From Exiguobacterium aurantiacum (GTDB lineage Bacteria > Bacillota > Bacilli > Exiguobacteriales > Exiguobacteriaceae): a DNA stretch of 64,000 bases. How positions within the stretch are numbered: position 1 is the first letter of the stretch; every line of letters begins with the position of its first letter. Shown piece by piece: positions 1 through 64,000 of the stretch. The translations under genes were made by a program, and so were the position numbers. The stretch is from the NCBI RefSeq assembly GCF_024362205.1, contig NZ_CP101462.1:710501-774500 (forward strand), written 5' to 3'. A model generated the notes under the pieces. It made no database searches and was not told where the DNA came from. It was given only the letters and a program-made list of their open reading frames with translations.

Positions 1-2
1 GC

Positions 3-323
3 CCGCTCGTACTCGCGTATTTGGTGAACGGGGAAGGTGTAACGCACCTCCACTCGTTGAACGTCGACTCGTCGAAAGAATATCTGTTTAACGATGTGTT
101 CGCGTCAACGAATGGATTCACGGCCGAGTTCGTCGACAATCGTCCGGACTATTACCAGCGGGTTGAGACGCTCGCCGCAGACAAAGACGGACTGTTTTAC
201 CTTGTCGGCAGCGATGACTTCTTGCATGAGACGATTGCCAAGCTGCGTCAAAATGGCGTGACACCGGACCAAATTATGCTCGACAAACATGACTTCCAAA
301 TGGAAGACTTCTTGAAGGCCTGA
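3..323 (+). CDS. C-terminal part of a ferredoxin/flavin reductase-like oxidoreductase (5' truncated by window)
   Basis: The reading frame is open from the first complete codon, so only the C-terminal 106 residues are present and the true start lies outside the window. The fragment reads like the NAD(P)-binding half of an FNR-family oxidoreductase. A beta strand PLVLAYLVN is followed by a helix-strand stretch, then FYLVGSDDFLHETI, which resembles the 'YxCGPxxFxxxxxxxL' segment that closes these domains, and then the terminal GVTPDQIMLDKH strand. Such proteins pass electrons between NAD(P)H, FAD and a partner. The usual GP-Cys is replaced by GSDD, so the family call is tentative. A strong hairpin terminator follows closely. 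Confidence 0.5.
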   Translation, partial: PLVLAYLVNGEGVTHLHSLNVDSSKEYLFNDVFASTNGFTAEFVDNRPDYYQRVETLAADKDGLFYLVGSDDFLHETIAKLRQNGVTPDQIMLDKHDFQMEDFLKA

Positions 324-341
324 CGCTTTGGAAATGTGTAT

Positions 342-387
342 ACAAAAACCGCTCATTCGAAAATAATATCGAATGAGCGGTTTTTGT
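342..387. terminator. Bidirectional Rho-independent terminator
   Basis: A 19-bp perfect inverted repeat (ACAAAAACCGCTCATTCGA and its complement) surrounds an 8-base loop. It has A-runs on one side and T-runs on the other, so it can stop both the plus-strand reductase gene and the minus-strand acyltransferase gene that converge here. Confidence 0.9.
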
Positions 388-393
388 ATTGTT

Positions 394-2424
394 TTATTTT
401 ACTAGTTGGTTCAGGAGCTCTATCATGTCTTCCTGTACAAATGATCCAAGTGATTCGCTGAATGATTTGGTCATATGGTTACTATCGCTGAAACCGACAA
501 TATTACCTACTACAGGTCGGCAGACGTCATCTTCACAGATGTAATCTGAATAGTCGTAATAGTATACATTGGACGGTTTATTTTCTAGACGTTCCCAATC
601 GCTCACTGCTGGAAGTGTTTTTTCACGTTCCACACTACATTCTTCAGCATCACGCCCAAATTCGGCTAGGCACTCCGGAACTTTTCTGTCAAAGAAAGGC
701 GTATCTCTTATAGCGAACACAGGAATATCTTGTGACTCTAAAGCACGGAACTGTTCGACGTAACCTACTGGCACTTCTTTGCTATTCTTTTGACCGATGT
801 CTGCCGTTGTGACGACTAAATCGACTTCTGCTTCAACAATCGCATCAATAATTTTCTTGTTCCATTCATTGCATTCTGGATAATCGCTGCGACTCTCTGT
901 ACTGAGTCGGCAAGCGCTTTTCGTCATGTTAACAAGAAGTATGTTCTCTTCTTCAATAAATGTGTCAAGTGCAGGGTGCCAGTGACTTGAGTGTGAGCCA
1001 CCGACAAGTGCCACCTTATATTTAGGATTTTCAGTATCTCCATACTCACATGTGACGACGTCCGTTTCAGGGACGCCAACATGACAACCGTCAAAAAATG
1101 GAATTGGACGGTCTTTCGTAATCTCAGAGTCAAACGGAATATACGGACGCTCAGGCGTATCCTTATAGGCATCGGTGAACACAAGCGCCCCTGGATAATC
1201 TGGAGACGAGGCAAGTGCAAGTTGTTCTTGTTGTTCTGCCTCGATTTTCAATTGCCAAGCAAAATTGAGAGCAAGGACAGGGAGCATAAAGGCGAGCAAT
1301 GCCCCGATGACCTTTGGATGATAGTTCGTTTTCGTCTTGATTTTGCGAATCGGTCGCTCGACAATCGAAGTTGTCACATAAGAGAGCGCGAGTGACAACA
1401 AGATGATGAGAATCCCATCCACGATCGACACACGTTCTACTCTAAAGATGGCGTAATAGAACATGAGCAACGGCCAATGCCATAAATAAAAACCGTAAGA
1501 CAAACCACCTAGTTTAGCGAGTGGCTTCGAACCAAGAAAACGTTGGACGCCATAAGTGCCACCGTTCTCACCGGAAACTAGAATCATAACAGCTGCCATC
1601 GTCGGCCATAATGCGACATAGCCAGGGAATACGCCGCCAACGTCTAACACGACTCCGACAGACACAAGTGCAAGGAAACCGAACCAACCCACAACTGTCG
1701 AGACCAGAGGGGATAAGCGGATTTTTGTAATGGTTAAGAAAAGAATTCCACCTAGTGAGAACTCCCATACACGTGCGAACGTGTCAAAATAGGCCCAAGG
1801 CTGGTTGTATTGGGTCATCCAAATTGAGTAAGCAAGTGAAGGGATGAACACGGCCACAAAAATTTTCAATAGCGTAGGCTTAATATCTGTCGTTTGCGTG
1901 CGCTTTACCCAAAAAATAGCGAGCGTGATGAGGAAGAACCAAATCACATAAAATTGCGCTTGAATGGACATGGCCCAAAAGTGTTGGACAGGGCTCTTAT
2001 CATTGGCTGAATCTAAATAGTCAACCGCACTAAACGCAAGCTCCCAGTTTTGAAAATAAAGTGCAGAGGCCAACAGTTCCTGTACGGTCTGATCCCATCG
2101 TATGGTCGGGAGGACCACATAACTGATGACCGTCACGACGGCTAATACGAAAAAGGCTGCCGGGAACAGACGTTTAAATAAGCCGAATAAATAATCAAAA
2201 AAGTTAACGGTACCGAGACGACGATAGCGCGATACGAGTGAGGCAGTGATTAAAAATCCTGAAACGACGAAAAAAACATCGACGCCTCCGGAAACTCGGC
2301 CTAACCATATGTGATAGACAGCTACAAGGAAGGCTGCTACCGCTCGAAGACCCTCAATTTCAGGTCGAAACTTTTTTGGTCCCTGAGGCGCAAGGGGTTT
2401 TGTTTGCGAAGATTGTGTGTCCAT
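394..2424 (-). CDS. Membrane O-acyltransferase with C-terminal SGNH domain (OafA/OatA type)
   Basis: This 676-residue protein has an acyltransferase-3 membrane domain (about residues 20-370, roughly ten hydrophobic segments, early motif FRPEIEGLRAVAAF). An extracytoplasmic SGNH-hydrolase-like domain follows (about 430-676), with the block I motif GGSHSSH near residue 473 and a late DSNHMT motif that would supply the Asp-His pair. Members of this class move acetyl groups across the membrane and attach them to peptidoglycan, teichoic acid or exopolysaccharide. The ATG is preceded by AAAGGAG and a good promoter. It lies alone between two convergent neighbours. The substrate cannot be read from the sequence, but the polysaccharide locus about 8 kb away is a plausible client. 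Confidence 0.85.
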   Translation of the reverse strand: MDTQSSQTKPLAPQGPKKFRPEIEGLRAVAAFLVAVYHIWLGRVSGGVDVFFVVSGFLITASLVSRYRRLGTVNFFDYLFGLFKRLFPAAFFVLAVVTVISYVVLPTIRWDQTVQELLASALYFQNWELAFSAVDYLDSANDKSPVQHFWAMSIQAQFYVIWFFLITLAIFWVKRTQTTDIKPTLLKIFVAVFIPSLAYSIWMTQYNQPWAYFDTFARVWEFSLGGILFLTITKIRLSPLVSTVVGWFGFLALVSVGVVLDVGGVFPGYVALWPTMAAVMILVSGENGGTYGVQRFLGSKPLAKLGGLSYGFYLWHWPLLMFYYAIFRVERVSIVDGILIILLSLALSYVTTSIVERPIRKIKTKTNYHPKVIGALLAFMLPVLALNFAWQLKIEAEQQEQLALASSPDYPGALVFTDAYKDTPERPYIPFDSEITKDRPIPFFDGCHVGVPETDVVTCEYGDTENPKYKVALVGGSHSSHWHPALDTFIEEENILLVNMTKSACRLSTESRSDYPECNEWNKKIIDAIVEAEVDLVVTTADIGQKNSKEVPVGYVEQFRALESQDIPVFAIRDTPFFDRKVPECLAEFGRDAEECSVEREKTLPAVSDWERLENKPSNVYYYDYSDYICEDDVCRPVVGNIVGFSDSNHMTKSFSESLGSFVQEDMIELLNQLVK

Positions 2425-2473
2425 AGTAACTCCTTTATTCCAAAATTAATCGTTGATTTTTTCACTATTTACC

Positions 2474-2501
2474 ATAATAGCACATTCCCACAATTCGACA
2501 A
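2474..2501 (-). promoter_or_regulatory. Promoter of the acyltransferase gene
   Basis: On the minus strand, TTGTCG (2496-2501) is separated by 16 bases from TATTAT (2474-2479). The -10 is extended by a TGC upstream. It lies about 50 bases ahead of the acyltransferase ATG. Confidence 0.6.
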
Positions 2502-2560
2502 CGATTGCGCCTAAATCGTTATCATTTAGAAATATATATGACGATAAATAGATTCATTGG

Positions 2561-3130
2561 TTATGTCTGGAGTTGGGTATTCACTTCACACTGCTCAAAA
2601 AATCGTAAAAAGATATCGCGACCGTTCGGGGTCCCAATCGACTCAGGGTGGAACTGGACGCCGTACGTCGGGTGCGTGGGATGCTCGAGCGCCATGATGA
2701 CCCCGTCACGCGTTCGGGCCGTCACGGTGAGTTCCGTCTTCAAGACGACGAGCGAATGATATCGCATGACCTCGCACTGATTCCCGTCAAACAAGACGCT
2801 CGGTGTCGTCTCAATCACGGACGTTTTCCCATGCATGACTTGTTCGGCCCGGCCGACCGTGCCGCCAAACACTTTGGCGATGACTTGATGACCGAGACAG
2901 ACGCCGAGGATGGGGATGGTGCCGGACAAGGTGCGGACGACGTCGAGCGAGACACCGGCATCCAGCGGACTACCTGGACCCGGGGAGATGATGATGCCGG
3001 TCGGATTGAGGTCGCGGATCGCGTCGACCGTCAGTTCATCATTGCGGACGACCAATACGTCGCTGAACCGGGCGACATCTTGATATACGTTATATGTGAA
3101 CGAGTCGTAGTTGTCGATGAGTAGAATCAT
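2561..3130 (-). CDS. trpG: Anthranilate synthase component II, glutamine amidotransferase subunit
   Basis: This 189-residue class I glutamine amidotransferase releases ammonia from glutamine for TrpE. Visible features are the N-terminal ILLIDNYDSFTYN, the oxyanion region ISPGPGSP, the nucleophile loop GVCLGHQ and the late HPES motif that supplies the catalytic His-Glu. Its length matches the TrpG/PabA family. Its ATG overlaps the trpE stop by four bases (ATGA), which indicates translational coupling. In many Firmicutes one such subunit serves both anthranilate and p-aminobenzoate synthases, so a shared role (PabA) is possible. No other trp biosynthetic gene follows it. Confidence 0.92.
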   Translation of the reverse strand: MILLIDNYDSFTYNVYQDVARFSDVLVVRNDELTVDAIRDLNPTGIIISPGPGSPLDAGVSLDVVRTLSGTIPILGVCLGHQVIAKVFGGTVGRAEQVMHGKTSVIETTPSVLFDGNQCEVMRYHSLVVLKTELTVTARTRDGVIMALEHPTHPTYGVQFHPESIGTPNGRDIFLRFFEQCEVNTQLQT

Positions 3131-4458
3131 GCGAACACCTCCAAGAGTGATTTGGCTTTATGCAGCGTCTCTTCATATTCTGACACCGGGTCTGAGTCGA
3201 AGACGATACCGGCACCGGCCTGGACGTAGGCCGTGTCGCCTTGAACGACCATCGTCCGGATGGCGAGGGCGAAATCGTAGCCGCCTCGGACGTCGAGGTA
3301 GCCGACGGCCCCGGCATACACTTCACGTTTCAAAGTCTCCAGTTCGTCGATCAGTTGCATCGCCCGAATCTTCGGGGCGCCCGAGACGGTACCGGCCGGG
3401 AGACAGGCCCGCAACGCGTCAATCGGATTCAAGTCGTCGCGCAGTTCTCCTTCGACCTCGGAGACGAGGTGCATGACGTTTTTAAAGCGTTCGACTTCCA
3501 TCTGTTTCGGAATCGTGACCGAACCGACTTTGGCGACACGGCCGATATCGTTGCGACCGAGGTCGAGGAGCATCCGGTGCTCGGCGAGCTCTTTCTCGTC
3601 TTGAATGAGATCAGCGGCGTGACGCACGTCCTCTTCGACCGTCTTGCCGCGAGGGCGGGTGCCGGCGATCGGGTTCGTCGAGACACGATTGCCCTCGACA
3701 CGGACGAGACTTTCCGGGGACGCCCCGAGGACGATTGCCTCGCCGAGGTCGATATAGAACAAGTACGGGCTCGGGTTCTGTTTTCGGAGTGTCCGGTAAA
3801 AGTGGAACGGGTCGCCGGTGAACGTCGCGTCGATGCGCTGGGACAAGACGAGTTGGAACACTTCACCGGCGAGGATGGCTTCTTTCGCCTTCAAGACGCG
3901 TTCGACGAACTCATCTTTGCCGGTCAACACCCGTTCACTCGTGCGGACGACGGGTGCGAGTTCGTGTGTCTTCGCCGTCTCGAGGGCCCGTTTGACGTGG
4001 TGGAGTCGCTTCTCAACATCGTCATCCCCGGTGTCGATCACGATGACCTGTTCTTCGATGTGGTCATAGAGGACGACCGTTTCATAACGTTGGAACAAGG
4101 CGTCCGGCAAACCGCGTGTCTCGCTCGGGATGTTCGGAATCGGTTCATAGACGCGTTGCATATCATAGCCGATATAGCCGACGGCACCGCCGATGAACGG
4201 ATAAGGGGCGTCCGCTGTATCTCGCGCAACCAGTTCCGACAATAAGGCGAGCGGATCGTCCGTGTGCATCGTGCCGGACGCGTCGGTCACTTCGTTGCCA
4301 TTGGCGCGAATCGTCTCGACCGGATTGGAGGCAATAATCGAGTAACGGCCGTGCTTGCCTTCGGTGCGGCTCTCGAGCAACACTTTCCGTTCGCCTTCTA
4401 AGCGGTGAAAGATTGCCACCGGTGTTAGTTCGTCGCCGTTGATGATCAGTTGTTTCAT
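3127..4458 (-). CDS. trpE: Anthranilate synthase component I
   Basis: This 443-residue chorismate-utilising enzyme converts chorismate plus ammonia to anthranilate, the first committed step of tryptophan synthesis. The start chosen is the ATG at 4458 behind AAGGAGGTT. The open frame runs 17 codons further upstream but without a ribosome site. The N-terminal LLES motif (residues 28-31) is the tryptophan feedback-binding signature, which favours TrpE over PabB. The C-terminal chorismate-binding core is complete (NPSPYLFY, GASPESLVR, NPIAGTRPRG, LDLGRNDIGRV, LPAGTVSGAPKIRAM). Tryptophan T-box control upstream supports the call. The start codon and ribosome site overlap an opposing promoter. Confidence 0.93.
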   Translation of the reverse strand: MKQLIINGDELTPVAIFHRLEGERKVLLESRTEGKHGRYSIIASNPVETIRANGNEVTDASGTMHTDDPLALLSELVARDTADAPYPFIGGAVGYIGYDMQRVYEPIPNIPSETRGLPDALFQRYETVVLYDHIEEQVIVIDTGDDDVEKRLHHVKRALETAKTHELAPVVRTSERVLTGKDEFVERVLKAKEAILAGEVFQLVLSQRIDATFTGDPFHFYRTLRKQNPSPYLFYIDLGEAIVLGASPESLVRVEGNRVSTNPIAGTRPRGKTVEEDVRHAADLIQDEKELAEHRMLLDLGRNDIGRVAKVGSVTIPKQMEVERFKNVMHLVSEVEGELRDDLNPIDALRACLPAGTVSGAPKIRAMQLIDELETLKREVYAGAVGYLDVRGGYDFALAIRTMVVQGDTAYVQAGAGIVFDSDPVSEYEETLHKAKSLLEVFA

Positions 4459-4478
4459 ATCGATAACCTCCTTATAAT
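4450..4478 (+). promoter_or_regulatory. Promoter of the DUF3885 gene, overlapping the trpE start
   Basis: TTGTTT (4450-4455), a 17-base spacer and a perfect TATAAT (4473-4478) lie 21 bases before the DUF3885 ATG. The -35 box includes trpE start-region sequence on the other strand and the spacer contains the trpE ribosome-binding site. The -10 is ideal but the -35 matches only half of the consensus. Confidence 0.6.
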
Positions 4479-4498
4479 TTGAAAGAAAAGGGGAAACT

Positions 4499-5074
4499 AT
4501 GATGCACATCTTAAAACCGAATCAATTTTCAGGAGATGCGCTCACTGAGCACATCGAGCTAGAAGAAGAATTAAGTCCGTTTCTGAATCAATCGGACGAG
4601 TTGAACCAAGCATATTTCGATGCCGTGATACGAAAAGCGAAGGGATTGTTCGACACCTTGTTTCCACACGGTGAGGCCTTTACGCTCGTGTATCATGTTT
4701 ATGGCGATCATCCTGGCAACACCGGTATGTTCCGATTGATTCGCGACAAGTCTCTCCGCTTTCAGACGGCGGTGATTCGTTCCGAAGAAGAGGAGGAGAC
4801 GCTCAGGACGTATATCGTACCCATTGCCGATCGAGACCAGCTCCGGATAACTCGTTTGTTGGAGGCGATTTGTCACCAAGACTTTCAACCATTGAGACCA
4901 CGACTGCGTGGCTGGGCCATGTCGTATCCTGCCGTTCAGTTCATTCATCAGAAAGCAGGACATGTACTATTTGTTTATGATGACCGCGGTGCCTATATCC
5001 GCGGGACATCACCCGAACACCTCCAAGCAATTAAACAAAAAATCTCCCCGCCCCTCATGCCCGATCGGACATGA
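4499..5074 (+). CDS. DUF3885 domain protein, nested opposite the trp leader
   Basis: This is a 191-residue soluble protein of unknown function. The C-terminal stretch FVYDDRGAYIRG resembles the 'YDDRG' signature of DUF3885 proteins, and the spacing and size fit. It starts at an ATG-ATG pair after GAAAAGGGG. The gene runs opposite to trpE-trpG and lies entirely between trpE and its T-box leader, so T-box read-through RNA is antisense to all of it. Its stop codon falls inside the T-box terminator hairpin. The family call is from recall of the motif and has not been tested by a search. Confidence 0.7.
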   Translation: MMHILKPNQFSGDALTEHIELEEELSPFLNQSDELNQAYFDAVIRKAKGLFDTLFPHGEAFTLVYHVYGDHPGNTGMFRLIRDKSLRFQTAVIRSEEEEETLRTYIVPIADRDQLRITRLLEAICHQDFQPLRPRLRGWAMSYPAVQFIHQKAGHVLFVYDDRGAYIRGTSPEHLQAIKQKISPPLMPDRT

Positions 5075-5089
5075 AGGACGAGGAGATTT
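5033..5089 (-). terminator. T-box regulated intrinsic terminator
   Basis: The arms AAATCTCC and GGAGATTT close a long stem (5040-5089). A T-rich tract follows on the minus strand (A-rich at 5033-5042 on the plus strand). The stem is mutually exclusive with the antiterminator. The stop codon of the opposing DUF3885 gene (5072-5074) lies in its upper part. Confidence 0.85.
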
Positions 5090-5314
5090 CCCCGTGTTGC
5101 CACCTTCGTTGAGAGACTTCGCGTCTCCCCACTCATCGCGAACCATCATTCGCTATCCTCGGTAACGGGAGGACCCGTCAGAGCCTACGTATCGGTCTGA
5201 ACGCTCAAAAGTCCATTCACATGAGACACGTCACCGGTTCGCATCGACCACCGGCTTTCTGGAGACGTATTTTCACGCTACTCTTCTTTCTCATCGCGAG
5301 TTCATATGAAGATT
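5033..5314 (-). promoter_or_regulatory. T-box leader with UGG (tryptophan) specifier
   Basis: Read on the minus strand, the canonical elements appear in order. They are GATGAGAAAGAAGAGTA (stem I base and AG box), the GCCGGTGG...GAACCGG distal loop pair, GAATGGAC-TTTTGAG with the UGG specifier at 5213-5215, and the T-box core AAGGTGGCAACACGG (5092-5107). The bulge UGGC would pair with a tRNA ending GCCA, which suits tRNA-Trp. GAAGG of the core can pair with CCTTC downstream as the antiterminator. Uncharged tRNA-Trp should allow read-through. The first minus-strand gene reached is trpE, about 575 bases beyond the terminator. Confidence 0.92.
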
Positions 5315-5320
5315 ATCGTT

Positions 5321-5349
5321 ACTTTAACGGGATGAAGCGAGAATGTCAA
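5321..5349 (-). promoter_or_regulatory. Promoter of the Trp T-box transcript
   Basis: On the minus strand, a perfect TTGACA (5344-5349) is followed by a 17-base spacer and TAAAGT (5321-5326). Transcription would start near 5314, just before the T-box stem I. Confidence 0.75.
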
Positions 5350-5491
5350 TATCGAAACAGGTAATTGTTATGAGTGAGAAGAATAGTGATGTAGATAGGC
5401 ACATCGAAAGTCGTATAGGATGACCTCATTAAGAGGTGGGCGACTCTGCCAGACGAGTATGTTATGATGGACGCGAAAGGTAGGTACATCA

Positions 5492-5866
5492 ATGGAAACA
5501 CTTAATTTGAAACAACTTTCTGACAACCGGGCCGAGCTACAAACCAAGGGTGACCTTGACGCGATGCGTGACATCATGCACGAGGAATTTCGCTATGTCG
5601 ATTCGAGCGGGCGTCAGTTTGATAAAGAAACATTTTTAGATCAGTTCGTTGACCCGGCGTCGGTCCAGTGGATTTCGCAGGACACAGTCACATTTGACGA
5701 GACGGTTTCAGGGGAAATCGCCCTCATCCAAATATTGCTTGAAGAACGCTTCATTCTTGGTACGAATGCCTATGAGGGCCGGTTCTGGGTATTGCACGTC
5801 TATGTGAAAGAGAATGACAAGTGGCTCTGGCAAGGCGGACAAGCGACGATGATCAACGAACTATAA
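5492..5866 (+). CDS. NTF2-like (DUF4440/SnoaL-type) small protein
   Basis: This 124-residue protein has the helix-helix-strand start of the NTF2-like fold (LKQLSDNRAELQTKGDLDAMRDIMHEEFRYVDSSG), the usual 'FLDQF' segment and a closing beta-rich half ending KWLWQGGQATMI. These cone-shaped domains bind small ligands or act as isomerase-like enzymes. The exact role is unknown. AAAGGTAGG precedes the ATG. It appears to be a single-gene transcript ended by a long-loop terminator. Confidence 0.7.
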   Translation: METLNLKQLSDNRAELQTKGDLDAMRDIMHEEFRYVDSSGRQFDKETFLDQFVDPASVQWISQDTVTFDETVSGEIALIQILLEERFILGTNAYEGRFWVLHVYVKENDKWLWQGGQATMINEL

Positions 5867-5872
5867 TAGCAT

Positions 5873-5949
5873 CTCCAAATGACGATTATCTGATAAAATT
5901 AGATTTCGAATCTGATTTTGAAAGATAATTTAAATTTGGAGTTTTTTTT
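5873..5949 (+). terminator. Probable terminator of the NTF2-like gene
   Basis: CTCCAAAT (5873-5880) pairs with ATTTGGAG (5934-5941), which is followed by eight T. The loop is long but contains its own smaller inverted repeats, such as AGATTTCGAATCT. The rest of the gap up to 6061 is AT-rich with no clear gene. Confidence 0.5.
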
Positions 5950-6061
5950 GAAACTTTTTTTAAAAAAAGGTAAAAGCGTTGATTTAAATCATATACTATT
6001 TATTGAAAAGAAATATAATAAACGCTATAAAGTGCTGTTGTAGAGATAGGAGGCAACGAGA

Positions 6062-7642
6062 GTGAAAAAAATAATCATTCTCTTATGTATGTTTTGGGGT
6101 TGGAACACTTATGCATCGGCTGAAGATACTTTGATTGTTGAACGAAAAATAGGAGAGCCTCTTGTAGATGAAGAAATACTTTATGAAGGTATTGATCGTG
6201 TAATCGTATCAATTCCTGCCCCTTCTATCTCTACGAAAACGAATGTAGAACAGTTAGATGAAGTCATTGGCGTTTCGGAAGATAATGTCATCAATCGCGA
6301 AGGGGTAGTTAGTCGATATCAACCTTACATCGGTTCTTTAAACATCTCACCAGTCTGGTTGAATCATCGCGGAGAAGGTGTGACTGTCGCGATCATCGAT
6401 GATGGAATCGATGTGAATCACCCAGAGTTTCGGGGTAAAATCATTTCGCCTTACGATGCGACGAGAGATGTTTATCGAATTGTGGATAAAGGTGTACATG
6501 GAACGCATGTGGCTGGAACAATTGGTTCAACCTTTGATGACCAAGGAAACGTCGGAGTCGCTCCAAACGTTAGTTTGATGCCGATTGATGTGTTTGAAGG
6601 TGACGACTCTTCTATCTCAGATGTGTTAAAAGGAATTCATCATGCGGTTATAAACGGTGCAAGAGTTGTCAATATGAGCTTTGGTACGTATGAAAGAAAT
6701 ACGGCTCTCGAATCAGCTATTCGTGACGCAAGACGTAAAGGCCTGGTATTTGTCGGAGCAGCAGGTAACGACGATACGGATGAACGCTTCTATCCGGCGG
6801 CATACAGTGACGTCCTGGCTGTAGGAGCCGTAACCGTGGATGACCAAATTACAGACTTTACGAATTATGGCACGTATATCGATGTCGTTGCTCCCGGTGA
6901 AGATATTTATTCAACGCTACCGAACGGACGCTATGGATTTATGTCAGGCACGTCGATGGCAACACCTATTGCTTCAGGAATAGCCGCGCTACTCATCTCG
7001 AAAGAACCAAAACTATCACCTGGCATGGTATATGCAAGGTTGAAAGCAACCGCGGTTGATTTAGGAGAACCGGGCAAAGATGTGCTATATGGCTATGGCA
7101 GAGTTACAGGGAAGGCCACCAATTTCTCATTGTCTGATTTCAATCTTTTGCGAGACATCAGTCCCCCAGTCAAGCCGTCATTAGGTAAACTAACGAACAA
7201 GAGTACTGCCATTATTGGAAAATCAGAATTAGGAAGTACCGTTCAAATTTTCTATCGTGGAAAGATGTACACACAATCTGCGAACAATGGCTCATATCGA
7301 ATGAACGTATCAAAATTGAAAGTAGGCTCACAAGTGACGATTGTTGCCCGTGACAAAGCCTTCAACCCGTCCCTTCCTATTACGCGAACTGTATTTGGAG
7401 TATTCGATAAACCAAGCTTCCAGTCCGTATCGTCCACTTCGTCAATCATTCGAGGAAGTGGTAAAAAATACGCCACTGTTCAAGCATTCGTTGGAAATAA
7501 ACCGATTAGCCGTGTTGTAAGAATTAAGGGTAATGGACAGTTTTCAATTTCTATACCGAAACAACGAAAAGGAAAAGTAGTCGAGGTAAAAATGAAATCA
7601 CCACTCTACTTATCTGAGAGTTACCCCCTCGTAGTCCGATAA
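6062..7642 (+). CDS. Secreted subtilisin-family serine protease with C-terminal Ig-like region
   Basis: This 526-residue preproenzyme starts at GTG after AGGAGG. A signal peptide (about 1-20, cleavage near YASA) and a short propeptide precede the S8 domain. The catalytic triad is Asp113 (AIIDDGID), His146 (HGTHVAGT) and Ser298 (GTSMATP), with oxyanion Asn236 (AAGND). After the catalytic domain (about 95-350), residues 365-526 form two beta-rich repeats like bacterial Ig/Big modules (KPSLGKLTNKS... and KPSFQSVSSTS...), probably for cell-wall or substrate attachment. The gene is AT-richer than most of the window. A good terminator follows, so it is likely monocistronic. Substrate specificity cannot be inferred. 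Confidence 0.9.
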   Translation: MKKIIILLCMFWGWNTYASAEDTLIVERKIGEPLVDEEILYEGIDRVIVSIPAPSISTKTNVEQLDEVIGVSEDNVINREGVVSRYQPYIGSLNISPVWLNHRGEGVTVAIIDDGIDVNHPEFRGKIISPYDATRDVYRIVDKGVHGTHVAGTIGSTFDDQGNVGVAPNVSLMPIDVFEGDDSSISDVLKGIHHAVINGARVVNMSFGTYERNTALESAIRDARRKGLVFVGAAGNDDTDERFYPAAYSDVLAVGAVTVDDQITDFTNYGTYIDVVAPGEDIYSTLPNGRYGFMSGTSMATPIASGIAALLISKEPKLSPGMVYARLKATAVDLGEPGKDVLYGYGRVTGKATNFSLSDFNLLRDISPPVKPSLGKLTNKSTAIIGKSELGSTVQIFYRGKMYTQSANNGSYRMNVSKLKVGSQVTIVARDKAFNPSLPITRTVFGVFDKPSFQSVSSTSSIIRGSGKKYATVQAFVGNKPISRVVRIKGNGQFSISIPKQRKGKVVEVKMKSPLYLSESYPLVVR

Positions 7643-7720
7643 ACAACAAGCTGTGGTGGAGTATACTCCGATATCGGATGATTTCACAGATCAAAATAAA
7701 TCACACAGCGTAAACGTAAG

Positions 7721-7752
7721 ATGACTCATGATGACAGTGAGTCATTTTTTTA
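7721..7752 (+). terminator. Terminator after the protease
   Basis: ATGACTCA and TGAGTCAT form a stem with a nine-base loop, followed by T-rich sequence. Confidence 0.85.
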
Positions 7753-7766
7753 ATGGTCATTTCTGT

Positions 7767-7806
7767 AAAAAACCTTCGTTCATGTAAATGATTGGAGGTT
7801 TTTTTA
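7767..7806. terminator. Second terminator-like hairpin
   Basis: AAAAAACCT (7767-7775) pairs with AGGTTTTTT (7796-7804), closing a 20-base loop. It has T-runs in both directions. It may back up the preceding terminator. The rest of 7807-7930 is very AT-rich and holds the next gene's leader. Confidence 0.45.
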
Positions 7807-7930
7807 GGTAATTGCGAAAGTGAAGAAATATTTAGAAAATAAAAATAAAAAATCAAAAAAATAATAAAAGAGTTCTTTTTTATTTATGCTATATTTATCA
7901 TGTAAGCAAATTTTTTGGGGAGGTAGATTT

Positions 7931-10243
7931 ATGAAGAAAAAATGGATGGTCACTTCACTTGGCGCGACACTCTTGTTTTCAACAATTTCGCCAACGATGT
8001 CAGCTCCGGTCGAGGCCAGTCAAGTAAAGTCATCGGTCATTTCTTTAGGTTCTACAACAGTAAAGCAGGGGAAGCTTATACTACCAAAGTCATACAAGTC
8101 GGAAACAATTTACTGGTATAAATCGAAATTTAACGAGAAATTGATAGGGAAACCTCAGGTTATTAATGGTTACACAATCAACTCAAAAAAACGTGTATCC
8201 ATTAAAGTCACAGTTGAAGCCGTAAAAGGTCAAACATCAGTGGCACCCATCTCATTAGGTTCTACATATGCTTACGGGGGTAAACTTAACCTTCCAAAAA
8301 CATACAAGTCTCAACCTGTTCGTTGGTATAAGTCAAAATTCAATGCAAAGTTAATTAATCAACCGCAAGTCATTAACGGATACATCGTGAAATCGAAAAA
8401 GCCAGTTTCGATTAAAGTGGTAGTGGATAACTATCCAATCAGTTTTGTTAATCAAGTCGTGAAAGTAAATGTCGAACAAGGGGAAACGGCACAACTTCCA
8501 ACTCGATTGAAAGCAAAATTTGCTAGTGGTGGTACATATTTCGTTGACGTGAAGTGGGGACAGGTTGATACGTCAAAAGAAGGCATTCAAATGGTGACTG
8601 GGACCTTCACACGGAATAAAACGACCATCACAGTCAAAGCGCAAGTCAACGTTAAACCGATGAAGACGTTCAAAGTAAATATTATGCATACGAATGATAC
8701 ACACGGACGTGTCGAGGCATTCCCGAAACGGATGACGGCAATCAAAGAATATCGTGCCACTTATCCTGATGCATTGCTTCTTGATGCAGGTGATGTCTTC
8801 TCGGGCACCCTTTACTTCAATGAATACAAAGGACTTGTCGATGCTAAGTTAATGAACTATGCCGACTATGATTTAATGACGCTCGGTAACCATGAGTTCG
8901 ATTTAGGCGGAGATGATGATGGAAACCTTGAACTTCATAACTTTGTAAAAGTACTGAAGACGCCAATCGTATCGTCAAACGTTGATTTTTCAAAAGATGA
9001 CTTGCTGTCAAATCTTTATCGAAATCAAATTGCAGAAGATGCAAAAGGCGGTAAGATTTATAAAACTTATGTGAAAGAAGTAAAAGGCGAGGACATCGGA
9101 TTTATCGGATTGACGACGATGGACACGGCAACAATCGCAAGCCCAGGTTCGGTTCAATTCTTGAACTATATTGAAAGTGCCAAAGCCGCGGTTGCAGAAT
9201 TGGAAGCGGCAGGCGTCAATAAGATTGTTGCTCTATCGCACCTTGGTTACAACGATGATCCAAAAGTGGACAATGATTTGTTGCTTGCTGAACATGTGGA
9301 GGGTCTTGACGTAATCATCGGAGGTCACTCACACGATGAGTTGAAACAACCTGTCATCGTAAATAAAGACACCGAACCGACGGCGATTGTGCAAGCGTCA
9401 GAATATGGAAAACGTTTAGGCACACTTGAAGTCGAGTTTGATAAAAAAGGAAAACTCATTGTAGTTCATGAAGAAATCGATGGAGTCGCTACAGTCATTA
9501 AGCCAGTCGGACAGTTGGTGAACTTAGAAGGCGACATCGTAGAAGATGCGGGAGCGAAAAAAATCATCGCCCCATATAAAGCACAAATCGACGCAATCAT
9601 GAAACAAGAAATCGGCGCGAACGCAACGGCGCCATTGGCCACTCACGATGAGAACAATATTCGTCTCGTGCGTAAACAAGAAACTGGAATTGGTAACTTG
9701 ATTGCAGACGGAATGTTAGCCAAAGCGAAGCAACTTAACAAAGACGTCTCGGTAGCATTCACGAACGGCGGAGGCATTCGTGCCCCAATCGACGAAGGTG
9801 CCATCACGGTCGGCGAAGTCATCACGACATTGCCGTTTGGAAATACGTTGGCGACCGTGACATTATCAGGCTCGGAGCTGAAGGAAGTGCTCGAGCGATC
9901 GGTCTCGAACGCACCTAATGAACTCGGTGCCTTCCTCTCAGTCGCTGGAATGCGCTTTGAGTATGACAGTTCGCTACCAACCGGTGCGCGTGTCACTAAA
10001 ATTGAAATCGACGAAGCTGGTACGTTTGTCGCACTAGATTCTGCGAAAACGTATACAGTGGCGACGAACGCCTTTACAGCAAAAGGTGGAGACGAATTCA
10101 AGACGCTCGAAAAAGCATACGCTGAGGGACGTGTGACTGACCTTGGTCTTTCAGATTGGGAAAACTTCCGGGATCATCTCGCTGGCCTTGGTGAAGTGAC
10201 TCCGAAAGTTGAAGGACGCGTAGTCGATACAAAAACACCGTAA
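7931..10243 (+). CDS. Secreted 5'-nucleotidase/2',3'-cyclic phosphodiesterase family enzyme with N-terminal repeats
   Basis: The start is the ATG at 7931 behind GGGAGGTAG, since the 15 codons upstream lack a ribosome site. The 770-residue protein begins with a signal peptide. Two near-identical repeats of about 60 residues follow (around 37-95 and 107-165), then a Big_4-like Ig domain (about 175-250). Next come a calcineurin-like metallophosphoesterase (IMHTNDTHGR, DAGDVFSG, GNHEFD, GGHSHD) and a 5'-nucleotidase C-terminal domain with NGGGIRAPI and the substrate-stacking region near TAKGGDEFK. Such enzymes strip phosphate from extracellular nucleotides. There is no LPXTG motif, so wall attachment would depend on the repeats. 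It is AT-richer than most of the window. Confidence 0.9.
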   Translation: MKKKWMVTSLGATLLFSTISPTMSAPVEASQVKSSVISLGSTTVKQGKLILPKSYKSETIYWYKSKFNEKLIGKPQVINGYTINSKKRVSIKVTVEAVKGQTSVAPISLGSTYAYGGKLNLPKTYKSQPVRWYKSKFNAKLINQPQVINGYIVKSKKPVSIKVVVDNYPISFVNQVVKVNVEQGETAQLPTRLKAKFASGGTYFVDVKWGQVDTSKEGIQMVTGTFTRNKTTITVKAQVNVKPMKTFKVNIMHTNDTHGRVEAFPKRMTAIKEYRATYPDALLLDAGDVFSGTLYFNEYKGLVDAKLMNYADYDLMTLGNHEFDLGGDDDGNLELHNFVKVLKTPIVSSNVDFSKDDLLSNLYRNQIAEDAKGGKIYKTYVKEVKGEDIGFIGLTTMDTATIASPGSVQFLNYIESAKAAVAELEAAGVNKIVALSHLGYNDDPKVDNDLLLAEHVEGLDVIIGGHSHDELKQPVIVNKDTEPTAIVQASEYGKRLGTLEVEFDKKGKLIVVHEEIDGVATVIKPVGQLVNLEGDIVEDAGAKKIIAPYKAQIDAIMKQEIGANATAPLATHDENNIRLVRKQETGIGNLIADGMLAKAKQLNKDVSVAFTNGGGIRAPIDEGAITVGEVITTLPFGNTLATVTLSGSELKEVLERSVSNAPNELGAFLSVAGMRFEYDSSLPTGARVTKIEIDEAGTFVALDSAKTYTVATNAFTAKGGDEFKTLEKAYAEGRVTDLGLSDWENFRDHLAGLGEVTPKVEGRVVDTKTP
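8039..8425 (+). repeat. Tandem coding repeat in the nucleotidase N-terminus
   Basis: Two units spaced 210 bases (70 codons) apart encode ISLGST....GKL.LPK.YKS followed by WYKSKFN.KLI..PQVINGY and SKK.VSIKV. The DNA of the two units has diverged more than the protein, so this is an old duplication under selection. I do not recognise the domain. Confidence 0.8.
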
Positions 10244-10258
10244 TGGTTTTACCGTTTA

Positions 10259-10289
10259 AAAAGCCCCGTTTCCTCAAGGGGCTTTTTTT
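10259..10289 (+). terminator. Terminator after the nucleotidase
   Basis: AAGCCCC (10261-10267) pairs with GGGGCTT (10278-10284) and a T-run follows. Confidence 0.9.
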
Positions 10290-10362
10290 ACATTCATTCC
10301 ACATGAGGAGACCTATCGACCGTTTGTAGAAAAAAACTTGAAGCTTGAAAGGATTTAGGAAA

Positions 10363-12489
10363 ATGAAAACATCACGTAGTACCCGAATCATACTAGGCAT
10401 ACTCATTGTCAGTTGCATGCTCGTTATCGCCCGTCCAGAGAGTTTAGGATTCTTCAAACAGGATCAGTCGCTCCAGGAACAGACGCTTCCTGTGTACATT
10501 GAAGTGATAAAGAACACGGACTCCTATGTTTTGAAAGAAGGGGAAATGGTAAAAACGGATAAGGTCGATAAACAGGAGACGTTTCGTCCTCAACGCATTA
10601 ATGGACGATACTTCGAAGTCGCTTCCGGGGAATCGACCATTTATATTGAACAAGCCGATAGTCAAGTGGTGCTCCAAAACATCACGCCAAATGAAATGAA
10701 TGATGACCGGCTGGCCCCGTTCATCTTGTATTACTACACGAAACAAGGTGAAAAAAACACGCCTTACTTTAACCATTCGTATGAGCTATCCAACGCGGTC
10801 TCACGAGCGGATGAGGCAATCACTGGGGCGTGGACGGTTCCGGCTCCGCCACATCAGTTAACGGTGGACGAGGTGGGCACGTTCGATTGGGTGAAACAAA
10901 TCCCTTCTTCGACATCGAACTCTTTCCCGTTTCAGATTCATGGGTTTTATTTGCTTGAGACATTGACGAACGCATATATACAAAACTCGAATCAGGACTA
11001 TTTGCATTACGGGCGAGATATGATTCAAAGTTGGGATTCCAAGTTTCCGATCGCTGACCGTGAATCGGCCTATAAGTGGGCTTTTGATCAACACGGCACT
11101 GCCTTGCGCACAATCTCGTTCGTTAACTATTGGAATGAATCGCGCTTTTTAATGGACACTGAGAACGCCGAATTTCACTCGCAATTGATGCGGATGCTAT
11201 ACGAGCACGCAGACTTATTGGCTGATGAGGAATTCTATAAAGCGAAGCACAATCATGGTATTTTTCAAGACATGGCGCTGTTGATGATTGCGGAGTCATT
11301 CCCAGAGTTGGAACGTGCTGCTGAATGGAAGCGGATTGCCAATGAGCGCTTTACGACGCAAGTGAATCAAGGTGTCAGTTCGACTGGTCTACATTTAGAA
11401 CATTCACCGACGTATCAACTATTCCTCTATCAAACGTTGATTGGGATGATTGACTGGGCGGAAGCGAATGGATATACGCTCGATGCCGAAGCGAAGCGTC
11501 GTGCCCGTTCGATGCCCGAACATATGGCTTTCATGATCAAACCAAACTCAACATTCGTTCAATTTGGGGATACGTCCGGAGACGTCTTGGCACCTGATTC
11601 ATTTCCTTACATTCAAAACTATCCAGAACTGTTGTATAGCGTGACTGGGGGAACCCAAGGGCAGCAGCCGACTGAACGTGTCGTTCGTCAAGACGATCAG
11701 TACGTCTTCTTCCGTCAGCACTGGGGAGAAGCGGCACCATTTGACCAAGCAATCAATTTCGCGATGACGGCTGGTTTTCATGGGATGCCTCACAAACACT
11801 TTGACGATTTGAGTATCGATTTGTACGGTTTTGGAGCGGATTATATTGTCGAGACAGGCCGGTACGGTTATGCAAGGGCGCTTGAACGTTACAGTGTGTT
11901 CAAAGGGGACGCGCACAATTCGATTCAGATTGAAGGCGAGGATTTTCCGATTACCGCCGACAAAATCGGGATGAGCCATATTACGGATGCGAAGCAACTC
12001 CCGAACGGGCAATATTTTGCGTCTGGGCAACATCAATTGATGACAGGGACGACGCATGAGCGATCTGTGTGGTACGACACACGCCAGACTTTCGTTGTTC
12101 GAGACGAATTAGCATCAGACAAGCAAAATCCCTTTTTACAACGATTTCATTTGGCACCTGGTTTTGCCGTGGTCACGCAAACGAATGACGAAGTCGTGGC
12201 GACCCACACAGATGGACGAACCCTCCATATGATTCAATTGCCTACATCGACAGTAGGTACGTTGGAAATCGGGACGAGTCATATATCGTATGCCGATTAT
12301 ACGTGGTTTGAGCGTAAACAATTGATCACTCGGAAAGTGATGAAAGCAGGCGATTACGTGACTGTATTACATTTAGGGAAGACGCCCGAAGATCGCGTCC
12401 AGTCGGCAGAATGGGTAGAAGGCGCGGAGGGGAAAGTATTACGTTATACATTAATGAACGGACACACGGAACAAGTTCAAGTCGATTAA
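10363..12489 (+). CDS. Heparinase II/III-family polysaccharide lyase, membrane anchored
   Basis: The ATG at 10363 follows AGGATTTAGGA. The 708-residue protein has one N-terminal hydrophobic segment (about 6-26) that would anchor or export it. An alpha-helical toroid (about 130-380, including HSPTYQLF) is followed by a beta-sandwich heparinase II/III-like domain with MPHKHFDDLS and GDAHNSI. Enzymes of this fold cleave uronic-acid-containing polymers by beta-elimination. In a biosynthetic locus such a lyase commonly trims or releases the polymer. The downstream UDP-ManNAcA genes would supply the uronate. It is followed after 25 bases by the asparagine-synthase-like gene, so the two are probably cotranscribed. 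Confidence 0.82.
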   Translation: MKTSRSTRIILGILIVSCMLVIARPESLGFFKQDQSLQEQTLPVYIEVIKNTDSYVLKEGEMVKTDKVDKQETFRPQRINGRYFEVASGESTIYIEQADSQVVLQNITPNEMNDDRLAPFILYYYTKQGEKNTPYFNHSYELSNAVSRADEAITGAWTVPAPPHQLTVDEVGTFDWVKQIPSSTSNSFPFQIHGFYLLETLTNAYIQNSNQDYLHYGRDMIQSWDSKFPIADRESAYKWAFDQHGTALRTISFVNYWNESRFLMDTENAEFHSQLMRMLYEHADLLADEEFYKAKHNHGIFQDMALLMIAESFPELERAAEWKRIANERFTTQVNQGVSSTGLHLEHSPTYQLFLYQTLIGMIDWAEANGYTLDAEAKRRARSMPEHMAFMIKPNSTFVQFGDTSGDVLAPDSFPYIQNYPELLYSVTGGTQGQQPTERVVRQDDQYVFFRQHWGEAAPFDQAINFAMTAGFHGMPHKHFDDLSIDLYGFGADYIVETGRYGYARALERYSVFKGDAHNSIQIEGEDFPITADKIGMSHITDAKQLPNGQYFASGQHQLMTGTTHERSVWYDTRQTFVVRDELASDKQNPFLQRFHLAPGFAVVTQTNDEVVATHTDGRTLHMIQLPTSTVGTLEIGTSHISYADYTWFERKQLITRKVMKAGDYVTVLHLGKTPEDRVQSAEWVEGAEGKVLRYTLMNGHTEQVQVD

Positions 12490-12514
12490 ATGAGAAAAAG
12501 GAGGCGTTCAACAG

Positions 12515-13903
12515 ATGATACCGATGGATGGATTGATGTACAGGCGTGGCTATCTGGTACATGAGAAAGGAATGGCTCCTTTATCAATTCCTGAGGGGTT
12601 GTCACATTGGTACGTTCGCGACATGAAGGATTACGTCCTCATCCACGACCCATGCGTGCCATTTGACTCGGTTGTAGAAAATGAAGTGTTTTTATTGGGA
12701 ACAGCCTGGCATCTCCATGGGAAACCTGTCGCGGAAGCGATGCGCTTTGCCTATGAAACGAGTGAAGCAGCATTGTTGGATGAGCTTGATTTTGTCGCTG
12801 GACGCTATGTCTTGTTTTATCGTTCTCGCTCTAACGGTTCCTTGCAAATCACACAGGACGCTCTCGGTTTAAAGAGCGTGTTTTACTCGGCTAGCAGTCG
12901 ATGCCTCAGCTCCCATTATTCTTTATTACGAGAAATTACTGGACGCAAAGAGCCGTTCGAAGAAGTTTTATCTCTATTAAAACGAAGAGTGACCAATAAC
13001 ATGATTCCCGGTCATTTCACACCGGACCGTAACATTCATATGTTGACCCCTAACCAGGCAATGGATTTGACCACGTTTGCCTGGCAGCGAATATTCCCGC
13101 GGGAAGCGTATGAACCTATTTCGGTAAACGAGGCGGTCGAAGCGATTGACGGTGCGGTCAACGGTTTGCTTCGCCAAGTAGACCAACGTCTGCTCGTGCC
13201 GATCACCGCCGGAATGGATAGTCGCTCGACGCTCGCGTTGCTGCGCTGTGAACCGCACCATCAATATTTTACGTATGGGAAAGATGCGGTCAAATCGCTA
13301 GACAACGACATGCGAACGGCCCGAGAAATCGCGCGCACGTTTCGATTACCGCACGTGACGTTGCTTATGCGTGGAGAGTTCGGCAAAATGAATGATGAAA
13401 AAGCATTCATATCAAGCCTTCGAAAAGTAACGATACGAAGACATTCTTTTGAGATTGCCTGGCATTATTACAACCATTTTGATGATGATTACTTACATAT
13501 TCGTTCGAATGGATATGAGGTGGCGCGTCGATATTATCGCCAAGCGTTCTCGTTACCGGAAAATTGGTCGGTCGAAGGTATAGCCCGGACGTTCTCTAGG
13601 TCGGCGCAAGCAGACAAAGACGTATTAGCTTTGTCAGCGCAGTTTATCGAGCAATCCCGGTTGGCGGATTATCATAACTATGACCCATACGACTTGTATT
13701 ATTGGGAACACCGGATGGGAACGTGGCACGCATCACTTTTACTAGAAAGTGACCTGGCCCACGACTCGTTCATTTTAATCAACGCTCGCCACATTCTAAA
13801 ACAATTGTTACATGTGCCGCTCGAGGCGCAAGAGCAGGGACTTGTCCAAAAGCGTTTGATTGAGCGATATGCACCGGGCTTACTCGAGTTCGGCATCAAC
13901 TGA
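12515..13903 (+). CDS. Asparagine-synthase-like protein without the N-terminal glutaminase cysteine
   Basis: This 462-residue protein starts at ATG after AAGGAGG. The N-terminal half resembles a class II amidotransferase domain (LDFVAGRYVLFYR, then ITQDALGLKSVFY, the usual 'DxxGxxPLYY' region), but no Cys2 is present, so it cannot use glutamine in the standard way. The C-terminal half has the PP-loop signature in altered form, PITAGMDSR (normally SGGLDS), which would activate a carboxylate with ATP. Similar proteins in polysaccharide clusters are thought to amidate uronic acids, though this is not established for this one. Its 3' end overlaps the convergent glycosyltransferase gene by 24 bases. 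Confidence 0.72.
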   Translation: MIPMDGLMYRRGYLVHEKGMAPLSIPEGLSHWYVRDMKDYVLIHDPCVPFDSVVENEVFLLGTAWHLHGKPVAEAMRFAYETSEAALLDELDFVAGRYVLFYRSRSNGSLQITQDALGLKSVFYSASSRCLSSHYSLLREITGRKEPFEEVLSLLKRRVTNNMIPGHFTPDRNIHMLTPNQAMDLTTFAWQRIFPREAYEPISVNEAVEAIDGAVNGLLRQVDQRLLVPITAGMDSRSTLALLRCEPHHQYFTYGKDAVKSLDNDMRTAREIARTFRLPHVTLLMRGEFGKMNDEKAFISSLRKVTIRRHSFEIAWHYYNHFDDDYLHIRSNGYEVARRYYRQAFSLPENWSVEGIARTFSRSAQADKDVLALSAQFIEQSRLADYHNYDPYDLYYWEHRMGTWHASLLLESDLAHDSFILINARHILKQLLHVPLEAQEQGLVQKRLIERYAPGLLEFGIN

Positions 13904-14851
13904 TTGGATGAAACGAATGACGTCGTGGTAATCGTTGCGTTCGCTAGTAGGAACGGCGATGCGCGAGACGTCTCTCAATACGAGGTGTTTCTCAGAGGCG
14001 TTTTCTTCGATATAACGCAATAAAATGCGCCATTGGGCAGCAATTTTTTTGCGGAGCATCGTCGTGAGAGAGCCTCGGCTTGAATCAAGCAACGTATACA
14101 ACTCTTGAACGACAGTAAGCCGTTCCGTGACCGCGAATGAATACGTCAGCCGTTGACGTGACACCGAATGTTGACGTAGGTGTCGGGTATAGACGGCGCT
14201 ACTTGGCGCGATTCGAATTTCGAACGACATGTGGGACAGCAACGTGGAAAAATAGACGACGTCCTCTGCGCTCCGTAAATGATGTTTGAATGCGACAACT
14301 TGAGCAGCTTCGGTCGGAATCAATTTACAAGCCGTCATTGTCAAGACGCGATGGAGTCGGCTGAGGGCGACATCAAACGAAGGGCGTTCTCCGGCTTCTA
14401 CTTGAAGGATGTCCTTCTCAATTGGACTTTCGCGTATTGAACCGTCTGGGAGAACGTCGGTCAAGTGCGCGATGGTGATCCCGAGCAACGAGGAATGCTT
14501 CAACAAATCCTCGAGATAAGTGGGTGATACAGTGTCATCAGCATCGACGAACGTCAAAAATTGGAATTTAGCTTTGGAAATTCCTGAGTTCCGCGCATGA
14601 CTTACTGAAGCGACCGGTTTGGATAAAACATGTAACGGTAATGTGTCATATGTCTTCACCATGTCGATTGTGCCGTCATCAGGGCCGTTTACGACTAAGA
14701 TCACTTCAAATAACGTGAAGTCGAGTGTTTGAGACATTAGGCTGTTTAGCATAAACGAAAGGTATTCCCGACTTTGATAGGCAGGTAAGATAACACTGAC
14801 GCCGAAAGGGCGCCGGCAAGATTGTTGAAGACGCTTCATAGATTCATTCAT
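13880..14851 (-). CDS. Family 2 glycosyltransferase
   Basis: This is a 323-residue GT-A fold transferase. The start chosen is the ATG at 14851 overlapping the stop of the upstream coiled-coil gene by eight bases. The frame is open further upstream but overlaps that gene. Motifs are GVSVILPAYQSREYL (nucleotide-sugar binding), VVNGPDDGT, HARNSGISKA and the metal-binding FVDADDTVSP (DxD). It has no membrane segment, so it acts on the cytoplasmic face. The donor sugar and acceptor are unknown. It forms a two-gene operon with the small coiled-coil protein, divergent from the 901-residue transferase. Confidence 0.85.
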   Translation of the reverse strand: MNESMKRLQQSCRRPFGVSVILPAYQSREYLSFMLNSLMSQTLDFTLFEVILVVNGPDDGTIDMVKTYDTLPLHVLSKPVASVSHARNSGISKAKFQFLTFVDADDTVSPTYLEDLLKHSSLLGITIAHLTDVLPDGSIRESPIEKDILQVEAGERPSFDVALSRLHRVLTMTACKLIPTEAAQVVAFKHHLRSAEDVVYFSTLLSHMSFEIRIAPSSAVYTRHLRQHSVSRQRLTYSFAVTERLTVVQELYTLLDSSRGSLTTMLRKKIAAQWRILLRYIEENASEKHLVLRDVSRIAVPTSERNDYHDVIRFIQSVDAELE

Positions 14852-15101
14852 CGACGGCTTCCTGCAATTGAAGCGCCGCTGCCAATGCGGCCTCAAGGTG
14901 GACCTGTGTCGCTTGTTGTCTTTCAAGTTGTCGACGCAAGTCTCGAACGACGTGACGATGATTCCGCGCATGTAGTCGCAACCGTTCATTTTCTATCTGA
15001 AGGTGTAGCCGTTCACTCGCTAATACTTCTTGTGAAATCAACAGATCATCTATCGTGTGACGCAATGAGCAGAGCTCCAACGACAATTTTTTCTCGTTCA
15101 T
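14844..15101 (-). CDS. Small coiled-coil protein paired with the glycosyltransferase
   Basis: This 85-residue protein starts at the ATG at 15101 behind AAGGAGGCTGTC. Nearly the whole length is predicted helix with heptad-spaced leucines (SLELCSLRHTIDDLL, ENERLRL, DLRRQLERQ). I recognise no enzyme motif. The coupled overlap with the downstream glycosyltransferase suggests a dedicated partner or scaffold. A second small coiled-coil protein follows the other glycosyltransferase of this locus. The function is inferred only from context. Confidence 0.65.
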   Translation of the reverse strand: MNEKKLSLELCSLRHTIDDLLISQEVLASERLHLQIENERLRLHARNHRHVVRDLRRQLERQQATQVHLEAALAAALQLQEAVDE

Positions 15102-15128
15102 GACAGCCTCCTTGTACTTGATGAAAAT

Positions 15129-15157
15129 TTGCTTCACTGTATAAAATTTGCTACGAT
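15129..15157 (+). promoter_or_regulatory. Promoter of the 901-residue glycosyltransferase gene
   Basis: TTGCTT (15129-15134), a 17-base spacer and TACGAT (15152-15157), about 55 bases before the ATG. The opposite strand of the same gap must hold the divergent coiled-coil gene's promoter, for which only a weak TATACA -10 is visible. Confidence 0.5.
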
Positions 15158-15213
15158 ACGAAAGATAATGTACAAAAAATCGAATGTGACGTAAAAGGAG
15201 AATTCATAGACAG

Positions 15214-17919
15214 ATGAATTATAAAAAAATTCTCAACGATTTGACGGAGCACGTCGCGTGGGCGCAAAGCGAAACGCGCCGCGTGAATGCGATGAGTCAT
15301 CTAGACTCTGAATCTTTGAAACGGATTAAACGGTTGCCGCGGCTCGACTATTCGTTGGACCAATTCAGAAAACGAAAAGAACGCGCCCCTAAAAAATTGG
15401 AGATCGTTCAAAAATACCATAATGCCAGCAATCGCCATTACATCGCCCAGTTCAAACAGTCTATGGCGCTCATCGGTGACAGTAACGGATCGCGTTACTA
15501 TAAAGGATTGACGAAACCGAACGTCGCCATCGTTTGTTCTGAGTTTATGTACGAATTTTATAAAGATGCGATGAATCTTCATTACGTCACCCCGACAAAC
15601 GCAAAAGATGTTTTCGCCGAACCGATCGACTTCTTCCTCATTCTAACATCTTGGAAAGGACTATATGAAGACGAATGGCGCGGGATTTCAAACCCTGACT
15701 CTGAAAAGCGTGAAGCGCTCTATCAAATTATCGAACACGCAAAATCGCGTAACGTTCCCGTTGTCATGCAGTCGACAGAAGATCCGAGTAACTACTCTCG
15801 CTTTATCGGAATCGCTCAACGGAGTGATGTCGTTTTCACAGGAGATGAAGGGAAGATTACAGAGTATAAGTTGGATTGTGGGCATGACCGTATCGGTGTC
15901 CTTGAGTTTGGAGTGAATCCGAAGCTGCACAACCCGATTGGTACTCGCTCTGTCGAGAAAATTGACGGGGCCTTGTTTGCTGGAAGTTGGATGGAGAAAT
16001 ATAGCGAGCGGACGGAAGATATCATGAAGTTGTTGAATGGTGTCTTATTGGCAGATAAACGACTCGACATCATCGATCGCAACTATTCGCTTAACGACCC
16101 ACGCTACCATTTCCCGGAAGAGTTTGCCCCGTACGTCGCGCCAAGCGTCAACTATGTAGAATTGCAAAAGTTAAGCAAAAGCTATGATTGGGTATTAAAC
16201 GTCAATAGCATCAAGTATAGCCCGACGATGTGTGCCCGTCGCGTCTATGAATCACAGGCGCTCGGGAATTTGATTTTGTCGAATTATAGTGTTGCCGTCA
16301 ATAATTATTTCCCGAATATCTTTATTGCGACGAACGAAGCGGATGCGGAGTCGATGATGACGATGTTCACAGCGGATGAACGTTATGAGCATCAAATGCA
16401 TGGTGTTCGAAACGTGATGTCACACCATACGGTCTACCATCGTCTTCAAACGATCATGAGCGCGTTGGGTCACACCGAATCAAATCTTGATAAGTCTGTA
16501 CTCGTTGTAGGAAGTGGTCAAAACTCAATCGTCCAACGAGATTTTGAACAGCAATCCTACTCGAACAAGACATTTGTCCGCGAAGAAGAGGTCACAGCAG
16601 AACTTGTTACGGCATACGATATGGTCGCCTACTTCAATGATCAGTTCGCATACGGCCCATATTATTTAGAAGATTTAGTGAATGGCTTTAAATATACAGA
16701 CGTGGATTTCGTCACACAAGTGGTATATAAAGAAGGGCATGAATGGAACGAAGGAATCGAGCATAGCTACACTGATTCGTTCACGAGCCGTTACACGACG
16801 CTGTTTTGGACCGCAACAGCCCCTTATAACGTCATTTCCGGACAACAGAAAGACCATGGCTTGAAAGGCTATGCAATTGATCGCTTTAGTTTAGAAAGAC
16901 GCATCGCTCAAGAAGACGCCGAACAAGAAATCCGTACGGATTATAAGATGACAGTCATCATTCCTGTGTATAACAACGGGAAATACTTATACAATAAGTG
17001 CTTCTTGAGTTTAAAGCGGAGTTCGATGTTCAAAGACATGGAAATCTTTATCGTGGACGATGGATCTTCCGACATTGAGACGTTGCGACAAATTCGTCAA
17101 ATCAAAGAAAAACACGCGAACGTCACGACGTACCTTTATGAAATGGGTGGAAGCGGTAGCGCCTCGAGACCACGGAATAAAGGTGTTGAAATGGCGACGA
17201 CCGACTATATCGTGTTCCTCGATCCAGATAATGAGGCGACGGAAGACGGTTATGCATTCCTCTACCAATTGATGGAGCAAGACCCGGATCTCGATTTTGC
17301 GACAGGTCACATGAAAAAGTTGGCGGAGAAAGAATCTCCAATCATGTTGCCTAAATCTTATCAACAAGACCAACTTGTTTTAAACGACCCACGCCAATAT
17401 TTACTCGATCACAACTTCAGTGTTCAAAGCATTCAGGCGATGGTTATTCGTAAATCTTTCATTGAAGCACACCAGCTTGAACAAGTTGTCGGCGCTGTCG
17501 GTCAAGATTCGCTGTTCTTCACGGAAATGATGTTAAAAGCCAAAAAAGTGTTATTGGTGAATAAAGTGATTCATGACTACTATGCTGCAGTCAGCGGGTC
17601 GACCGTCAATGCGATTACCGCCAAGTATTTTGAGAAGTGTCTGTTGCGCGAAGAGGCTCGGGCCAAAGTATTCAAAGAAGAAAAAGTGCTCGATGCCTTC
17701 AATAGTCATCGTTTTGAAGTCTTCTTCGAACTTTGGTATTTGCGCCACTTGAAACGAAGTAACCTGCAAGACTTTAAGCACAACGTCACGATTTTGTATA
17801 AGATTTATGAATTGTTCCAACCAGAAACATTGAAAAACGAAAAGGTAGCCACATTCGTTGAATTGTACGAAACGAATCAGTTTGAACAATTAGCGAAACA
17901 ATTTGGGCCTGAGCAATGA
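15214..17919 (+). CDS. Two-domain glycosyltransferase: CgeB-like GT fused to family 2 GT
   Basis: This 901-residue cytoplasmic protein starts at ATG after AAGGAG. Residues about 85-420 resemble CgeB/GT1-like transferases: FAGSWMEKYSERTEDI near residue 252, a region around YDWVLNVN, then SPTMCARRVYESQALGN as the acceptor/donor loop. A linker (about 430-560) is followed by a GT2 domain (about 575-800) with MTVIIPVYNNGKYL, IVDDGSSD, RNKGVEMA and the DxD-like FLDPDNEAT. Bifunctional transferases of this layout often build a repeating polymer or add two different sugars. Its stop is followed within 20 bases by the second small coiled-coil gene. Confidence 0.82.
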   Translation: MNYKKILNDLTEHVAWAQSETRRVNAMSHLDSESLKRIKRLPRLDYSLDQFRKRKERAPKKLEIVQKYHNASNRHYIAQFKQSMALIGDSNGSRYYKGLTKPNVAIVCSEFMYEFYKDAMNLHYVTPTNAKDVFAEPIDFFLILTSWKGLYEDEWRGISNPDSEKREALYQIIEHAKSRNVPVVMQSTEDPSNYSRFIGIAQRSDVVFTGDEGKITEYKLDCGHDRIGVLEFGVNPKLHNPIGTRSVEKIDGALFAGSWMEKYSERTEDIMKLLNGVLLADKRLDIIDRNYSLNDPRYHFPEEFAPYVAPSVNYVELQKLSKSYDWVLNVNSIKYSPTMCARRVYESQALGNLILSNYSVAVNNYFPNIFIATNEADAESMMTMFTADERYEHQMHGVRNVMSHHTVYHRLQTIMSALGHTESNLDKSVLVVGSGQNSIVQRDFEQQSYSNKTFVREEEVTAELVTAYDMVAYFNDQFAYGPYYLEDLVNGFKYTDVDFVTQVVYKEGHEWNEGIEHSYTDSFTSRYTTLFWTATAPYNVISGQQKDHGLKGYAIDRFSLERRIAQEDAEQEIRTDYKMTVIIPVYNNGKYLYNKCFLSLKRSSMFKDMEIFIVDDGSSDIETLRQIRQIKEKHANVTTYLYEMGGSGSASRPRNKGVEMATTDYIVFLDPDNEATEDGYAFLYQLMEQDPDLDFATGHMKKLAEKESPIMLPKSYQQDQLVLNDPRQYLLDHNFSVQSIQAMVIRKSFIEAHQLEQVVGAVGQDSLFFTEMMLKAKKVLLVNKVIHDYYAAVSGSTVNAITAKYFEKCLLREEARAKVFKEEKVLDAFNSHRFEVFFELWYLRHLKRSNLQDFKHNVTILYKIYELFQPETLKNEKVATFVELYETNQFEQLAKQFGPEQ

Positions 17920-17936
17920 ATATGGAGGAACGGACA

Positions 17937-18203
17937 ATGACAGATCATAAAGATGAAGTAAGCTTATTGCGTGAAAATAATCAGTTAAAAGAAGAGAAAG
18001 TCACGTTGGAGATGGAGAAAGAACTGATTTACTACCATTACGAGGAATTATTAAAACGCTACGAAACGCTATCTGCACTCTCGCAACACATGGCGAAAGA
18101 ACTCTCGGAAATTGCACCGCGTTACGAGGCGTTGAATAAATCCAAACTGACCAAAGTGACGCGGAAGTACTGGGAATTGAGACGGAAGTTACGTCGCAAA
18201 TGA
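17937..18203 (+). CDS. Small coiled-coil protein with basic C-terminal tail
   Basis: This 88-residue protein starts at the ATG at 17937, eight bases after GGAGG. An upstream ATG overlaps the glycosyltransferase stop but lacks a ribosome site. The body is charged helix with heptads (VSLLRENNQLKEEKVTLEMEKE). The end is strongly basic (KVTRKYWELRRKLRRK) and could bind the membrane surface or an anionic polymer. It shows no clear sequence identity to the other small coiled-coil protein, but it holds an equivalent position beside a glycosyltransferase. No known function. Confidence 0.65.
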   Translation: MTDHKDEVSLLRENNQLKEEKVTLEMEKELIYYHYEELLKRYETLSALSQHMAKELSEIAPRYEALNKSKLTKVTRKYWELRRKLRRK

Positions 18204-18253
18204 CACACTACTTTTTGTGACAAGACAGACATGACTTTGTTATTAGTTTGTAG

Positions 18254-18282
18254 TTGCTTCTAAATAAGGCGCAGAGTATAAT
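18254..18282 (+). promoter_or_regulatory. Promoter of the wecC-to-algJ polysaccharide operon
   Basis: TTGCTT (18254-18259), a 17-base spacer and a perfect TATAAT (18277-18282). It leaves a leader of about 70 bases before the dehydrogenase ATG. No terminator is seen between here and 25704, so one long transcript is likely. Confidence 0.75.
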
Positions 18283-18358
18283 TGCTATTGTTTTAGCATA
18301 GAGAAAAAATAAATGAAACAATTCATTAAAAAATGAACAGTACTTTGGAGGTAACGAC

Positions 18359-19651
18359 ATGAAAGTTTGTACTATTGGTTTAGGATATATTGGTCTGCCG
18401 ACATCAGCCGTCTTTGCACAATACGGGGTGGACGTTGTTGGTGTTGACATTCATCAATCGGTTGTCGATAAATTAAACCGCGGAGAAATTCACATCGAAG
18501 AGCCGGGTCTCGGAGATGTTGTAAAATCTGTAGTTGAAAATGGTAAATTCCGCGCTTCGATGGAACCGGAAAAAGCTGATGCGTTTATCATTGCGGTACC
18601 GACACCGAATAACGATGACGAGCATAAGTCATGTGATTTAACATATGTTCTTGACGCCACTAAACGTGTCTTGCCTCATGTAGAAAAAGGTAACGTCATC
18701 ATTGTCGAATCGACAATTGCCCCACGTACGATGGATGATTTTGTGAAGCCGCTTGTGGAAGAGGCTGGATTTGTGGTTGGAGAAGATATTTATCTTGTTC
18801 ATTGCCCGGAACGTGTTCTTCCAGGTCAAATTCTTCATGAGCTCGTCCACAATAACCGGATCGTCGGTGGATTAACACCAGCTTGTGCGGAAGCAGGAGC
18901 ACGTGTGTACGGCACTTTCGTCGAAGGTGAGATTATTAAAACCGATGCGAAAACGGCAGAGATGTCTAAATTGATGGAAAACACATTCCGAGATGTAAAC
19001 ATCGCGCTAGCGAATGAACTTGCGAAAGTTTGTAACGCCCTCGATATCAACGTTCTTGACGTGATTGAAATGGCCAATAAACACCCGCGTGTAAACCTCC
19101 ACAGCCCAGGGCCTGGTGTCGGTGGACACTGTCTCGCTGTTGATCCTTACTTCATTGTTGCGAAACAACCCGAACATGCGAAGATTATTAAATTGTCACG
19201 TGATACAAACGTATCGATGCCGGCATACGTTGTGGAAAACGTTCAAAAATTGATTGGTGACTCGAAAGATGCCAAAGTCGCTGCCTTCGGCGTGACGTAC
19301 AAAGGAAACGTTGACGATATGCGCGAGAGTCCTGCTGTGGAGATCATCGAATTGATGCTTGAGCAAGGGATGAACGTCGCTGTTCACGATCCACACGTGG
19401 AAGTGTCATCATCGAAACATTTTGAGCTCGTCTCAAAAGAAGAGGCATTGCAAGACGCGGATATCGTGCTCATCCTCGTAGACCACAATGAATTTAAAGA
19501 ATTGGATTTTGCTGAATTGACATCAATGATGCGTCGTCCGATGATTTTTGACACACGAAATATTGTGAAAGCCGACCAAGATGAACAAGTTGATGTCGTG
19601 AACTACGGCAACCTCTATTCTTTTGTGAACAAGGCTAATCTCACTGTCTGA
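18359..19651 (+). CDS. wecC: UDP-N-acetyl-D-mannosamine dehydrogenase
   Basis: This 430-residue member of the UDP-glucose/GDP-mannose dehydrogenase family oxidises UDP-ManNAc to UDP-ManNAcA with NAD+. The N-terminal Rossmann motif is GLGYIGLPTS. The catalytic region carries the active-site cysteine in GGHCLAVDPYF, and the C-terminal domain has GVTYKGNVDDMRESP. The paired UDP-GlcNAc 2-epimerase three genes later makes its substrate, which supports ManNAc over other sugars. The ATG follows GGAGGTAACGAC. It is the first gene of the long operon. Confidence 0.9.
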   Translation: MKVCTIGLGYIGLPTSAVFAQYGVDVVGVDIHQSVVDKLNRGEIHIEEPGLGDVVKSVVENGKFRASMEPEKADAFIIAVPTPNNDDEHKSCDLTYVLDATKRVLPHVEKGNVIIVESTIAPRTMDDFVKPLVEEAGFVVGEDIYLVHCPERVLPGQILHELVHNNRIVGGLTPACAEAGARVYGTFVEGEIIKTDAKTAEMSKLMENTFRDVNIALANELAKVCNALDINVLDVIEMANKHPRVNLHSPGPGVGGHCLAVDPYFIVAKQPEHAKIIKLSRDTNVSMPAYVVENVQKLIGDSKDAKVAAFGVTYKGNVDDMRESPAVEIIELMLEQGMNVAVHDPHVEVSSSKHFELVSKEEALQDADIVLILVDHNEFKELDFAELTSMMRRPMIFDTRNIVKADQDEQVDVVNYGNLYSFVNKANLTV

Positions 19652-19662
19652 GAGGTGGGCTT

Positions 19663-20460
19663 ATGTTAAAAGCTCCTAAACAAATATATTCTGAAATTCG
19701 GGAGAGTCTCTATTTAATATTGAGACTCTCTATGTATGAAACAAAAAGTATGTATTCCATGCAATACTTAGGGTTTCTATGGGAATTGGTGACACCGATT
19801 CTTCAAATCTCGGTCTACTGGTTTGTCTTTGGCTTCGGTATCCGAGAAGGAAGAGACATAGACGGTGTCGCATTTTTACCATGGTTGGTCAGCGGAATCA
19901 TTGTATGGTTTTTCATCAGCCCAGCAATTACGACAACTGCCCGTTCCGTGTACTCGCGGATCGGGCTCGTTTCTAAAATGAGCTTCCCTCTTAGTACGAT
20001 TCCTGCATACGTGTTACTATCGTTGCTTTATCGACATTTCGGAATGATTGTTGTCAGTTTCGTTTTGCTTGCTTTCTTCGGCTATTATCCGGGGTGGCAT
20101 ACGTTCTGGTTGATTTACTTGTTGATTAGCGCTGTCGCACTGCTTTATGCGCTCGCACTGTTAACGTCGGCCTTGACTACAATTATCCGCGACTTACAAA
20201 ACTTGCTTATGTCTGTTATGCGAATGATGCTCTATTTGACTCCAATCTTTTGGCTACCTACGGGATGGGTTCAACAAGTACTGCAATTGAATCCTCTTTA
20301 CTATCTCGTGGAAGGGTATCGTTCGATGTTTCTTGGCACAGATTGGATTGTGGAGAACTGGGAATGGGGCATTTACTATTGGGCCATCGTCATTGTTTTG
20401 TTCTTCGTGGGTTCAAACGTTCATATGCGTTTCCGTCGTTACTTTATCGATTATATTTAA
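19663..20460 (+). CDS. Polysaccharide ABC exporter, membrane subunit (TagG-like)
   Basis: This 265-residue ABC-2 type permease has six hydrophobic segments. It shows the family's LWELVTPILQISVYWFVF start and a late YLTPIFWLPTGW...LNPLYYLVEGYR signature of teichoic acid and O-antigen exporters. With the next gene it forms a Wzm/Wzt-like transporter that moves the finished, lipid-linked polymer out of the cytoplasm. It starts 12 bases after the dehydrogenase stop. Confidence 0.9.
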   Translation: MLKAPKQIYSEIRESLYLILRLSMYETKSMYSMQYLGFLWELVTPILQISVYWFVFGFGIREGRDIDGVAFLPWLVSGIIVWFFISPAITTTARSVYSRIGLVSKMSFPLSTIPAYVLLSLLYRHFGMIVVSFVLLAFFGYYPGWHTFWLIYLLISAVALLYALALLTSALTTIIRDLQNLLMSVMRMMLYLTPIFWLPTGWVQQVLQLNPLYYLVEGYRSMFLGTDWIVENWEWGIYYWAIVIVLFFVGSNVHMRFRRYFIDYI

Positions 20461-20472
20461 GGAGGGTATCTC

Positions 20473-21333
20473 ATGACGTCACAGGTGAAATTTGAAAATG
20501 TCTCTAAGCGCTATACCCTCTATAGAAAACAGAGTGATAAGTTAAAAGAGGTGTTTACGGGAAAGACGAATGGCACCCAATTCTACGCACTTCGGAACGT
20601 AAGTTTTGAGGTACCTCCTGGCGAGGTCGTCGGGATTATCGGCATTAACGGGTCTGGTAAATCGACGATGTCCAATTTGTTAGCGGATGTCATGCCCCCG
20701 ACACACGGGCAAATCACATTGCGCGGGAAAACGGCATTGATCGCCATTTCATCTGGACTAAACGGTCAACTGACTGGGATGGAGAACATTGAGCTAAAAG
20801 GTTTGATGCTCGGGATGAGTAAAGAACAAATAACCGAATTGACACCTGAGATCATTGATTTTGCTGATATCGGCGAGTTCATTCATCAACCCGTCAAAAC
20901 GTATTCGAGCGGGATGAAATCACGACTTGGATTTGCCATCTCGATTAATATCGATCCTGACATTTTAGTGATTGATGAAGCGTTGTCTGTAGGTGATCAA
21001 ACGTTCACCGACAAATGTTTGACGAAGATGAACGAGTTTAAGGATCAAGGCAAGACCATCTTCTTCATCAGCCACTCTGTATCTCAAGTCAAACAATTTT
21101 GTACACAGGCGCTGTGGTTGGAGTACGGAGAGATTCGTGAATACGGTCCTGTTGAAGAAATTGTCGGAGAATACAACAAGTTTTTGAAATGGTATCGTCA
21201 ATTGACTAAATCGCAACAAAGTCAATATAAAGAAAGCAAATTGACTCAGCGTACGACTATCGTCGACTCAAATGATTTAGGAGAAACGATCGTGTTACCA
21301 AGAACTCAACCAACAAAGGAGATGACGGGATGA
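20473..21333 (+). CDS. Polysaccharide ABC exporter, ATP-binding subunit (TagH/Wzt-like)
   Basis: This 286-residue ATPase has Walker A GINGSGKST, signature YSSGMKSRLGF (an unusual C-loop typical of TagH and Wzt) and Walker B DILVIDEALSVGD. It lacks the long C-terminal extracellular or carbohydrate-binding domain of B. subtilis TagH (about 527 residues). The tail after residue 230 is short and charged, so there is no obvious polymer-recognition module. GGAGGG precedes the ATG. The stop overlaps the epimerase start (ATGA). Confidence 0.9.
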   Translation: MTSQVKFENVSKRYTLYRKQSDKLKEVFTGKTNGTQFYALRNVSFEVPPGEVVGIIGINGSGKSTMSNLLADVMPPTHGQITLRGKTALIAISSGLNGQLTGMENIELKGLMLGMSKEQITELTPEIIDFADIGEFIHQPVKTYSSGMKSRLGFAISINIDPDILVIDEALSVGDQTFTDKCLTKMNEFKDQGKTIFFISHSVSQVKQFCTQALWLEYGEIREYGPVEEIVGEYNKFLKWYRQLTKSQQSQYKESKLTQRTTIVDSNDLGETIVLPRTQPTKEMTG

Positions 21334-22439
21334 TTAAAGTAATGACTGTTTTTGGGACGCGTCCTGAAGCAATCAAGATGGCCCCCCTCGTACTTGAATT
21401 GAAGAAACGTGAAGGGGTAGAACCGATTGTTGTGGTAACAGCGCAGCATCGACAAATGCTTGATCAAGTCTTAAACTTATTTAAAATCACACCGGATTAC
21501 GATTTGGATATTATGAAGGACAAGCAAACGTTGTTTGATGTGACGACACGGGTCCTTCACGGGATGGACGATGTCATCAAAGAAGCTAAACCGGACATTG
21601 TGCTCGTACACGGTGACACAACGACAACATTTGCGACTTCACTTGCGGCATTTTATAATCAAACGGCCGTCGGACATGTCGAAGCAGGTCTTCGGACTTA
21701 CAACTTGTATTCGCCGTTCCCAGAAGAGGCGAATCGACAGTTGACGGGCGTTTTGGCAAATCTTCATTTTGCACCGACTGACGTTTCAGCTGGGAACTTG
21801 GTGTCTGAAGGTAAGCAGCAGGATATGATTTACGTTACCGGAAACACTGCGATTGACGCATTGAACACGACGGTAAAAGATTCATACACGAACCCGATTC
21901 TTGACGAGATCACTGCACAAGGACGTCGTCTCGTCTTGTTGACGGCACACCGTCGTGAGAACCTCGGAGAGCCGATGCGCAATATGTTCCGTGCCGTTCG
22001 TCGTTTGATTGAAAAGTATGAGGACATTGAAGTGGTCTATCCGGTGCACATGAACCCCATCGTGCGCGAACTCGCGAACGAAATTCTTCACGATCTAGAC
22101 CGCGTACAATTGATCGAGCCACTCGATGTCTTCGATTTCCATAACTTTGCGGCGAAATCACACTTAATCTTAACGGATTCAGGTGGCGTCCAAGAAGAAG
22201 CACCATCGCTTGGTGTCCCTGTCCTTGTGCTTCGTGATACGACGGAACGACCAGAAGGTGTGGCAGCAGGTACGCTTAAGCTCGCAGGTACTGAGGAAGA
22301 AACCATTTTTGGATTAGCAGACGAATTGCTATCGGATGAGACAAAACATCTTGAGATGTCGAAAGCTTCAAACCCATACGGAGATGGACAAGCTTCAGCA
22401 CGCATTGTTGATGCGATTTTGACGCACTTCAATAAATAA
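21330..22439 (+). CDS. mnaA: UDP-N-acetylglucosamine 2-epimerase, non-hydrolysing
   Basis: This 369-residue enzyme interconverts UDP-GlcNAc and UDP-ManNAc. Motifs are FGTRPEAIKMAPL, HGDTTTTFA, HVEAGLRT, LTAHRRENLG, DSGGVQEEAPSLG and LRDTTERPEG, all standard for WecB/MnaA. The length is normal. It feeds the dehydrogenase at the head of the operon. ManNAc may also serve wall teichoic acid linkage units elsewhere in the genome. Translation is coupled to the exporter ATPase by a four-base overlap. Confidence 0.93.
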   Translation: MIKVMTVFGTRPEAIKMAPLVLELKKREGVEPIVVVTAQHRQMLDQVLNLFKITPDYDLDIMKDKQTLFDVTTRVLHGMDDVIKEAKPDIVLVHGDTTTTFATSLAAFYNQTAVGHVEAGLRTYNLYSPFPEEANRQLTGVLANLHFAPTDVSAGNLVSEGKQQDMIYVTGNTAIDALNTTVKDSYTNPILDEITAQGRRLVLLTAHRRENLGEPMRNMFRAVRRLIEKYEDIEVVYPVHMNPIVRELANEILHDLDRVQLIEPLDVFDFHNFAAKSHLILTDSGGVQEEAPSLGVPVLVLRDTTERPEGVAAGTLKLAGTEEETIFGLADELLSDETKHLEMSKASNPYGDGQASARIVDAILTHFNK

Positions 22440-22464
22440 GTCCTCTCATGAAGGAGTAATCACT

Positions 22465-23010
22465 ATGATGATTCGTAAACGATATATCCGTCCAGCTATT
22501 TACCACTATTTTCCGATGGGTGATAAAGACATGATGCACGCAACGGAAGAACAGTACCGGACAAAAATCAGTTTTCGCGATTACGAGGCATCTTCCTCGT
22601 TGTACGTTCAAATGTTCGATCAAAAATTTGACGTGCCACCGAGTAAAATTTATCGTCCTGATGCAAAATTGATGGATGCCAATCGTTTACTCGTGGAAGG
22701 CAGTTTTGAAGCGAATCTTCCGATTGGAACGCGTATTGAAGTCTACTATATGCAATACAACAAAACGAAACGGATTGCGAACTTGAAGAAACGGTACAAT
22801 TTGAAGAGCGATACATTCTCATTCCGAGAGGAAATCGAATTAGAAAAAGGTGCTGAGTTCTTTAAACTCGCATTCAAGTTTTATTTGACGGACTCATCGT
22901 ATGAAGAGCCATATATCATGATGAATGACGCATGGCTCTCCTTGTTCGCAGATGAACCATTAGATGAGAAGGATGAGGAAGACGAGGAGGACGACGCAAA
23001 TGTTATTTAG
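22465..23010 (+). CDS. Unrecognised 181-residue protein of the polysaccharide locus
   Basis: I do not recognise this family. It starts at ATG-ATG after AAGGAG. It is soluble, has no signal peptide and no cysteine, and is rich in Tyr, Phe and charged residues. The beta-strand pattern in the middle (LLVEGSFEANLPIGTRIEVY, then RYNLKSDTFSFREEIELEKG) suggests a beta-sandwich. It ends in an acidic tail (DEKDEEDEEDD) whose GAGGAGGA codons also provide the ribosome-binding site for algI, which starts inside this gene. The position between the epimerase and the O-acetylation pair suggests a role in polymer modification or transfer, but that is inference only. Confidence 0.75.
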   Translation: MMIRKRYIRPAIYHYFPMGDKDMMHATEEQYRTKISFRDYEASSSLYVQMFDQKFDVPPSKIYRPDAKLMDANRLLVEGSFEANLPIGTRIEVYYMQYNKTKRIANLKKRYNLKSDTFSFREEIELEKGAEFFKLAFKFYLTDSSYEEPYIMMNDAWLSLFADEPLDEKDEEDEEDDANVI

Positions 23011-24430
23011 TTCATCGGTATTTCTATTTTATTTCTTACCGATTGTGCTTGGTTTGTACTTCGTGTCTCCCCGTTTTTTAAAGAACTTCGTATTGCTCGC
23101 GGCAAGCTTGTTCTTCTATGCATGGGGCGAGCCAAGGTTCGTCATGATTATGCTCGTCTCCATTTTGATGAACTATATGTTCGGGCTTTGGGTCGATCGA
23201 TACCGACATGACGCCAAGCGTTTAAAAGCGACGATGGTTGCGATGGTCTTAGGAAATATCGGTATGCTTGGCGTCTTTAAATATGCCAGTTTTTTCGTGG
23301 AAAACACGAATTCGCTGTTCGGTCTGAATTTGAATGATCCAGAAATCCCGTTACCAATCGGGATTTCATTCTTTACATTCCAAGCGATGAGTTACGTCAT
23401 CGACGTGTATCGGGAAGACGGAAAAGTTCAAAAGAATCCCCTAAACCTTGCGCTCTATATCGCATTATTCCCGCAGTTGATTGCCGGCCCGATTGTTCGT
23501 TATCAAACAGTGGCCGATGAAATCAATGATCGTCGCGAAACGTTAGACGATTTCGTTTCGGGCATTCAACGGTTCGTCATTGGACTCGGTAAGAAAATGA
23601 TTTTAGCAAATAGTTGTGGCTATGTAGCAGACCAAGTGTTCAATAGCCCAGCAGGCGAAATTTCAACGACGTTAGCATGGATTGGTATTATCGCATACTC
23701 GTTACAAATATACTTTGATTTCTCGGGTTATTCAGATATGGCAATCGGACTTGGCCGGATGTTTGGTTTTCACTTTCTTGAAAACTTCAATTATCCGTAC
23801 ATCTCAAAATCAGTCTCAGAGTTTTGGAGAAGATGGCACATTTCACTCGGAAGTTGGTTCCGGGACTATGTCTATATTCCGTTGGGTGGAAATCGTTCCG
23901 GCCCGTGGAAGACTTATCGTAACTTAGCGATTGTGTGGACGCTTACTGGAGTATGGCACGGTGCAAGTTGGACGTTCGTCGCTTGGGGTGCCTACTATGG
24001 GATTTTCATCATGCTTGAACGAGCATTTCTCGGGAAATGGTTGGCCCGGATTCCAGCTGCCTTGGCTCACCTATTTACATTGTTTGTAGTTGTCATCGGT
24101 TGGGTATTCTTCAGAGCAGACAATTTCCCATACGCCATCGAGTATTTGCAAACGATGTTCGCGTTAAATAACACGCCGTTGTTTGATTCGACGTCTCAGT
24201 TTTATTTAATGCAGTATGGAGCTGTATTGTTAATCGCTATGATTGCGGCTACACCGATTCCGAAATGGCTGACGATGAAGGTTCTAAAATATGAGGTCGA
24301 ATCTGCGAATGTCTCTTATCGAATCTTTACAGGTTTGATTCGAGCAGCAGGGATTTCACTTTTATTCGTCATCTCCATTTCATTTATCGTGTCCAGTACC
24401 TTCAATCCGTTTATTTACTTCCGTTTTTAA
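23000..24430 (+). CDS. MBOAT O-acetyltransferase (AlgI/DltB-like)
   Basis: This 476-residue membrane protein starts at the ATG at 23000, which overlaps the upstream gene by 11 bases and has GAGGAGGAC before it. About ten transmembrane segments are present, with the family hallmarks FWRRWHISLGSWFRDYVYIPLGG and the catalytic-type histidine in LTGVWHGASWTF. AlgI-type proteins carry acetyl groups from a cytoplasmic donor across the membrane and hand them to an AlgJ/AlgX-type transferase, here encoded next. The polymer made by this locus is therefore probably O-acetylated. Confidence 0.88.
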   Translation: MLFSSSVFLFYFLPIVLGLYFVSPRFLKNFVLLAASLFFYAWGEPRFVMIMLVSILMNYMFGLWVDRYRHDAKRLKATMVAMVLGNIGMLGVFKYASFFVENTNSLFGLNLNDPEIPLPIGISFFTFQAMSYVIDVYREDGKVQKNPLNLALYIALFPQLIAGPIVRYQTVADEINDRRETLDDFVSGIQRFVIGLGKKMILANSCGYVADQVFNSPAGEISTTLAWIGIIAYSLQIYFDFSGYSDMAIGLGRMFGFHFLENFNYPYISKSVSEFWRRWHISLGSWFRDYVYIPLGGNRSGPWKTYRNLAIVWTLTGVWHGASWTFVAWGAYYGIFIMLERAFLGKWLARIPAALAHLFTLFVVVIGWVFFRADNFPYAIEYLQTMFALNNTPLFDSTSQFYLMQYGAVLLIAMIAATPIPKWLTMKVLKYEVESANVSYRIFTGLIRAAGISLLFVISISFIVSSTFNPFIYFRF

Positions 24431-24448
24431 TCAAAGAGGAGTGCTGAT

Positions 24449-25681
24449 ATGCCAAACTTAAAATTATCTGATGACAGAGGCCGGAGTCCTAAAGCGAGAA
24501 AAGGTCAAAAATCATCTACGGTGATCAATCTATTGATTATGATGATTTTTCTTGGCACCCTTTTGTTAGGTCTTGCCGTGTATACATTAGGAGATGACCG
24601 TGAAATCTCTCATGTTGAAGGCCGTGAATTGGCTCAAAAACCAGACTTTTCTTTTACTAGTCTCTTTGAAGGTGACTATACGGAGCAATTTGAAACGTAT
24701 ACGAACGACCAGGTGTTTCAACGTGATCGTTGGGTATATATTAACGGTTTTGTGAGGAAAAATGGATTGTTTCAGCCGCTGAGTAACGGCATCTATGGTC
24801 TTCCAAGTGGCATGTTGCTTGAACCGGCTGAGAAAGTTCAGAATTTCGATGGGTTCAAAGAACCGTTCGGTCAATTTTCAAATGACATGAAACAAGCAGA
24901 GGTACCAGTCTGGTTCGCATCAGCTCCTAGTAAGGCGTCTTTTGCGGATGCACAAGGACTGATTCCGAGTCATATCCCTTCGTACAATGATGAATCGCGA
25001 AAGGTCATGCATGGGGTTTTAGATGAAGTCGGGATTGAAGTGATTGATTTGTATGATTCATTAAAAGAAAACGATATAGAAGATGTTTACTTTAAAACAG
25101 ATCATCACTGGTCGATCAATGGAGCCTATGTAGGATATGAGCAAATTATGTCCACGCTTCAACAAGAGTTTCCGGAATTAGAGACGTTACCGAAAGAACA
25201 TTGGGAGTCAAAAAGCATGACCACTCCGTATTATGGGACGTATGCTCGAAAAGCTTCACTTCCTTACGTGAAATCAGCAGATTATTTAGAGTACTGGGAA
25301 CCTACGGAAGGTTTTAATTCGCAAGTGTGCATGAGTTTTGAGTCATGTGACGGAGAAGTAATTGATCGAAATGAATTAAAAAAGACAGATCCATTTGAAG
25401 ATTACTATGGTGTGTTCATGGGTGGAAATTACAGCCATTTAAAAATCGAGCAAAAAACGAAAAAAAATGATCGTCACATCGTCGTCCTTAAAGATTCTTA
25501 TGCCAACCCATTGCTTGGATTGTTAGGGGAGTCCGTTGGAGAAATTACCGTGTTTGATGTGCGGTATACAGAGGATATCGATATTTCTGAATATATCGTT
25601 GAAGAAGACGTAGATGGTGTTATGTTCATGCACAATGACGTCATTAGTGGACTAGCCCAAGATTATTCTAAGAGTTTTTAA
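24449..25681 (+). CDS. AlgJ/AlgX-like SGNH O-acetyltransferase (DHHW family)
   Basis: This 410-residue protein has a membrane anchor at about residues 27-48 after a basic N-terminus, and an extracellular domain with the defining motif KTDHHWSINGAY. Near the end, HIVVLKDSYANPLL holds the nucleophile-type serine block. Proteins of this family attach acetyl groups delivered by an MBOAT partner to exported polysaccharide. AGAGGAG precedes the ATG, 18 bases after algI. A strong terminator ends the operon just downstream. Confidence 0.85.
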   Translation: MPNLKLSDDRGRSPKARKGQKSSTVINLLIMMIFLGTLLLGLAVYTLGDDREISHVEGRELAQKPDFSFTSLFEGDYTEQFETYTNDQVFQRDRWVYINGFVRKNGLFQPLSNGIYGLPSGMLLEPAEKVQNFDGFKEPFGQFSNDMKQAEVPVWFASAPSKASFADAQGLIPSHIPSYNDESRKVMHGVLDEVGIEVIDLYDSLKENDIEDVYFKTDHHWSINGAYVGYEQIMSTLQQEFPELETLPKEHWESKSMTTPYYGTYARKASLPYVKSADYLEYWEPTEGFNSQVCMSFESCDGEVIDRNELKKTDPFEDYYGVFMGGNYSHLKIEQKTKKNDRHIVVLKDSYANPLLGLLGESVGEITVFDVRYTEDIDISEYIVEEDVDGVMFMHNDVISGLAQDYSKSF

Positions 25682-25703
25682 ATAATGTTAGCTTTCACAA
25701 CGT

Positions 25704-25736
25704 GCCAATCATCCACGCGATGATTGGCTTTTTTTT
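25704..25736 (+). terminator. Terminator of the polysaccharide operon
   Basis: GCCAATCAT and ATGATTGGC form a nine-base-pair stem with a seven-base loop, followed by eight T. Confidence 0.92.
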
Positions 25737-25754
25737 ATGGGGATTGGCTATACT
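25724..25754 (+). promoter_or_regulatory. Candidate promoter of the YdcF gene
   Basis: TATACT (25749-25754) is a good -10 with TGG just upstream. The only -35-like hexamer, TTGGCT (25724-25729), lies 19 bases away inside the preceding terminator stem, so the spacing is long. Confidence 0.4.
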
Positions 25755-25776
25755 AACAGATAGGCAGGTGAGAGAG

Positions 25777-26280
25777 ATGGCACGAAGAAACGCTGACGGC
25801 ACGTATCGCTACGTCCTCGTCCTCGGTGCGAAAGTGAACGGGATTCAACCGTCCCGTGCCTTGTTGCACCGGATTGAAGCGGCGGCTGAGTACGCGAAGC
25901 AATATCCGCATGTCGAACTCATCGCTTCTGGGGGACAAGGACCTGATGAAGGGATGGCGGAGGCCCGCGTCATTGCCCGGGAGTTGACGGCACGTGGCAT
26001 TGATGCGGCGCGAATCCATATCGAAGCGGAGTCGACGTCGACGTATGAGAACTTTCTGTTCAGCCGTTCGATTTGGAGTGGAGAGTCTGGTCTGACCGTC
26101 GTCACGAACGACTTTCATGTGAGGCGGGCCCGGCTCGTCGGACGCCTGTACTTTGGGCTCTCGACCGACGCACTGTATGCGAGAACGCCGACGGCCACAA
26201 AACTGAAGTACGTCGTCCGTGAACAGTTGGCGTACGTGAAGCTGTTCATCAACTATATGCGCTGGAAATGGCGACCATGA
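25777..26280 (+). CDS. YdcF/SanA-like DUF218 protein
   Basis: The start chosen is the ATG at 25777 after AGGTGAGAG. The open frame extends into the preceding terminator and is not used there. The 167-residue DUF218 domain shows VLVLGAKVNGIQPSRAL, ASGGQGPDEGMAEA, ESTSTYENF and VTNDFHVRRA, the conserved blocks of YdcF and SanA proteins linked to envelope integrity and, in one member, S-adenosylmethionine binding. It lacks the usual N-terminal membrane segment. It is a single gene between two terminators. Confidence 0.85.
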   Translation: MARRNADGTYRYVLVLGAKVNGIQPSRALLHRIEAAAEYAKQYPHVELIASGGQGPDEGMAEARVIARELTARGIDAARIHIEAESTSTYENFLFSRSIWSGESGLTVVTNDFHVRRARLVGRLYFGLSTDALYARTPTATKLKYVVREQLAYVKLFINYMRWKWRP

Positions 26281-26281
26281 C

Positions 26282-26311
26282 AAAAGGGACTTCATCGCGA
26301 AGTCCCTTTTT
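26282..26311. terminator. Bidirectional terminator between ydcF and chrA
   Basis: AAAGGGACTTC and GAAGTCCCTTT form the stem, with A and T runs flanking it. It serves both convergent genes. Confidence 0.9.
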
Positions 26312-26315
26312 CGTG

Positions 26316-27500
26316 TTATAACGTACCGATGATCATCCCACCGATGACGCCGACGATAACGAGCGCCCAAGGTGGCATCTTCCAGTACGCGATCATGGCG
26401 AACAAGAAGGCGGCGAAGACGAAGTCGACGGCACCGTTCACCGTGCTCGTGAAGATCGGCTGATAGAACGCAGCGATCAAAATCCCGACGACGGCAGCGT
26501 TGACGCCGATGAGTGCGCCGGCGACTTTCGGGTTGCGACGGAGCGCATCCCAAAACGGCAAGGCACCGAGGATCAACAGGAACGCCGGCAAGAAGATGGC
26601 AAACGTGGCGAGCAGTCCGCCCGGGACGCCATTGATGACGGTTCCGAGGTAGGACGCGAACGTGAAGAGCGGGCCGGGTACAGCTTGGGCGGCCCCGTAA
26701 CCGGCGAGGAACGCCTCTTCGCTCAAGAAGCCGGCCGGTACGAGCTCACGCTCGAGGAGCGGCAAGACGACATGGCCGCCGCCGAAGACGAGGGCCCCGG
26801 CGCGATAGAAGCTGTCGAACATGGCAACTGATTGACTTTCAATCGTCTCCCGCAAGATCGGCAAGATGACGAGTAGCGCCCCGAACAGACCGAGTAGCGT
26901 CGCCCCGAGCCGTTTCGAGAGCGGGAACGAAGCCGATTTGACGTCGAGGTTTTGCGGTTTGAACAGCAAGAACCCGGCAAGACCGGCGAGCAAGATGACG
27001 AGCACTTGGCTATAGGTCGTCTGCCACAACAACACCCCGGCGAGCGCGAAGAAGGCGATCGTCCGCGTCTTCGCGTCCGGTGTCAATTTGCCGGCCATTC
27101 CGAGAATGGCGTGGGCGACGATGGCGACGGCGACGACTTTCAACCCATAGAGCCACCCCGCGTCGGTGACGTCAAGTCCAGACACCAATAGGGCGAACAA
27201 GATGAGGGCGATGACGGACGGGGCCGTAAAGCCGATGAACGACGTGATACCGCCGAGGATCCCGCCACGAACGATACCGATGCCGATGCCGACCTGACTG
27301 CTGGCCGGACCGGGCAAGAACTGACAGAGGGCGACGAGGTCGGCGTATGCACGCTCATCCATCCATTTGCGGCGGCGGACGTATTCCTCATGGAAATAGC
27401 CGAGGTGGGCAACCGGACCGCCGAACGAGGTCAGACCGAGCCGGGTCGATACGAATAAAATCTCAAGCAACGTCTTGAACGTTACGCGTTGGTTGGACAT
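26316..27500 (-). CDS. chrA: Chromate transporter family protein (ChrA)
   Basis: This 394-residue two-domain CHR protein has about ten membrane segments. Both halves carry the family signature. In the first, TSFGGPVAHLGYFHEE and LPGPASSQVGIGIG; in the second, FGGGHVVLPLLERE and GYGAAQAVPGPLFTFA. These are proposed chromate or sulfate-dependent anion efflux proteins. The start used is the ATG at 27500, eight bases after AAGGAG and five bases after the padR stop. A GTG three codons upstream is possible. The PadR regulator upstream is its likely controller. Confidence 0.85.
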   Translation of the reverse strand: MSNQRVTFKTLLEILFVSTRLGLTSFGGPVAHLGYFHEEYVRRRKWMDERAYADLVALCQFLPGPASSQVGIGIGIVRGGILGGITSFIGFTAPSVIALILFALLVSGLDVTDAGWLYGLKVVAVAIVAHAILGMAGKLTPDAKTRTIAFFALAGVLLWQTTYSQVLVILLAGLAGFLLFKPQNLDVKSASFPLSKRLGATLLGLFGALLVILPILRETIESQSVAMFDSFYRAGALVFGGGHVVLPLLERELVPAGFLSEEAFLAGYGAAQAVPGPLFTFASYLGTVINGVPGGLLATFAIFLPAFLLILGALPFWDALRRNPKVAGALIGVNAAVVGILIAAFYQPIFTSTVNGAVDFVFAAFLFAMIAYWKMPPWALVIVGVIGGMIIGTL

Positions 27501-27505
27501 GTGCT

Positions 27506-27820
27506 TCACTCCTTGATTTCTTTAAATAATTCATACGCTTTTTGACGGGCTTCCGCCAAGACGACGAGACCTTTCTCGGTCGTCGTGTAATTCTTTCGGA
27601 TATGGCCGTCGACGAGTTCGTTCGTCCGGATGAGCAACCCATCCTGTTCCATGCTGTGCAAAATCGGATAGAGCGTGCCGGCACTGATCGAGTAGCCGTG
27701 CTCTCGAAGCTCCTCGACCATCCAAGCTCCATACACCGGGTGCTCGGATGCATGGTGCAAGATGTGAATATGAATGAAGCCGAGAAATAGTTTACGTAGG
27801 ACGCGGTCTTCCACGTTCAT
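27506..27820 (-). CDS. PadR-family transcriptional regulator
   Basis: This is a winged-helix regulator of about 104 residues with the PadR signature HPVYGAWMVEELREHGYSISAGTLYPILHSMEQDGLL and a C-terminal dimerisation helix (KGLVVLAEARQKAYELFKEI). The start is uncertain: ATGs at 27823 and 27820 sit very close to AAGGAG, and a GTG at 27814 has better spacing. It probably represses itself and chrA. A 10-base palindrome lies just upstream. Confidence 0.85.
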   Translation of the reverse strand: MNVEDRVLRKLFLGFIHIHILHHASEHPVYGAWMVEELREHGYSISAGTLYPILHSMEQDGLLIRTNELVDGHIRKNYTTTEKGLVVLAEARQKAYELFKEIKE

Positions 27821-27840
27821 CATCTCCTTGAAATCGATTT

Positions 27841-27850
27841 CCGATATCGG
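27841..27850. promoter_or_regulatory. Palindrome upstream of padR, possible operator
   Basis: CCGATATCGG is a perfect 10-base palindrome about 20 bases ahead of the padR start. Its short length makes chance occurrence possible. Confidence 0.3.
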
Positions 27851-27929
27851 TTTTCGTAATCATACTAACAACTGAGCGGGTCGGGCGCAACCTTTGGCGT
27901 GTCATTTACAAAAACTTAATGTGCGCACA

Positions 27930-27958
27930 TTGTCGGGAATCGATTCGGCAAATATAGG
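27930..27958 (+). promoter_or_regulatory. Candidate promoter of the GGDEF/HD-GYP gene
   Basis: TTGTCG (27930-27935), a 17-base spacer and TATAGG (27953-27958), about 57 bases ahead of the GTG start. Both boxes are partial matches. Confidence 0.4.
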
Positions 27959-28015
27959 GAATTTATAAAAAATGAGGTAAACTGAAACGTAGAAGGAAAT
28001 AGAGGAGGAACCGAC

Positions 28016-30700
28016 GTGGCAGACTTAGACCAGACCAAACTTCAATCCTTGTTGCGCCATATGCCCCAAGGCTACGTCGAATTCAAAGTGCTCTACGATA
28101 AGGCGGGGGAGCCCGTCGACTATGAGTTCTTTGAAGTGAACGAGGCGTTCGAACGCATCATGAAAGCCAAGCGCGAACATTTTATCGGTGGCCGGATCAC
28201 CGACAAGTTGAAAGACTTTGAATATAGCGAACGGGAATGGATCGTCCAAGTCGCCCGTGCCGTCGACAGCGGTGAAGCGATCACGTTCGAGCACTTCTCA
28301 CGCCGCAACAAAGCCTGGTATGAACTGTCGGTCTTCAGCGAGCGTCCGGGTTATGTGTCGACACTCTTCCATGACATCACGCCGCACGTCCAAGAGAACA
28401 ATGCGTTAAAACAACTCGTCAACGTGTCGCACCGTTTCGTCACGACCGGGCGTGAGTTGTTGATGAACCAACATTTTCTCGATCAGATTCGAGGTTTCAC
28501 CGGCGCCAAGGCCGTGACCCTCAACTTGGTGGACGACGATGGGAAGACGTATTCGACCGTGGCGCTCTCAGGCATCGACGAACTGCTCGAACGCAGTCTC
28601 GACGTGCTCGGGTTCCATCCGGTCGGCCGCAAATGGCCGATGAGTCCGAAGCGGTCGAAATTACTGGAAGCCCCGAGCCCGATCGTGTTCGATAATATTT
28701 TACCGCTCGTCGACGGAGTGTTGCCGAAGCGGTTGATCAAAAATATTTTGCGCATCTTCGACCTTGGTCAAATCGTCTTGTTCAAAATCGAGAAGGATGG
28801 TGTCTTTTACGGAGACTTGACCATCGTCATGCAAGGGAATAAACAAGCGAACCGTCTCGGTCTCGTCGAGCTGTACATTGTCCATATCCTTGAACAGATG
28901 ACGAAAGCGGACCGGCAAATCGGGGACACGAAAGAGTCGATGTTTGAAGGGTTTGCCACCGTCGACTTGGAGTGCATCATGTCCCTGACCAATCATGAGA
29001 TTTTCCATTTGAACGTGGCGTGGGAGCGCGTCCTCGGGTTTCCGCTCGAAGAACTTGAAAATATGGACTTCACGAGCCTGATTCATCCCAATGACGTCGA
29101 GAAGACGAATGAGGCGTTCGCCTTACTCGACGAAGGTCAAGATATCTTCCGTTTCGTCAACCGGTACCGGACCATCGATGGCGACTATCGCTCGATCGAG
29201 TGGCACTCAAAAGCACAAGGCAACTATATTTACGCTGTCGCCAAAGATGTGACGGAACGCGTCCAACTCGAGGAAGAATTGGCCGAGCGGGATCGATTGC
29301 TCACCAAGCTGTCAGATCAAGTGCCCGGTGCCATCTATCAGTTCGAGCGCCGACCGGACGGAAGCTTCCACTTCCCATTCTTTAGCCGAGGGTTCGAATT
29401 GTTGATTGGCATCACGTTCGAGGAGATGAAACAAGATCCGGGTCTCGTGTTCTCTAAAATCCATCCTGAAGATTATCCGAATGTGATGGCGAGCATCGAG
29501 ACGTCGTATGAGAACTTGACAATTTGGGATGCGGAGTTCCGCGTATTGACACCGGACGGTCGGACGACATGGATCTTGGGATCGTCTCGTCCGGAGAAGC
29601 TCGGTGAAGGCCATGTGCTCTGGCACGGCTATATCGGGGATGTGACTGAGAAGAAAAAGTATGAGATGGAAATCGAATATTTGAGTTACCATGACCAATT
29701 GACCGGCGTGAAGAATCGCCGCTACTTCGACGAGGCGCTCATCACGTACGACGAGCCTTGCTATTATCCGCTCGCCTTGATTGTCGTCGACATCAATGGG
29801 TTGAAGTTGACGAACGATGCGTTCGGTCATCTCGTCGGCGATCGCTTGTTGATTGAGGCGACGATGACGCTCAAACGTGAGATTCGCGGGAAAGATACGG
29901 TCGCCCGGATTGGCGGGGATGAGTTCGTTGTCATCATGCCGAACACGGAACTCGAGGAGGCGAGGCGGTTGTCCGATCGCCTGAGTCAACTGTTCCTCGC
30001 CAAATCGATCGAAGGATTGCCGATCTCGGCGTCGTTCGGGGAAGCAGTGAAGGAAGATGACTCGCTCTCCGTCGCCGAAGTGTTCAATTTGGCCGAGGAG
30101 CGGATGTATCACCATAAAGTGTCGGAGAAGCAAAGCCGCCGCCACCATTCGATTCAACTCATCATGCGGACACTTTATGAGAAGATTCCGCGTGAAGAAG
30201 CGCACTCGCAACGCGTCGCCGAGCTGTCGCGGCAACTGGGGAAAGCGATGGGCTTCACGAGTGCCGATGTGAATGAACTCGTCACGGCGGCGACACTGCA
30301 TGATATCGGCAAGGTCGCGATCAGCAATGAGATATTAGACAAGACGGGGGCGCTGACCGAGGCCGAATGGCGGGAAATCAAACGCCATCCCGAAGTGAGC
30401 TACAACATCTTGAGCACGGTGCCGGAGTACGGACCGCTGTCGGAGATCGTGCTCGCCCATCACGAACGCTGGGACGGGAACGGTTATCCGAAAGGCATCA
30501 GCGGTGAACAAATCCCGCTCGCCTCACGAATCATCTCAATCGCGGACACGTTCGACGTCATGATGACGGGACGCCCTTACCGTCAGGCGAAGACGCTCGA
30601 CGAAGCGCTCGCCGTCATCGGCGAAGAGGCGGGCCGACAGTTCGACCCGGAACTCGTCGAGGTGTTCTTCAAGAAGGTCGTACCCACGTTGCAACGTTAA
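28016..30700 (+). CDS. PAS-GGDEF-HD-GYP cyclic di-GMP signalling protein
   Basis: This 894-residue cytoplasmic protein starts at GTG after AGAGGAGGAA. It has a PAS-like domain (about 8-125), a GAF-like region (about 140-300), and two further PAS domains (about 310-415 and 430-545). A GGDEF domain follows with an intact RIGGDEF motif (about 636-640) and an RGKD inhibitory site five residues before it. The HD-GYP domain has HD at 762-763 (LHDIGKV) and HHERWDGNGYPKG near 816-828. Synthesis and breakdown of c-di-GMP may both occur. No transmembrane segment is seen, so the PAS domains must sense an internal signal. A terminator shared with the ABC operon follows. Confidence 0.9.
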   Translation: MADLDQTKLQSLLRHMPQGYVEFKVLYDKAGEPVDYEFFEVNEAFERIMKAKREHFIGGRITDKLKDFEYSEREWIVQVARAVDSGEAITFEHFSRRNKAWYELSVFSERPGYVSTLFHDITPHVQENNALKQLVNVSHRFVTTGRELLMNQHFLDQIRGFTGAKAVTLNLVDDDGKTYSTVALSGIDELLERSLDVLGFHPVGRKWPMSPKRSKLLEAPSPIVFDNILPLVDGVLPKRLIKNILRIFDLGQIVLFKIEKDGVFYGDLTIVMQGNKQANRLGLVELYIVHILEQMTKADRQIGDTKESMFEGFATVDLECIMSLTNHEIFHLNVAWERVLGFPLEELENMDFTSLIHPNDVEKTNEAFALLDEGQDIFRFVNRYRTIDGDYRSIEWHSKAQGNYIYAVAKDVTERVQLEEELAERDRLLTKLSDQVPGAIYQFERRPDGSFHFPFFSRGFELLIGITFEEMKQDPGLVFSKIHPEDYPNVMASIETSYENLTIWDAEFRVLTPDGRTTWILGSSRPEKLGEGHVLWHGYIGDVTEKKKYEMEIEYLSYHDQLTGVKNRRYFDEALITYDEPCYYPLALIVVDINGLKLTNDAFGHLVGDRLLIEATMTLKREIRGKDTVARIGGDEFVVIMPNTELEEARRLSDRLSQLFLAKSIEGLPISASFGEAVKEDDSLSVAEVFNLAEERMYHHKVSEKQSRRHHSIQLIMRTLYEKIPREEAHSQRVAELSRQLGKAMGFTSADVNELVTAATLHDIGKVAISNEILDKTGALTEAEWREIKRHPEVSYNILSTVPEYGPLSEIVLAHHERWDGNGYPKGISGEQIPLASRIISIADTFDVMMTGRPYRQAKTLDEALAVIGEEAGRQFDPELVEVFFKKVVPTLQR

Positions 30701-30708
30701 TCGAATCG

Positions 30709-30748
30709 CATGAAAAAGGAGAGCCAATCGCAGCTCTCCTTTTTCATG
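30709..30748. terminator. Bidirectional terminator
   Basis: A stem of about 15 base pairs (CATGAAAAAGGAGAG and GCTCTCCTTTTTCATG) ends both convergent units. The stop codon of the minus-strand permease is built into its edge. Confidence 0.88.
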
Positions 30749-31844
30749 TGAGCGGTCGTTTCTTCAACGCCCAGGCACTGACGAGGAAGACGACGAGCGC
30801 CATCCCGAACATGATGAAGACCGAGTTGATCGGGAAATGATCTTCATACATCTGGGCGATCCCGTAGTTGAACCAGTACGTCGGCAAGAAGCGCCCGACG
30901 ACTTGGAGCGTATCCGGAAGCCACGTCAAACTGATGAAGGCGCCTCCGGTGATGGCCGCCGCCATCGTCACGGACGTCTGCCAAATGTTCGCTTTCTCCC
31001 GATTCGTCGCCAGGATGGCGATGAGCGACCCGATGGCGAGACAGACGAACAGATAGACGATGAACAGCAGTGTGAGAACAGGCAGGTGGGCGAGAATGTC
31101 TTGCCGATAGAGCACGGCGCTGAAGGCGAGCAGCATGAGCACGTAGAGCAGCCCGGCCGCACAGAACGATAAAAATAACGAACCGATGTAACGCCGCGGG
31201 GTAACGGGGGCCGCGAACAGCCGCGAATAAATCTTCTCGTCCCGGTCGTCGGCGACGAACAGCGGGATGAACTGGAGAAAGGCCGACATCATGACGAACG
31301 ACAAAAGACCGAGGAATGCCTGCGTCCGCGCTGTCGTCGCCACGCTCTGCTGGAACGGATCGCTCGAGAGCGTATAGCCGTTCTCCGTCTCGCGTTCGGC
31401 AAGTTCGGTGAAACGCTCTTCGTCAAAATCACTTGCGATCAATAGCTGTCGCTCACGGGACAAATGTGAGTTGAGCGCTTGCTCGATCAGCGCGGCATCA
31501 CTTCCTTCGGTCGCACTGAATGATAATCGCGGCGTCTCACCATTCAAGAGCGTCTCGGAGAATCCGTCCGGGATAATTAAGACGACGTCCTGTCCTTGGA
31601 GCAATGCTTCATCCGTCTCGTCCGTCTCAAGCGGGGTCACTGAGCCGAACCTTCCCGCTTCTTCAATCACGCGACCGGCGAGCGTCCCGCCGTCGCGGTC
31701 GAGAATGCCGATTGAGGCGTTCAAAGCGGACGTCGAGCTGAGGAACGACAGGATGAGGGCGAACCCGAAGACGGAGACGAACGTGAATACCCATAGCCCT
31801 TTTTTCCGAAGCATACGCTTGGCGACATGTCTAAATAGCACCAC
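30744..31844 (-). CDS. ABC-2 type exporter permease (second subunit, LnrN-like)
   Basis: This 366-residue membrane protein has one N-terminal membrane segment, a large extracellular loop (about 40-170) and five C-terminal segments, the layout of ABC-2 (YhgE/NatB-like) permeases. It overlaps the upstream permease gene by 14 bases. With the other permease and the ATPase it makes a heterodimeric exporter like B. subtilis LnrLMN, which exports linearmycin-type polyenes. No two-component system is next to it here, so the substrate is open. Confidence 0.82.
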   Translation of the reverse strand: MVLFRHVAKRMLRKKGLWVFTFVSVFGFALILSFLSSTSALNASIGILDRDGGTLAGRVIEEAGRFGSVTPLETDETDEALLQGQDVVLIIPDGFSETLLNGETPRLSFSATEGSDAALIEQALNSHLSRERQLLIASDFDEERFTELAERETENGYTLSSDPFQQSVATTARTQAFLGLLSFVMMSAFLQFIPLFVADDRDEKIYSRLFAAPVTPRRYIGSLFLSFCAAGLLYVLMLLAFSAVLYRQDILAHLPVLTLLFIVYLFVCLAIGSLIAILATNREKANIWQTSVTMAAAITGGAFISLTWLPDTLQVVGRFLPTYWFNYGIAQMYEDHFPINSVFIMFGMALVVFLVSAWALKKRPLT

Positions 31845-32970
31845 GGCGGTTCACCCCTTTCCATAACAGCAGGCTGAGGACGGCAAACACGAGTAGATGA
31901 ATGGAGAGCCAACCGAGACTTTGCCAAAACACGCCCGTGTCCCCGCCGCGCAGGAGCACCTGGAGCATGCCTTCTCGCATGAAAATCGGCATGAAAACGT
32001 ACTGGGCCCACGGTGCGACACTCAGCGTCACTTGGTCGAACCCGGGGACATAGCCGCCAGAGAGAATCATGATGATGGCAACGAACCCGTTGACGATCGC
32101 GTCTTTCGTCGCGCGCGAGATACGGGGCAAGCTCGATATGAAGAAACCAAACGCGGTGCCGTATAAAGCGAGGGCGAGCCAAGCGATGAACAAGAGTCCG
32201 AAATGGACGTAATCGAGTGAGAAGCTGCGATAAATGAAGTGGCTGAACCAAAACACGAGCACGAGTTGCAGGAAAATGAGCGTGTATCGGCTCAAGCTGC
32301 GGGCCAGGCGATATTCGATTCGTTTGACGGGAGCGGCTTGAATCCGGAGATAACTCCCGGTCATCGGCTTCTCCTCGCTGAGCATGCCGGTGATGTAGAA
32401 CGCACCGAACAGCGCCGTCATGATGGAAATCGTGACGGTGAAGTATTCGAGTGACGTCGGGGTCCGCCCTGACAAATCGACGCTCTCGCTGTCGATGAAC
32501 GACTCAGGCGTAAACGGGGCGGAGACGCCCGACTCGGCGAGCATAATCTGCTGATTGGCGACATCCGTATATTGCCGGAGGAGGGCCTCAATCACGTCGA
32601 ACTCGATCGTCGACGGTTCCTCGTACAACAAGCGCACATCGGGACCGTCCAAATGGAGGATGACATCGGCGTCACCATCGTTCACGCCCGTCTCGGCCGC
32701 GGCCAGACTGTCATACGGGACGAGATTGATGAAAGTTTTGATGTCGTCGTCGGCGAGGAACGTCTCGAGCGGCACCCGGTAGTCATCCGTCGACTGTTCG
32801 ACGTAGGCGACGTCCGTGACCGGGAGCGAGAAGTTGCTGTTGAAAATAGCCGACAGCATCGTCCCGAGCCCGAAGATGAGAATGACTGGGAAGATGAGCA
32901 TCCAAAACAGCGTCGAGCGGTCCCGTAGTTGCTGTTTGACATCATATTTGATGAATGTCCATAGTTTCAT
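31831..32970 (-). CDS. ABC-2 type exporter permease (first subunit, LnrM-like)
   Basis: This 379-residue permease has the same layout as its partner: a membrane segment near residues 20-45, an extracellular loop (about 46-180), and a cluster of membrane segments to the end. It starts at the ATG at 32970, after GGGAG and five bases after the ATPase stop. A GTG three codons earlier would overlap the ATPase stop. The two permeases are distant paralogues. Confidence 0.82.
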   Translation of the reverse strand: MKLWTFIKYDVKQQLRDRSTLFWMLIFPVILIFGLGTMLSAIFNSNFSLPVTDVAYVEQSTDDYRVPLETFLADDDIKTFINLVPYDSLAAAETGVNDGDADVILHLDGPDVRLLYEEPSTIEFDVIEALLRQYTDVANQQIMLAESGVSAPFTPESFIDSESVDLSGRTPTSLEYFTVTISIMTALFGAFYITGMLSEEKPMTGSYLRIQAAPVKRIEYRLARSLSRYTLIFLQLVLVFWFSHFIYRSFSLDYVHFGLLFIAWLALALYGTAFGFFISSLPRISRATKDAIVNGFVAIIMILSGGYVPGFDQVTLSVAPWAQYVFMPIFMREGMLQVLLRGGDTGVFWQSLGWLSIHLLVFAVLSLLLWKGVNRRGAI

Positions 32971-32975
32971 CGTGA

Positions 32976-33908
32976 TCACTCCCTGAGTGTCTTACCGGTC
33001 AAGGCCAGGAAGACGGTATTGAGCGACGGGCGGTCGACGGTGATCGAGGTGAACCGGACCCGCTCGTCATGAAGGACGTCGAGTAACGGGGCGAGCGGGG
33101 TGTCTTTCTCGAGCGACACGTCGAGGAACGGTTCCTCGTACTCGACCTTCTTCACCCGTTCGAGCGATTCGAGTCGTTCCAGGAGGCCTGGAGTGAGGGC
33201 GTCGACTTTGATGCGGGCCGTCTCGAGCGTCATGACTTGGTCTTTCAGCTCGTCTTGCGTCCCTTCGGCGATAATCCGTCCCTCGTCGACGATGGCGACG
33301 CGGTCGCAGAGCATCTCGACTTCCTCCATATAGTGGGACGTATAGATGATCGTCGCCCCGCGTCGATTCAACTCACGGATGTTCTCGAGGATGGTGTTGC
33401 GTGACTGCGGGTCGATGGCGACGGTCGGTTCATCCATGAAGATAAGTTCCGGCTCATGGACGATGCCACAGGCGATATTGAGACGACGAAGGAGCCCCCC
33501 GGACAGTTCCGGCGGACGTTTCTTTTGGTGGGGCGTGAGTTCGACGAAGTCGAGGGCGGCCACGGTCTTTTGTTTCGCCTCGGCCGGCTTGAATCCATAT
33601 AGCTCGGCGAAGAATTGGATGTTCTCGAACACCGTCAGCTGATCGTACACGGAGACGTGCTGCGGGACGATGCCGACACGCCGTTTAATCGTCTGCTCGT
33701 CCTTTGGCATAGAGTGATTGAAAATACGGATGGTGCCGCTGTCGGCGGGATATAAGTTCAGCATGACGGAAATGGCGGTCGTCTTGCCGGCCCCGTTCGG
33801 ACCGAGCAGGCCGAACAGCTCGCCGGCCTCGACGTGAAGTGAAAAGTCGTTCAAGGCAATCGTCTCACCGAACCGTTTCGTGACATGGTCGAGGGCGATG
33901 ATGGACAC
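32976..33908 (-). CDS. ABC exporter ATP-binding protein (LnrL/DrrA-like)
   Basis: This 310-residue ATPase has Walker A GPNGAGKTT, signature LSGGLLRRL, Walker B LIFMDEPTVAIDP and an H-loop YTSHYMEE. The C-terminal region of about 80 residues is typical of DrrA-type drug exporters. It starts at GTG with AAGGAG ten bases upstream. It is the first gene of the three-gene operon. Exporters of this type confer resistance to membrane-active antibiotics. No regulator gene is adjacent. Confidence 0.88.
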   Translation of the reverse strand: MSIIALDHVTKRFGETIALNDFSLHVEAGELFGLLGPNGAGKTTAISVMLNLYPADSGTIRIFNHSMPKDEQTIKRRVGIVPQHVSVYDQLTVFENIQFFAELYGFKPAEAKQKTVAALDFVELTPHQKKRPPELSGGLLRRLNIACGIVHEPELIFMDEPTVAIDPQSRNTILENIRELNRRGATIIYTSHYMEEVEMLCDRVAIVDEGRIIAEGTQDELKDQVMTLETARIKVDALTPGLLERLESLERVKKVEYEEPFLDVSLEKDTPLAPLLDVLHDERVRFTSITVDRPSLNTVFLALTGKTLRE

Positions 33909-34051
33909 GTTGACGCAACTCCTTTCAACTCAAGAACGTGAAATAGCGTACAAGGTTTTGTTCCCGTTTGCAGGAACTTCCGAACTTGTTGCCGAATGAA
34001 ATATAATAGTCGAATTATTCAGACAATTAATGGGAGTCGAAGTGAGGGATC

Positions 34052-34453
34052 ATGATGAAAAAGTGGCAGTTCAATAAAGAAGAGTCGAGTGAGAAGTTTC
34101 CGGATGAGATGGCGTGGGCGTTGTTTTGTACCGTCGAACCGAAGCGGATGGATACGACACTCCCGTTTTATTATGACGAGTCGGTGTTCCGTTTCTCGAA
34201 CGGGACGGAGTCGTTTTATTTTAAAATTTCACCGAGTTATCACGAGTTCGAAGTGAACGTCAAAGACGCCGCGGGGGAGTTGCTATATTATCAGCTCCTC
34301 CGAACGGTCGGGAAAGTCGAGGTGCTCGAGGATCGGCGCGACCACGGCGAGCTGTTAATCGTCATGAACGAGGACCGCAACCGCACAGTGACGACGATCG
34401 AGTTGACCGTGCGACCGCGTTTCCGGGTACTCGTCAAAGAACACTATGTTTGA
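34052..34453 (+). CDS. Hypothetical 133-residue protein
   Basis: I do not recognise this protein. It is soluble and acidic, with a beta-strand-rich middle (SVFRFSNGTESFYFKISPSYHEFEVNV) and an ending of alternating strands (TVTTIELTVRPRFRVLVKEHYV), as in a small beta-sandwich. An ATG-ATG start follows GAGGGATC. A good TATAAT (34002-34007) lies upstream without a clear -35. It precedes csbD and may be cotranscribed with it. Confidence 0.6.
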   Translation: MMKKWQFNKEESSEKFPDEMAWALFCTVEPKRMDTTLPFYYDESVFRFSNGTESFYFKISPSYHEFEVNVKDAAGELLYYQLLRTVGKVEVLEDRRDHGELLIVMNEDRNRTVTTIELTVRPRFRVLVKEHYV

Positions 34454-34472
34454 GTTTTCCTCAGAGTGGTAC
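34448..34472 (+). promoter_or_regulatory. Sigma-B-like promoter candidate ahead of csbD
   Basis: GTTTGA (34448-34453), a 13-base spacer and TGGTAC (34467-34472) resemble the general-stress consensus GTTTAA-N12-14-GGGTAT. CsbD is a sigma-B regulon member in B. subtilis. The -35 overlaps the stop codon of the previous gene. Confidence 0.4.
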
Positions 34473-34510
34473 ATCAATTAGACAGCATGTACAACGAGGA
34501 GGAGATTCAC

Positions 34511-34708
34511 ATGAAAGACGGACTAAACAAAAAAGTTGATGGTTTGATCGATAAAGCGGCAGGCAAAGCGAAAGAAGCGGTCGGCAAAGCGACGGACAAC
34601 CAATCGCTCAAACGTGAAGGCCAGAAAGATCAAGTGAAGGGGACGGCCAAAGAGAAGACCGGCCAAGCCCAACAAAACCTCGAAAGCCTGAAAGACGAAC
34701 GCCGCTAA
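34511..34708 (+). CDS. csbD: CsbD-family stress protein
   Basis: This 65-residue, highly charged and repetitive protein starts at the ATG at 34511 after GAGGAGGAG. The sequence (GLIDKAAGKAKEAVGKATDN, then KREGQKDQVKGTAKEKTGQA) is a typical CsbD pattern of lysine/alanine helices. Members are induced by general stress. The molecular role is unknown. A terminator follows immediately. Confidence 0.9.
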   Translation: MKDGLNKKVDGLIDKAAGKAKEAVGKATDNQSLKREGQKDQVKGTAKEKTGQAQQNLESLKDERR

Positions 34709-34711
34709 TAA

Positions 34712-34751
34712 AAACCGGGAAATCGCGATCAATGCGACTTCCCGGTTTTTC
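34712..34751 (+). terminator. Terminator after csbD
   Basis: AAAACCGGGA and TCCCGGTTTT form the outer stem around an inner TCGC/GCGA pair, followed by T. The stretch 34752-34894 shows no gene or clear signal. Confidence 0.88.
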
Positions 34752-34894
34752 ATTTGGTCAAAAAGACTTGGACGTGAATCGTCGATTCTAATACGTTCTT
34801 AAGGTGAGACAGCCAATCGATTTCTGCAGTGCTCTGTTTCTATGCGGTTGAATCATGTCATGCAGGTAGGGGTGTGAATCTCCTTGATTAAGAC

Positions 34895-36130
34895 TTATTT
34901 ATACAGAAGATACTCTTTCCGGATTGGTAAGAACGCGTCGCGCTCGGCATCGACTTTCGCCATAATCGCCTCGAGCGACTCACCGGCGAGAATCATATCT
35001 TTCACGTAGGCGTTCCCAGTCAGCTTTGTGATGAAGTCGTTGGCGAGGAACTCGAACTCTTCTGGGTATAAATCGTGCGCCGTCTTCACCATGGCGATGC
35101 CGGTCTTGGCCGCTTCGAACTTCGTAGGCTCGGTGACGTACACTTCGACGCCGTGTGACAGTTTGCCCGCGTTCTTCGAGAACGTCGGCGTGAACGAGGC
35201 AGCACGGAACGTGACGCCGGGAAGCTCGAGTCCGTTCAACGTCTTGGCGTAGTCATGCGCCTTCACGTACGGGGCGCCAATCAATTGGAACGGCTTCGTC
35301 GTGCCGCGTCCTTCCGACAGATTCGTCCCTTCGAACAGACCGGTCGCCGGATAGACGTTGACCGTGTCCGTCGTCGGCATGTTCGGTGACGGCATGACGA
35401 ACGGGAGTCCCGTGTCCTCATACAACATCGAGCGCTTCCAGCCCTTCATCTTGACGACTTCGAGGTCGGCTTGAATCTGATACTCCGAGTTGAACAAGCG
35501 TGCGAGCTCACCGACGGTCATGCCGTGCTTGAGCGGAATCGAATAGAGGCCGATGAAGCTCGAATAAGCCAGGTCGAGCACGGGACCTTCGACACGTAGG
35601 CCGCCTTGTGGGTTTGGACGATCAAGGACGACGAACGGGATATCGTTTTCAGCCGCGGCTTCCATCGCATATGCCATCGTATAGATGTACGTATAGAAGC
35701 GCGTCCCGACGTCTTGTATGTCGAAGACGAGTACGTCGACGTCTTTGAGCATCTCGGCTGTCGGTTTTTTTGTCGCCCCGTACAGGCTATAGACGGGGAG
35801 TCCCGTCACTTCGTCGATATAGGAGCTGATTGTCGATCCGGCTTGCGCATCACCGCGGACACCGTGTTCTGGTCCATACAGTGCCGTCAATTCGAAATCA
35901 TCGGATTTGTGGAACAAGTCGACGATGCTCGTCATATTGGCATCGATCCCGGTCGGATTTGTGATCAGCCCGACTCGTTTACCGGCCAAGATTTCAGGAT
36001 TGTCCATCAACCGGTCGACCCCGAGTTCGACTTTCGGTTTTTTCGGGACGGACTTGGCATCGGCATCGAGCAACATGACAGATGACGTGACGAGTGTGAG
36101 GGCGGCGAGACCGCCAATCCATTTCTTCAT
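34895..36130 (-). CDS. namZ: Exo-beta-N-acetylmuramidase NamZ (DUF1343)
   Basis: This 411-residue secreted protein has a signal peptide (about 1-26, MKKWIGGLAALTLVTSSVM...). The DUF1343 core carries GLITNPTGID, LYGPEHGVRGD, YSLYGATKKP, FDIQDVGTRFYTYIYTM, VLDRPNPQGG and SEGRGTTKPF. Characterised members (B. subtilis YbbC) remove MurNAc from the non-reducing end of peptidoglycan fragments during wall recycling. In B. subtilis this gene sits in the CcpA-controlled murQRP operon. Here it stands alone with an imperfect cre-like site in its early leader. AGGAGGA precedes the ATG. Confidence 0.9.
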   Translation of the reverse strand: MKKWIGGLAALTLVTSSVMLLDADAKSVPKKPKVELGVDRLMDNPEILAGKRVGLITNPTGIDANMTSIVDLFHKSDDFELTALYGPEHGVRGDAQAGSTISSYIDEVTGLPVYSLYGATKKPTAEMLKDVDVLVFDIQDVGTRFYTYIYTMAYAMEAAAENDIPFVVLDRPNPQGGLRVEGPVLDLAYSSFIGLYSIPLKHGMTVGELARLFNSEYQIQADLEVVKMKGWKRSMLYEDTGLPFVMPSPNMPTTDTVNVYPATGLFEGTNLSEGRGTTKPFQLIGAPYVKAHDYAKTLNGLELPGVTFRAASFTPTFSKNAGKLSHGVEVYVTEPTKFEAAKTGIAMVKTAHDLYPEEFEFLANDFITKLTGNAYVKDMILAGESLEAIMAKVDAERDAFLPIRKEYLLYK

Positions 36131-36150
36131 AACAATTCCTCCTCCATAAA

Positions 36151-36164
36151 TGTAAGCGCTTCAC
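36151..36164. promoter_or_regulatory. Imperfect cre-like site in the namZ leader
   Basis: TGTAAGCGCTTCAC matches the first eleven positions of the CcpA cre consensus (TGWAARCGYTWNCW) but not the last pair. It lies within the first 20 transcribed bases. Confidence 0.35.
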
Positions 36165-36176
36165 CACTTACTCGAA

Positions 36177-36204
36177 AGTGTACCATTTTGTATTTTTAAT
36201 TCAA
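36177..36204 (-). promoter_or_regulatory. Promoter of namZ
   Basis: On the minus strand, TTGAAT (36199-36204), a 16-base spacer and TACACT (36177-36182) place the start near 36170. Confidence 0.6.
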
Positions 36205-36257
36205 TAATATGTAATAAAAATAGGAAATTATATTTCTTGATTTGATTCGTTGTACCT

Positions 36258-36288
36258 AAAAAGCCATCGGATTTTCCGATGGCTTTCA
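36258..36288 (-). terminator. Terminator of the yxlEFG-like operon
   Basis: AAAGCCATCGG and CCGATGGCTTT pair around a four-base loop. On the minus strand the stem is followed by T-rich sequence. Confidence 0.85.
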
Positions 36289-36303
36289 CATGATGCTTGC
36301 AGC

Positions 36304-37062
36304 TTATGACGAACGGCTGATGAACAACAACCGTTTCGAGGCGACGAAGAGCGTCAGGCCGATCAGCAGGAGGCCGCTGACAATCGCCCAAACGATAGAC
36401 GTCTCACCGAGGAGCACCTCGGCCGATAACGAGCCGAGCCGCCATGGCATCCAATCCCACTCGAGCCAGCCGAGAAGGAGCGACATGACGAAGTGGAGAC
36501 CGAGCGTGATGACGAGGGCAACGAGACCGCTCTCGAGCAACGCCGCGAACAAGAAGAAAATCGACAGCTGCACGACGAAATGGAGCATGAGTAGTCCGGT
36601 CGCGACCAAGAAGTCGGTGATGTCGAACGAATCGAACAAGACGATTGTGTAGTAGGCGGCGCTCAATTGGGCGAGAGCGACTGCGACGGCGGCGAGCAGC
36701 GAATAATGTCCCCATTTGCTGAGGACGATGCGCGTGGCCGGAATCTTCAGCGACTTGAGCCAGGCGAGCGTGCCGAGCGACCGTTCATGGCTGAACGTAT
36801 GCATGGCGGATAACAGTACGACGAGCAGTCCGATTTGCCGCAACTGTTCGCTCGCCGACATGAGCACTTCTTCCGGTGACGGGGTCGGAATCTCGATGAC
36901 CGCCCCGTCCGGCAGGTTGCCGCCTGAGGCCAAGATGTCCGGGAGGAAATAAAGCGTGAGCGGCTGCATCGCCGCGAGCAACATTAAGGCGATCGGCACC
37001 CAGATAAGGCGCTTGTTGCGCCACGACTCTTTCCACTCTTGTTTGAAGATGGCCAATCTCAT
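36304..37062 (-). CDS. yxlG: ABC transporter permease (YxlG-like)
   Basis: This 252-residue membrane protein has six hydrophobic segments. The start is the ATG at 37062, which shares one base with the stop of the ATPase gene (TGATG). The frame is open far upstream but only opposite other coding sequence. The gene order small PLDc_N protein, ATPase, permease matches yxlE-yxlF-yxlG of the B. subtilis sigY operon. The substrate is not known. Confidence 0.75.
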   Translation of the reverse strand: MRLAIFKQEWKESWRNKRLIWVPIALMLLAAMQPLTLYFLPDILASGGNLPDGAVIEIPTPSPEEVLMSASEQLRQIGLLVVLLSAMHTFSHERSLGTLAWLKSLKIPATRIVLSKWGHYSLLAAVAVALAQLSAAYYTIVLFDSFDITDFLVATGLLMLHFVVQLSIFFLFAALLESGLVALVITLGLHFVMSLLLGWLEWDWMPWRLGSLSAEVLLGETSIVWAIVSGLLLIGLTLFVASKRLLFISRSS

Positions 37063-37910
37063 CAGGCGTTCACCTCCAAGAACAGTGACTCGAGTGACGG
37101 GTGCCCGACATGGAGCGATTGAAGACGGAGGCCGCGTTCGAGGAGCAGTTGGAGAAGTGCCCGTTCCGTCACGTCTTTCGTGTCCGTCTCGAGTTCCCAT
37201 GTCGTCCCGGAGCGGGTGACGTGACTGACGCCCGGCAGCGTCCGCCACTCGCCTTCCGTCACGACGTCGTTGAACAGACGGACTTGGATCGAGGACTTCG
37301 AGCCGAGTAAATCGGTGACGGTCCCTTCCATGAGCAGACGTCCTTGCCGGAGCAAGAGTACCCAGTCGCTCGCTTCCTCGGCGTCAGGGAGCACGTGCGT
37401 CGAATAGAGAATCATCCGCTCCCGTTTTAAATCGCTCAATAAGTCGAGTACTTCGCGACGGCCGCGCGGGTCGAGCGCCGACACCGGTTCATCGAGCAAT
37501 AACAACTCCGGGTCATGCACGAGCGCCTGGGCGATGCCGAGCCGTTGCCGCATGCCGCCGGACAAATGCGCGGCCGGTCGATCGACGGGCTCGAGTCCGA
37601 CCCGTTTCAGCAGATGGATTGGGTCGATATTCGTGACGCCGGTCAACTCGGCCGCATAACGGATCGTCTCGACCGGTGTGAGCGATGGGTAGAGCGCCGG
37701 CCGCTGTGGCAGATAGCCGATGCGGATGGCATCATGCCCGACGATTTGTCCGGACGTCGGTGTCGTCACGCGGGCAATCATGTTGAGCAGCGTCGTCTTG
37801 CCGGCCCCGTTCTCACCGAGGAGTGACGTACAACCTGGTCGGAGCGAGAAGCTGACGTCGTCGAGTGCGGTGAACGTGCCGAACCGTTTCGTCAGTTTGG
37901 TGACGTTCAT
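37062..37910 (-). CDS. yxlF: ABC transporter ATP-binding protein (YxlF-like)
   Basis: This 282-residue ATPase has Walker A GENGAGKTT, signature LSGGMRQRLG, Walker B LLLDEPVSALDP and an H-loop STHVLPD. The start at 37910 overlaps the stop of the small membrane protein gene by four bases (ATGA), so all three genes are coupled. A C-terminal domain of about 70 residues follows the ATPase core. Confidence 0.85.
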   Translation of the reverse strand: MNVTKLTKRFGTFTALDDVSFSLRPGCTSLLGENGAGKTTLLNMIARVTTPTSGQIVGHDAIRIGYLPQRPALYPSLTPVETIRYAAELTGVTNIDPIHLLKRVGLEPVDRPAAHLSGGMRQRLGIAQALVHDPELLLLDEPVSALDPRGRREVLDLLSDLKRERMILYSTHVLPDAEEASDWVLLLRQGRLLMEGTVTDLLGSKSSIQVRLFNDVVTEGEWRTLPGVSHVTRSGTTWELETDTKDVTERALLQLLLERGLRLQSLHVGHPSLESLFLEVNA

Positions 37911-38110
37911 CGCTTCGTCCGTCCCCATAGGAAGTAGACGATCGGCCCGAGGATGTTGATGAACAGGATGACGAGAAGCCACACCCACTTCGGTCCGTTC
38001 GTTTCTTGCCGTTTGAGCAAATCGATCAAGGCGACGACGAGCAAGATGAGTTGCAATACGAGCAGCGGCAAGAGGATGAGCAATAAATTTGAGTCATTGG
38101 CAATGTCCAA
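37907..38110 (-). CDS. yxlE: Small PLDc_N membrane protein (YxlE-like), TTG start
   Basis: This 67-residue protein has two membrane segments (LLLILLPLLVLQLILLVVALIDLL and WVWLLVILFINILGPIVYFLWG), the phospholipase-D-nuclease N-terminal signature, and a basic end (GRTKR). The start is assigned to TTG at 38110 because AAAGGAGG lies eight bases upstream. The in-frame ATG 14 codons earlier has no ribosome site. In B. subtilis YxlE lies in the sigY operon and is proposed to act against sigma-Y together with YxlD. No sigma factor gene is present here. Confidence 0.75.
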   Translation of the reverse strand: MDIANDSNLLLILLPLLVLQLILLVVALIDLLKRQETNGPKWVWLLVILFINILGPIVYFLWGRTKR

Positions 38111-38138
38111 TTGTGTTCCTCCTTTATGAATGAGTTCA

Positions 38139-38181
38139 CTGTTCCATTCCACACATAGGACCTATTTCCTGTATGGAACAG
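38139..38181. repeat. Nested inverted repeat upstream of yxlE-like gene
   Basis: CTGTTCCAT (38139-38147) and ATGGAACAG (38173-38181) are perfect arms 25 bases apart. Near the centre lies a second symmetric element, ATAGGACCTAT. It may be an operator or a leader hairpin. No repressor is encoded next to it. Confidence 0.5.
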
Positions 38182-38210
38182 AAAAAAGCCCTTTCTCCGC
38201 AAAGAAAGGG
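38182..38210 (-). terminator. Terminator of the uspA gene
   Basis: CCCTTTC and GAAAGGG pair around an eight-base loop. On the minus strand the stem is followed by six T. Confidence 0.85.
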
Positions 38211-38216
38211 TGACGA

Positions 38217-38630
38217 TCATTTGACGATGATGACCGGGGCGAGGGCGCGTTTGGCCAGTTTATGGCTGACGCTGCCGAGGACGAACTCTTGGAACGTGTT
38301 CAGTCCGCGTGATCCGACGACGACGTACTCGTACGGTTGATGGTTCGCGTATTTGACGAGTTCGACGTCCGGTTCGCCGCGAAGTTCGATATATTCATAT
38401 TCGAGCCCGGCCGCGACGACTTGGTCGAACAGGGGTTGCAACATCAATTTTCGCTTCGCTTCGAGATCGAGTTTTCCCGTCGAGTTGAGCGCGGCTTCTT
38501 TCGATTCTTTGGCGCTGACGACATGGACGATGTCGATGGATGCGTCTGATGCCTTGGCGAGCTGGATCGCTTTCTCAAGCGCCCGCTTCGAGTGGGCAGA
38601 TCCGTCTGCCGCTAAAAATACCTTTCCCAT
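38217..38630 (-). CDS. Universal stress protein UspA family
   Basis: This 137-residue protein starts at the ATG at 38630 after GAGGAGGAC. It has the UspA fold, with KVFLAADGSAHSKRAL at the N-terminus and the ATP-binding motif VVGSRGLNTFQEFVLGSVSHKLAKRA near the C-terminus (G-2x-G-9x-GS pattern), so it probably binds ATP. It follows the SulP transporter on the same strand but is separated from it by a terminator. A TATACT -10 lies upstream without a convincing -35. Confidence 0.9.
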   Translation of the reverse strand: MGKVFLAADGSAHSKRALEKAIQLAKASDASIDIVHVVSAKESKEAALNSTGKLDLEAKRKLMLQPLFDQVVAAGLEYEYIELRGEPDVELVKYANHQPYEYVVVGSRGLNTFQEFVLGSVSHKLAKRALAPVIIVK

Positions 38631-38695
38631 TGAAACGTCCTCCTCTTTCACACAATCTACTTTTAGTATATGCGATTTTGTAGAGCGATGGATAT

Positions 38696-38729
38696 AAAAA
38701 AAGGGAGTGAACGCGAATGTCCACTCCCT
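38696..38729 (-). terminator. Terminator of the SulP gene
   Basis: AGGGAGTG and CACTCCCT pair with a 12-base loop. Seven A on the plus strand give the T-run on the minus strand. Confidence 0.88.
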
Positions 38730-38737
38730 CAGCCAAA

Positions 38738-40219
38738 TCAATGTCCGGCGTTGGCTTCTTGTTGTTTCAAGTGTAGCGCGAGCGTGTTGAGCAGTTTCTC
38801 TGAATCTTTGTTCAAGTTCAGCAGTTCCGGCTCAATCCCGACTTCGCGATATTTGAAGACGACTTTATCGATGGCGCCGATGGCCGAGTCGTCCCAAAGG
38901 TGCGTGTTCGAGAAGTCGATCGTGACGTGTTTGACACCGGCTTCAGCGTCTTCGGTCACATCGAACTGATTGACGAACTCAGACGTCGAGGCAAAGAAGA
39001 GCTGACCGTTCACGATGTAGCGGGCACGGTCAGCTTCCACGCTGCGGTCGAGTTCGACTTTCGAGATTTTCGCGGCGAACAGGATTGCTGCTGTCAAGAT
39101 CCCGGCGAACACACCGAGCGACAAGTCGTGCGTGACGACCGTGACGAGCACGGTGACGAGCATGACGACCGTATCTGATTTTTGAGCGGTGCGCATCGCC
39201 TTGAGCGAGCCCCAGTCAAACGTCGCGTACGAGACGAAGAACATGACACCGACGAGGGCGCCGACCGGGATGAGCATCAAGATGTCGCTCATCGTCATAA
39301 TCATGATAAATAACGCGAGTCCGGCGACGAACGTCGACAGACGGCCGCGGGCACCAGACGAAACGTTGATGACCGATTGGCCAATCATCGCACAACCCGG
39401 CATTCCGCCGAAGAATCCGGCGATGATGTTGGCAATCCCTTGACCACGCGACTCACGGTTCTTGTTCGAGTCCGTGCCCGTCATGTCATCGACGATTTGT
39501 GCCGTCAACAGTGACTCAATCAATCCGACGAATGCAAGGGAGATCGAGTAAGGAAGGATGATCATCAACGTTTCAAACGTCAACGGGACGTTCGGGAATA
39601 AGAATTCCGGTAGCGTTGCTGAGATCGTTCCCATGTCACCGATGTTTTTCGTATCGAGACCGAGCGTGATCGCGAGCACCGTCATGACGACGATGGCGAC
39701 GAGCGGGGCCGGGATCATTTTCGTGACACGCGGGAATAAGAAGATGATCGCGAGTGACGCGGCAACGATGGCCCAGATAATCCAGCTCTCGCCTTCGAAG
39801 TTCGACAATTGCGCTTGGAAGATCAAAATCGCGAGCGCGTTGACGAAACCTACCATGACGGCGCGCGGGATGAACTTCATCAATCGGGCGATGCCGAAAT
39901 AGCCGAGCGCGATTTGAATGATTCCCGTCAAAATACCGGCCGCGAGCAAGTACTCGAGTCCGTGGTCCGCGACGAGCGAGACGATGACGAGCGCCATCGC
40001 ACCGGTCGCGGCCGAAATCATGGCCGGACGACCGCCGGCGATCGAAATGACCATGGCGATGATAAAGGACGCGTATAGCCCGACCATCGGGTTGACTCCG
40101 GCGATGAGTGAGAAAGCGATTGCCTCAGGGATGAGCGCGAGCGCGACGACGATCCCCGCAAGGACGTCTGCCCGGACATTGCCGAGCCAATCTTGTTTGA
40201 TCGTATTCAATTTTTCCAA
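38738..40219 (-). CDS. SulP-family anion transporter with STAS domain
   Basis: This 493-residue protein has about ten to twelve membrane segments ([52 protein letters not shown]) and a C-terminal STAS domain (about 385-480) with the [19 protein letters not shown] core. SulP proteins move sulfate, bicarbonate or other anions, and the substrate cannot be assigned from sequence. The start is TTG with GAGGTG upstream. An inverted repeat lies in its leader. Confidence 0.88.
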
Positions 40220-40249
40220 AAGAACACACCTCTCTATATATTTTTTGAC

Positions 40250-40278
40250 TTTGATCTCCGAGTCTCACGAAGATCAAA
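40250..40278. repeat. Inverted repeat in the SulP gene leader
   Basis: TTTGATCT (40250-40257) and AGATCAAA (40271-40278) are perfect arms with a 13-base spacer. A -10-like TATAAT (minus strand, 40285-40290) lies just upstream, so the repeat would sit near the transcription start. It is either an operator or a leader stem. Confidence 0.45.
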
Positions 40279-40393
40279 CGCCGCATTATATGAAAGAAGT
40301 CGTTCGACCGACACATGGTTTCACAACGTGTTTCATCATACCGAACTTTTTCTGAAATGACAATTGCCTCGAATGAAAAACTATGGTAATTTC

Positions 40394-40425
40394 ATAACGT
40401 AAAGGTTATATAACGGATTTGTTAT
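40394..40425. promoter_or_regulatory. Tandem ArsR operators
   Basis: Two identical-architecture palindromes abut exactly: ATAAC-N6-GTTAT at 40394-40409 and again at 40410-40425. They end 20 bases before the arsR start and overlap AT-rich promoter sequence (candidate -10 boxes at 40387-40392 or 40409-40414). ArsR/SmtB repressors bind such short inverted repeats and leave when As(III) is bound. Confidence 0.75.
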
Positions 40426-40444
40426 ACAGAGAAGGAGAATGACG

Positions 40445-40762
40445 ATGCATACGGTAGATGACTTAAGTAAAGTGCTCAAAGTGCTCGCCGACCCGACGCG
40501 CTTGACGATGCTCAAGCAAATGCAGGCAGGGGAGCAGTGCGCCTGCAGTTTTGTCGACTGTTTCGACATCTCGCAACCGGCCATCAGCCGTCATTTGAAG
40601 ATGATGCGCCAAGCGGGACTGTTGTTGGAACGCCGCGACAAGCAGTGGATTCACTATCGGTTGAATGAGACGAGCCCGTTCTATGCGATCGTCGTCGAGT
40701 TGCTCGACAACATCGAGACGGTCGATGCGAGTTGTGACTGTGAAACGGACTGTGCGATATAA
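40445..40762 (+). CDS. arsR: Arsenic-responsive repressor ArsR
   Basis: This 105-residue winged-helix repressor starts at the ATG at 40445 seven bases after AAGGAG. An ATG two codons earlier is too close to the ribosome site. Motifs are VLADPTRLTMLKQM, the metal-binding region GEQCACSFVDCF (Cys pair in the place of the classical ELCVCDL site) and the recognition helix SQPAISRHLKMMRQAGLL. The C-terminus has further cysteines (CDCETDC). It controls the operon through the tandem palindromes upstream. Confidence 0.93.
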   Translation: MHTVDDLSKVLKVLADPTRLTMLKQMQAGEQCACSFVDCFDISQPAISRHLKMMRQAGLLLERRDKQWIHYRLNETSPFYAIVVELLDNIETVDASCDCETDCAI

Positions 40763-40775
40763 GGAGGAGTCAACG

Positions 40776-41135
40776 ATGAAACTTGAAGTGTTCGAACCAG
40801 CCATGTGCTGCCCGACCGGACTGTGTGGTCCGTCAATCGATCCCGAACTGACGCGGATCGCCACCATCCATTACGTATTGAAACAACGCGGCTTTGATGT
40901 GGCCCGTTATAACCTCGCCTCCGAGCCGAATCGGTTCGTCGAGAACGCCCACGTCCAAGCTGAAATCGCGAACGGCCTCGAGACGCTTCCGCTCACCGTC
41001 GTCGACGGTGAAATCGTCAAACGGGGCGCTTATATGACGAACGAGGAAATCGCCCGATTGACAGAACTCCCGGTCGAGGCGTTCGCCATGCAAGACGGCG
41101 AGAAACCGAAAGTGCGCATCACGCTCAAAAAATAA
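40776..41135 (+). CDS. arsD: Arsenic metallochaperone ArsD
   Basis: This 119-residue protein starts at the ATG at 40776 after GGAGGAG. Residues Cys11, Cys12 and Cys17 (AMCCPTGLCG) form the As(III) site that delivers arsenite to ArsA. The later conserved block is LPLTVVDGEIVKRGAYMTNEEI. The extra C-terminal cysteine pairs of the E. coli plasmid protein are absent, as in many chromosomal ArsD proteins. Confidence 0.93.
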   Translation: MKLEVFEPAMCCPTGLCGPSIDPELTRIATIHYVLKQRGFDVARYNLASEPNRFVENAHVQAEIANGLETLPLTVVDGEIVKRGAYMTNEEIARLTELPVEAFAMQDGEKPKVRITLKK

Positions 41136-41149
41136 GGAGGCGCGTCAGA

Positions 41150-42907
41150 ATGAATCGCTTTGACTTCACGACAATCGAGCCGACCCGTTACGTATTTTTG
41201 ACCGGGAAAGGCGGTGTCGGCAAAACATCGACGGCGTCGAGCCTCGCCTTGACGCTCGCTGACCGAGGAAAACGTGTCTTGCTCGTCTCGACCGACCCGG
41301 CGAGCAACCTTCAAGACGTGTTTGAGATGGGGCTTGACGAGACACCGCGCCTCGTCCCGGAGACAGGGCTCGCCATCGCGAACTTCGACCCGGAAGAGGC
41401 AGCGCAACAATACATGGAACGTATGGTCGGCCCTTATCGCGGCGTGTTGCCGGACGTGGCCATCCAGTCGATGGAAGAGCAACTGTCCGGTGCCTGTACG
41501 GTCGAGATTGCGGCGTTCGACCAGTTCACCGAGCTGTTGACGTCCGAGTCGGCACGTGAGACGTACGATCACGTCATCTTCGACACGGCACCGACCGGTC
41601 ACACGTTACGGTTATTGACGTTGCCAAGTGCGTGGGATGAATTTTTAGAGACGAACACGACCGGTGCGTCTTGCCTTGGTCCGCTCGCTGGTTTGGCTGA
41701 CAAGCAACTGCAGTATAAACGGGCCGTCGAGACGCTCACCAACAGCCAGGAAACGACGCTGTTGCTCGTCGCCCGTCCCGAGACGTCGACCCTCGTCGAA
41801 GCTGCACGTGCCGCGACCGAACTTCACGCGATCGGGATCGAACGGATGCAACTCGTCATCAACGGCATCGTCGCAGTCGAAGAAGGGACGGACCGCTATA
41901 CGAAACGGTTCATCGAGCGTCAACAACAAGCGCTCCGTGAACTTCCAGACGGCGTCGCCGACCTCGAGACGTTCACGCTCCCATATGCCTATGAGAACCT
42001 CGTCGGTGTCCCGGCGCTCCGACGTTTTGTGAACGGAGAGACGGTCGTCGTCCCGGACACACGTTATGACACGAATCGTTACGGATCCATCGATCGTCTC
42101 GTCGACGAAATCGAGACGGACGGACCGAGCGTCATCATGACGATGGGGAAAGGCGGGGTCGGCAAGACGACGCTCGCCTCGCTCGTCGCCGTCGCGCTCA
42201 GTGAGCGCGGGCATGCCGTCCATTTGACGACGACGGACCCGGCCGCACACGTCGCTTTCACGATCGGTACGGACGTCCCGGATACGTTCACCGTCGATGC
42301 GATCGACCCGAAATTCGAGATCGAGAAGTACCGGATGGATGTGTTCCGTGAAGCGGGGGATATGAATGACGAGCAGCGTATGATGCTCGAAGAGGACTTG
42401 CGTTCGCCGTGCACCGAAGAGATCGCCGTCTTCCGCGCCTTCGCCGATCAAGTGGCGAAAGCGAAAGACCGCTTCGTCGTCATCGATACGGCGCCGACGG
42501 GTCATACGCTGCTCCTCTTGGATGCGACGGAGAGCTATCACCGCGAACTCGAACGCTCGACCGGCGTCGTCCCGGAAGCGGTCCGCGAGCTGTTACCAAG
42601 ACTGCGCGATCCGAAACAGACGCACGTCGTCATCACGACCCTCCCTGAAGCGACACCGGTGTATGAAGCCGAGCGGCTCGTCGCTGACTTGAAACGGGCA
42701 GAGATTCAACCGTTCGCCTGGTTCGTCAACCAATCGTTCACACCGCTCGACGTGACAAGCAAGCTGCTGACGGCGAAAGTCGCGAGCGAGGCGCCTTGGC
42801 TCGAACGTGTGAACGTTTATCCGCGCCCGACGTTACTCGCCTGGCAAGAACAACTGCCGGTCGGTTACCCGGCGCTCTCACAACTATTGAAGGAGGAAGT
42901 AACATGA
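41150..42907 (+). CDS. arsA: Arsenite-pump ATPase ArsA
   Basis: This 585-residue pseudodimer has two ATPase halves. The P-loops are GKGGVGKTS (19-27) and GKGGVGKTT (about 333-341), and each half has a DTAPTGHT signature. The three cysteines of the metalloid site are in place: SGACTVEIAAF, ASCLGPL and RSPCTEEIAVF. It drives arsenite export through ArsB. GGAGG precedes the ATG. The stop overlaps the following small gene by four bases. Confidence 0.95.
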   Translation: MNRFDFTTIEPTRYVFLTGKGGVGKTSTASSLALTLADRGKRVLLVSTDPASNLQDVFEMGLDETPRLVPETGLAIANFDPEEAAQQYMERMVGPYRGVLPDVAIQSMEEQLSGACTVEIAAFDQFTELLTSESARETYDHVIFDTAPTGHTLRLLTLPSAWDEFLETNTTGASCLGPLAGLADKQLQYKRAVETLTNSQETTLLLVARPETSTLVEAARAATELHAIGIERMQLVINGIVAVEEGTDRYTKRFIERQQQALRELPDGVADLETFTLPYAYENLVGVPALRRFVNGETVVVPDTRYDTNRYGSIDRLVDEIETDGPSVIMTMGKGGVGKTTLASLVAVALSERGHAVHLTTTDPAAHVAFTIGTDVPDTFTVDAIDPKFEIEKYRMDVFREAGDMNDEQRMMLEEDLRSPCTEEIAVFRAFADQVAKAKDRFVVIDTAPTGHTLLLLDATESYHRELERSTGVVPEAVRELLPRLRDPKQTHVVITTLPEATPVYEAERLVADLKRAEIQPFAWFVNQSFTPLDVTSKLLTAKVASEAPWLERVNVYPRPTLLAWQEQLPVGYPALSQLLKEEVT

Positions 42908-43182
42908 ACATTACGAATGAAGCGATCGACTTTATGAAAGCGGCACTGGCCGAGGAAGCGACGAAATCGGTCCGCATCTGTACCGAAGCCGGGTGCTGTG
43001 GCCCGACGCTCGGTCTAGTCGTAGCGGCTCCGGAAACGACGGATGACGTGAAAGACTTCGACGGCCTCACGTTCGCCGTCGCGAAAGATGCCGAAGCGAT
43101 GGCGGAGAACGTCACGATCGACGTCGAGTCGACAGAAGACGGCGTCAGCCTCGTGCTTCGCGGCTTACAACAGACTTGCTAA
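42904..43182 (+). CDS. HesB/IscA-like small protein of the ars operon
   Basis: This 92-residue protein starts at the ATG at 42904 (ATGA overlap with arsA, GGAGGAAG upstream). It resembles A-type Fe-S carrier/HesB proteins in length and in the SVRICTEAGCCGPTLGLVV strand-loop, which corresponds to their first cysteine region. The usual C-terminal CGC motif is reduced to a single terminal Cys (LQQTC). HesB-like proteins occur in other arsenic operons, but their role there is not settled. Binding of As(III) or an Fe-S cluster by the CC pair is an inference. Confidence 0.68.
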   Translation: MNITNEAIDFMKAALAEEATKSVRICTEAGCCGPTLGLVVAAPETTDDVKDFDGLTFAVAKDAEAMAENVTIDVESTEDGVSLVLRGLQQTC

Positions 43183-43212
43183 ACAAATAGAGAATTATTG
43201 GAGGAACTCATT

Positions 43213-44499
43213 GTGCAGTGGATTGCTAGTTTGATTTTCTTGGTGACGCTTTTCCTCATCATCAAGCAACCGAAAGGCCTCGGCATCGGTTACTCGGCGA
43301 TGGGGATGGCGGTCATCGCCCTACTCACCGGGGTCGTCAATTTGGATGACGTCGGTACCGTTTGGGGCATCATTTGGAACGCGACGTTCACATTTATCGC
43401 CATCATCATCATCTCGCTCATCTTGGACGAGATTGGCTTCTTTGAATGGGCCGCCTTACATATGGCCCGCATCGCCAAGGGCGGCGGCGTGAAGCTATTC
43501 GTCTATATCACGTTGCTCGGTGCGCTCGTCGCGGCGTTGTTCGCGAACGACGGAGCGGCACTCATCTTGACGCCGATTGTGCTCGCGATGGTGCGGGCGC
43601 TCAAACTGCCGGACGCGGTCGTGTTGGCGTACGTCATGGCGTCCGGGTTCATCGCCGATACGGCGAGTCTTCCGTTCGTCGTCTCGAACCTCGTCAACAT
43701 CGTCTCGGCCGACTTCTTCGGCATCGGTTTTGCCGAGTATGCAGCGCGGATGGTGTTCGTCAACGTGTTCGCTGTGAGCGGAAGTTTGCTCGTCCTATAT
43801 TTGTATTTTAAGAAGGACATTCCGAAGCAATACGATTTATCGAAACTCGTCGAGCCGGCCTCGGTCATCAAAGACCATAAAATGTTCCGCTTGTCATGGG
43901 TCGTGCTCGCACTTCTCGTCATCGGGTACTTCACGAGTGACATCGTCGGGATTCCGGTCTCGCTCGTCGCAGGCGTCATCTCGCTGTTCTTCCTCATCAT
44001 GGCGAACCGTTCACCGGCCGTACCAACTCGGTCCGTCCTACGCGGCGCACCTTGGGCGATCGTCTTCTTCTCGCTCGGGATGTACATCGTCGTCTACGGC
44101 CTGCAAAACGCGGGGCTCACGCAAGTGCTCGCTAACTTCATCGACTGGTTCGCCGTGAACGCTTTCAGCGCCACGTTCGGGATGGGCTTCTTGGCCGCCA
44201 TCTTGTCATCGGTCATGAACAACATGCCGACCGTCATGATCGACGCCCTCGCCATCGATTTGACGAATACGACCGGTCAGATTCGGGAAGCGCTCATCTA
44301 TGCGAACGTCATCGGGTCCGACCTCGGTCCGAAAATCACGCCGATCGGGTCACTGGCCACATTGTTATGGCTCCACGTGCTCCGTACGAAAGGGCTTAAG
44401 ATCGGTTGGGGTCAATACTTTAAAGTCGGTATCATCTTGACAATCCCGACGCTCGCGATCACGTTGCTCGGACTATACATCAGCCTATTACTTTATTGA
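43213..44499 (+). CDS. arsB: Arsenite/antimonite efflux permease ArsB
   Basis: This 428-residue membrane protein has about twelve hydrophobic segments and the IT-superfamily ArsB features: [51 protein letters not shown], and late [12 protein letters not shown] and [20 protein letters not shown]. It starts at GTG, eight bases after GGAGG. With ArsA it forms the ATP-driven pump and can work alone as a proton antiporter. Confidence 0.95.
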
Positions 44500-44511
44500 G
44501 GAGTGTCTATT

Positions 44512-46170
44512 ATGAAATTGGTCATCATCGGTTCAGTCGCCGCCGGTACGTCGGTCGCGGCAAAAGCACGTCGTAACAACGAAGACGCACAAATCACCAT
44601 TTACGACCGCGATTATGATATCTCGTATTCAGGTTGCGGCATCCCATATTATGTCGGCGGCGAAGTCGAATCGCGTGACGATTTGACGCCTCGCGACGCG
44701 GCATTCTTCAAGAAGCGCTATCAACTTGACGTCATGACGCGTCATAACGTGACGGCAATCGACTCAGGTGCAAAGACGATTACGGTCGAGAACCTCGAGA
44801 CGGGCGAAACGTTCACGGACAGCTACGATTCGTTGGTGCTCGCGACAGGTGCCTCGAGCATTATCCCGCCGATTCCAGGAGTCGATTCGGACAACGTGTT
44901 CCTGATTCGCAACATCCAGAACGCGGAAGCGACACGCGATTTCGTCGACGGGACGAACCCGAAACACGCAACGATTATCGGGGCCGGGTTCATCGGTCTC
45001 GAGATGGCGGAACAGCTCAAACTTCGCGGCATCGACGTGACGGTCATCGAACGCATCCCACAAGTGATGCCACCACTCGATAAAGACATGGCGTGCCGCG
45101 TCGAGGACCACCTCGAGAAGAACGGTATCGAGCTCATGCTCGGTGAGACCGTGACCGAGCTCGTCGGTGACGGGCACGTCGAACGTGTCGTCACAGAAAG
45201 TGGCAAGACGATCGACACGGACCTCGTCATTCTCTCGGTCGGAGTCCGCCCGAACACGGACCTCGCGAAGTCAATCGGAGTCACGATCGGTGAGACGGGA
45301 GCGATTGCAATCAACGAGCGCATGGAGACGAACGTGAAGAACGTCTATGCGGCTGGTGACGTCGCCGAGAGCTTCTCACTCGTCACGGGAAAACCGATTT
45401 GGCGTCCGCTCGGTTCGACGGCGAACAAGATGGGCCGTGCCCTCGGTGACTTGATTACAGGCGGCGACCTTGAACATCGCGGTATCCTCGGCACGGGCAT
45501 TTTCAAAGTGTTCGGTCTCGCCGTCGCACAGACCGGTCTCTCGGAACGTGAGGCCCGCGAACTCGGATACGACATCGAAGTGCTTCATAACACGAAACCG
45601 GATAAGCCGGCCTATATGGGCGGAAAAGACATGACGATTAAAGCGATTGGCGACCGCTCGTCGCGCCAACTGCTCGGCGTGCAAATCGTCGGTTTCGACG
45701 GCGTCGACAAGCGCATCGACGTATTTGTCACAGCAATGACGTTCAAAGCGAAAGTCGACGACTTGTTCCATCTTGATCTCGCTTACGCACCGCCGTTCTC
45801 GACGACGAAAGATCCGGTCATGTACACGGGCATGGTGCTCGCGAACAGTATGGACAAAGCAGCCCGTCTCATCACGCCAGGGGACCTGCAGAAGCGGATC
45901 GATGCGGGTGAGGACATGCAAATCATCGATACACGCAAAGCCTCGCAGTTCGAGAAGGCGTGCGTCGACTGCGCCGTTAACGTACCGCTCGGTGATTTAC
46001 GTGCGGCCGCCAAAGATATGGACAAAGACAAGCCGACCGTTGTCTATTGCAACGGCGGGGTGACGGGGAACGCGGCGCAAAACGTGCTCCGCAACCTCGG
46101 GTTCACCGACGTCTACAATTTGTCAGGTGGAAATAAGAACTATCAACTCTTTAAAAAATACGGGAACTAA
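44512..46170 (+). CDS. CoA-disulfide reductase with C-terminal rhodanese domain
   Basis: This 552-residue flavoprotein starts at the ATG at 44512, nine bases after GAGGAG. The N-terminal FAD motif is VIIGSVAAGTSVAAKARR and the single redox cysteine is Cys42 in SYSGCGIPYYVGG. The NADPH-binding block is IIGAGFIGLEMAEQL, and GDVAESFS is the second FAD site. The C-terminal rhodanese domain (about 465-552) has its active Cys in VVYCNGGVTGN. Family members reduce CoA disulfide, persulfides or polysulfides. As last gene of the ars operon it may maintain thiols or reduced sulfur for arsenic handling, which is inference. Confidence 0.88.
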   Translation: MKLVIIGSVAAGTSVAAKARRNNEDAQITIYDRDYDISYSGCGIPYYVGGEVESRDDLTPRDAAFFKKRYQLDVMTRHNVTAIDSGAKTITVENLETGETFTDSYDSLVLATGASSIIPPIPGVDSDNVFLIRNIQNAEATRDFVDGTNPKHATIIGAGFIGLEMAEQLKLRGIDVTVIERIPQVMPPLDKDMACRVEDHLEKNGIELMLGETVTELVGDGHVERVVTESGKTIDTDLVILSVGVRPNTDLAKSIGVTIGETGAIAINERMETNVKNVYAAGDVAESFSLVTGKPIWRPLGSTANKMGRALGDLITGGDLEHRGILGTGIFKVFGLAVAQTGLSEREARELGYDIEVLHNTKPDKPAYMGGKDMTIKAIGDRSSRQLLGVQIVGFDGVDKRIDVFVTAMTFKAKVDDLFHLDLAYAPPFSTTKDPVMYTGMVLANSMDKAARLITPGDLQKRIDAGEDMQIIDTRKASQFEKACVDCAVNVPLGDLRAAAKDMDKDKPTVVYCNGGVTGNAAQNVLRNLGFTDVYNLSGGNKNYQLFKKYGN

Positions 46171-46173
46171 CAC

Positions 46174-46207
46174 AAACGACGTCCGAATCACTCGGGCGTC
46201 GTTTTTT
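46174..46207 (+). terminator. Terminator of the ars operon
   Basis: AAACGACG(T)CCGA pairs with TCGG(G)CGTCGTTT and a T-run follows. Confidence 0.9.
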
Positions 46208-46234
46208 GGTATGCTGATTAGAGAGGTGAACAAT

Positions 46235-46804
46235 ATGAACTACCAAATGTTGCATGAGAAGTTCGAGCGTCGAAAGCAGTGGCTCATTTTTGAGAAAGAA
46301 GAAGTCGTCCGAAGAGTGATGATCCGTTACAAGGCACGCATCATTCCGAAGACGGACATCATGGACTTGGTGAACGATGATCAGTTGTCGTATGACCATA
46401 TCTTTTGTTGTTTAACGATTGATGACCCGCGTATGATTGATAAAATCTTTACGGAAAAGGAAAAAAAGGACCATCGCTGGGAACGAGACGATAACGCACG
46501 GCGTGGGATGGTGTACAAACATAAAGACGAGGCGCATCGACGATACAATCAGTTGATCCTCGACGAGATGGAAGGACGCCGACTCGACATCATATTCGAA
46601 AGCAAGGACGGAAAGTTCGTGACAGGCTTTTTAACGAGAGATATGTCGACCCAAGTCGCTTCATATATTTATGCGCATACGGGAGCGGCAAAGTTCACGG
46701 GGCTGATTCCGCGCGCGTTGTGGCCGCCGGATGTGACCGATGAAGAGTTCAAGCTGAGCTATCGTTGGTACTTAGAGGCGTTAGAAAAATGGAAGAAACT
46801 ATAA
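46235..46804 (+). CDS. Hypothetical 189-residue protein
   Basis: I do not recognise this family. The start is the ATG at 46235 after GAGAGGTG, just beyond the ars terminator. An upstream in-frame extension would run through that terminator. The protein is soluble and highly charged. It has a basic helical N-terminus (LHEKFERRKQWLIFEKEEVVRR), a Cys pair (FCCL) near residue 58 and a C-terminal aromatic-rich region (LPRALWPPD-like, YRWYLEALEKW). Confidence 0.6.
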   Translation: MNYQMLHEKFERRKQWLIFEKEEVVRRVMIRYKARIIPKTDIMDLVNDDQLSYDHIFCCLTIDDPRMIDKIFTEKEKKDHRWERDDNARRGMVYKHKDEAHRRYNQLILDEMEGRRLDIIFESKDGKFVTGFLTRDMSTQVASYIYAHTGAAKFTGLIPRALWPPDVTDEEFKLSYRWYLEALEKWKKL

Positions 46805-46805
46805 G

Positions 46806-46837
46806 GAACCCTTGATGCCGCGCATCAGGGGTTAGTT
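46806..46837. terminator. Weak hairpin between convergent genes
   Basis: AACCCTTGATG and CATCAGGGGTT pair (with one wobble) around CCGCG. There is no good T-run on either strand, so terminator function is uncertain. Confidence 0.4.
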
Positions 46838-47962
46838 TGCCTTCTTTTCGTTCCACTTGCCGAGCCGGTTGCGTCCGCTCCGTTTGGCGACATATAACCC
46901 GACGTCGGCTTTTTTGATTAGTTGGCTCGACGTGGCGATTTTGGACTCTGACGTGCTGGCGATGCCGATTGAGACGGTGACGTCAATCAACGACCCGTCC
47001 GGCAACAGGAACGGCGCCTCGGCGATTTGCCGCAAATAGCGTTTCCCGATGACGAATCCTTGCGACAACGTGCAGTCAGCTAACAAAACCGAGAATTCTT
47101 CGCCGCCGTTGCGGCAGACCATGTCATCGGTCCGGGCCGTCTGCGTCAACCGGTTGCCTAATTCGACTAAGATGACGTCACCGGCATCATGGCCGTACGT
47201 ATCGTTGATCGATTTGAAATGATCGATGTCGAGGAAGAGCAAGGCGACGTCTTGCGTTCCATTGAACACTTCTTCGTCGACCCGTTTCATCTCTTCCTCG
47301 AAGCGGCGGCGATTGCCAAGTCCGGTCAACGCATCGGTGAAGGCCGCTTCTTTATATTTTGAAATGAGTCGTTCCGAGCGTTGAATTTTATGGATGCCTC
47401 CGTAGACGATATGGAGAAGGAATCCGGCCGAGTAGCCGATGGTGATGAAGGCGAAGAGCGTCATCACATACGTTTCGGCTTGATTATAATTGCTGACGTT
47501 TAACAATGAGAACAGCGAGATGAATCCGAGGCTGATTGCATTGACGATTCGGATGTCCCGCGCCGGTTTGATTCGTTCACGGAACCACATGAACGCGACA
47601 GCGACTGACGCGGCGAGCGTGTAGTCGAGAAACGCGATCAACAAAAGCGTCTCGGTCAAGATGAACGGCAAAACGAGAATGCTCGCGACATACGTGATGC
47701 GTACACCCGTCAGGCCAAAATAGAGAGCCGACATGATGATGGGGACAAACCCGTATTGAAAGTCGGCTTGCGCGTTCCACAATACGCCGTGGAGGGTGAT
47801 GACAATGGATAGTCCGGCGAGTAAGAAGGAGATGGTGACTTGACGCCGGAGCGGGAGCTTTGTCGTCACGCCCAGCTTCGTGAGGCGCGAGATGATATAG
47901 AGGCCGACCAGTAATAGACTGGCGTTGGCAATCAAGTTGTTGATGAGGTTCGTAAGTAACAT
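46832..47962 (-). CDS. Membrane-bound diguanylate cyclase (5TM-LYT type sensor)
   Basis: This 376-residue protein has six or so N-terminal hydrophobic segments (about 1-190), as in 5TMR-LYT sensor proteins, followed by a GGDEF domain. The active-site motif is intact (RNGGEEF), and RTDD, five residues before it, is an allosteric c-di-GMP inhibition site. It should synthesise c-di-GMP in response to an envelope signal. GGAGGAAT precedes the ATG. A promoter with TATATA lies upstream on the same strand. Confidence 0.9.
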   Translation of the reverse strand: MLLTNLINNLIANASLLLVGLYIISRLTKLGVTTKLPLRRQVTISFLLAGLSIVITLHGVLWNAQADFQYGFVPIIMSALYFGLTGVRITYVASILVLPFILTETLLLIAFLDYTLAASVAVAFMWFRERIKPARDIRIVNAISLGFISLFSLLNVSNYNQAETYVMTLFAFITIGYSAGFLLHIVYGGIHKIQRSERLISKYKEAAFTDALTGLGNRRRFEEEMKRVDEEVFNGTQDVALLFLDIDHFKSINDTYGHDAGDVILVELGNRLTQTARTDDMVCRNGGEEFSVLLADCTLSQGFVIGKRYLRQIAEAPFLLPDGSLIDVTVSIGIASTSESKIATSSQLIKKADVGLYVAKRSGRNRLGKWNEKKAN

Positions 47963-47988
47963 ATATTAAAAATTCCTCCTCTAACTTC

Positions 47989-48018
47989 TATATACAGTCC
48001 AATCAAACGATAATGCAA
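47989..48018 (-). promoter_or_regulatory. Candidate promoter of the diguanylate cyclase gene
   Basis: On the minus strand, TTGCAT (48013-48018), an 18-base spacer and TATATA (47989-47994). Confidence 0.5.
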
Positions 48019-48101
48019 TCGTTTTTTTAAATGGAAAATAGAGGGTGATTCCCAACCGATGGCGCAAAGTGGAAGGCGTTAGGTGTTTGTCTAGAAAAAC
48101 A

Positions 48102-48130
48102 TTGAATTCCGAAAAGGGAACGTTTACAAT
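48102..48130 (+). promoter_or_regulatory. Promoter of the pullulanase gene
   Basis: TTGAAT (48102-48107), a 17-base spacer and TACAAT (48125-48130). The start of transcription would be near 48137. Confidence 0.75.
48115..48128 (-). promoter_or_regulatory. cre site 1 overlapping the pullulanase -10 box
   Basis: On the minus strand TGTAAACGTTCCCT matches 13 of 14 positions of the CcpA consensus TGWAARCGYTWNCW. It covers the spacer and part of the -10, so CcpA binding should block RNA polymerase. Confidence 0.7.
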
Positions 48131-48135
48131 TTTTG

Positions 48136-48149
48136 TGTAAGCGTTTTCC
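48136..48149 (+). promoter_or_regulatory. cre site 2 at the pullulanase transcription start
   Basis: TGTAAGCGTTTTCC matches 13 of 14 cre positions. It begins at about +1, seven bases after cre site 1. Confidence 0.75.
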
Positions 48150-48177
48150 TAAATTGATGCTACAAGGAGGGACCCAC

Positions 48178-51099
48178 ATGGTCAACAAACGATGGAAGCA
48201 GGCATGGGCAGTTGTGCTAACGTTTGCACTAATGTTCTCAATGTTTCCGATGTCATCGTCCGCTCTCGATAAAGGCAAGTCGACGCTCGTCGTCGTTCAC
48301 TATCAAGAGGCACCGGACAATCAAACGGATTGGAACTTATGGCTTTGGGCGAATAACCCAGATTATTTCCCGAACAAAGGCTTCGCCTTCAACGGCGAGG
48401 ACGACTTCGGCAAGGTGGCGGCCTACGAATTCCCGGTCGACTCACCAGAAAAGCTCGGTCTCATCGTCCGCACGGACAACTGGGAGAAAGATAAAGGGTC
48501 GGAGAACGACCGCTTCATCACGAGCGATATGATTAAAGACGGCGTTGCCGAAGTGTGGATCAAGTCAGGCGACTCGACGATTTATACGTCGAACCCGGAC
48601 GGGGAGACGGCAACAACGGACGTGGATATGAAAGTTCATTACTTCCGTTACGACAATACATACACAGACTGGGGTCTTTGGACGTGGCCCGACGGTGGTG
48701 ACGGTCAAAGCATCAACTTCGATGAGACGGACGCCTTCGGCGGCGTCGCGAACGTGACGTTCGCCAACCCGGACGCGAAGAAGCTCATCGGGCTCGTCAC
48801 GAAAAAAGGGGAATGGGCCGAAAAAGACGGCGAAGACCGGTTCGCGCTCAGCACCGCGAAAGAAATTTGGCTCGTCGAAGGCGATTCGACGATCTACTAC
48901 TCAGAACCAGTTATCGACCGCTCTCCAAAAATCATCTCGTTCGAGGCGGACACTTTCCGTCAAGCGGAACTCACGCTCAACCGCGTCATCGATGAGAAGT
49001 TCTTAAGCGAATTGGCAGTCGAAGGTGCGACGGTTGAATCGGTCGAGAAGACAGGCGACAAGTCTGTCACCGTCCGTTTCAGTGCCGACATCGACTTGGC
49101 GGCAGTCATCACGGCGAAGCACCCGACGTTCGGAGACAAAGTGCTTCAAGCGGGCGACGTGCTCCGATCACCGGAGTTCGACGCGAAGTACGCCTATGAC
49201 GGCAAGCTCGGCGTGACGTACAAGCAGTCAAAATCACAGTTCGTCCTCTGGGCCCCGACGGCTCAAGACGTCAAGCTCGAACTATGGAACATGCCGAAGA
49301 CACGTCCGGCTTCAGATAAAGATTTGAAGAAGACGATCTCGATGAAGCGTGGCGAGCGCGGCACGTGGGTCGCTGAAGTACGCGGCGACTTGGACGGCAT
49401 CGGTTACACGTACAACGTCAAGCACGCGTCAGGTAGCGTCCGTGCGGTCGATCCATATGCGACGGCGGTCGGTGTGAACGGGGACCAAGGGGTCGTCGTC
49501 GATTTGAACGAGACGAAACCGAAACGTTGGAACTCGATGAAACCGAAACTCAAGCAACGGACAGATGCCATCATCTATGAGACGCACGTCCGTGACTTGT
49601 CAATCTTTGACGTCACGTCAGACAAGTATGACTCAGGCATCACGAACAAAGGCAAATATCTCGGCGTCGTCGAGCCTGGGACACGTCTCCTCGTCAACGG
49701 CAAGAAGACAGCGACGAAGACGGGCCTCGACCATATGAAAGACCTCGGCGTCACGCACGTCCAGTTCATTCCGGTATACGACTATAACACGGCCTCGGTC
49801 GATGAGACGAAACCGGACGCATCATACAACTGGGGGTATGACCCGAAAAACTATAACGCGCCGGAAGGCTCGTACTCGACGAACCCATATGACGCCAAAG
49901 TCCGGATTCGCGAGATGAAACAAATGATTCAAGGGCTCCATGACAACAACTTGCGCGCCGTCATGGACGTCGTTTACAACCACATGTTCGATGCCCAGGC
50001 GTCGAACTTGCATAAGATTGTCCCAGGATACTACTATCGTTACACTGAAGGCGGCGACTTCGCGAACGGGACGGGCGTTGGCAACGATACCGCTTCGGAA
50101 CGCAAGATGATGCAGAAACTTATCGTCGACTCGGTCGTCTACTGGGCGAAAGAATACCATTGGGACGGATTCCGTTTCGACCTCATGGGCATCCATGACG
50201 TCAAGACGATGAACCAAGTCCGTTCGGCCTTGAACAAGGTCGATCCATCAATCCTCGTCTTCGGCGAAGGTTGGGACCTCAGCACACCGCTCGACCCGGC
50301 GAAAAAAGCGAACCAAAAGAACGCCTATAAGATGCCAGGCATCGCGCACTTCAACGACAACATCCGCGATGGTTTGAAAGGCAGTGTCTTCGTCGACACG
50401 GACAACGGCTTCATCAATGGGAAAGCTGGCCTTGAAAACCGCATCAAGACAGGCATCGTCGGCGAGATTGACTATAGCGCCGACATCAAAGGCTTCACGA
50501 AAGAACCGACGCAAGCGATCACGTACGTCGAAGCGCACGACAACCACACGCTCTGGGACAAGCTCGAACTCACGAACGCGAAAACGTCGGAAGCGGACCG
50601 CACGAAGATGCACCGTCTCGCGTCGAGCATCCTCTTGACGAGCCAAGGCACGACGTTCATCCATGCCGGTCAAGAGTTCATGCGGACGAAAGAAGGCGAT
50701 CACAACTCGTACAAATCGCCGGACCGCATCAACCAAATGGACTGGAAACGGGCCGCTGACCGTAAGGCGGACGTCCAGTACATGAAAGGCTTGATCGAGA
50801 TGCGTAAAGACAACCCAGGTCTCCGCATGACGAAGGCGGTCGATGTGAAGAAAAACTTGAAATTCTATAAAGCCGAAGCGAATGTCATCAGCTACTCGAT
50901 CGATGACAAAGCACCAGGCCAGAAGAAAGACTTGTTCATCACGCACAACGCCAACGCCAAGACGGTCAAAGTAAAGTTGCCGAGCGGGCAATGGAACCTT
51001 ATCGTCGATGGGAAACAAGCGGGCACGAAGACGATTAAACGCGTCTCTGGCACGGTCGATGTACCGGCTTATGGCTCGGTCGTCGTGAAACAGCGTTAA
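48178..51099 (+). CDS. pulA: Secreted type I pullulanase
   Basis: This 973-residue preprotein starts at the ATG at 48178 after AAGGAGGGA. A signal peptide (about 1-33) is followed by two starch-binding PUD/CBM41 domains (VVVHYQEAPDNQTDWNLWLW and KVHYFRYDNTYTDWGLWTW), a CBM48-like domain (LGVTYKQSKSQFVLWAPTAQDVKL) and the GH13 barrel. Catalytic residues are Asp668 (GFRFDLMG), Glu697 (FGEGWD) and Asp788 (EAHDNH). YNWGYDP is the type I pullulanase signature. It cleaves alpha-1,6 bonds of pullulan and branched starch outside the cell. The end is a beta domain with no sorting motif. Tandem cre sites suggest strong glucose repression. Confidence 0.95.
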   Translation: MVNKRWKQAWAVVLTFALMFSMFPMSSSALDKGKSTLVVVHYQEAPDNQTDWNLWLWANNPDYFPNKGFAFNGEDDFGKVAAYEFPVDSPEKLGLIVRTDNWEKDKGSENDRFITSDMIKDGVAEVWIKSGDSTIYTSNPDGETATTDVDMKVHYFRYDNTYTDWGLWTWPDGGDGQSINFDETDAFGGVANVTFANPDAKKLIGLVTKKGEWAEKDGEDRFALSTAKEIWLVEGDSTIYYSEPVIDRSPKIISFEADTFRQAELTLNRVIDEKFLSELAVEGATVESVEKTGDKSVTVRFSADIDLAAVITAKHPTFGDKVLQAGDVLRSPEFDAKYAYDGKLGVTYKQSKSQFVLWAPTAQDVKLELWNMPKTRPASDKDLKKTISMKRGERGTWVAEVRGDLDGIGYTYNVKHASGSVRAVDPYATAVGVNGDQGVVVDLNETKPKRWNSMKPKLKQRTDAIIYETHVRDLSIFDVTSDKYDSGITNKGKYLGVVEPGTRLLVNGKKTATKTGLDHMKDLGVTHVQFIPVYDYNTASVDETKPDASYNWGYDPKNYNAPEGSYSTNPYDAKVRIREMKQMIQGLHDNNLRAVMDVVYNHMFDAQASNLHKIVPGYYYRYTEGGDFANGTGVGNDTASERKMMQKLIVDSVVYWAKEYHWDGFRFDLMGIHDVKTMNQVRSALNKVDPSILVFGEGWDLSTPLDPAKKANQKNAYKMPGIAHFNDNIRDGLKGSVFVDTDNGFINGKAGLENRIKTGIVGEIDYSADIKGFTKEPTQAITYVEAHDNHTLWDKLELTNAKTSEADRTKMHRLASSILLTSQGTTFIHAGQEFMRTKEGDHNSYKSPDRINQMDWKRAADRKADVQYMKGLIEMRKDNPGLRMTKAVDVKKNLKFYKAEANVISYSIDDKAPGQKKDLFITHNANAKTVKVKLPSGQWNLIVDGKQAGTKTIKRVSGTVDVPAYGSVVVKQR

Positions 51100-51107
51100 T
51101 CAGGAGG

Positions 51108-51137
51108 CCACGGCTCAATCGAGCCGTGGTCTTTTTT
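51108..51137 (+). terminator. Terminator after pullulanase
   Basis: CCACGGCTC and GAGCCGTGG pair around AATC.. and a run of T follows. Confidence 0.92.
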
Positions 51138-51293
51138 AATGGTTAAAATAATGACATTAATTTGAAAATATGTACAAAAGAGAGGTTGTTCCCCTTATTT
51201 TCAAAAACAGAAGCGTATCCGCCTGTCCCCATCTTATATAATCAAGATAATACGATATTCATGTGATGAACGTCACGCCGGGGAGTGGTGGAA

Positions 51294-54146
51294 ATGGGCT
51301 TCTTCCGACAATGGAAGCATGCATTGGAATCAAACGTTGAACAACTGGAGCGTGGGGAACGGATCAATATCGACCCGTTGCTGCTCGATCAGTATCCGGA
51401 CGCCGTCTACGTCTTAGATTGTGACTTGAAACTCGTCGACTCGAATGAAAAACTATCGCTTCTCTTCAACGGGGAGGAAGAACGGTTCGTCCATCCGGCC
51501 TCATGGTTGCCTGTGACGGAGAGCGAACGTGTCCAGACGTTCCATCAACGGTCGCTCCAAGGCGAAACGGTGCATTATGAACTCCAAGCGCGCAATGCGC
51601 ACGGACGCTCGATTCATCTATCGATCACGAATACGCCGCTCTATACCGGCCGGGTCATTACGGGCCTTTACGGGGTCGTCAAAGATTTGACGACGCAGAC
51701 GGAGCTGCGGGAACGCTACAATCGGTTGAAAGTGAGCCGGTTGCTGTTTGAACGCATCCCTGGGCTCATCTTGATTGAGCTAGACCTCGAGACCGGTGCC
51801 TTTTATCATTCCCCGCAGACGGGGAACTTGCTCGGTTTGACGAAACGACAGCTCGCGGACATGAAGCGGGAGGATTTCCGGAAATTGATTCATGAGGATG
51901 ACCGGGGTGCGTTCGCGGCGGCAATCGAGACGTTGCTTCACGATCACGCTCAATTCGAATATGAGACGCAACTTCGCGCCTTCAATCCGAAAATAAAACA
52001 ATATTTGGAGCTGATCGTTAAAGTCGGTGTCTCGAAAGACCGAAAAGCTGTCACCTGGGCGATGTTCGACGTAACGAACCTGGTCACGGCCGAAGAAGAA
52101 CTGACGAAAGAACGGTCGAAAGTGAGACAGTTGTGTGAGATTGTCGACTCGGTCATTTTTGAGCGCTATTTCGAATCGAAGCAATTCAAGTTTTTAACGC
52201 CAGGCTTCTCGCTCATCTTCGGTTATACGGAAGACCAATTCAACGCCCATCCAGATTATTGGCAAAAAGTTGTCGTCCCGGATGACATCCCGAAAATCAA
52301 ACAGGCGCGGGAAGTGACGTTGAGCGGCAAACCGTCGACGTTCTCATACCGGATTTTCGCCAAAGGGAACGTCAAGTGGATTGAAGAGAACCGTGAGCCG
52401 ATTTTCGCGGAAGATGGGCACGTCATCGGCTTCCGGACGCTCGTCAAAGACATCACGCAGTTGAAGGAGCAGCAGGAAGAGATTTGGCGTCTCGCCTCGC
52501 TCGACCCGATCACGAACATGCCAAACCGTGAGTCGATCACCGAATCGGTGTATCACTTGACCCGGAAGCGCGACCCGTTCACGTTGTTCTCGCTGTCGTT
52601 CAACCGAATCGCGGAAATCAACCATACGTTCGGCTACGAGCTCGGCGACGAGTGGCGCGTCGCGACAGTGAATCAACTGATTCGTCTCTTGCCGAAGGAC
52701 GCGCTTCTGGGGCATTTAGACGCTGACAACGTGCTGATCGTCTTGCCGCGACGCATGGAGGACCCCGAAGTGCTCGCGCTCGGACAGAAACTCGGCACGC
52801 TCTCGACCCATCGCTTCCGCGTCGACGTCTATGACTTGTTCGCCCGCATCTCGATCGGGGTGAGCCGTTACCCGGAAGACGGTGCACAAGCGAGCGAGTT
52901 GATTAAGCACGCCTGTATCGCCATGAACCGGGCCGATAAGAAAATCGAGGCCCAGTTGGAGCTGTACTCGTCGCAAATGGACATCGAGTCGTTGAAGCGG
53001 TACGAACTGCTGCGGGATATGCGAGGGGCCCTTCAAAACAAAGAGTTCTACCTGATGTATCAGCCGAAAGTGAACGCATGGACAGGGCAGATCGTCGGAG
53101 CCGAGGCGCTCATGCGCTGGACGCATCCGACGTGGGGATCGATCTCACCGGCCGAGTTCATCCCGCTCGCCGAGGAGAGCAGCCTTCATCTAGATTTGAC
53201 GAACTGGCTGATCGAAGAAGTGTGCCGCTATTTGATGACGCTCCCGAAAAAAGTTCCGATTTCGATTAACGTGTCGGCCAAATATTTGTATCAAGAGCAT
53301 TTCGAGCATGTGCTCGAGGACACGCTCGCCCGTTATCATATCCCGGCGAGCTATCTCGAAGTCGAGATCTCGGAGACATCGCTGTTAGAGGACGCCCAGC
53401 AAATCACGCAAGTGTTTGGACGTTTGAACGACCTCGGCATCCCGATCGCTTTCGACGATTTCGGGAAAGGTTACTCGTCGCTCGCTTACTTACAGGCGTA
53501 TAGCGCCCAAACGATTAAAATTGACCGGGTGTTCGCCCATAACGTCAACCAAAGCCGGAAGGCCCAAGGCATCATTCGGAGCCTGCTCCTCATCGCCGAA
53601 GAGTTTGGGATGAACGTCGTGGTCGAAGGTGTCGAGATGATGGACGATTTGCTCCGTCTCCGTGAATTCGGTTGTCATGTCATCCAAGGATATATTTTCA
53701 GTCGTCCACTCAAGGAGGCCGAGTTCGAACAAGCGCTCGAAACGGGGACGCTGACCCCGATTGAGGAGTATGTCGAGATGATCCCATCCGCGAGCCGGCT
53801 GATTCATGCCGGCATCACAATCACGCGCCTGCGTAATCAAGACGTCGCGGTCGGCACGTCGCCAATCGTCATCATGCGGCGCGGCTTCAAGACGATCGCT
53901 TTCTATGGAGCGATCCGCCTGCCGGTCGACAGTGATCTCAGTCTCGTCATCTTGCTCGACGAGGGGATGGCGCCACTTCCGATTCAAGTGACGCGACTGA
54001 CCGAGCTCGCCAACGGACTGTACCAATACGAGGCGTCGTATGAACAGACGGTCGAACTCGAGAAACGGTTGACCGCTCTAGAGAGCGAAAAACCGCGCGG
54101 CTTCACGATTCAGAAAGCGAAAGACTTGATTGATCAGACAGATTGA
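51294..54146 (+). CDS. PAS-degenerate GGDEF-EAL cyclic di-GMP phosphodiesterase
   Basis: This protein of about 950 residues has three PAS-like domains (roughly 25-135, 145-265 and 275-395), a GGDEF domain whose active site is altered to LDADN (so probably no cyclase activity), and an EAL domain. The EAL domain is intact, with E604-A-L-M-R-W, ISINVSAKYL, EISETSLL, DDFGKGYSSL and VVEGVE. It should hydrolyse c-di-GMP. About 100 residues follow the EAL domain (about 845-950) with no domain I can name. The start is set at the ATG at 51294 after GGGGAG; two GTG codons just upstream are alternatives. A TATAAT (51235-51240 region) lies upstream without a clear -35. Confidence 0.9.
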   Translation: MGFFRQWKHALESNVEQLERGERINIDPLLLDQYPDAVYVLDCDLKLVDSNEKLSLLFNGEEERFVHPASWLPVTESERVQTFHQRSLQGETVHYELQARNAHGRSIHLSITNTPLYTGRVITGLYGVVKDLTTQTELRERYNRLKVSRLLFERIPGLILIELDLETGAFYHSPQTGNLLGLTKRQLADMKREDFRKLIHEDDRGAFAAAIETLLHDHAQFEYETQLRAFNPKIKQYLELIVKVGVSKDRKAVTWAMFDVTNLVTAEEELTKERSKVRQLCEIVDSVIFERYFESKQFKFLTPGFSLIFGYTEDQFNAHPDYWQKVVVPDDIPKIKQAREVTLSGKPSTFSYRIFAKGNVKWIEENREPIFAEDGHVIGFRTLVKDITQLKEQQEEIWRLASLDPITNMPNRESITESVYHLTRKRDPFTLFSLSFNRIAEINHTFGYELGDEWRVATVNQLIRLLPKDALLGHLDADNVLIVLPRRMEDPEVLALGQKLGTLSTHRFRVDVYDLFARISIGVSRYPEDGAQASELIKHACIAMNRADKKIEAQLELYSSQMDIESLKRYELLRDMRGALQNKEFYLMYQPKVNAWTGQIVGAEALMRWTHPTWGSISPAEFIPLAEESSLHLDLTNWLIEEVCRYLMTLPKKVPISINVSAKYLYQEHFEHVLEDTLARYHIPASYLEVEISETSLLEDAQQITQVFGRLNDLGIPIAFDDFGKGYSSLAYLQAYSAQTIKIDRVFAHNVNQSRKAQGIIRSLLLIAEEFGMNVVVEGVEMMDDLLRLREFGCHVIQGYIFSRPLKEAEFEQALETGTLTPIEEYVEMIPSASRLIHAGITITRLRNQDVAVGTSPIVIMRRGFKTIAFYGAIRLPVDSDLSLVILLDEGMAPLPIQVTRLTELANGLYQYEASYEQTVELEKRLTALESEKPRGFTIQKAKDLIDQTD

Positions 54147-54173
54147 GAGCGAGCCGGCACCGGCTCGCTTTTT
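54147..54173 (+). terminator. Terminator after the EAL gene
   Basis: AGCGAGCCG and CGGCTCGCT form a tight stem followed by five T. Confidence 0.9.
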
Positions 54174-54249
54174 CTGTACGCTAAAACTAGAAACCTGTAG
54201 CAATTTTCTCTAAGATGGAGGGGACAGACACGAAGAGGAGATAGACAAG

Positions 54250-55323
54250 ATGGACATGCAAGCAGCCCGACACTTTTTCTCACAACTAGAAGGCGATTAT
54301 ACGGAGCGGCTCGAGGCGATTGCCGTCGAAATCGAGCGCACGGGGACGTATACGCTCACGACCGACGAGTTGACGGAAGGCGCGACACTCGCCTGGCGCA
54401 ACTCGAACCGATGCATCGGTCGTTTGTTTTGGCAGACGCTCACCGTCCGGGACGCCCGGGACGCGGAGACGTTCGATGACGTATTCGAGGCGCTCGTCAG
54501 TCATTTGCGGTATGCGACGAACGGTGGGAAGATCCGCTCGACGATGACCGTGCTCCCGAACAAGTTCCGTTTGTTGAACGCGCAACTCATCCGCTACGCG
54601 GCGTATGAGTCGGAAGACGGCATCATCGGTGACCCGCTGTCGCTGACGATCACGCGCCAGGCCGCAAGGCTCGGCTGGAGTGGTGCTGGGACTGCGTTTG
54701 ACGTCCTACCGCTCCTCATCACCGACGGGCGTGAGGTTCGGCTTTATGAACTGCCGGACGACGCGGTGCTCGAGGTCGACATCCGGCACGAGACGTACGA
54801 CTTATTCGACGGTCGCCACATCAAATGGCACGCCGTCCCGGCTATCGCCGACATGGAGCTCGAGATTGGAGGACTGCGTTTCACATCGGTCCCGTTCAAC
54901 GGGTGGTATATGGAGACGGAGATTGGCGCGCGCAACTTGGCCGATTCGGATCGCTATGATTTATTGCCGCTCGTCGGCGCGTCGCTCGGGCTCGATACAT
55001 CGAAAGAACGGACGCTTTGGCGCGACCGTGCCCTCGTTGAGTTGAACGTCGCCGTCCTGCAGTCGTTCGAGCGGGCCGGGGTGACGATCGTCGACCACCA
55101 CACGGCGGCGAAACAGTTCAAACGGTTCGAGAAAAATGAACATGACGCCGGGCGTGACGTGACCGGTCAATGGAGCTGGCTCATCCCGCCGTTATCACCG
55201 GCCGCGACGCACGTGTTCCATCGCCATTACAATGACGAAATTGTGACGCCGAACTTGTTCGCGCGCTCCGGTTGTCCATTTTCTGCGTTTCAAGCGAAGG
55301 CAAAAGAGGAATCAAAAGGCTAG
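54250..55323 (+). CDS. nos: Bacterial nitric oxide synthase oxygenase
   Basis: This 357-residue oxygenase domain has no reductase part, as usual in Bacilli. The haem thiolate ligand is Cys55 (WRNSNRCIGR) and the arginine-binding Glu is Glu224 in GWYMETEIGARNL. Other conserved blocks are VLPLLI, FNGWYM and the C-terminal WSWLIPPLSPAATHVFH that contacts the pterin site. It makes NO from arginine using a general cellular reductase. GAGGAGATAGA precedes the ATG. The RDD gene follows after 24 bases and may share its transcript. Confidence 0.95.
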   Translation: MDMQAARHFFSQLEGDYTERLEAIAVEIERTGTYTLTTDELTEGATLAWRNSNRCIGRLFWQTLTVRDARDAETFDDVFEALVSHLRYATNGGKIRSTMTVLPNKFRLLNAQLIRYAAYESEDGIIGDPLSLTITRQAARLGWSGAGTAFDVLPLLITDGREVRLYELPDDAVLEVDIRHETYDLFDGRHIKWHAVPAIADMELEIGGLRFTSVPFNGWYMETEIGARNLADSDRYDLLPLVGASLGLDTSKERTLWRDRALVELNVAVLQSFERAGVTIVDHHTAAKQFKRFEKNEHDAGRDVTGQWSWLIPPLSPAATHVFHRHYNDEIVTPNLFARSGCPFSAFQAKAKEESKG

Positions 55324-55347
55324 AACCGAAACGAGAGGATGATGAAC

Positions 55348-55758
55348 GTGGCAGTCCCAATTTGGAAACGTGCTGTTGCCAGTCAAATCGACCAATTCAT
55401 TTTTCAGACGCCCGCGAAACTCGTCGAGAAGACGATTCGAAAGAAACTATGGCCGGATAAAAAAGTGAAACGTTACTACTTGCCGACGCTCGTGACGATT
55501 GCCGGGGAAGTGTACTTCCTGCTCAATAAAAATGGGCAGACGATCGGAGACCAAGTCGTCGGCATTAAAGTCGTCAGCCAAGACGGACGCCCGCTCTCGC
55601 TCGAGCAAGTCGTGAAGCGGACGCTGTATAAAGACGTCGTCTATCCGGCGACGCTCGGACTGCCGCTCTTAAAGGCGCTCCAACAAATCAAGGCGGGCAA
55701 AGAGACGGAATTGCCGCATGATGAATTTGCCCATACGAAACTGATTTCGACACGATGA
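55348..55758 (+). CDS. RDD-family membrane-associated protein
   Basis: This is a protein of about 136 residues. The RDD features are the early KRAVASQIDQFIF (the R and D of the family name) and the central NKNGQTIGDQVVGIKVVSQDGRPLS block, with a further 'VVKRTLYKDVVY' region. Hydrophobic segments are weaker than in typical RDD proteins. The start is taken as GTG at 55348, nine bases after GAGAGG. ATGs at 55339 and 55342 lie too close to that site. Function unknown. Confidence 0.7.
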   Translation: MAVPIWKRAVASQIDQFIFQTPAKLVEKTIRKKLWPDKKVKRYYLPTLVTIAGEVYFLLNKNGQTIGDQVVGIKVVSQDGRPLSLEQVVKRTLYKDVVYPATLGLPLLKALQQIKAGKETELPHDEFAHTKLISTR

Positions 55759-55769
55759 GTCGAAGGCTA

Positions 55770-55803
55770 AGACAGAGCGACGACGCGTCGCCCTGTCTTT
55801 TTT
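55770..55803 (+). terminator. Terminator after the nos-RDD unit
   Basis: AGACAG-GCGACG pairs with CGTCGC-CTGTCT (one bulge each side), followed by six T. Confidence 0.88.
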
Positions 55804-55891
55804 CATGAGAATCGGTCGGAAAGGAACGAATCCGAAAAATAAGGTATAATGAAAAAGGAAAAAATTGAACGATCAACGGAGGATTTTTGTT

Positions 55892-56743
55892 ATGACCAAA
55901 ATCGCATGGATTACCGATAGTATGGCCAATTTCTCGAAAGAAGAGGCGGCCCGTCTCGGTGTCGATATCGTCCCGATTCAATTGATCGTCGACGGCAGCG
56001 GCTACAGCGAAGTCGACCTCTCAATCGAGGATTTGCACCGCTACATGATCGACCAAAAGAAAGAGGCGAAGACGTCGCAGCCGATCTTTGGCGACTTCAT
56101 CGCCCGCTATGAACGTTTGAAAGAAGAAGGCTACGACTGCGCCATCGCCGTCCACTGCTCGAACGGCTTGAGCTCGACTGTGAAAAACTCGAGTGCCGCG
56201 GCAGAAGCGGCCGACTTCAAAGTGTACACGGTCGACTCACACGCAGCGCTCGAAGCGCAGCAAGAGCTCGTCCGGCTCGGTCTCGCTGCCGAGGCTGAAG
56301 GCAAGTCCGCCGAGGAGATCGTCGCCCTGCTCGAAGCATGGCGCGACAAGAAGAACTTCTTTATGATCATCGGCAACATGGAAACGATGCGCCGTGGCGG
56401 TCGCGTCTCATCAGGCGAAATGTTCCTCGCCAACATCCTGAACATCAAACCAATCATCACGCTCGATGAGACGGGGAAAGTCATCCCGTTCAAAAAAGCA
56501 CGGTCGCTCAAGAAAGCGTACGCCGAGATGGTGACCGAGCTCGAACGCCGCCACGCCGCGAACGGCATTCACAACAACCGAGTCTTCGTCCAGACGGCGC
56601 TCGCCCCGGAGATGCAAGACAATCTTGTCGCGCTCATCCAGGAGAAATTGCCAGAGATTGAAGTCGTCAAGACGCGTTTCTGTCCGTCGATCGCGGTCCA
56701 CGCAGGCTTCGAGACGGTCGGGGTACTTTGGCTCAACGCTTAA
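55892..56743 (+). CDS. DegV-family fatty-acid-binding protein
   Basis: This 283-residue protein starts at the ATG at 55892 after GGAGGATT. DegV hallmarks are IAWITDSMANFS, KTSQPIFGDFIARYE, HCSNGLSST, VYTVDSHAALEAQQELV and MRRGGRVS. DegV/FakB proteins hold a fatty acid for phosphorylation by FakA. A perfect TATAAT lies at 55845-55850. The downstream thioredoxin-like gene starts 17 bases later and is probably cotranscribed. A paralogue begins at 63506. Confidence 0.9.
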   Translation: MTKIAWITDSMANFSKEEAARLGVDIVPIQLIVDGSGYSEVDLSIEDLHRYMIDQKKEAKTSQPIFGDFIARYERLKEEGYDCAIAVHCSNGLSSTVKNSSAAAEAADFKVYTVDSHAALEAQQELVRLGLAAEAEGKSAEEIVALLEAWRDKKNFFMIIGNMETMRRGGRVSSGEMFLANILNIKPIITLDETGKVIPFKKARSLKKAYAEMVTELERRHAANGIHNNRVFVQTALAPEMQDNLVALIQEKLPEIEVVKTRFCPSIAVHAGFETVGVLWLNA

Positions 56744-56759
56744 GTTAGGAGGGAGTTTG

Positions 56760-57083
56760 ATGGAAGCTGTCACCACACTTTCGGCGTTACACGACCGGAT
56801 CGCGGACTCGGAGCAATTGCTCGTCTACGTGTCGCATCCGACCTGTAGCGTCTGCCACTCGCTCAAACCTCAAGTCGAGGAGATGTTGACGGAGTTCCCT
56901 GATATCGAGGCGGTCGCCATCGATTCGGATCAGGTACCGGAAATTGCCGGCGCCTACTCGATTTTCACCGTTCCGGTCGTCTTATTTTTCCTCGACGGCA
57001 GAGAGACGCTCCGCCGGGCCCGGTTCGTCCCAATCGGCGAGCTGACCCATCAACTCGAGCGTCTCCAAGAGATGCGCGGCTGA
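56760..57083 (+). CDS. Thioredoxin-like protein
   Basis: This 107-residue thioredoxin-fold protein starts at the ATG at 56760 after AGGAGGGAG. The active site reads HPTCSVCHSL, a CxxC with Ser-Val between the cysteines, unlike the WCGPC of housekeeping thioredoxin. The cis-proline region is FTVPVVLFFLDG. It resembles YtpP-type proteins. It probably acts as a disulfide reductase in the cytoplasm on unknown partners. Confidence 0.85.
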   Translation: MEAVTTLSALHDRIADSEQLLVYVSHPTCSVCHSLKPQVEEMLTEFPDIEAVAIDSDQVPEIAGAYSIFTVPVVLFFLDGRETLRRARFVPIGELTHQLERLQEMRG

Positions 57084-57086
57084 ATC

Positions 57087-57115
57087 CACAGACACACGTC
57101 TGTGGTTTTTTTTTG
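57087..57115 (+). terminator. Terminator after the thioredoxin-like gene
   Basis: CCACAGAC and GTCTGTGG form the stem, followed by a long T-run. Confidence 0.92.
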
Positions 57116-57190
57116 ATTGTTTGCGTCGGGCAAGGGGAATCAAGACAGTAGTTGCGTCACTTTTTCGAATGAAGAAATGGGGAAACACTG

Positions 57191-58108
57191 ATGGAAATCA
57201 TACGCCACTCCGAATGGGCAGGCACGAAGCTCACGCTCCATCTCGTGTCGCAAATTCTCGGGAAAATCAAACTTGGACTCGCCCCGCAAGAACCGCAATG
57301 GGCCCACGTCACGTTGCCGCTCACCGTGAGCGGATTTTCGACCGGGCCGCTTTGGAGCGGGGAGACGTTGTTCGACATCGACGTCGATGTCGCGGCTTCG
57401 GCCATCACGGTGCAGGTCAAAACCGCTACGACCGTCATTCCGCTGACGGACGGGACGTCAATCAAGTCATACTACGACGCGATGGTCGACGCACTCCATG
57501 CATCTGGCATCACCGTCACCATTAACCCGAAATCGCAAGAGATGCGCGACATCTGGTGGCTCGACCGCGATGAGACCCCGCTCGCCTATGACACATCGAC
57601 GGCCCTGAAAGGGGTGCGCCTGTTCCAGTACGCTGCGCGGGAACAAGCGGTGTTTCTCGCCCCGCTGCGATGCCGGAAAGTGAAGCCGGCCTTGTTTTGG
57701 GGCACGTTCGACGTGTCATCGCTCATCGTCTACGGAAAATCCGAGCCGTTCCCCGAGGACAAGGTGATCGAGAAGGCGGCGTTCGACGAGCACATGATCG
57801 AGTTCGGCTTTTGGCTCGGCGACGAGTCCGTCGACGTGCCGACGTTCTTCATCTTGCCGTATCCGTTTCAATACACCGACCTCGGCTCGGAGCGGCTTCA
57901 ACCTGTGGACGCCTACTACGACTCCAAGATGAGCGAATGTTTTTTGTCGATTGAGCACGTGAGTCGGGCAGATGACATCCAAGCCTTCTTCCGGACGTCG
58001 TTCGACCTGTTGAGTGATCAACTCGGGTGGGAAGGGCGCGCACATTATTTCTTGCCGCTCGATATGCCGGCGCAACCAAAACAAGAGCCCACAGACGAAA
58101 GTCTGTGA
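57191..58108 (+). CDS. DUF5996 family protein
   Basis: This 305-residue soluble protein starts at the ATG at 57191 after GGGGAAA. It follows the DUF5996 pattern: TLHLVSQILGKIKLGLAP, QWAHVTLPLTVSGFSTGPL, LFDIDVDV, SIKSYYDAMVDAL and the central FWGTFDVSSLIVYGK. Function is unknown for the family. Only a short hairpin separates it from the convergent AlbA_2 gene. Confidence 0.8.
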   Translation: MEIIRHSEWAGTKLTLHLVSQILGKIKLGLAPQEPQWAHVTLPLTVSGFSTGPLWSGETLFDIDVDVAASAITVQVKTATTVIPLTDGTSIKSYYDAMVDALHASGITVTINPKSQEMRDIWWLDRDETPLAYDTSTALKGVRLFQYAAREQAVFLAPLRCRKVKPALFWGTFDVSSLIVYGKSEPFPEDKVIEKAAFDEHMIEFGFWLGDESVDVPTFFILPYPFQYTDLGSERLQPVDAYYDSKMSECFLSIEHVSRADDIQAFFRTSFDLLSDQLGWEGRAHYFLPLDMPAQPKQEPTDESL

Positions 58109-58115
58109 GCCCTTG
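58086..58115. terminator. Hairpin between the DUF5996 and AlbA_2 genes
   Basis: GAGCCCACAGAC and GTCTGTGAGCCC can pair with a GAAA loop and two weak positions. TTGTTT follows on the plus strand and TTGTTTT on the minus strand. It probably serves both genes. Confidence 0.55.
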
Positions 58116-58116
58116 T

Positions 58117-59391
58117 TTAGTTTAACGTACGGTAGCGCGTCGTGCGACCGTTTCCGACACGGGTCACTTTTCGTTCAGCTATCAACTGTTCGATCAGTTT
58201 TCGGACAGTCCCTTTGCTTTTATTCAAATAGGCTTCGAGTTCTCTTGTCGTAAATTCGGACTGTTGACTAAGCCATTGTTCGAGTTCGTTCTCGTCAGAG
58301 TCTGGTGTCGTTAGCTGTTGTTTAGGCAACGTCATGACAAAGGCGTTCGGACTCGTAGTCCAGAATGGTCGTTCGAGACTTTCTTTGTAGCTTTCTTTGA
58401 TTCGTTGTAACCCGGTACCATAACTTTCAATCCATTTCAGACGATACAATACATTGGCTAGTTTTGGATTACGGCTCTGAGAAATGCCTAAATTGATATC
58501 CTCGATCGTTAAGCCCTTCACGAGTCCGCCCACCGAGACGATTTCGATTCGGTTTTGGAATAAATGAATCAAGATGCTACCGCTAAAACTATAATCGCGA
58601 TGTGTAACGGCATTTACAAGAGCTTCTCGCAAAGCAGGACTAGGATAACTTTCGGTCTCGAGCCGTTTTAGACCGACGAAGCGCGCTGACGTGGCATTGT
58701 TCAGACTAAGGTATTCATAGACGGATTCGACTTGTGCGAGAATGGAGCCGCTAAATTCTTTACGATCTTGAAATTCAAGCTTGTCGTTCCCTAAATAGCG
58801 GGCGCATTTGATTGAGTGTTCGCATTGGTCAGAAAGAAGGAGCCCTAAATTTGTGTAATAGCCATCATCTGTCATCAGGCCAAGTGTACGTTGTTGCTCG
58901 ACACCAAATTTGATGTTCGTTTGAGCAAAAAAATGAGAAGCTTCCTCGAAAGTCAGTTCCTGTTTCAAACTACGCATCGTTTCAAAGTTCGTCCCATCTG
59001 ATTCGATAATCATTTGGCGGATGTTTTCTTCAGAGGCATTTGTGACAGACGTACCGTACCGAATGAAAACACCCGACGATTTCATGCCTTTTCTCTTCAA
59101 ATGATAAGGGCGTCTCGCTCCGCGGGCCACAGCTATCTTTATGACCTCTTTTTTGTCGAGCTCAACCACTTCTAAATATAAATGTACTAGAATATCTGGT
59201 TGAATGTTGTCATGTAGCTTGTTTGATACTGCTTCGAGTTGTTTATGTGCGTTAGGGACACCGAGGACGGTACCATCATCTTCTATACCGATATAAAGAA
59301 CACCACCTTGCGTGTTGGCGAACGCAATCACTTCGTGAACGACAGCGTCTGTAAGTTCTCGCTTGAACTCAACCGTAGGCGACTCTTTCAT
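58117..59391 (-). CDS. AlbA_2/Schlafen-domain ATP-binding regulator with C-terminal winged helix
   Basis: This 424-residue protein starts at the ATG at 59391 behind GAGGTG. The N-terminal AlbA_2 (Schlafen-type) domain covers about 1-130 (VEFKRELTDAVVHEVIAFANTQGG, LYIGIEDDGTVLGV). A RecG/GHKL-related ATP-binding region follows (ALREALVNAVTHRDYSFSG, ESYGTGLQRIKESY). The end is a winged helix (FTTRELEAYLNKSKGTVRKLIEQLIAERKV). Proteins of this class are usually annotated as putative transcriptional regulators or RecG-like helicases. There are no helicase motifs here. Its promoter is packed with palindromes, which suggests that it represses itself. Confidence 0.82.
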   Translation of the reverse strand: MKESPTVEFKRELTDAVVHEVIAFANTQGGVLYIGIEDDGTVLGVPNAHKQLEAVSNKLHDNIQPDILVHLYLEVVELDKKEVIKIAVARGARRPYHLKRKGMKSSGVFIRYGTSVTNASEENIRQMIIESDGTNFETMRSLKQELTFEEASHFFAQTNIKFGVEQQRTLGLMTDDGYYTNLGLLLSDQCEHSIKCARYLGNDKLEFQDRKEFSGSILAQVESVYEYLSLNNATSARFVGLKRLETESYPSPALREALVNAVTHRDYSFSGSILIHLFQNRIEIVSVGGLVKGLTIEDINLGISQSRNPKLANVLYRLKWIESYGTGLQRIKESYKESLERPFWTTSPNAFVMTLPKQQLTTPDSDENELEQWLSQQSEFTTRELEAYLNKSKGTVRKLIEQLIAERKVTRVGNGRTTRYRTLN

Positions 59392-59403
59392 ATGATTCAC
59401 CTC

Positions 59404-59455
59404 TAATCTATTATTTGTATAGATTAATTATAATCGATTATAATCGATTAATCAA
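59404..59455 (-). promoter_or_regulatory. Promoter with tandem operator palindromes for the AlbA_2 gene
   Basis: On the minus strand, TTGATT (59450-59455), a 17-base spacer and a perfect TATAAT (59427-59432). The spacer contains two abutting copies of the palindrome TAATCGATTA (59431-59440 and 59441-59450). A related inverted repeat TAATCTAT...ATAGATTA spans 59404-59426 in the leader. Binding at these sites would block the promoter. Confidence 0.78.
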
Positions 59456-59489
59456 AAAAGATCGATTTGGACGGGAGTCCGAATCGATC
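59454..59489 (-). terminator. Terminator of the DUF4261 gene
   Basis: GATCGATTT-GGAC and GTCC-GAATCGATC pair, and six T follow on the minus strand, directly against the -35 box of the next promoter. Confidence 0.85.
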
Positions 59490-59496
59490 ACCATAT

Positions 59497-60225
59497 TTAA
59501 CCTTCAGTTGTCTGCGGCACGAGGTAAATCAAGCCGAACGGGTTATGGAGCAAGTTGTCGATTGACGTCCGCTCGTCTTCACCCATCTCGACCGTGAACG
59601 TCTTGCCGTCCTCGAACGTGAAGCTGTCCCCGTCTCCGAACATCGATCCACCCGAGATGAGGTGGAAGTTGAACGAATGGACGACGTGAATCGCGTCTTC
59701 GATCTCGAGCGTGGCCGGTACGGCGACGTCGGCATGACCGAACGCTTTCATGCCCCATGAGACGTAGGCGTCTTCTTCTTCGGTGATGGCCGTGAGAAGC
59801 GAATAGTCGAGGGCGAGGTCTTCTTCTTTCGACTCCTGCCATTCGTCTTTCGAGTAGGCGACACCAGCCGTCTCGACCATGACGCCGAGTCCACCGGCGT
59901 TCAAGATCGCATTGGCCGCACGGCGAGCCGCCGCGATGTCCGTCACGTCATTGACGTCGACGATCAAATAGACGATATGCGTATGGCGCGCGAGTCCTTT
60001 CGCGATTTTCGGCGTGAAGCCACCCGAGCTGGCATGGATCATCGCCTCAGCGAGGGCCGGGTCGCGCTCGACGACTTCGACCGTGAACGCTTTTCCGGTC
60101 TCGTCTTCTAACAGCAACAGGCCGGCCATCGTGTAGCCTTCGCTATGTAAACTGATTTGTTCGCTGACTGCCTCGGCCGATGACCAGTTTCCTGGGAGGG
60201 CGAGCAACACTTGTGTACGGTTCAT
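59497..60225 (-). CDS. DUF4261-like protein
   Basis: This is a soluble acidic protein of 242 residues. The start is the ATG at 60225, eight bases after AGAGGA; two in-frame starts further upstream lack spacing. The motifs resemble DUF4261: AARRAANAILNAGGLGVMVETAGVAYSKDEW, VSWGMKAFGHADVAVP and a late DGKTFTVEMGEDE. The function of the family is not known. It is a single gene between the ABC transporter and the AlbA_2 gene. Confidence 0.65.
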   Translation of the reverse strand: MNRTQVLLALPGNWSSAEAVSEQISLHSEGYTMAGLLLLEDETGKAFTVEVVERDPALAEAMIHASSGGFTPKIAKGLARHTHIVYLIVDVNDVTDIAAARRAANAILNAGGLGVMVETAGVAYSKDEWQESKEEDLALDYSLLTAITEEEDAYVSWGMKAFGHADVAVPATLEIEDAIHVVHSFNFHLISGGSMFGDGDSFTFEDGKTFTVEMGEDERTSIDNLLHNPFGLIYLVPQTTEG

Positions 60226-60311
60226 AAGAATCATCCTCTTCTTCAAATAGTCAGGCCCCTCATAGGGAGAGGCCCGGTCTCTTCTCTTATTATGCCCTAT
60301 TTGGCGAAAAA

Positions 60312-62633
60312 TTATTCTTGATACGTCTTCAATACTTCTTGAAGCGGGATTTGATCAATCTTGCGGCGGCTGATGAACGTGCTCGCGAAGAAGAGGAGCG
60401 TCACCGCACCGAGCGTGTACAGCACGTACACCCACTCGAACTCGAGCGGCAGGACGAGGCCGTAATCTTCCGCGAACACGACGATGATGACCCGCAAGAT
60501 GATGAGGGCGATCGGGATGCTGAGAAGTGCCGAGACGAGCGCGTACATGAAGTAGCTGTTCAAAATCATCGAGCGTACCTCGCGCCGGTCGTAGCCCATC
60601 ACTTTCAAGAGCGAGATGACGTAATAGTTCTTCTCGACCGTGAGCGCGGTCAAGACGAACAGGATACTGAAGGCGATCAACGCGGACCCGCCGATCATGA
60701 CGTTCATCATCAAGTTCATATATTCATTGATCGACTGGGACTGCTCGATCAGTCCGCTCCGGGAGATGACCGTCGGATAATCTGTCTCATCCGGCCGTTC
60801 GGTCGCGTAAATGCCGTTGAACAAGTCACGTGTCGTCCCGTCCGACAACTGTTCGCTGAGCGTCACCCGAGGCAGATAGACGACGTCGCCCGCATACTCG
60901 TCAGCGATGCCGCGGATTCGGTAAGACAACGTCTCGTTATCGAGTTCGATGTCAATCGTGTCCCCAACCTCGAGACTGAGCTTCAAGGCGAGCGAGGCGT
61001 TCACGATGATCTCGTCTGAGGCGGGCGTCAAGTCATCTCCGTCCGCGTTGGTGAGACGATAGAGCGTATTCGTCTCATCGAGTCCTTTCAACGTGACGAG
61101 CTTGTCTTCGACGAACGCGAACGGATAAGTGAGGAACGGCTCTTGTCCGTCACGAAGCGCGGGTTGCGTCGTCGTGTATGCCTCATATTCATAGTCGGCC
61201 TCATTCAACTCGCCGACCGTCATCCGGTCGACGGCCCCGTTCATCATCAAGGCGAACACGATGAGGAGCGTCGAGAACAGGATACCGAAAAAGAAGATGA
61301 TGAAGCTGCCCGTGCTTTTGACGGCATATAAATATTTGAATTTCGTCTTGCCGCGCGCGTTCCGGAGCAGACGGCTGACGATGCGGCTCAGTCGGTTCAA
61401 CGAGACATTGTCTCGAGGCGACAGCAAGGCGAGGGCGCTCTCGCCCATGATTTTATAGATGACGGCCCCTGCGACGAGCGCGAAGAACAAAAGCGGGGCG
61501 AAGACGGCCGTGAGAAACACGAGCGGGCTTTGAGCGATGGTGATCGACGGCAACAGATAGAAGTCGAGATACAAATTTTTGAGCGGCTCGGCAAAGTAGA
61601 GCCCGAGGAAATAGCCGATGATGAGCATGAGCGTCGCGAACAGCAAGATGAAGACTAGATACGGCAGGGCGATTTGCCGGCGGTTGTAGCCGATCGCTTT
61701 CAAGAGGCCGATTTGCCCGCGTTCGGCCTCGAGCATGTTCGAGATCAGGATGGCGACGATGATGACGGCGATCGAGACGATGAACAGGCTCAAGCCGAGT
61801 GCCATCGCCTTACCGGACGAGATCTCGCTATAGATGGCGCCGCTTCGCATAATGTTCTCCGTCTCCATGATCGAGATGACGAACGGGAGCTCGACGTCCG
61901 TCACGACCGTCCCATCGGTAATGCCGGCGAGCCGGAACGACTCCGTTCCAACGACCTCGTCGTAGGCGGCGTCCGTCATCAGGAGGAGCGTCTGCGTGCC
62001 CGGGTCCAAGTTGAAGAAGTTCTCATCAAACAGCGGGAGCGTGTAGTCCGGGAACAAGACGAACCCGCTCACCGTGAACGGCGAGCCGAGGTCGATCGTA
62101 TCACCGACCTCAATCTCGTTCTTCTCCGCATACTTCGTGTTGATGGCGACCTCGTCGTCTCGCTCAGGCCGCTTGCCCGCCTCGAGATACGAGACGTTGA
62201 TCGTGTCCGCTTCTTTCAAGACGAGTCCGCGGTGCTCGCTCGATCCGAACGGATAATTGATCAGTTTCGAGGCGCGCAGTTCGAGCGTCGCGCCGTCCAT
62301 CTCGTCCTCGACGGCGTCGATGCGTGCCGCGATCAAGTCATCGAACGCCGCCTCGTCGACACGTTGCAAGTCCGAGAGCGTGAAGCGGCCGGAAGCGATG
62401 AAGTCCGCCAGTTCCGGCAAGGCCGCTTCTTCTTCCGTGACCCGGTTCAGCATCTCGACGGCGAAATTTTCTTGATTCGAGGAGGCGAGGTAGTCTTCGG
62501 TCGGCACCTCGATCCCGCTGATGCCGTAAAACATCATCGTGTACGTGAGCGAGCTCATGACGATGATGACGGCGATGGCGAGGAGCTGCATCCATTTGCC
62601 AGCGAGCGTTTTCCATACGTTTTTATACAGCAT
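60312..62633 (-). CDS. FtsX/MacB-type ABC transporter permease
   Basis: This 773-residue protein has an N-terminal membrane segment, a large extracellular domain (about 45-265), three membrane segments, a linker, another single segment near 440-460, a second extracellular domain (about 465-640) and three final segments. This is the duplicated FtsX layout of lipoprotein or antimicrobial-peptide transporters. The start is the ATG at 62633, six bases after the ATPase stop. No sensor kinase or regulator is adjacent, unlike Bce-type modules. Confidence 0.85.
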   Translation of the reverse strand: MLYKNVWKTLAGKWMQLLAIAVIIVMSSLTYTMMFYGISGIEVPTEDYLASSNQENFAVEMLNRVTEEEAALPELADFIASGRFTLSDLQRVDEAAFDDLIAARIDAVEDEMDGATLELRASKLINYPFGSSEHRGLVLKEADTINVSYLEAGKRPERDDEVAINTKYAEKNEIEVGDTIDLGSPFTVSGFVLFPDYTLPLFDENFFNLDPGTQTLLLMTDAAYDEVVGTESFRLAGITDGTVVTDVELPFVISIMETENIMRSGAIYSEISSGKAMALGLSLFIVSIAVIIVAILISNMLEAERGQIGLLKAIGYNRRQIALPYLVFILLFATLMLIIGYFLGLYFAEPLKNLYLDFYLLPSITIAQSPLVFLTAVFAPLLFFALVAGAVIYKIMGESALALLSPRDNVSLNRLSRIVSRLLRNARGKTKFKYLYAVKSTGSFIIFFFGILFSTLLIVFALMMNGAVDRMTVGELNEADYEYEAYTTTQPALRDGQEPFLTYPFAFVEDKLVTLKGLDETNTLYRLTNADGDDLTPASDEIIVNASLALKLSLEVGDTIDIELDNETLSYRIRGIADEYAGDVVYLPRVTLSEQLSDGTTRDLFNGIYATERPDETDYPTVISRSGLIEQSQSINEYMNLMMNVMIGGSALIAFSILFVLTALTVEKNYYVISLLKVMGYDRREVRSMILNSYFMYALVSALLSIPIALIILRVIIVVFAEDYGLVLPLEFEWVYVLYTLGAVTLLFFASTFISRRKIDQIPLQEVLKTYQE

Positions 62634-62638
62634 CTGTC

Positions 62639-63337
62639 TCACCCCCAATGGATGTCGCGAGCGGCTTTACGGACCGGGTTATGCGTGTATTCCACAATCC
62701 GGCCCGAGTTCATTTTGATGACGTCGTCGGCCATCTCGCTGATGCCCGTGTTATGGGTGATGACGACGACCGTCTTGTTATATGTCTCGTTCAAGCGCTC
62801 GAGCAATTCGAGCACCCGTTTTGAATTGTCCTCATCGAGCGAGCCCGTCGGTTCGTCGCAGAAGATGATGGACGGATTTTTGGCGAGACTCCGGGCGACC
62901 GAGACACGTTGTTGCTCGCCGCCCGACAATTGGTACGGATATTTGTCACGGGCAGCCTCCAACCCGACTTGGTCTAACAACTCTTCGATTGGGAGTGGGT
63001 CGGTCGATAAATCGGCCCCGATTTGAACGTTCTCGTAGACGGTCAAGTTTTGGAGTAAATTATATTGTTGAAAGATGAAGCCGAGATGGTCGCGTCGAAA
63101 CGCTGTCATCTGTTCGGACGATAAGTCCGTCAAGACGGTGTCACCGAACGTGATCGTGCCGGACGTCACCGTGTCGAGGCCGCTGATGACGTTCAACAGC
63201 GTACTCTTGCCGCTCCCGCTCGGGCCGAGGATGACGACGAACGCTCCGTCATTGATCGTCAACTCGATTTCTTTCAACGCCGCGGTCTCGACGTCCCCGG
63301 TCTTATAGATTTTATTGACGTGCTGAATGTGAATCAT
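62639..63337 (-). CDS. MacB/LolD-type ABC transporter ATP-binding protein
   Basis: This 232-residue ATPase has Walker A GPSGSGKST, signature LSGGEQQRVSVARSL, Walker B IIFCDEPTGSLDEDN and an H-loop VITHNTGI. AAAGGAGGA precedes the ATG. It energises the FtsX-type permease encoded directly downstream. These pairs expel peptides or drive envelope processes by mechanotransmission. Confidence 0.92.
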   Translation of the reverse strand: MIHIQHVNKIYKTGDVETAALKEIELTINDGAFVVILGPSGSGKSTLLNVISGLDTVTSGTITFGDTVLTDLSSEQMTAFRRDHLGFIFQQYNLLQNLTVYENVQIGADLSTDPLPIEELLDQVGLEAARDKYPYQLSGGEQQRVSVARSLAKNPSIIFCDEPTGSLDEDNSKRVLELLERLNETYNKTVVVITHNTGISEMADDVIKMNSGRIVEYTHNPVRKAARDIHWG

Positions 63338-63436
63338 ACCGATTCCTCCTTTGTCCGATGTTATCTTTTACCCGTTTCGAGCACATCGCGGACGGGAATA
63401 TGTGAAACTTCATAGGATTTCAATTTTGAAAAAATA

Positions 63437-63451
63437 GTGAAACCGCTTCAC
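63437..63451. repeat. Short inverted repeat upstream of the second degV gene
   Basis: GTGAA-ACCGC-TTCAC is a perfect five-base-pair inverted repeat about 55 bases before the start. It resembles the imperfect cre-like site ahead of namZ (TGNAANCGCTTCA in both). This may be an operator or chance. Confidence 0.3.
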
Positions 63452-63505
63452 CTGTGATAAAATAATATTACCAGGTACTAATTCAGATTGAAGGAGAGCT
63501 AACAC

Positions 63506-64000
63506 ATGAAAATTGCTTACATTACGGACAGTACGGTCGTCCTTCCTGATTCGATTCAGAACCACCCGGACATCCATATCGTCCCGCTCTATGTCGTCAA
63601 AGGCGACCAACCGTTTAAAGACGGGGTCGAGGTCGACGCCAAGACCGTCTACGAATGGATCGACGCAGGCGAACGCGTCTCGACGAGCCAACCGGCCATC
63701 GGCGATTTCGTCACGCTGTATGAGAGTATCAAAGACCAATATGATATGGGCATCGCCGTCCACTTGTCGTCTGACTTGAGCGGGACGTATTCGGCCTCGG
63801 TTCAAGGCGCAGAGATTGCCGAGTTCAAACTGCTCGCCATCGACTCACGGGCCGGTATTTATACGATGGGGCTCATGCTCGAAGAGTTGATTGAACGCGT
63901 CGAGCGTGGGGATACACTCGAGGACGTCGAGGCGTATATGAAACAACGGGTCGAGGACGTCCACATCGAATTGATTTTGCAAAACTTGACGCAAATGCAA
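63506..64000 (+). CDS. DegV-family protein, 3' end cut by window
   Basis: The first 165 residues of a second DegV protein are present and the frame stays open to the window end. It starts at the ATG at 63506 after AAGGAGAG. Motifs are KIAYITDSTVVLP, STSQPAIGDFVTLYE, HLSSDLSGTYSA and AIDSRAGIYTMG. Like the copy at 55892 it probably binds fatty acid for a FakA kinase. The two copies differ clearly in sequence, so they are not a recent duplication. Confidence 0.9.
   Translation, partial: MKIAYITDSTVVLPDSIQNHPDIHIVPLYVVKGDQPFKDGVEVDAKTVYEWIDAGERVSTSQPAIGDFVTLYESIKDQYDMGIAVHLSSDLSGTYSASVQGAEIAEFKLLAIDSRAGIYTMGLMLEELIERVERGDTLEDVEAYMKQRVEDVHIELILQNLTQMQ

What the first reader, a model, noticed from the sequence alone, without database searches (positions are those of the whole stretch)
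4450..5349. Complete gene lies antisense between a Trp T-box and the trpE gene it should control
The T-box with a UGG specifier and its promoter are on the minus strand. The first minus-strand gene after its terminator is trpE, about 575 bases away. That gap is filled by a full plus-strand DUF3885 gene with its own promoter and ribosome site. Under tryptophan starvation, read-through RNA would be antisense to the whole DUF3885 mRNA and the polymerases would collide. This resembles an excludon or noncontiguous operon driven by a tRNA-sensing riboswitch, an arrangement I do not know to be described.
Basis: partly seen in the sequence, partly recalled or inferred. Interest (0 to 1): 0.8.

Follow-up and report, generated by a model that had tools for sequence, protein, structure and literature searches.

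The report
T-box reads across an opposing gene
In some Exiguobacterium species the tRNA-sensing switch that turns on the first tryptophan-synthesis gene has a complete unrelated gene, pointing the opposite way, sitting between the switch and its target, so tryptophan shortage should send RNA polymerase backwards through that gene.

Summary
A Trp T-box (RF00230, 118 bits, UGG specifier) with promoter and terminator lies on the minus strand; an intact plus-strand DUF3885 gene fills the roughly 580 nt between its terminator and trpE. All 19 genomes held for the genus have one T-box in front of trpE. In 12 it abuts trpE; in 7, spread over three clades, the same DUF3885 gene is wedged between, antisense. 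The trp-locus DUF3885 copies form one clade, six of seven are intact, and close pairs show purifying selection. With DUF3885 present the T-box is still constrained: in 6 of 6 within-clade carrier pairs it differs less than trpE third positions (ratio 0.07-0.43), much as in 19 pairs without it (0.04-0.40). No shared trpE-strand promoter is seen in the gap. The best reading is that the T-box still drives trpEG by reading through DUF3885 on its antisense strand. DUF3885's -10 box abuts trpE's ribosome site and its stop codon lies inside the T-box terminator hairpin, so mutual interference is likely but unmeasured. Antisense riboswitches, excludons and noncontiguous operons are known, and 107 antisense T-boxes are catalogued. 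This is a new variant with an unusually clean with/without comparison.

The parts
5321..5349 (-). Promoter of the T-box/trpEG transcript: TTGACA, 17 nt, TAAAGT
   Evidence: TTGACA-17-TA[AC]AGT in 19 of 19 genus genomes, TAAAGT in 18
5071..5303 (-). Trp T-box leader (RF00230), specifier UGG at 5215-5213, tRNA-acceptor bulge UGGC at 5102-5099
   Evidence: (118 bits), sequence; 19 of 19 genus genomes over gathering score. Naming of specifier and bulge is recalled T-box anatomy.
5037..5086 (-). T-box intrinsic terminator: 20-pair stem 5086-5043 plus U6 5042-5037
   Evidence: hairpin dG -35.8 kcal/mol
4499..5074 (+). DUF3885 gene (191 aa; likely start 4502, 190 aa), antisense to the T-box read-through RNA; last codons and stop lie inside the T-box terminator
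   Evidence: dN/dS 0.12-0.20 in the four close pairs
4450..4478 (+). Predicted DUF3885 promoter: TTGTTT, 17 nt, TATAAT (-10 at 4473-4478), lying over the trpE start
   Evidence: exact TATAAT at this place in 6 of 7 DUF3885-bearing genomes (AATAAT in the 7th), 0 of 12 others, though 3 of those 12 have TAAAAT there; the -35 is weak (3 of 6) and is trpE coding sequence
4487..4493 (+). DUF3885 ribosome-binding site AAAGGGG
   Evidence: present in 7 of 7 DUF3885-bearing genomes, 0 of 12 others
4467..4473 (-). trpE ribosome-binding site AAGGAGG, abutting and sharing one base with the DUF3885 -10 box
3127..4458 (-). trpE, anthranilate synthase component I
   Evidence: TIGR00564 543.7 bits, cut-off 517.7; PF00425 and PF04715
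2561..3130 (-). trpG, anthranilate synthase glutamine amidotransferase subunit (by family it could also serve aminodeoxychorismate synthase)
   Evidence: TIGR00566 181.1 bits, cut-off 121.05; PF00117

Best explanation
The T-box at 5303-5071 is the tryptophan switch of trpEG, inherited from an arrangement in which it directly preceded trpE. A DUF3885 gene of one lineage entered between the T-box terminator and trpE, antisense to trpEG, and has been kept or lost by lineage. When tRNA-Trp is uncharged, the T-box antiterminates. RNA polymerase then crosses the whole DUF3885 gene on its antisense strand and its promoter before reaching trpE, giving a long leader that is untranslated and antisense to DUF3885. 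When tRNA-Trp is charged, transcription stops at 5037 and DUF3885 is free to be expressed. Supported by sequence: the anatomy, conservation of the T-box with DUF3885 in place, lack of any shared alternative trpE promoter, and selection on DUF3885. Inferred: read-through RNA in vivo, the tRNA response, and reduced DUF3885 expression by occlusion, collision or RNase III cleavage.
For: 19 of 19 genus genomes have a T-box over gathering score upstream of trpE on its strand. In 12 the T-box core is 80-89 nt before the trpE ATG, in 7 it is 615-652 nt with DUF3885 between. A named record, L028 (Exiguobacterium sp. SL-9), has the same layout: DUF3885 at 3001-3573 plus, T-box at 3573-3794 minus, trpE start at 2959 minus. 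In 11 of 11 sister-genus loci examined (of 19 sister genomes) T-boxes sit directly before trpE, so the T-box-trpE link is probably the older state. In G000 the next best trpE matches are only 42% and 29% identical, so there is no second trpE-like copy of high score. T-box constraint with DUF3885 present: in 6 of 6 within-clade pairs of carriers the T-box differs less than trpE third positions, ratio 0.07-0.43, Fisher p 4e-5 or less; 19 non-carrier pairs give 0.04-0.40. The clearest pair is G012/G016, sisters on rpoB (100/99), both carriers: 3 of 266 T-box sites against 70 of 443 third positions (p 3e-12), with DUF3885 dS 0.25, so the block is not a recent transfer. T-box scores are alike in carriers (114.7-123.2 bits) and non-carriers (111.3-124.4). 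Promoter TTGACA-17-TA[AC]AGT in 19 of 19; between T-box and trpE 4 of 7 carriers show one 9-of-12 promoter-like site each, all at different places. trp-locus DUF3885 is one clade, 100/99, with dN/dS 0.12-0.20 in the four close pairs. In G010 the DUF3885 gene is broken yet T-box (123.2 bits) and trpE are intact, so trpE control does not need the DUF3885 protein.
Against: No transcript data. Rho is present in the genome and would be expected to attack roughly 580 nt of untranslated RNA. Promoter scans test only sigma-70-like consensus, so another trpE promoter cannot be excluded; 4 sites in the seven gaps is somewhat more than the roughly 2 that I estimate from the shuffles. The window's own genome G000 has the least constrained T-box of the carriers in its clade: ratios 0.35-0.43 with carriers and 0.30-0.49 with non-carriers, with 10-13 gapped columns, from recombination or relaxed selection. 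DUF3885 occurrence is not clustered on the rpoB tree (6 changes; 357 of 500 shuffles need as few), as expected of a dispensable passenger. DUF3885 has 60-64% third-position differences between clades against 39-42% for trpE in the same three pairs, so single vertical inheritance is not proven.
Confidence: 0.8

Rival explanations
1. Tolerated passenger: read-through does serve trpEG, but DUF3885 is a dispensable gene that happened to land there. Its antisense transcription has no regulatory role and is simply put up with.
For: Presence in 7 of 19 genomes, patchy on the rpoB tree; one copy broken (G010); none of 20 other DUF3885 loci in the family has a T-box within 1.5 kb; a published parallel, transposase genes beside T-boxes (PMC9943018).
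Against: Between-clade synonymous sites of DUF3885 are saturated or nearly so, so it is not a newcomer; close pairs show purifying selection; it is in this one place and orientation in 7 of 7 carriers, and the interlocked -10/SD and stop/terminator are found in three clades.
Confidence: 0.45
2. trpE has its own promoter inside the gap in these genomes. The T-box then makes only a short RNA, or an antisense RNA against DUF3885, and no longer controls trpE.
For: 4 of 7 carriers have one 9-of-12 promoter-like site in the gap, G000's at 261 nt before trpE; trpE keeps a strong SD.
Against: The four sites are at four different places; T-box and promoter are about as well kept as in the 12 genomes where the T-box abuts trpE.
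Confidence: 0.08
3. Antisense-acting T-box: tryptophan-dependent control of DUF3885 itself by antisense transcription is also selected, so that DUF3885 and trpEG form a true reciprocal switch.
For: Anatomy matches the antisense-acting riboswitches of ubiGmccBA and aspocR as described in PMC7154746; the DUF3885 -10 box abuts the trpE SD and no plus-strand terminator-like site was found from 2500 to 7500, so the two units overlap completely.
Against: I found no link of DUF3885 to tryptophan (two papers name the family, both in lists); the arrangement is absent from 12 of 19 genomes; no expression data.
Confidence: 0.35

Closest known systems
Canonical Trp T-boxes of Exiguobacterium trpEG and trpDCFBA (described for E. 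chiriqhucha N139, PMC5399880, passages seen)
   Same: Split trp genes; one T-box before trpEG, tandem T-boxes before the rest (here C1:299720-300224, followed by an ORF I read as trpD by eye and by trpC, PF00218)
   Different: The passages seen describe no gene between T-box and trpE
Antisense-acting riboswitches (S-box at ubiGmccBA of C. acetobutylicum; B12 riboswitch/aspocR of Listeria; survey PMC9943018, of which I saw the abstract, passages and sections 13, 21 and 23)
   Same: A riboswitch downstream of and antisense to a gene, with read-through RNA covering it
   Different: In those two cases the antisense RNA is described as the product that matters; here the same RNA continues into trpEG, the target in relatives. 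The survey's supplementary list of antisense T-boxes could not be opened.
Excludon (as reviewed in PMC7154746, passages seen)
   Same: Long 5' leader of one gene fully antisense to a divergent neighbour
   Different: Here switched by a T-box terminator; reciprocal expression not shown
Noncontiguous operon (S. aureus menE-menC-MW1733-ytkD-MW1731, as reviewed in PMC7154746)
   Same: An opposing gene lies wholly inside the transcribed unit
   Different: The opposing gene lies between a regulatory leader and the first gene, not between two genes of the operon

Membership tests
T-box leader (RF00230), transcription-terminating type | Covariance model match over the curated score | tested here: met
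   118 bits against 93; 19 of 19 genus genomes
T-box leader (RF00230), transcription-terminating type | Specifier codon for tryptophan | tested here: met
   GUGAAUGGAC aligned, UGG at minus 5215-5213; GAATGG followed by A or G and C in the 7 carriers aligned; which bases are the specifier is recalled
T-box leader (RF00230), transcription-terminating type | Terminator stem with U-tract, plus an alternative antiterminator sequence | tested here: met
   20-pair stem plus U6; the model's antiterminator region is aligned; lone folds give -35.8 (terminator) and -9.5 kcal/mol (antiterminator stretch) in G000. The competition itself is not tested.
T-box leader (RF00230), transcription-terminating type | Antitermination by uncharged cognate tRNA | not testable with these tools
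   needs experiment
Excludon | Long leader of one gene antisense to a divergent neighbour's whole gene | tested here: inconclusive
   The geometry fits: promoter 5349-5321, DUF3885 4499-5074, trpE 4458; the transcript itself is inferred
Excludon | Inverse expression of the two units | not testable with these tools
   no transcriptome available
Noncontiguous operon | Opposing gene between two protein genes of one operon | tested here: not met
   Only the T-box leader lies upstream of DUF3885; the next likely gene beyond it, the DUF4440 gene at 5492-5866, is on the plus strand
Antisense-acting riboswitch | Riboswitch at the 3' end of, and antisense to, a gene | tested here: met
Antisense-acting riboswitch | Ligand-dependent change of the antisense-covered gene | not testable with these tools
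   needs experiment

The most novel reading that the evidence does not exclude
A T-box works as a two-way switch: tRNA-Trp charging decides between anthranilate synthase (trpEG) and the opposing DUF3885 protein. Polymerase from the T-box clears the DUF3885 promoter and its RNA masks the DUF3885 mRNA, while DUF3885 transcription, which runs into the T-box terminator, damps leakage into trpEG.
Probability: 0.35. Interest if true: 0.65.

Novelty: new variant of a known kind. Interest (0 to 1): 0.47.

Why it matters
Nature has supplied both versions of the same T-box-trpE unit, with and without an opposing gene, in closely related species. This makes the effect of transcribing through an antisense gene on a tRNA-sensing switch directly testable. 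It also warns against assigning a T-box to the nearest gene or calling it orphaned: the real target may lie behind a whole opposing gene.

Tried and rejected
Rejected: (1) a minus-strand gene in the gap. The 130-aa minus ORF (4571-4963) has no Pfam match at E 0.1, no SD that I can see before its ATG, and the same frame length in only 2 of 7 carriers. (2) A misassembly: 7 genomes and the named record L028 share the arrangement; L028 and G015 may be the same organism, since the first 60 nt of trpE are identical. (3) Vestigial T-box. (4) DUF3885 as a general T-box partner: 0 of 20 other DUF3885 loci in the family carry a T-box over gathering score within 1.5 kb. Three genus genomes (G002, G012, G013) have another DUF3885 elsewhere.

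Led nowhere: structure of DUF3885 (AlphaFold with 2 sequences, mean pLDDT 45.8; too poor for a fold search, none run); solved-structure search (three matches up to E 1, best E 0.01 to a ribosomal protein); PADLOC (no match to E 1) and NCBIfam (no match to E 0.01). The idea that DUF3885 is an immunity protein: I listed neighbours for 13 of the 19 other DUF3885 loci of the tree set; in 2 (L083, L084) a small ORF precedes DUF3885, and the L083 one has a weak SAR2788 putative-toxin match (E 2.3e-6, 27.5 bits, under the 50-bit cut-off; no Pfam match). One S. aureus table lists DUF3885 and SAR2788 rows side by side. But a SAR2788 match over cut-off occurs in 1 of 19 genus genomes (G012, not at the trp locus), with weak ones in G001 and G009, so this stays a lead only. 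One search's terminator script failed for 5 of 19 genomes, because it took a U-run in the loop as the tail; only the other 14 are usable.

Rows left out: G010 (broken gene) from dN/dS and the DUF3885 tree; the split G032 gene (L080, L086) from the tree; L069 entered the tree as a 128-aa piece. Several distant pairs gave no computable dS. Sister-genus T-boxes were examined in 11 of 19 genomes (locus cap). One search compared 14 chosen pairs; one search replaced it with all 55 within-clade pairs.
Full report
Observation. The minus strand carries a full T-box leader at 5303-5071 (RF00230, 118 bits, gathering 93) with a UGG specifier (5215-5213), a TTGACA-17-TAAAGT promoter (5349-5321) and a 20-pair terminator with U6 (5086-5037). 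The next likely minus-strand gene is trpE (ATG 4458; TIGR00564 543.7 bits), followed by trpG. Between them lies a complete plus-strand DUF3885 gene (4499-5074; PF13021 80.6 bits). The gap from U-tract to trpE is about 578 nt. In the same genome 19 T-boxes are found. Of the other 18, 17 have a long sense ORF starting no later than 57 nt after the T-box match and one is the upstream half of a tandem pair. So this T-box is the exception.

Comparison. DUF3885 like the window's is found in 7 of 19 genus genomes, each time directly upstream of trpE and antisense to it. All 19 genus genomes have a T-box over gathering score upstream of trpE. In 12 its core lies 80-89 nt before the ATG; in the 7 it lies 615-652 nt before it. 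The named record L028, Exiguobacterium sp. SL-9, has the same T-box/DUF3885/trpE layout; that the window is Exiguobacterium is inferred from this. In the sister genus, 11 of 11 loci examined (of 19 genomes) have two T-boxes directly before trpE. The T-box-trpE link is therefore probably the older state and DUF3885 the later entrant. On an rpoB-locus tree the DUF3885 carriers need 6 changes and fall in all three clades, no more clustered than shuffled labels; the trpE tree needs 5. The trp-locus DUF3885 proteins (6 intact ones) form one clade (100/99) against 19 other DUF3885 proteins of the family. The simplest account is one entry at this locus with later losses, or exchange of the locus between species. 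The two cannot be told apart here: between clades DUF3885 has 60-64% third-position differences against 39-42% for trpE in the same three pairs, and G000-G015 are closer in DUF3885 (dS 0.30) than in trpE (dS 0.74).

Is the T-box still the trpE switch where DUF3885 is present? Over all 55 within-clade pairs, the ratio of T-box differences to trpE third-position differences is 0.07-0.43 in 6 carrier pairs, 0.03-0.49 in 30 mixed pairs and 0.04-0.40 in 19 non-carrier pairs, each below 1 (largest p 2.6e-4). The pairs share ancestry and are not independent. The clearest is G012/G016, sister genomes that both carry DUF3885: 3 of 266 T-box sites against 70 of 443 third positions (p 3e-12), while the DUF3885 gene between has dS 0.25. 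The window's genome G000 is the weakest case (0.30-0.49 in all its pairs, 10-13 gapped columns), from recombination or relaxed selection; its T-box still scores 118 bits. The T-box promoter is kept in 19 of 19. Between T-box and trpE, 4 of 7 carriers show one 9-of-12 promoter-like site each, at four different places;'s shuffles I estimate about 2 by chance. trpE has no second high-scoring copy (in G000 the next are 42% and 29% identical). In G010 the DUF3885 frame is broken (150 aa, then out of frame) while T-box and trpE are intact. These facts favour read-through across DUF3885 as the route to trpE.

Is DUF3885 a real gene? The four close pairs give dN/dS 0.12-0.20 (G010 left out). All 7 carry AAAGGGG before the start and 6 of 7 an exact TATAAT at the same place (AATAAT in G015); none of the 12 genomes without DUF3885 has either, though 3 of those 12 have TAAAAT at that place. 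The -35 (TTGTTN) is weak and is trpE coding sequence in all 19, so it is not independent evidence.

Interlock. The DUF3885 -10 (4473-4478) abuts the trpE SD (4467-4473), sharing one base. In 6 of 6 intact copies the DUF3885 frame runs through the T-box U-tract and 3' stem and stops inside the terminator hairpin. No plus-strand terminator-like site was found in 2500-7500, so DUF3885 transcription may run into the T-box (inference). Polymerase coming from the T-box must cross the DUF3885 gene and then its promoter; polymerase sitting at that promoter would stand in the way of trpE. Interference both ways is thus built into the layout, but its size is unknown. Rho is present and could cut the untranslated read-through RNA; that is a real weakness of the model.

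What is known. Passages of PMC5399880 describe, in E. chiriqhucha, trpEG with one T-box and trpDCFBA with two in tandem; the passages seen name no intervening gene. PMC9943018 (abstract, passages, sections 13, 21 and 23) counts 107 antisense against 15,851 sense T-boxes and shows a transposase gene beside a T-box that in relatives precedes a tryptophan-transporter gene; its supplementary list could not be opened. PMC7154746 (passages) reviews excludons, noncontiguous operons and riboswitch-driven antisense RNA. PMC9239193 (passages) lists 83 noncontiguous units in Dickeya and, in the passages seen, names T-boxes only as one cause of conditional termination. Five searches listed no T-box shown to drive its target across an opposing gene: T-box, antisense, noncontiguous operon (20 of 1,223 papers listed); Exiguobacterium, T-box, trpE (1 of 1); riboswitch, noncontiguous operon (7 of 7); T-box riboswitch, antisense transcript, divergent gene (20 of 148); T-box riboswitch, transcriptional interference (10 of 13). 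For most of these papers I saw only the listing.

Verdict. The regulatory meaning for DUF3885 is open. It is a new variant of a known kind. DUF3885's own function is unknown; an immunity-protein role is only a lead.

Noticed in passing
5043-5074 (plus), 5086-5043 (minus): The C-terminal codons and stop of DUF3885 are encoded by the complement of the T-box terminator hairpin; one stretch of DNA serves as protein-coding sequence and as terminator in 6 of 6 intact copies.
   Followed up: partly
L083 and L084, 1135-1470 and DUF3885 at 1492-2115: In two sister-genus genomes DUF3885 follows a small ORF; the L083 one has a weak SAR2788 putative-toxin match, hinting that some DUF3885 proteins are immunity proteins.
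   Followed up: partly
L001/L005 (own genome C1:299720-300224): Tandem T-boxes precede an ORF that I read as trpD, while in the sister genus tandem T-boxes precede trpE; the trp operon seems to have split in this genus, leaving trpEG with a single T-box.
   Followed up: partly
L037, L038, L040 upstream of trpE: The three DUF3885-less genomes of one clade (G018, G004, G005) have TAAAAT where DUF3885 carriers have TATAAT, and share the trpE leader sequence of the carrier G008; possibly scars of DUF3885 loss.
   Followed up: no
window 5303-5037 (T-box of G000): The window's T-box is the most diverged of its clade, and its terminator and antiterminator letters look more like those of another clade (G018), as if it had been exchanged by recombination.
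   Followed up: partly
DNA upstream of the T-box promoter in the seven DUF3885 carriers: Sequence beyond the T-box promoter differs widely between carriers of different clades, as if the T-box-trpEG unit had changed neighbours.
   Followed up: no
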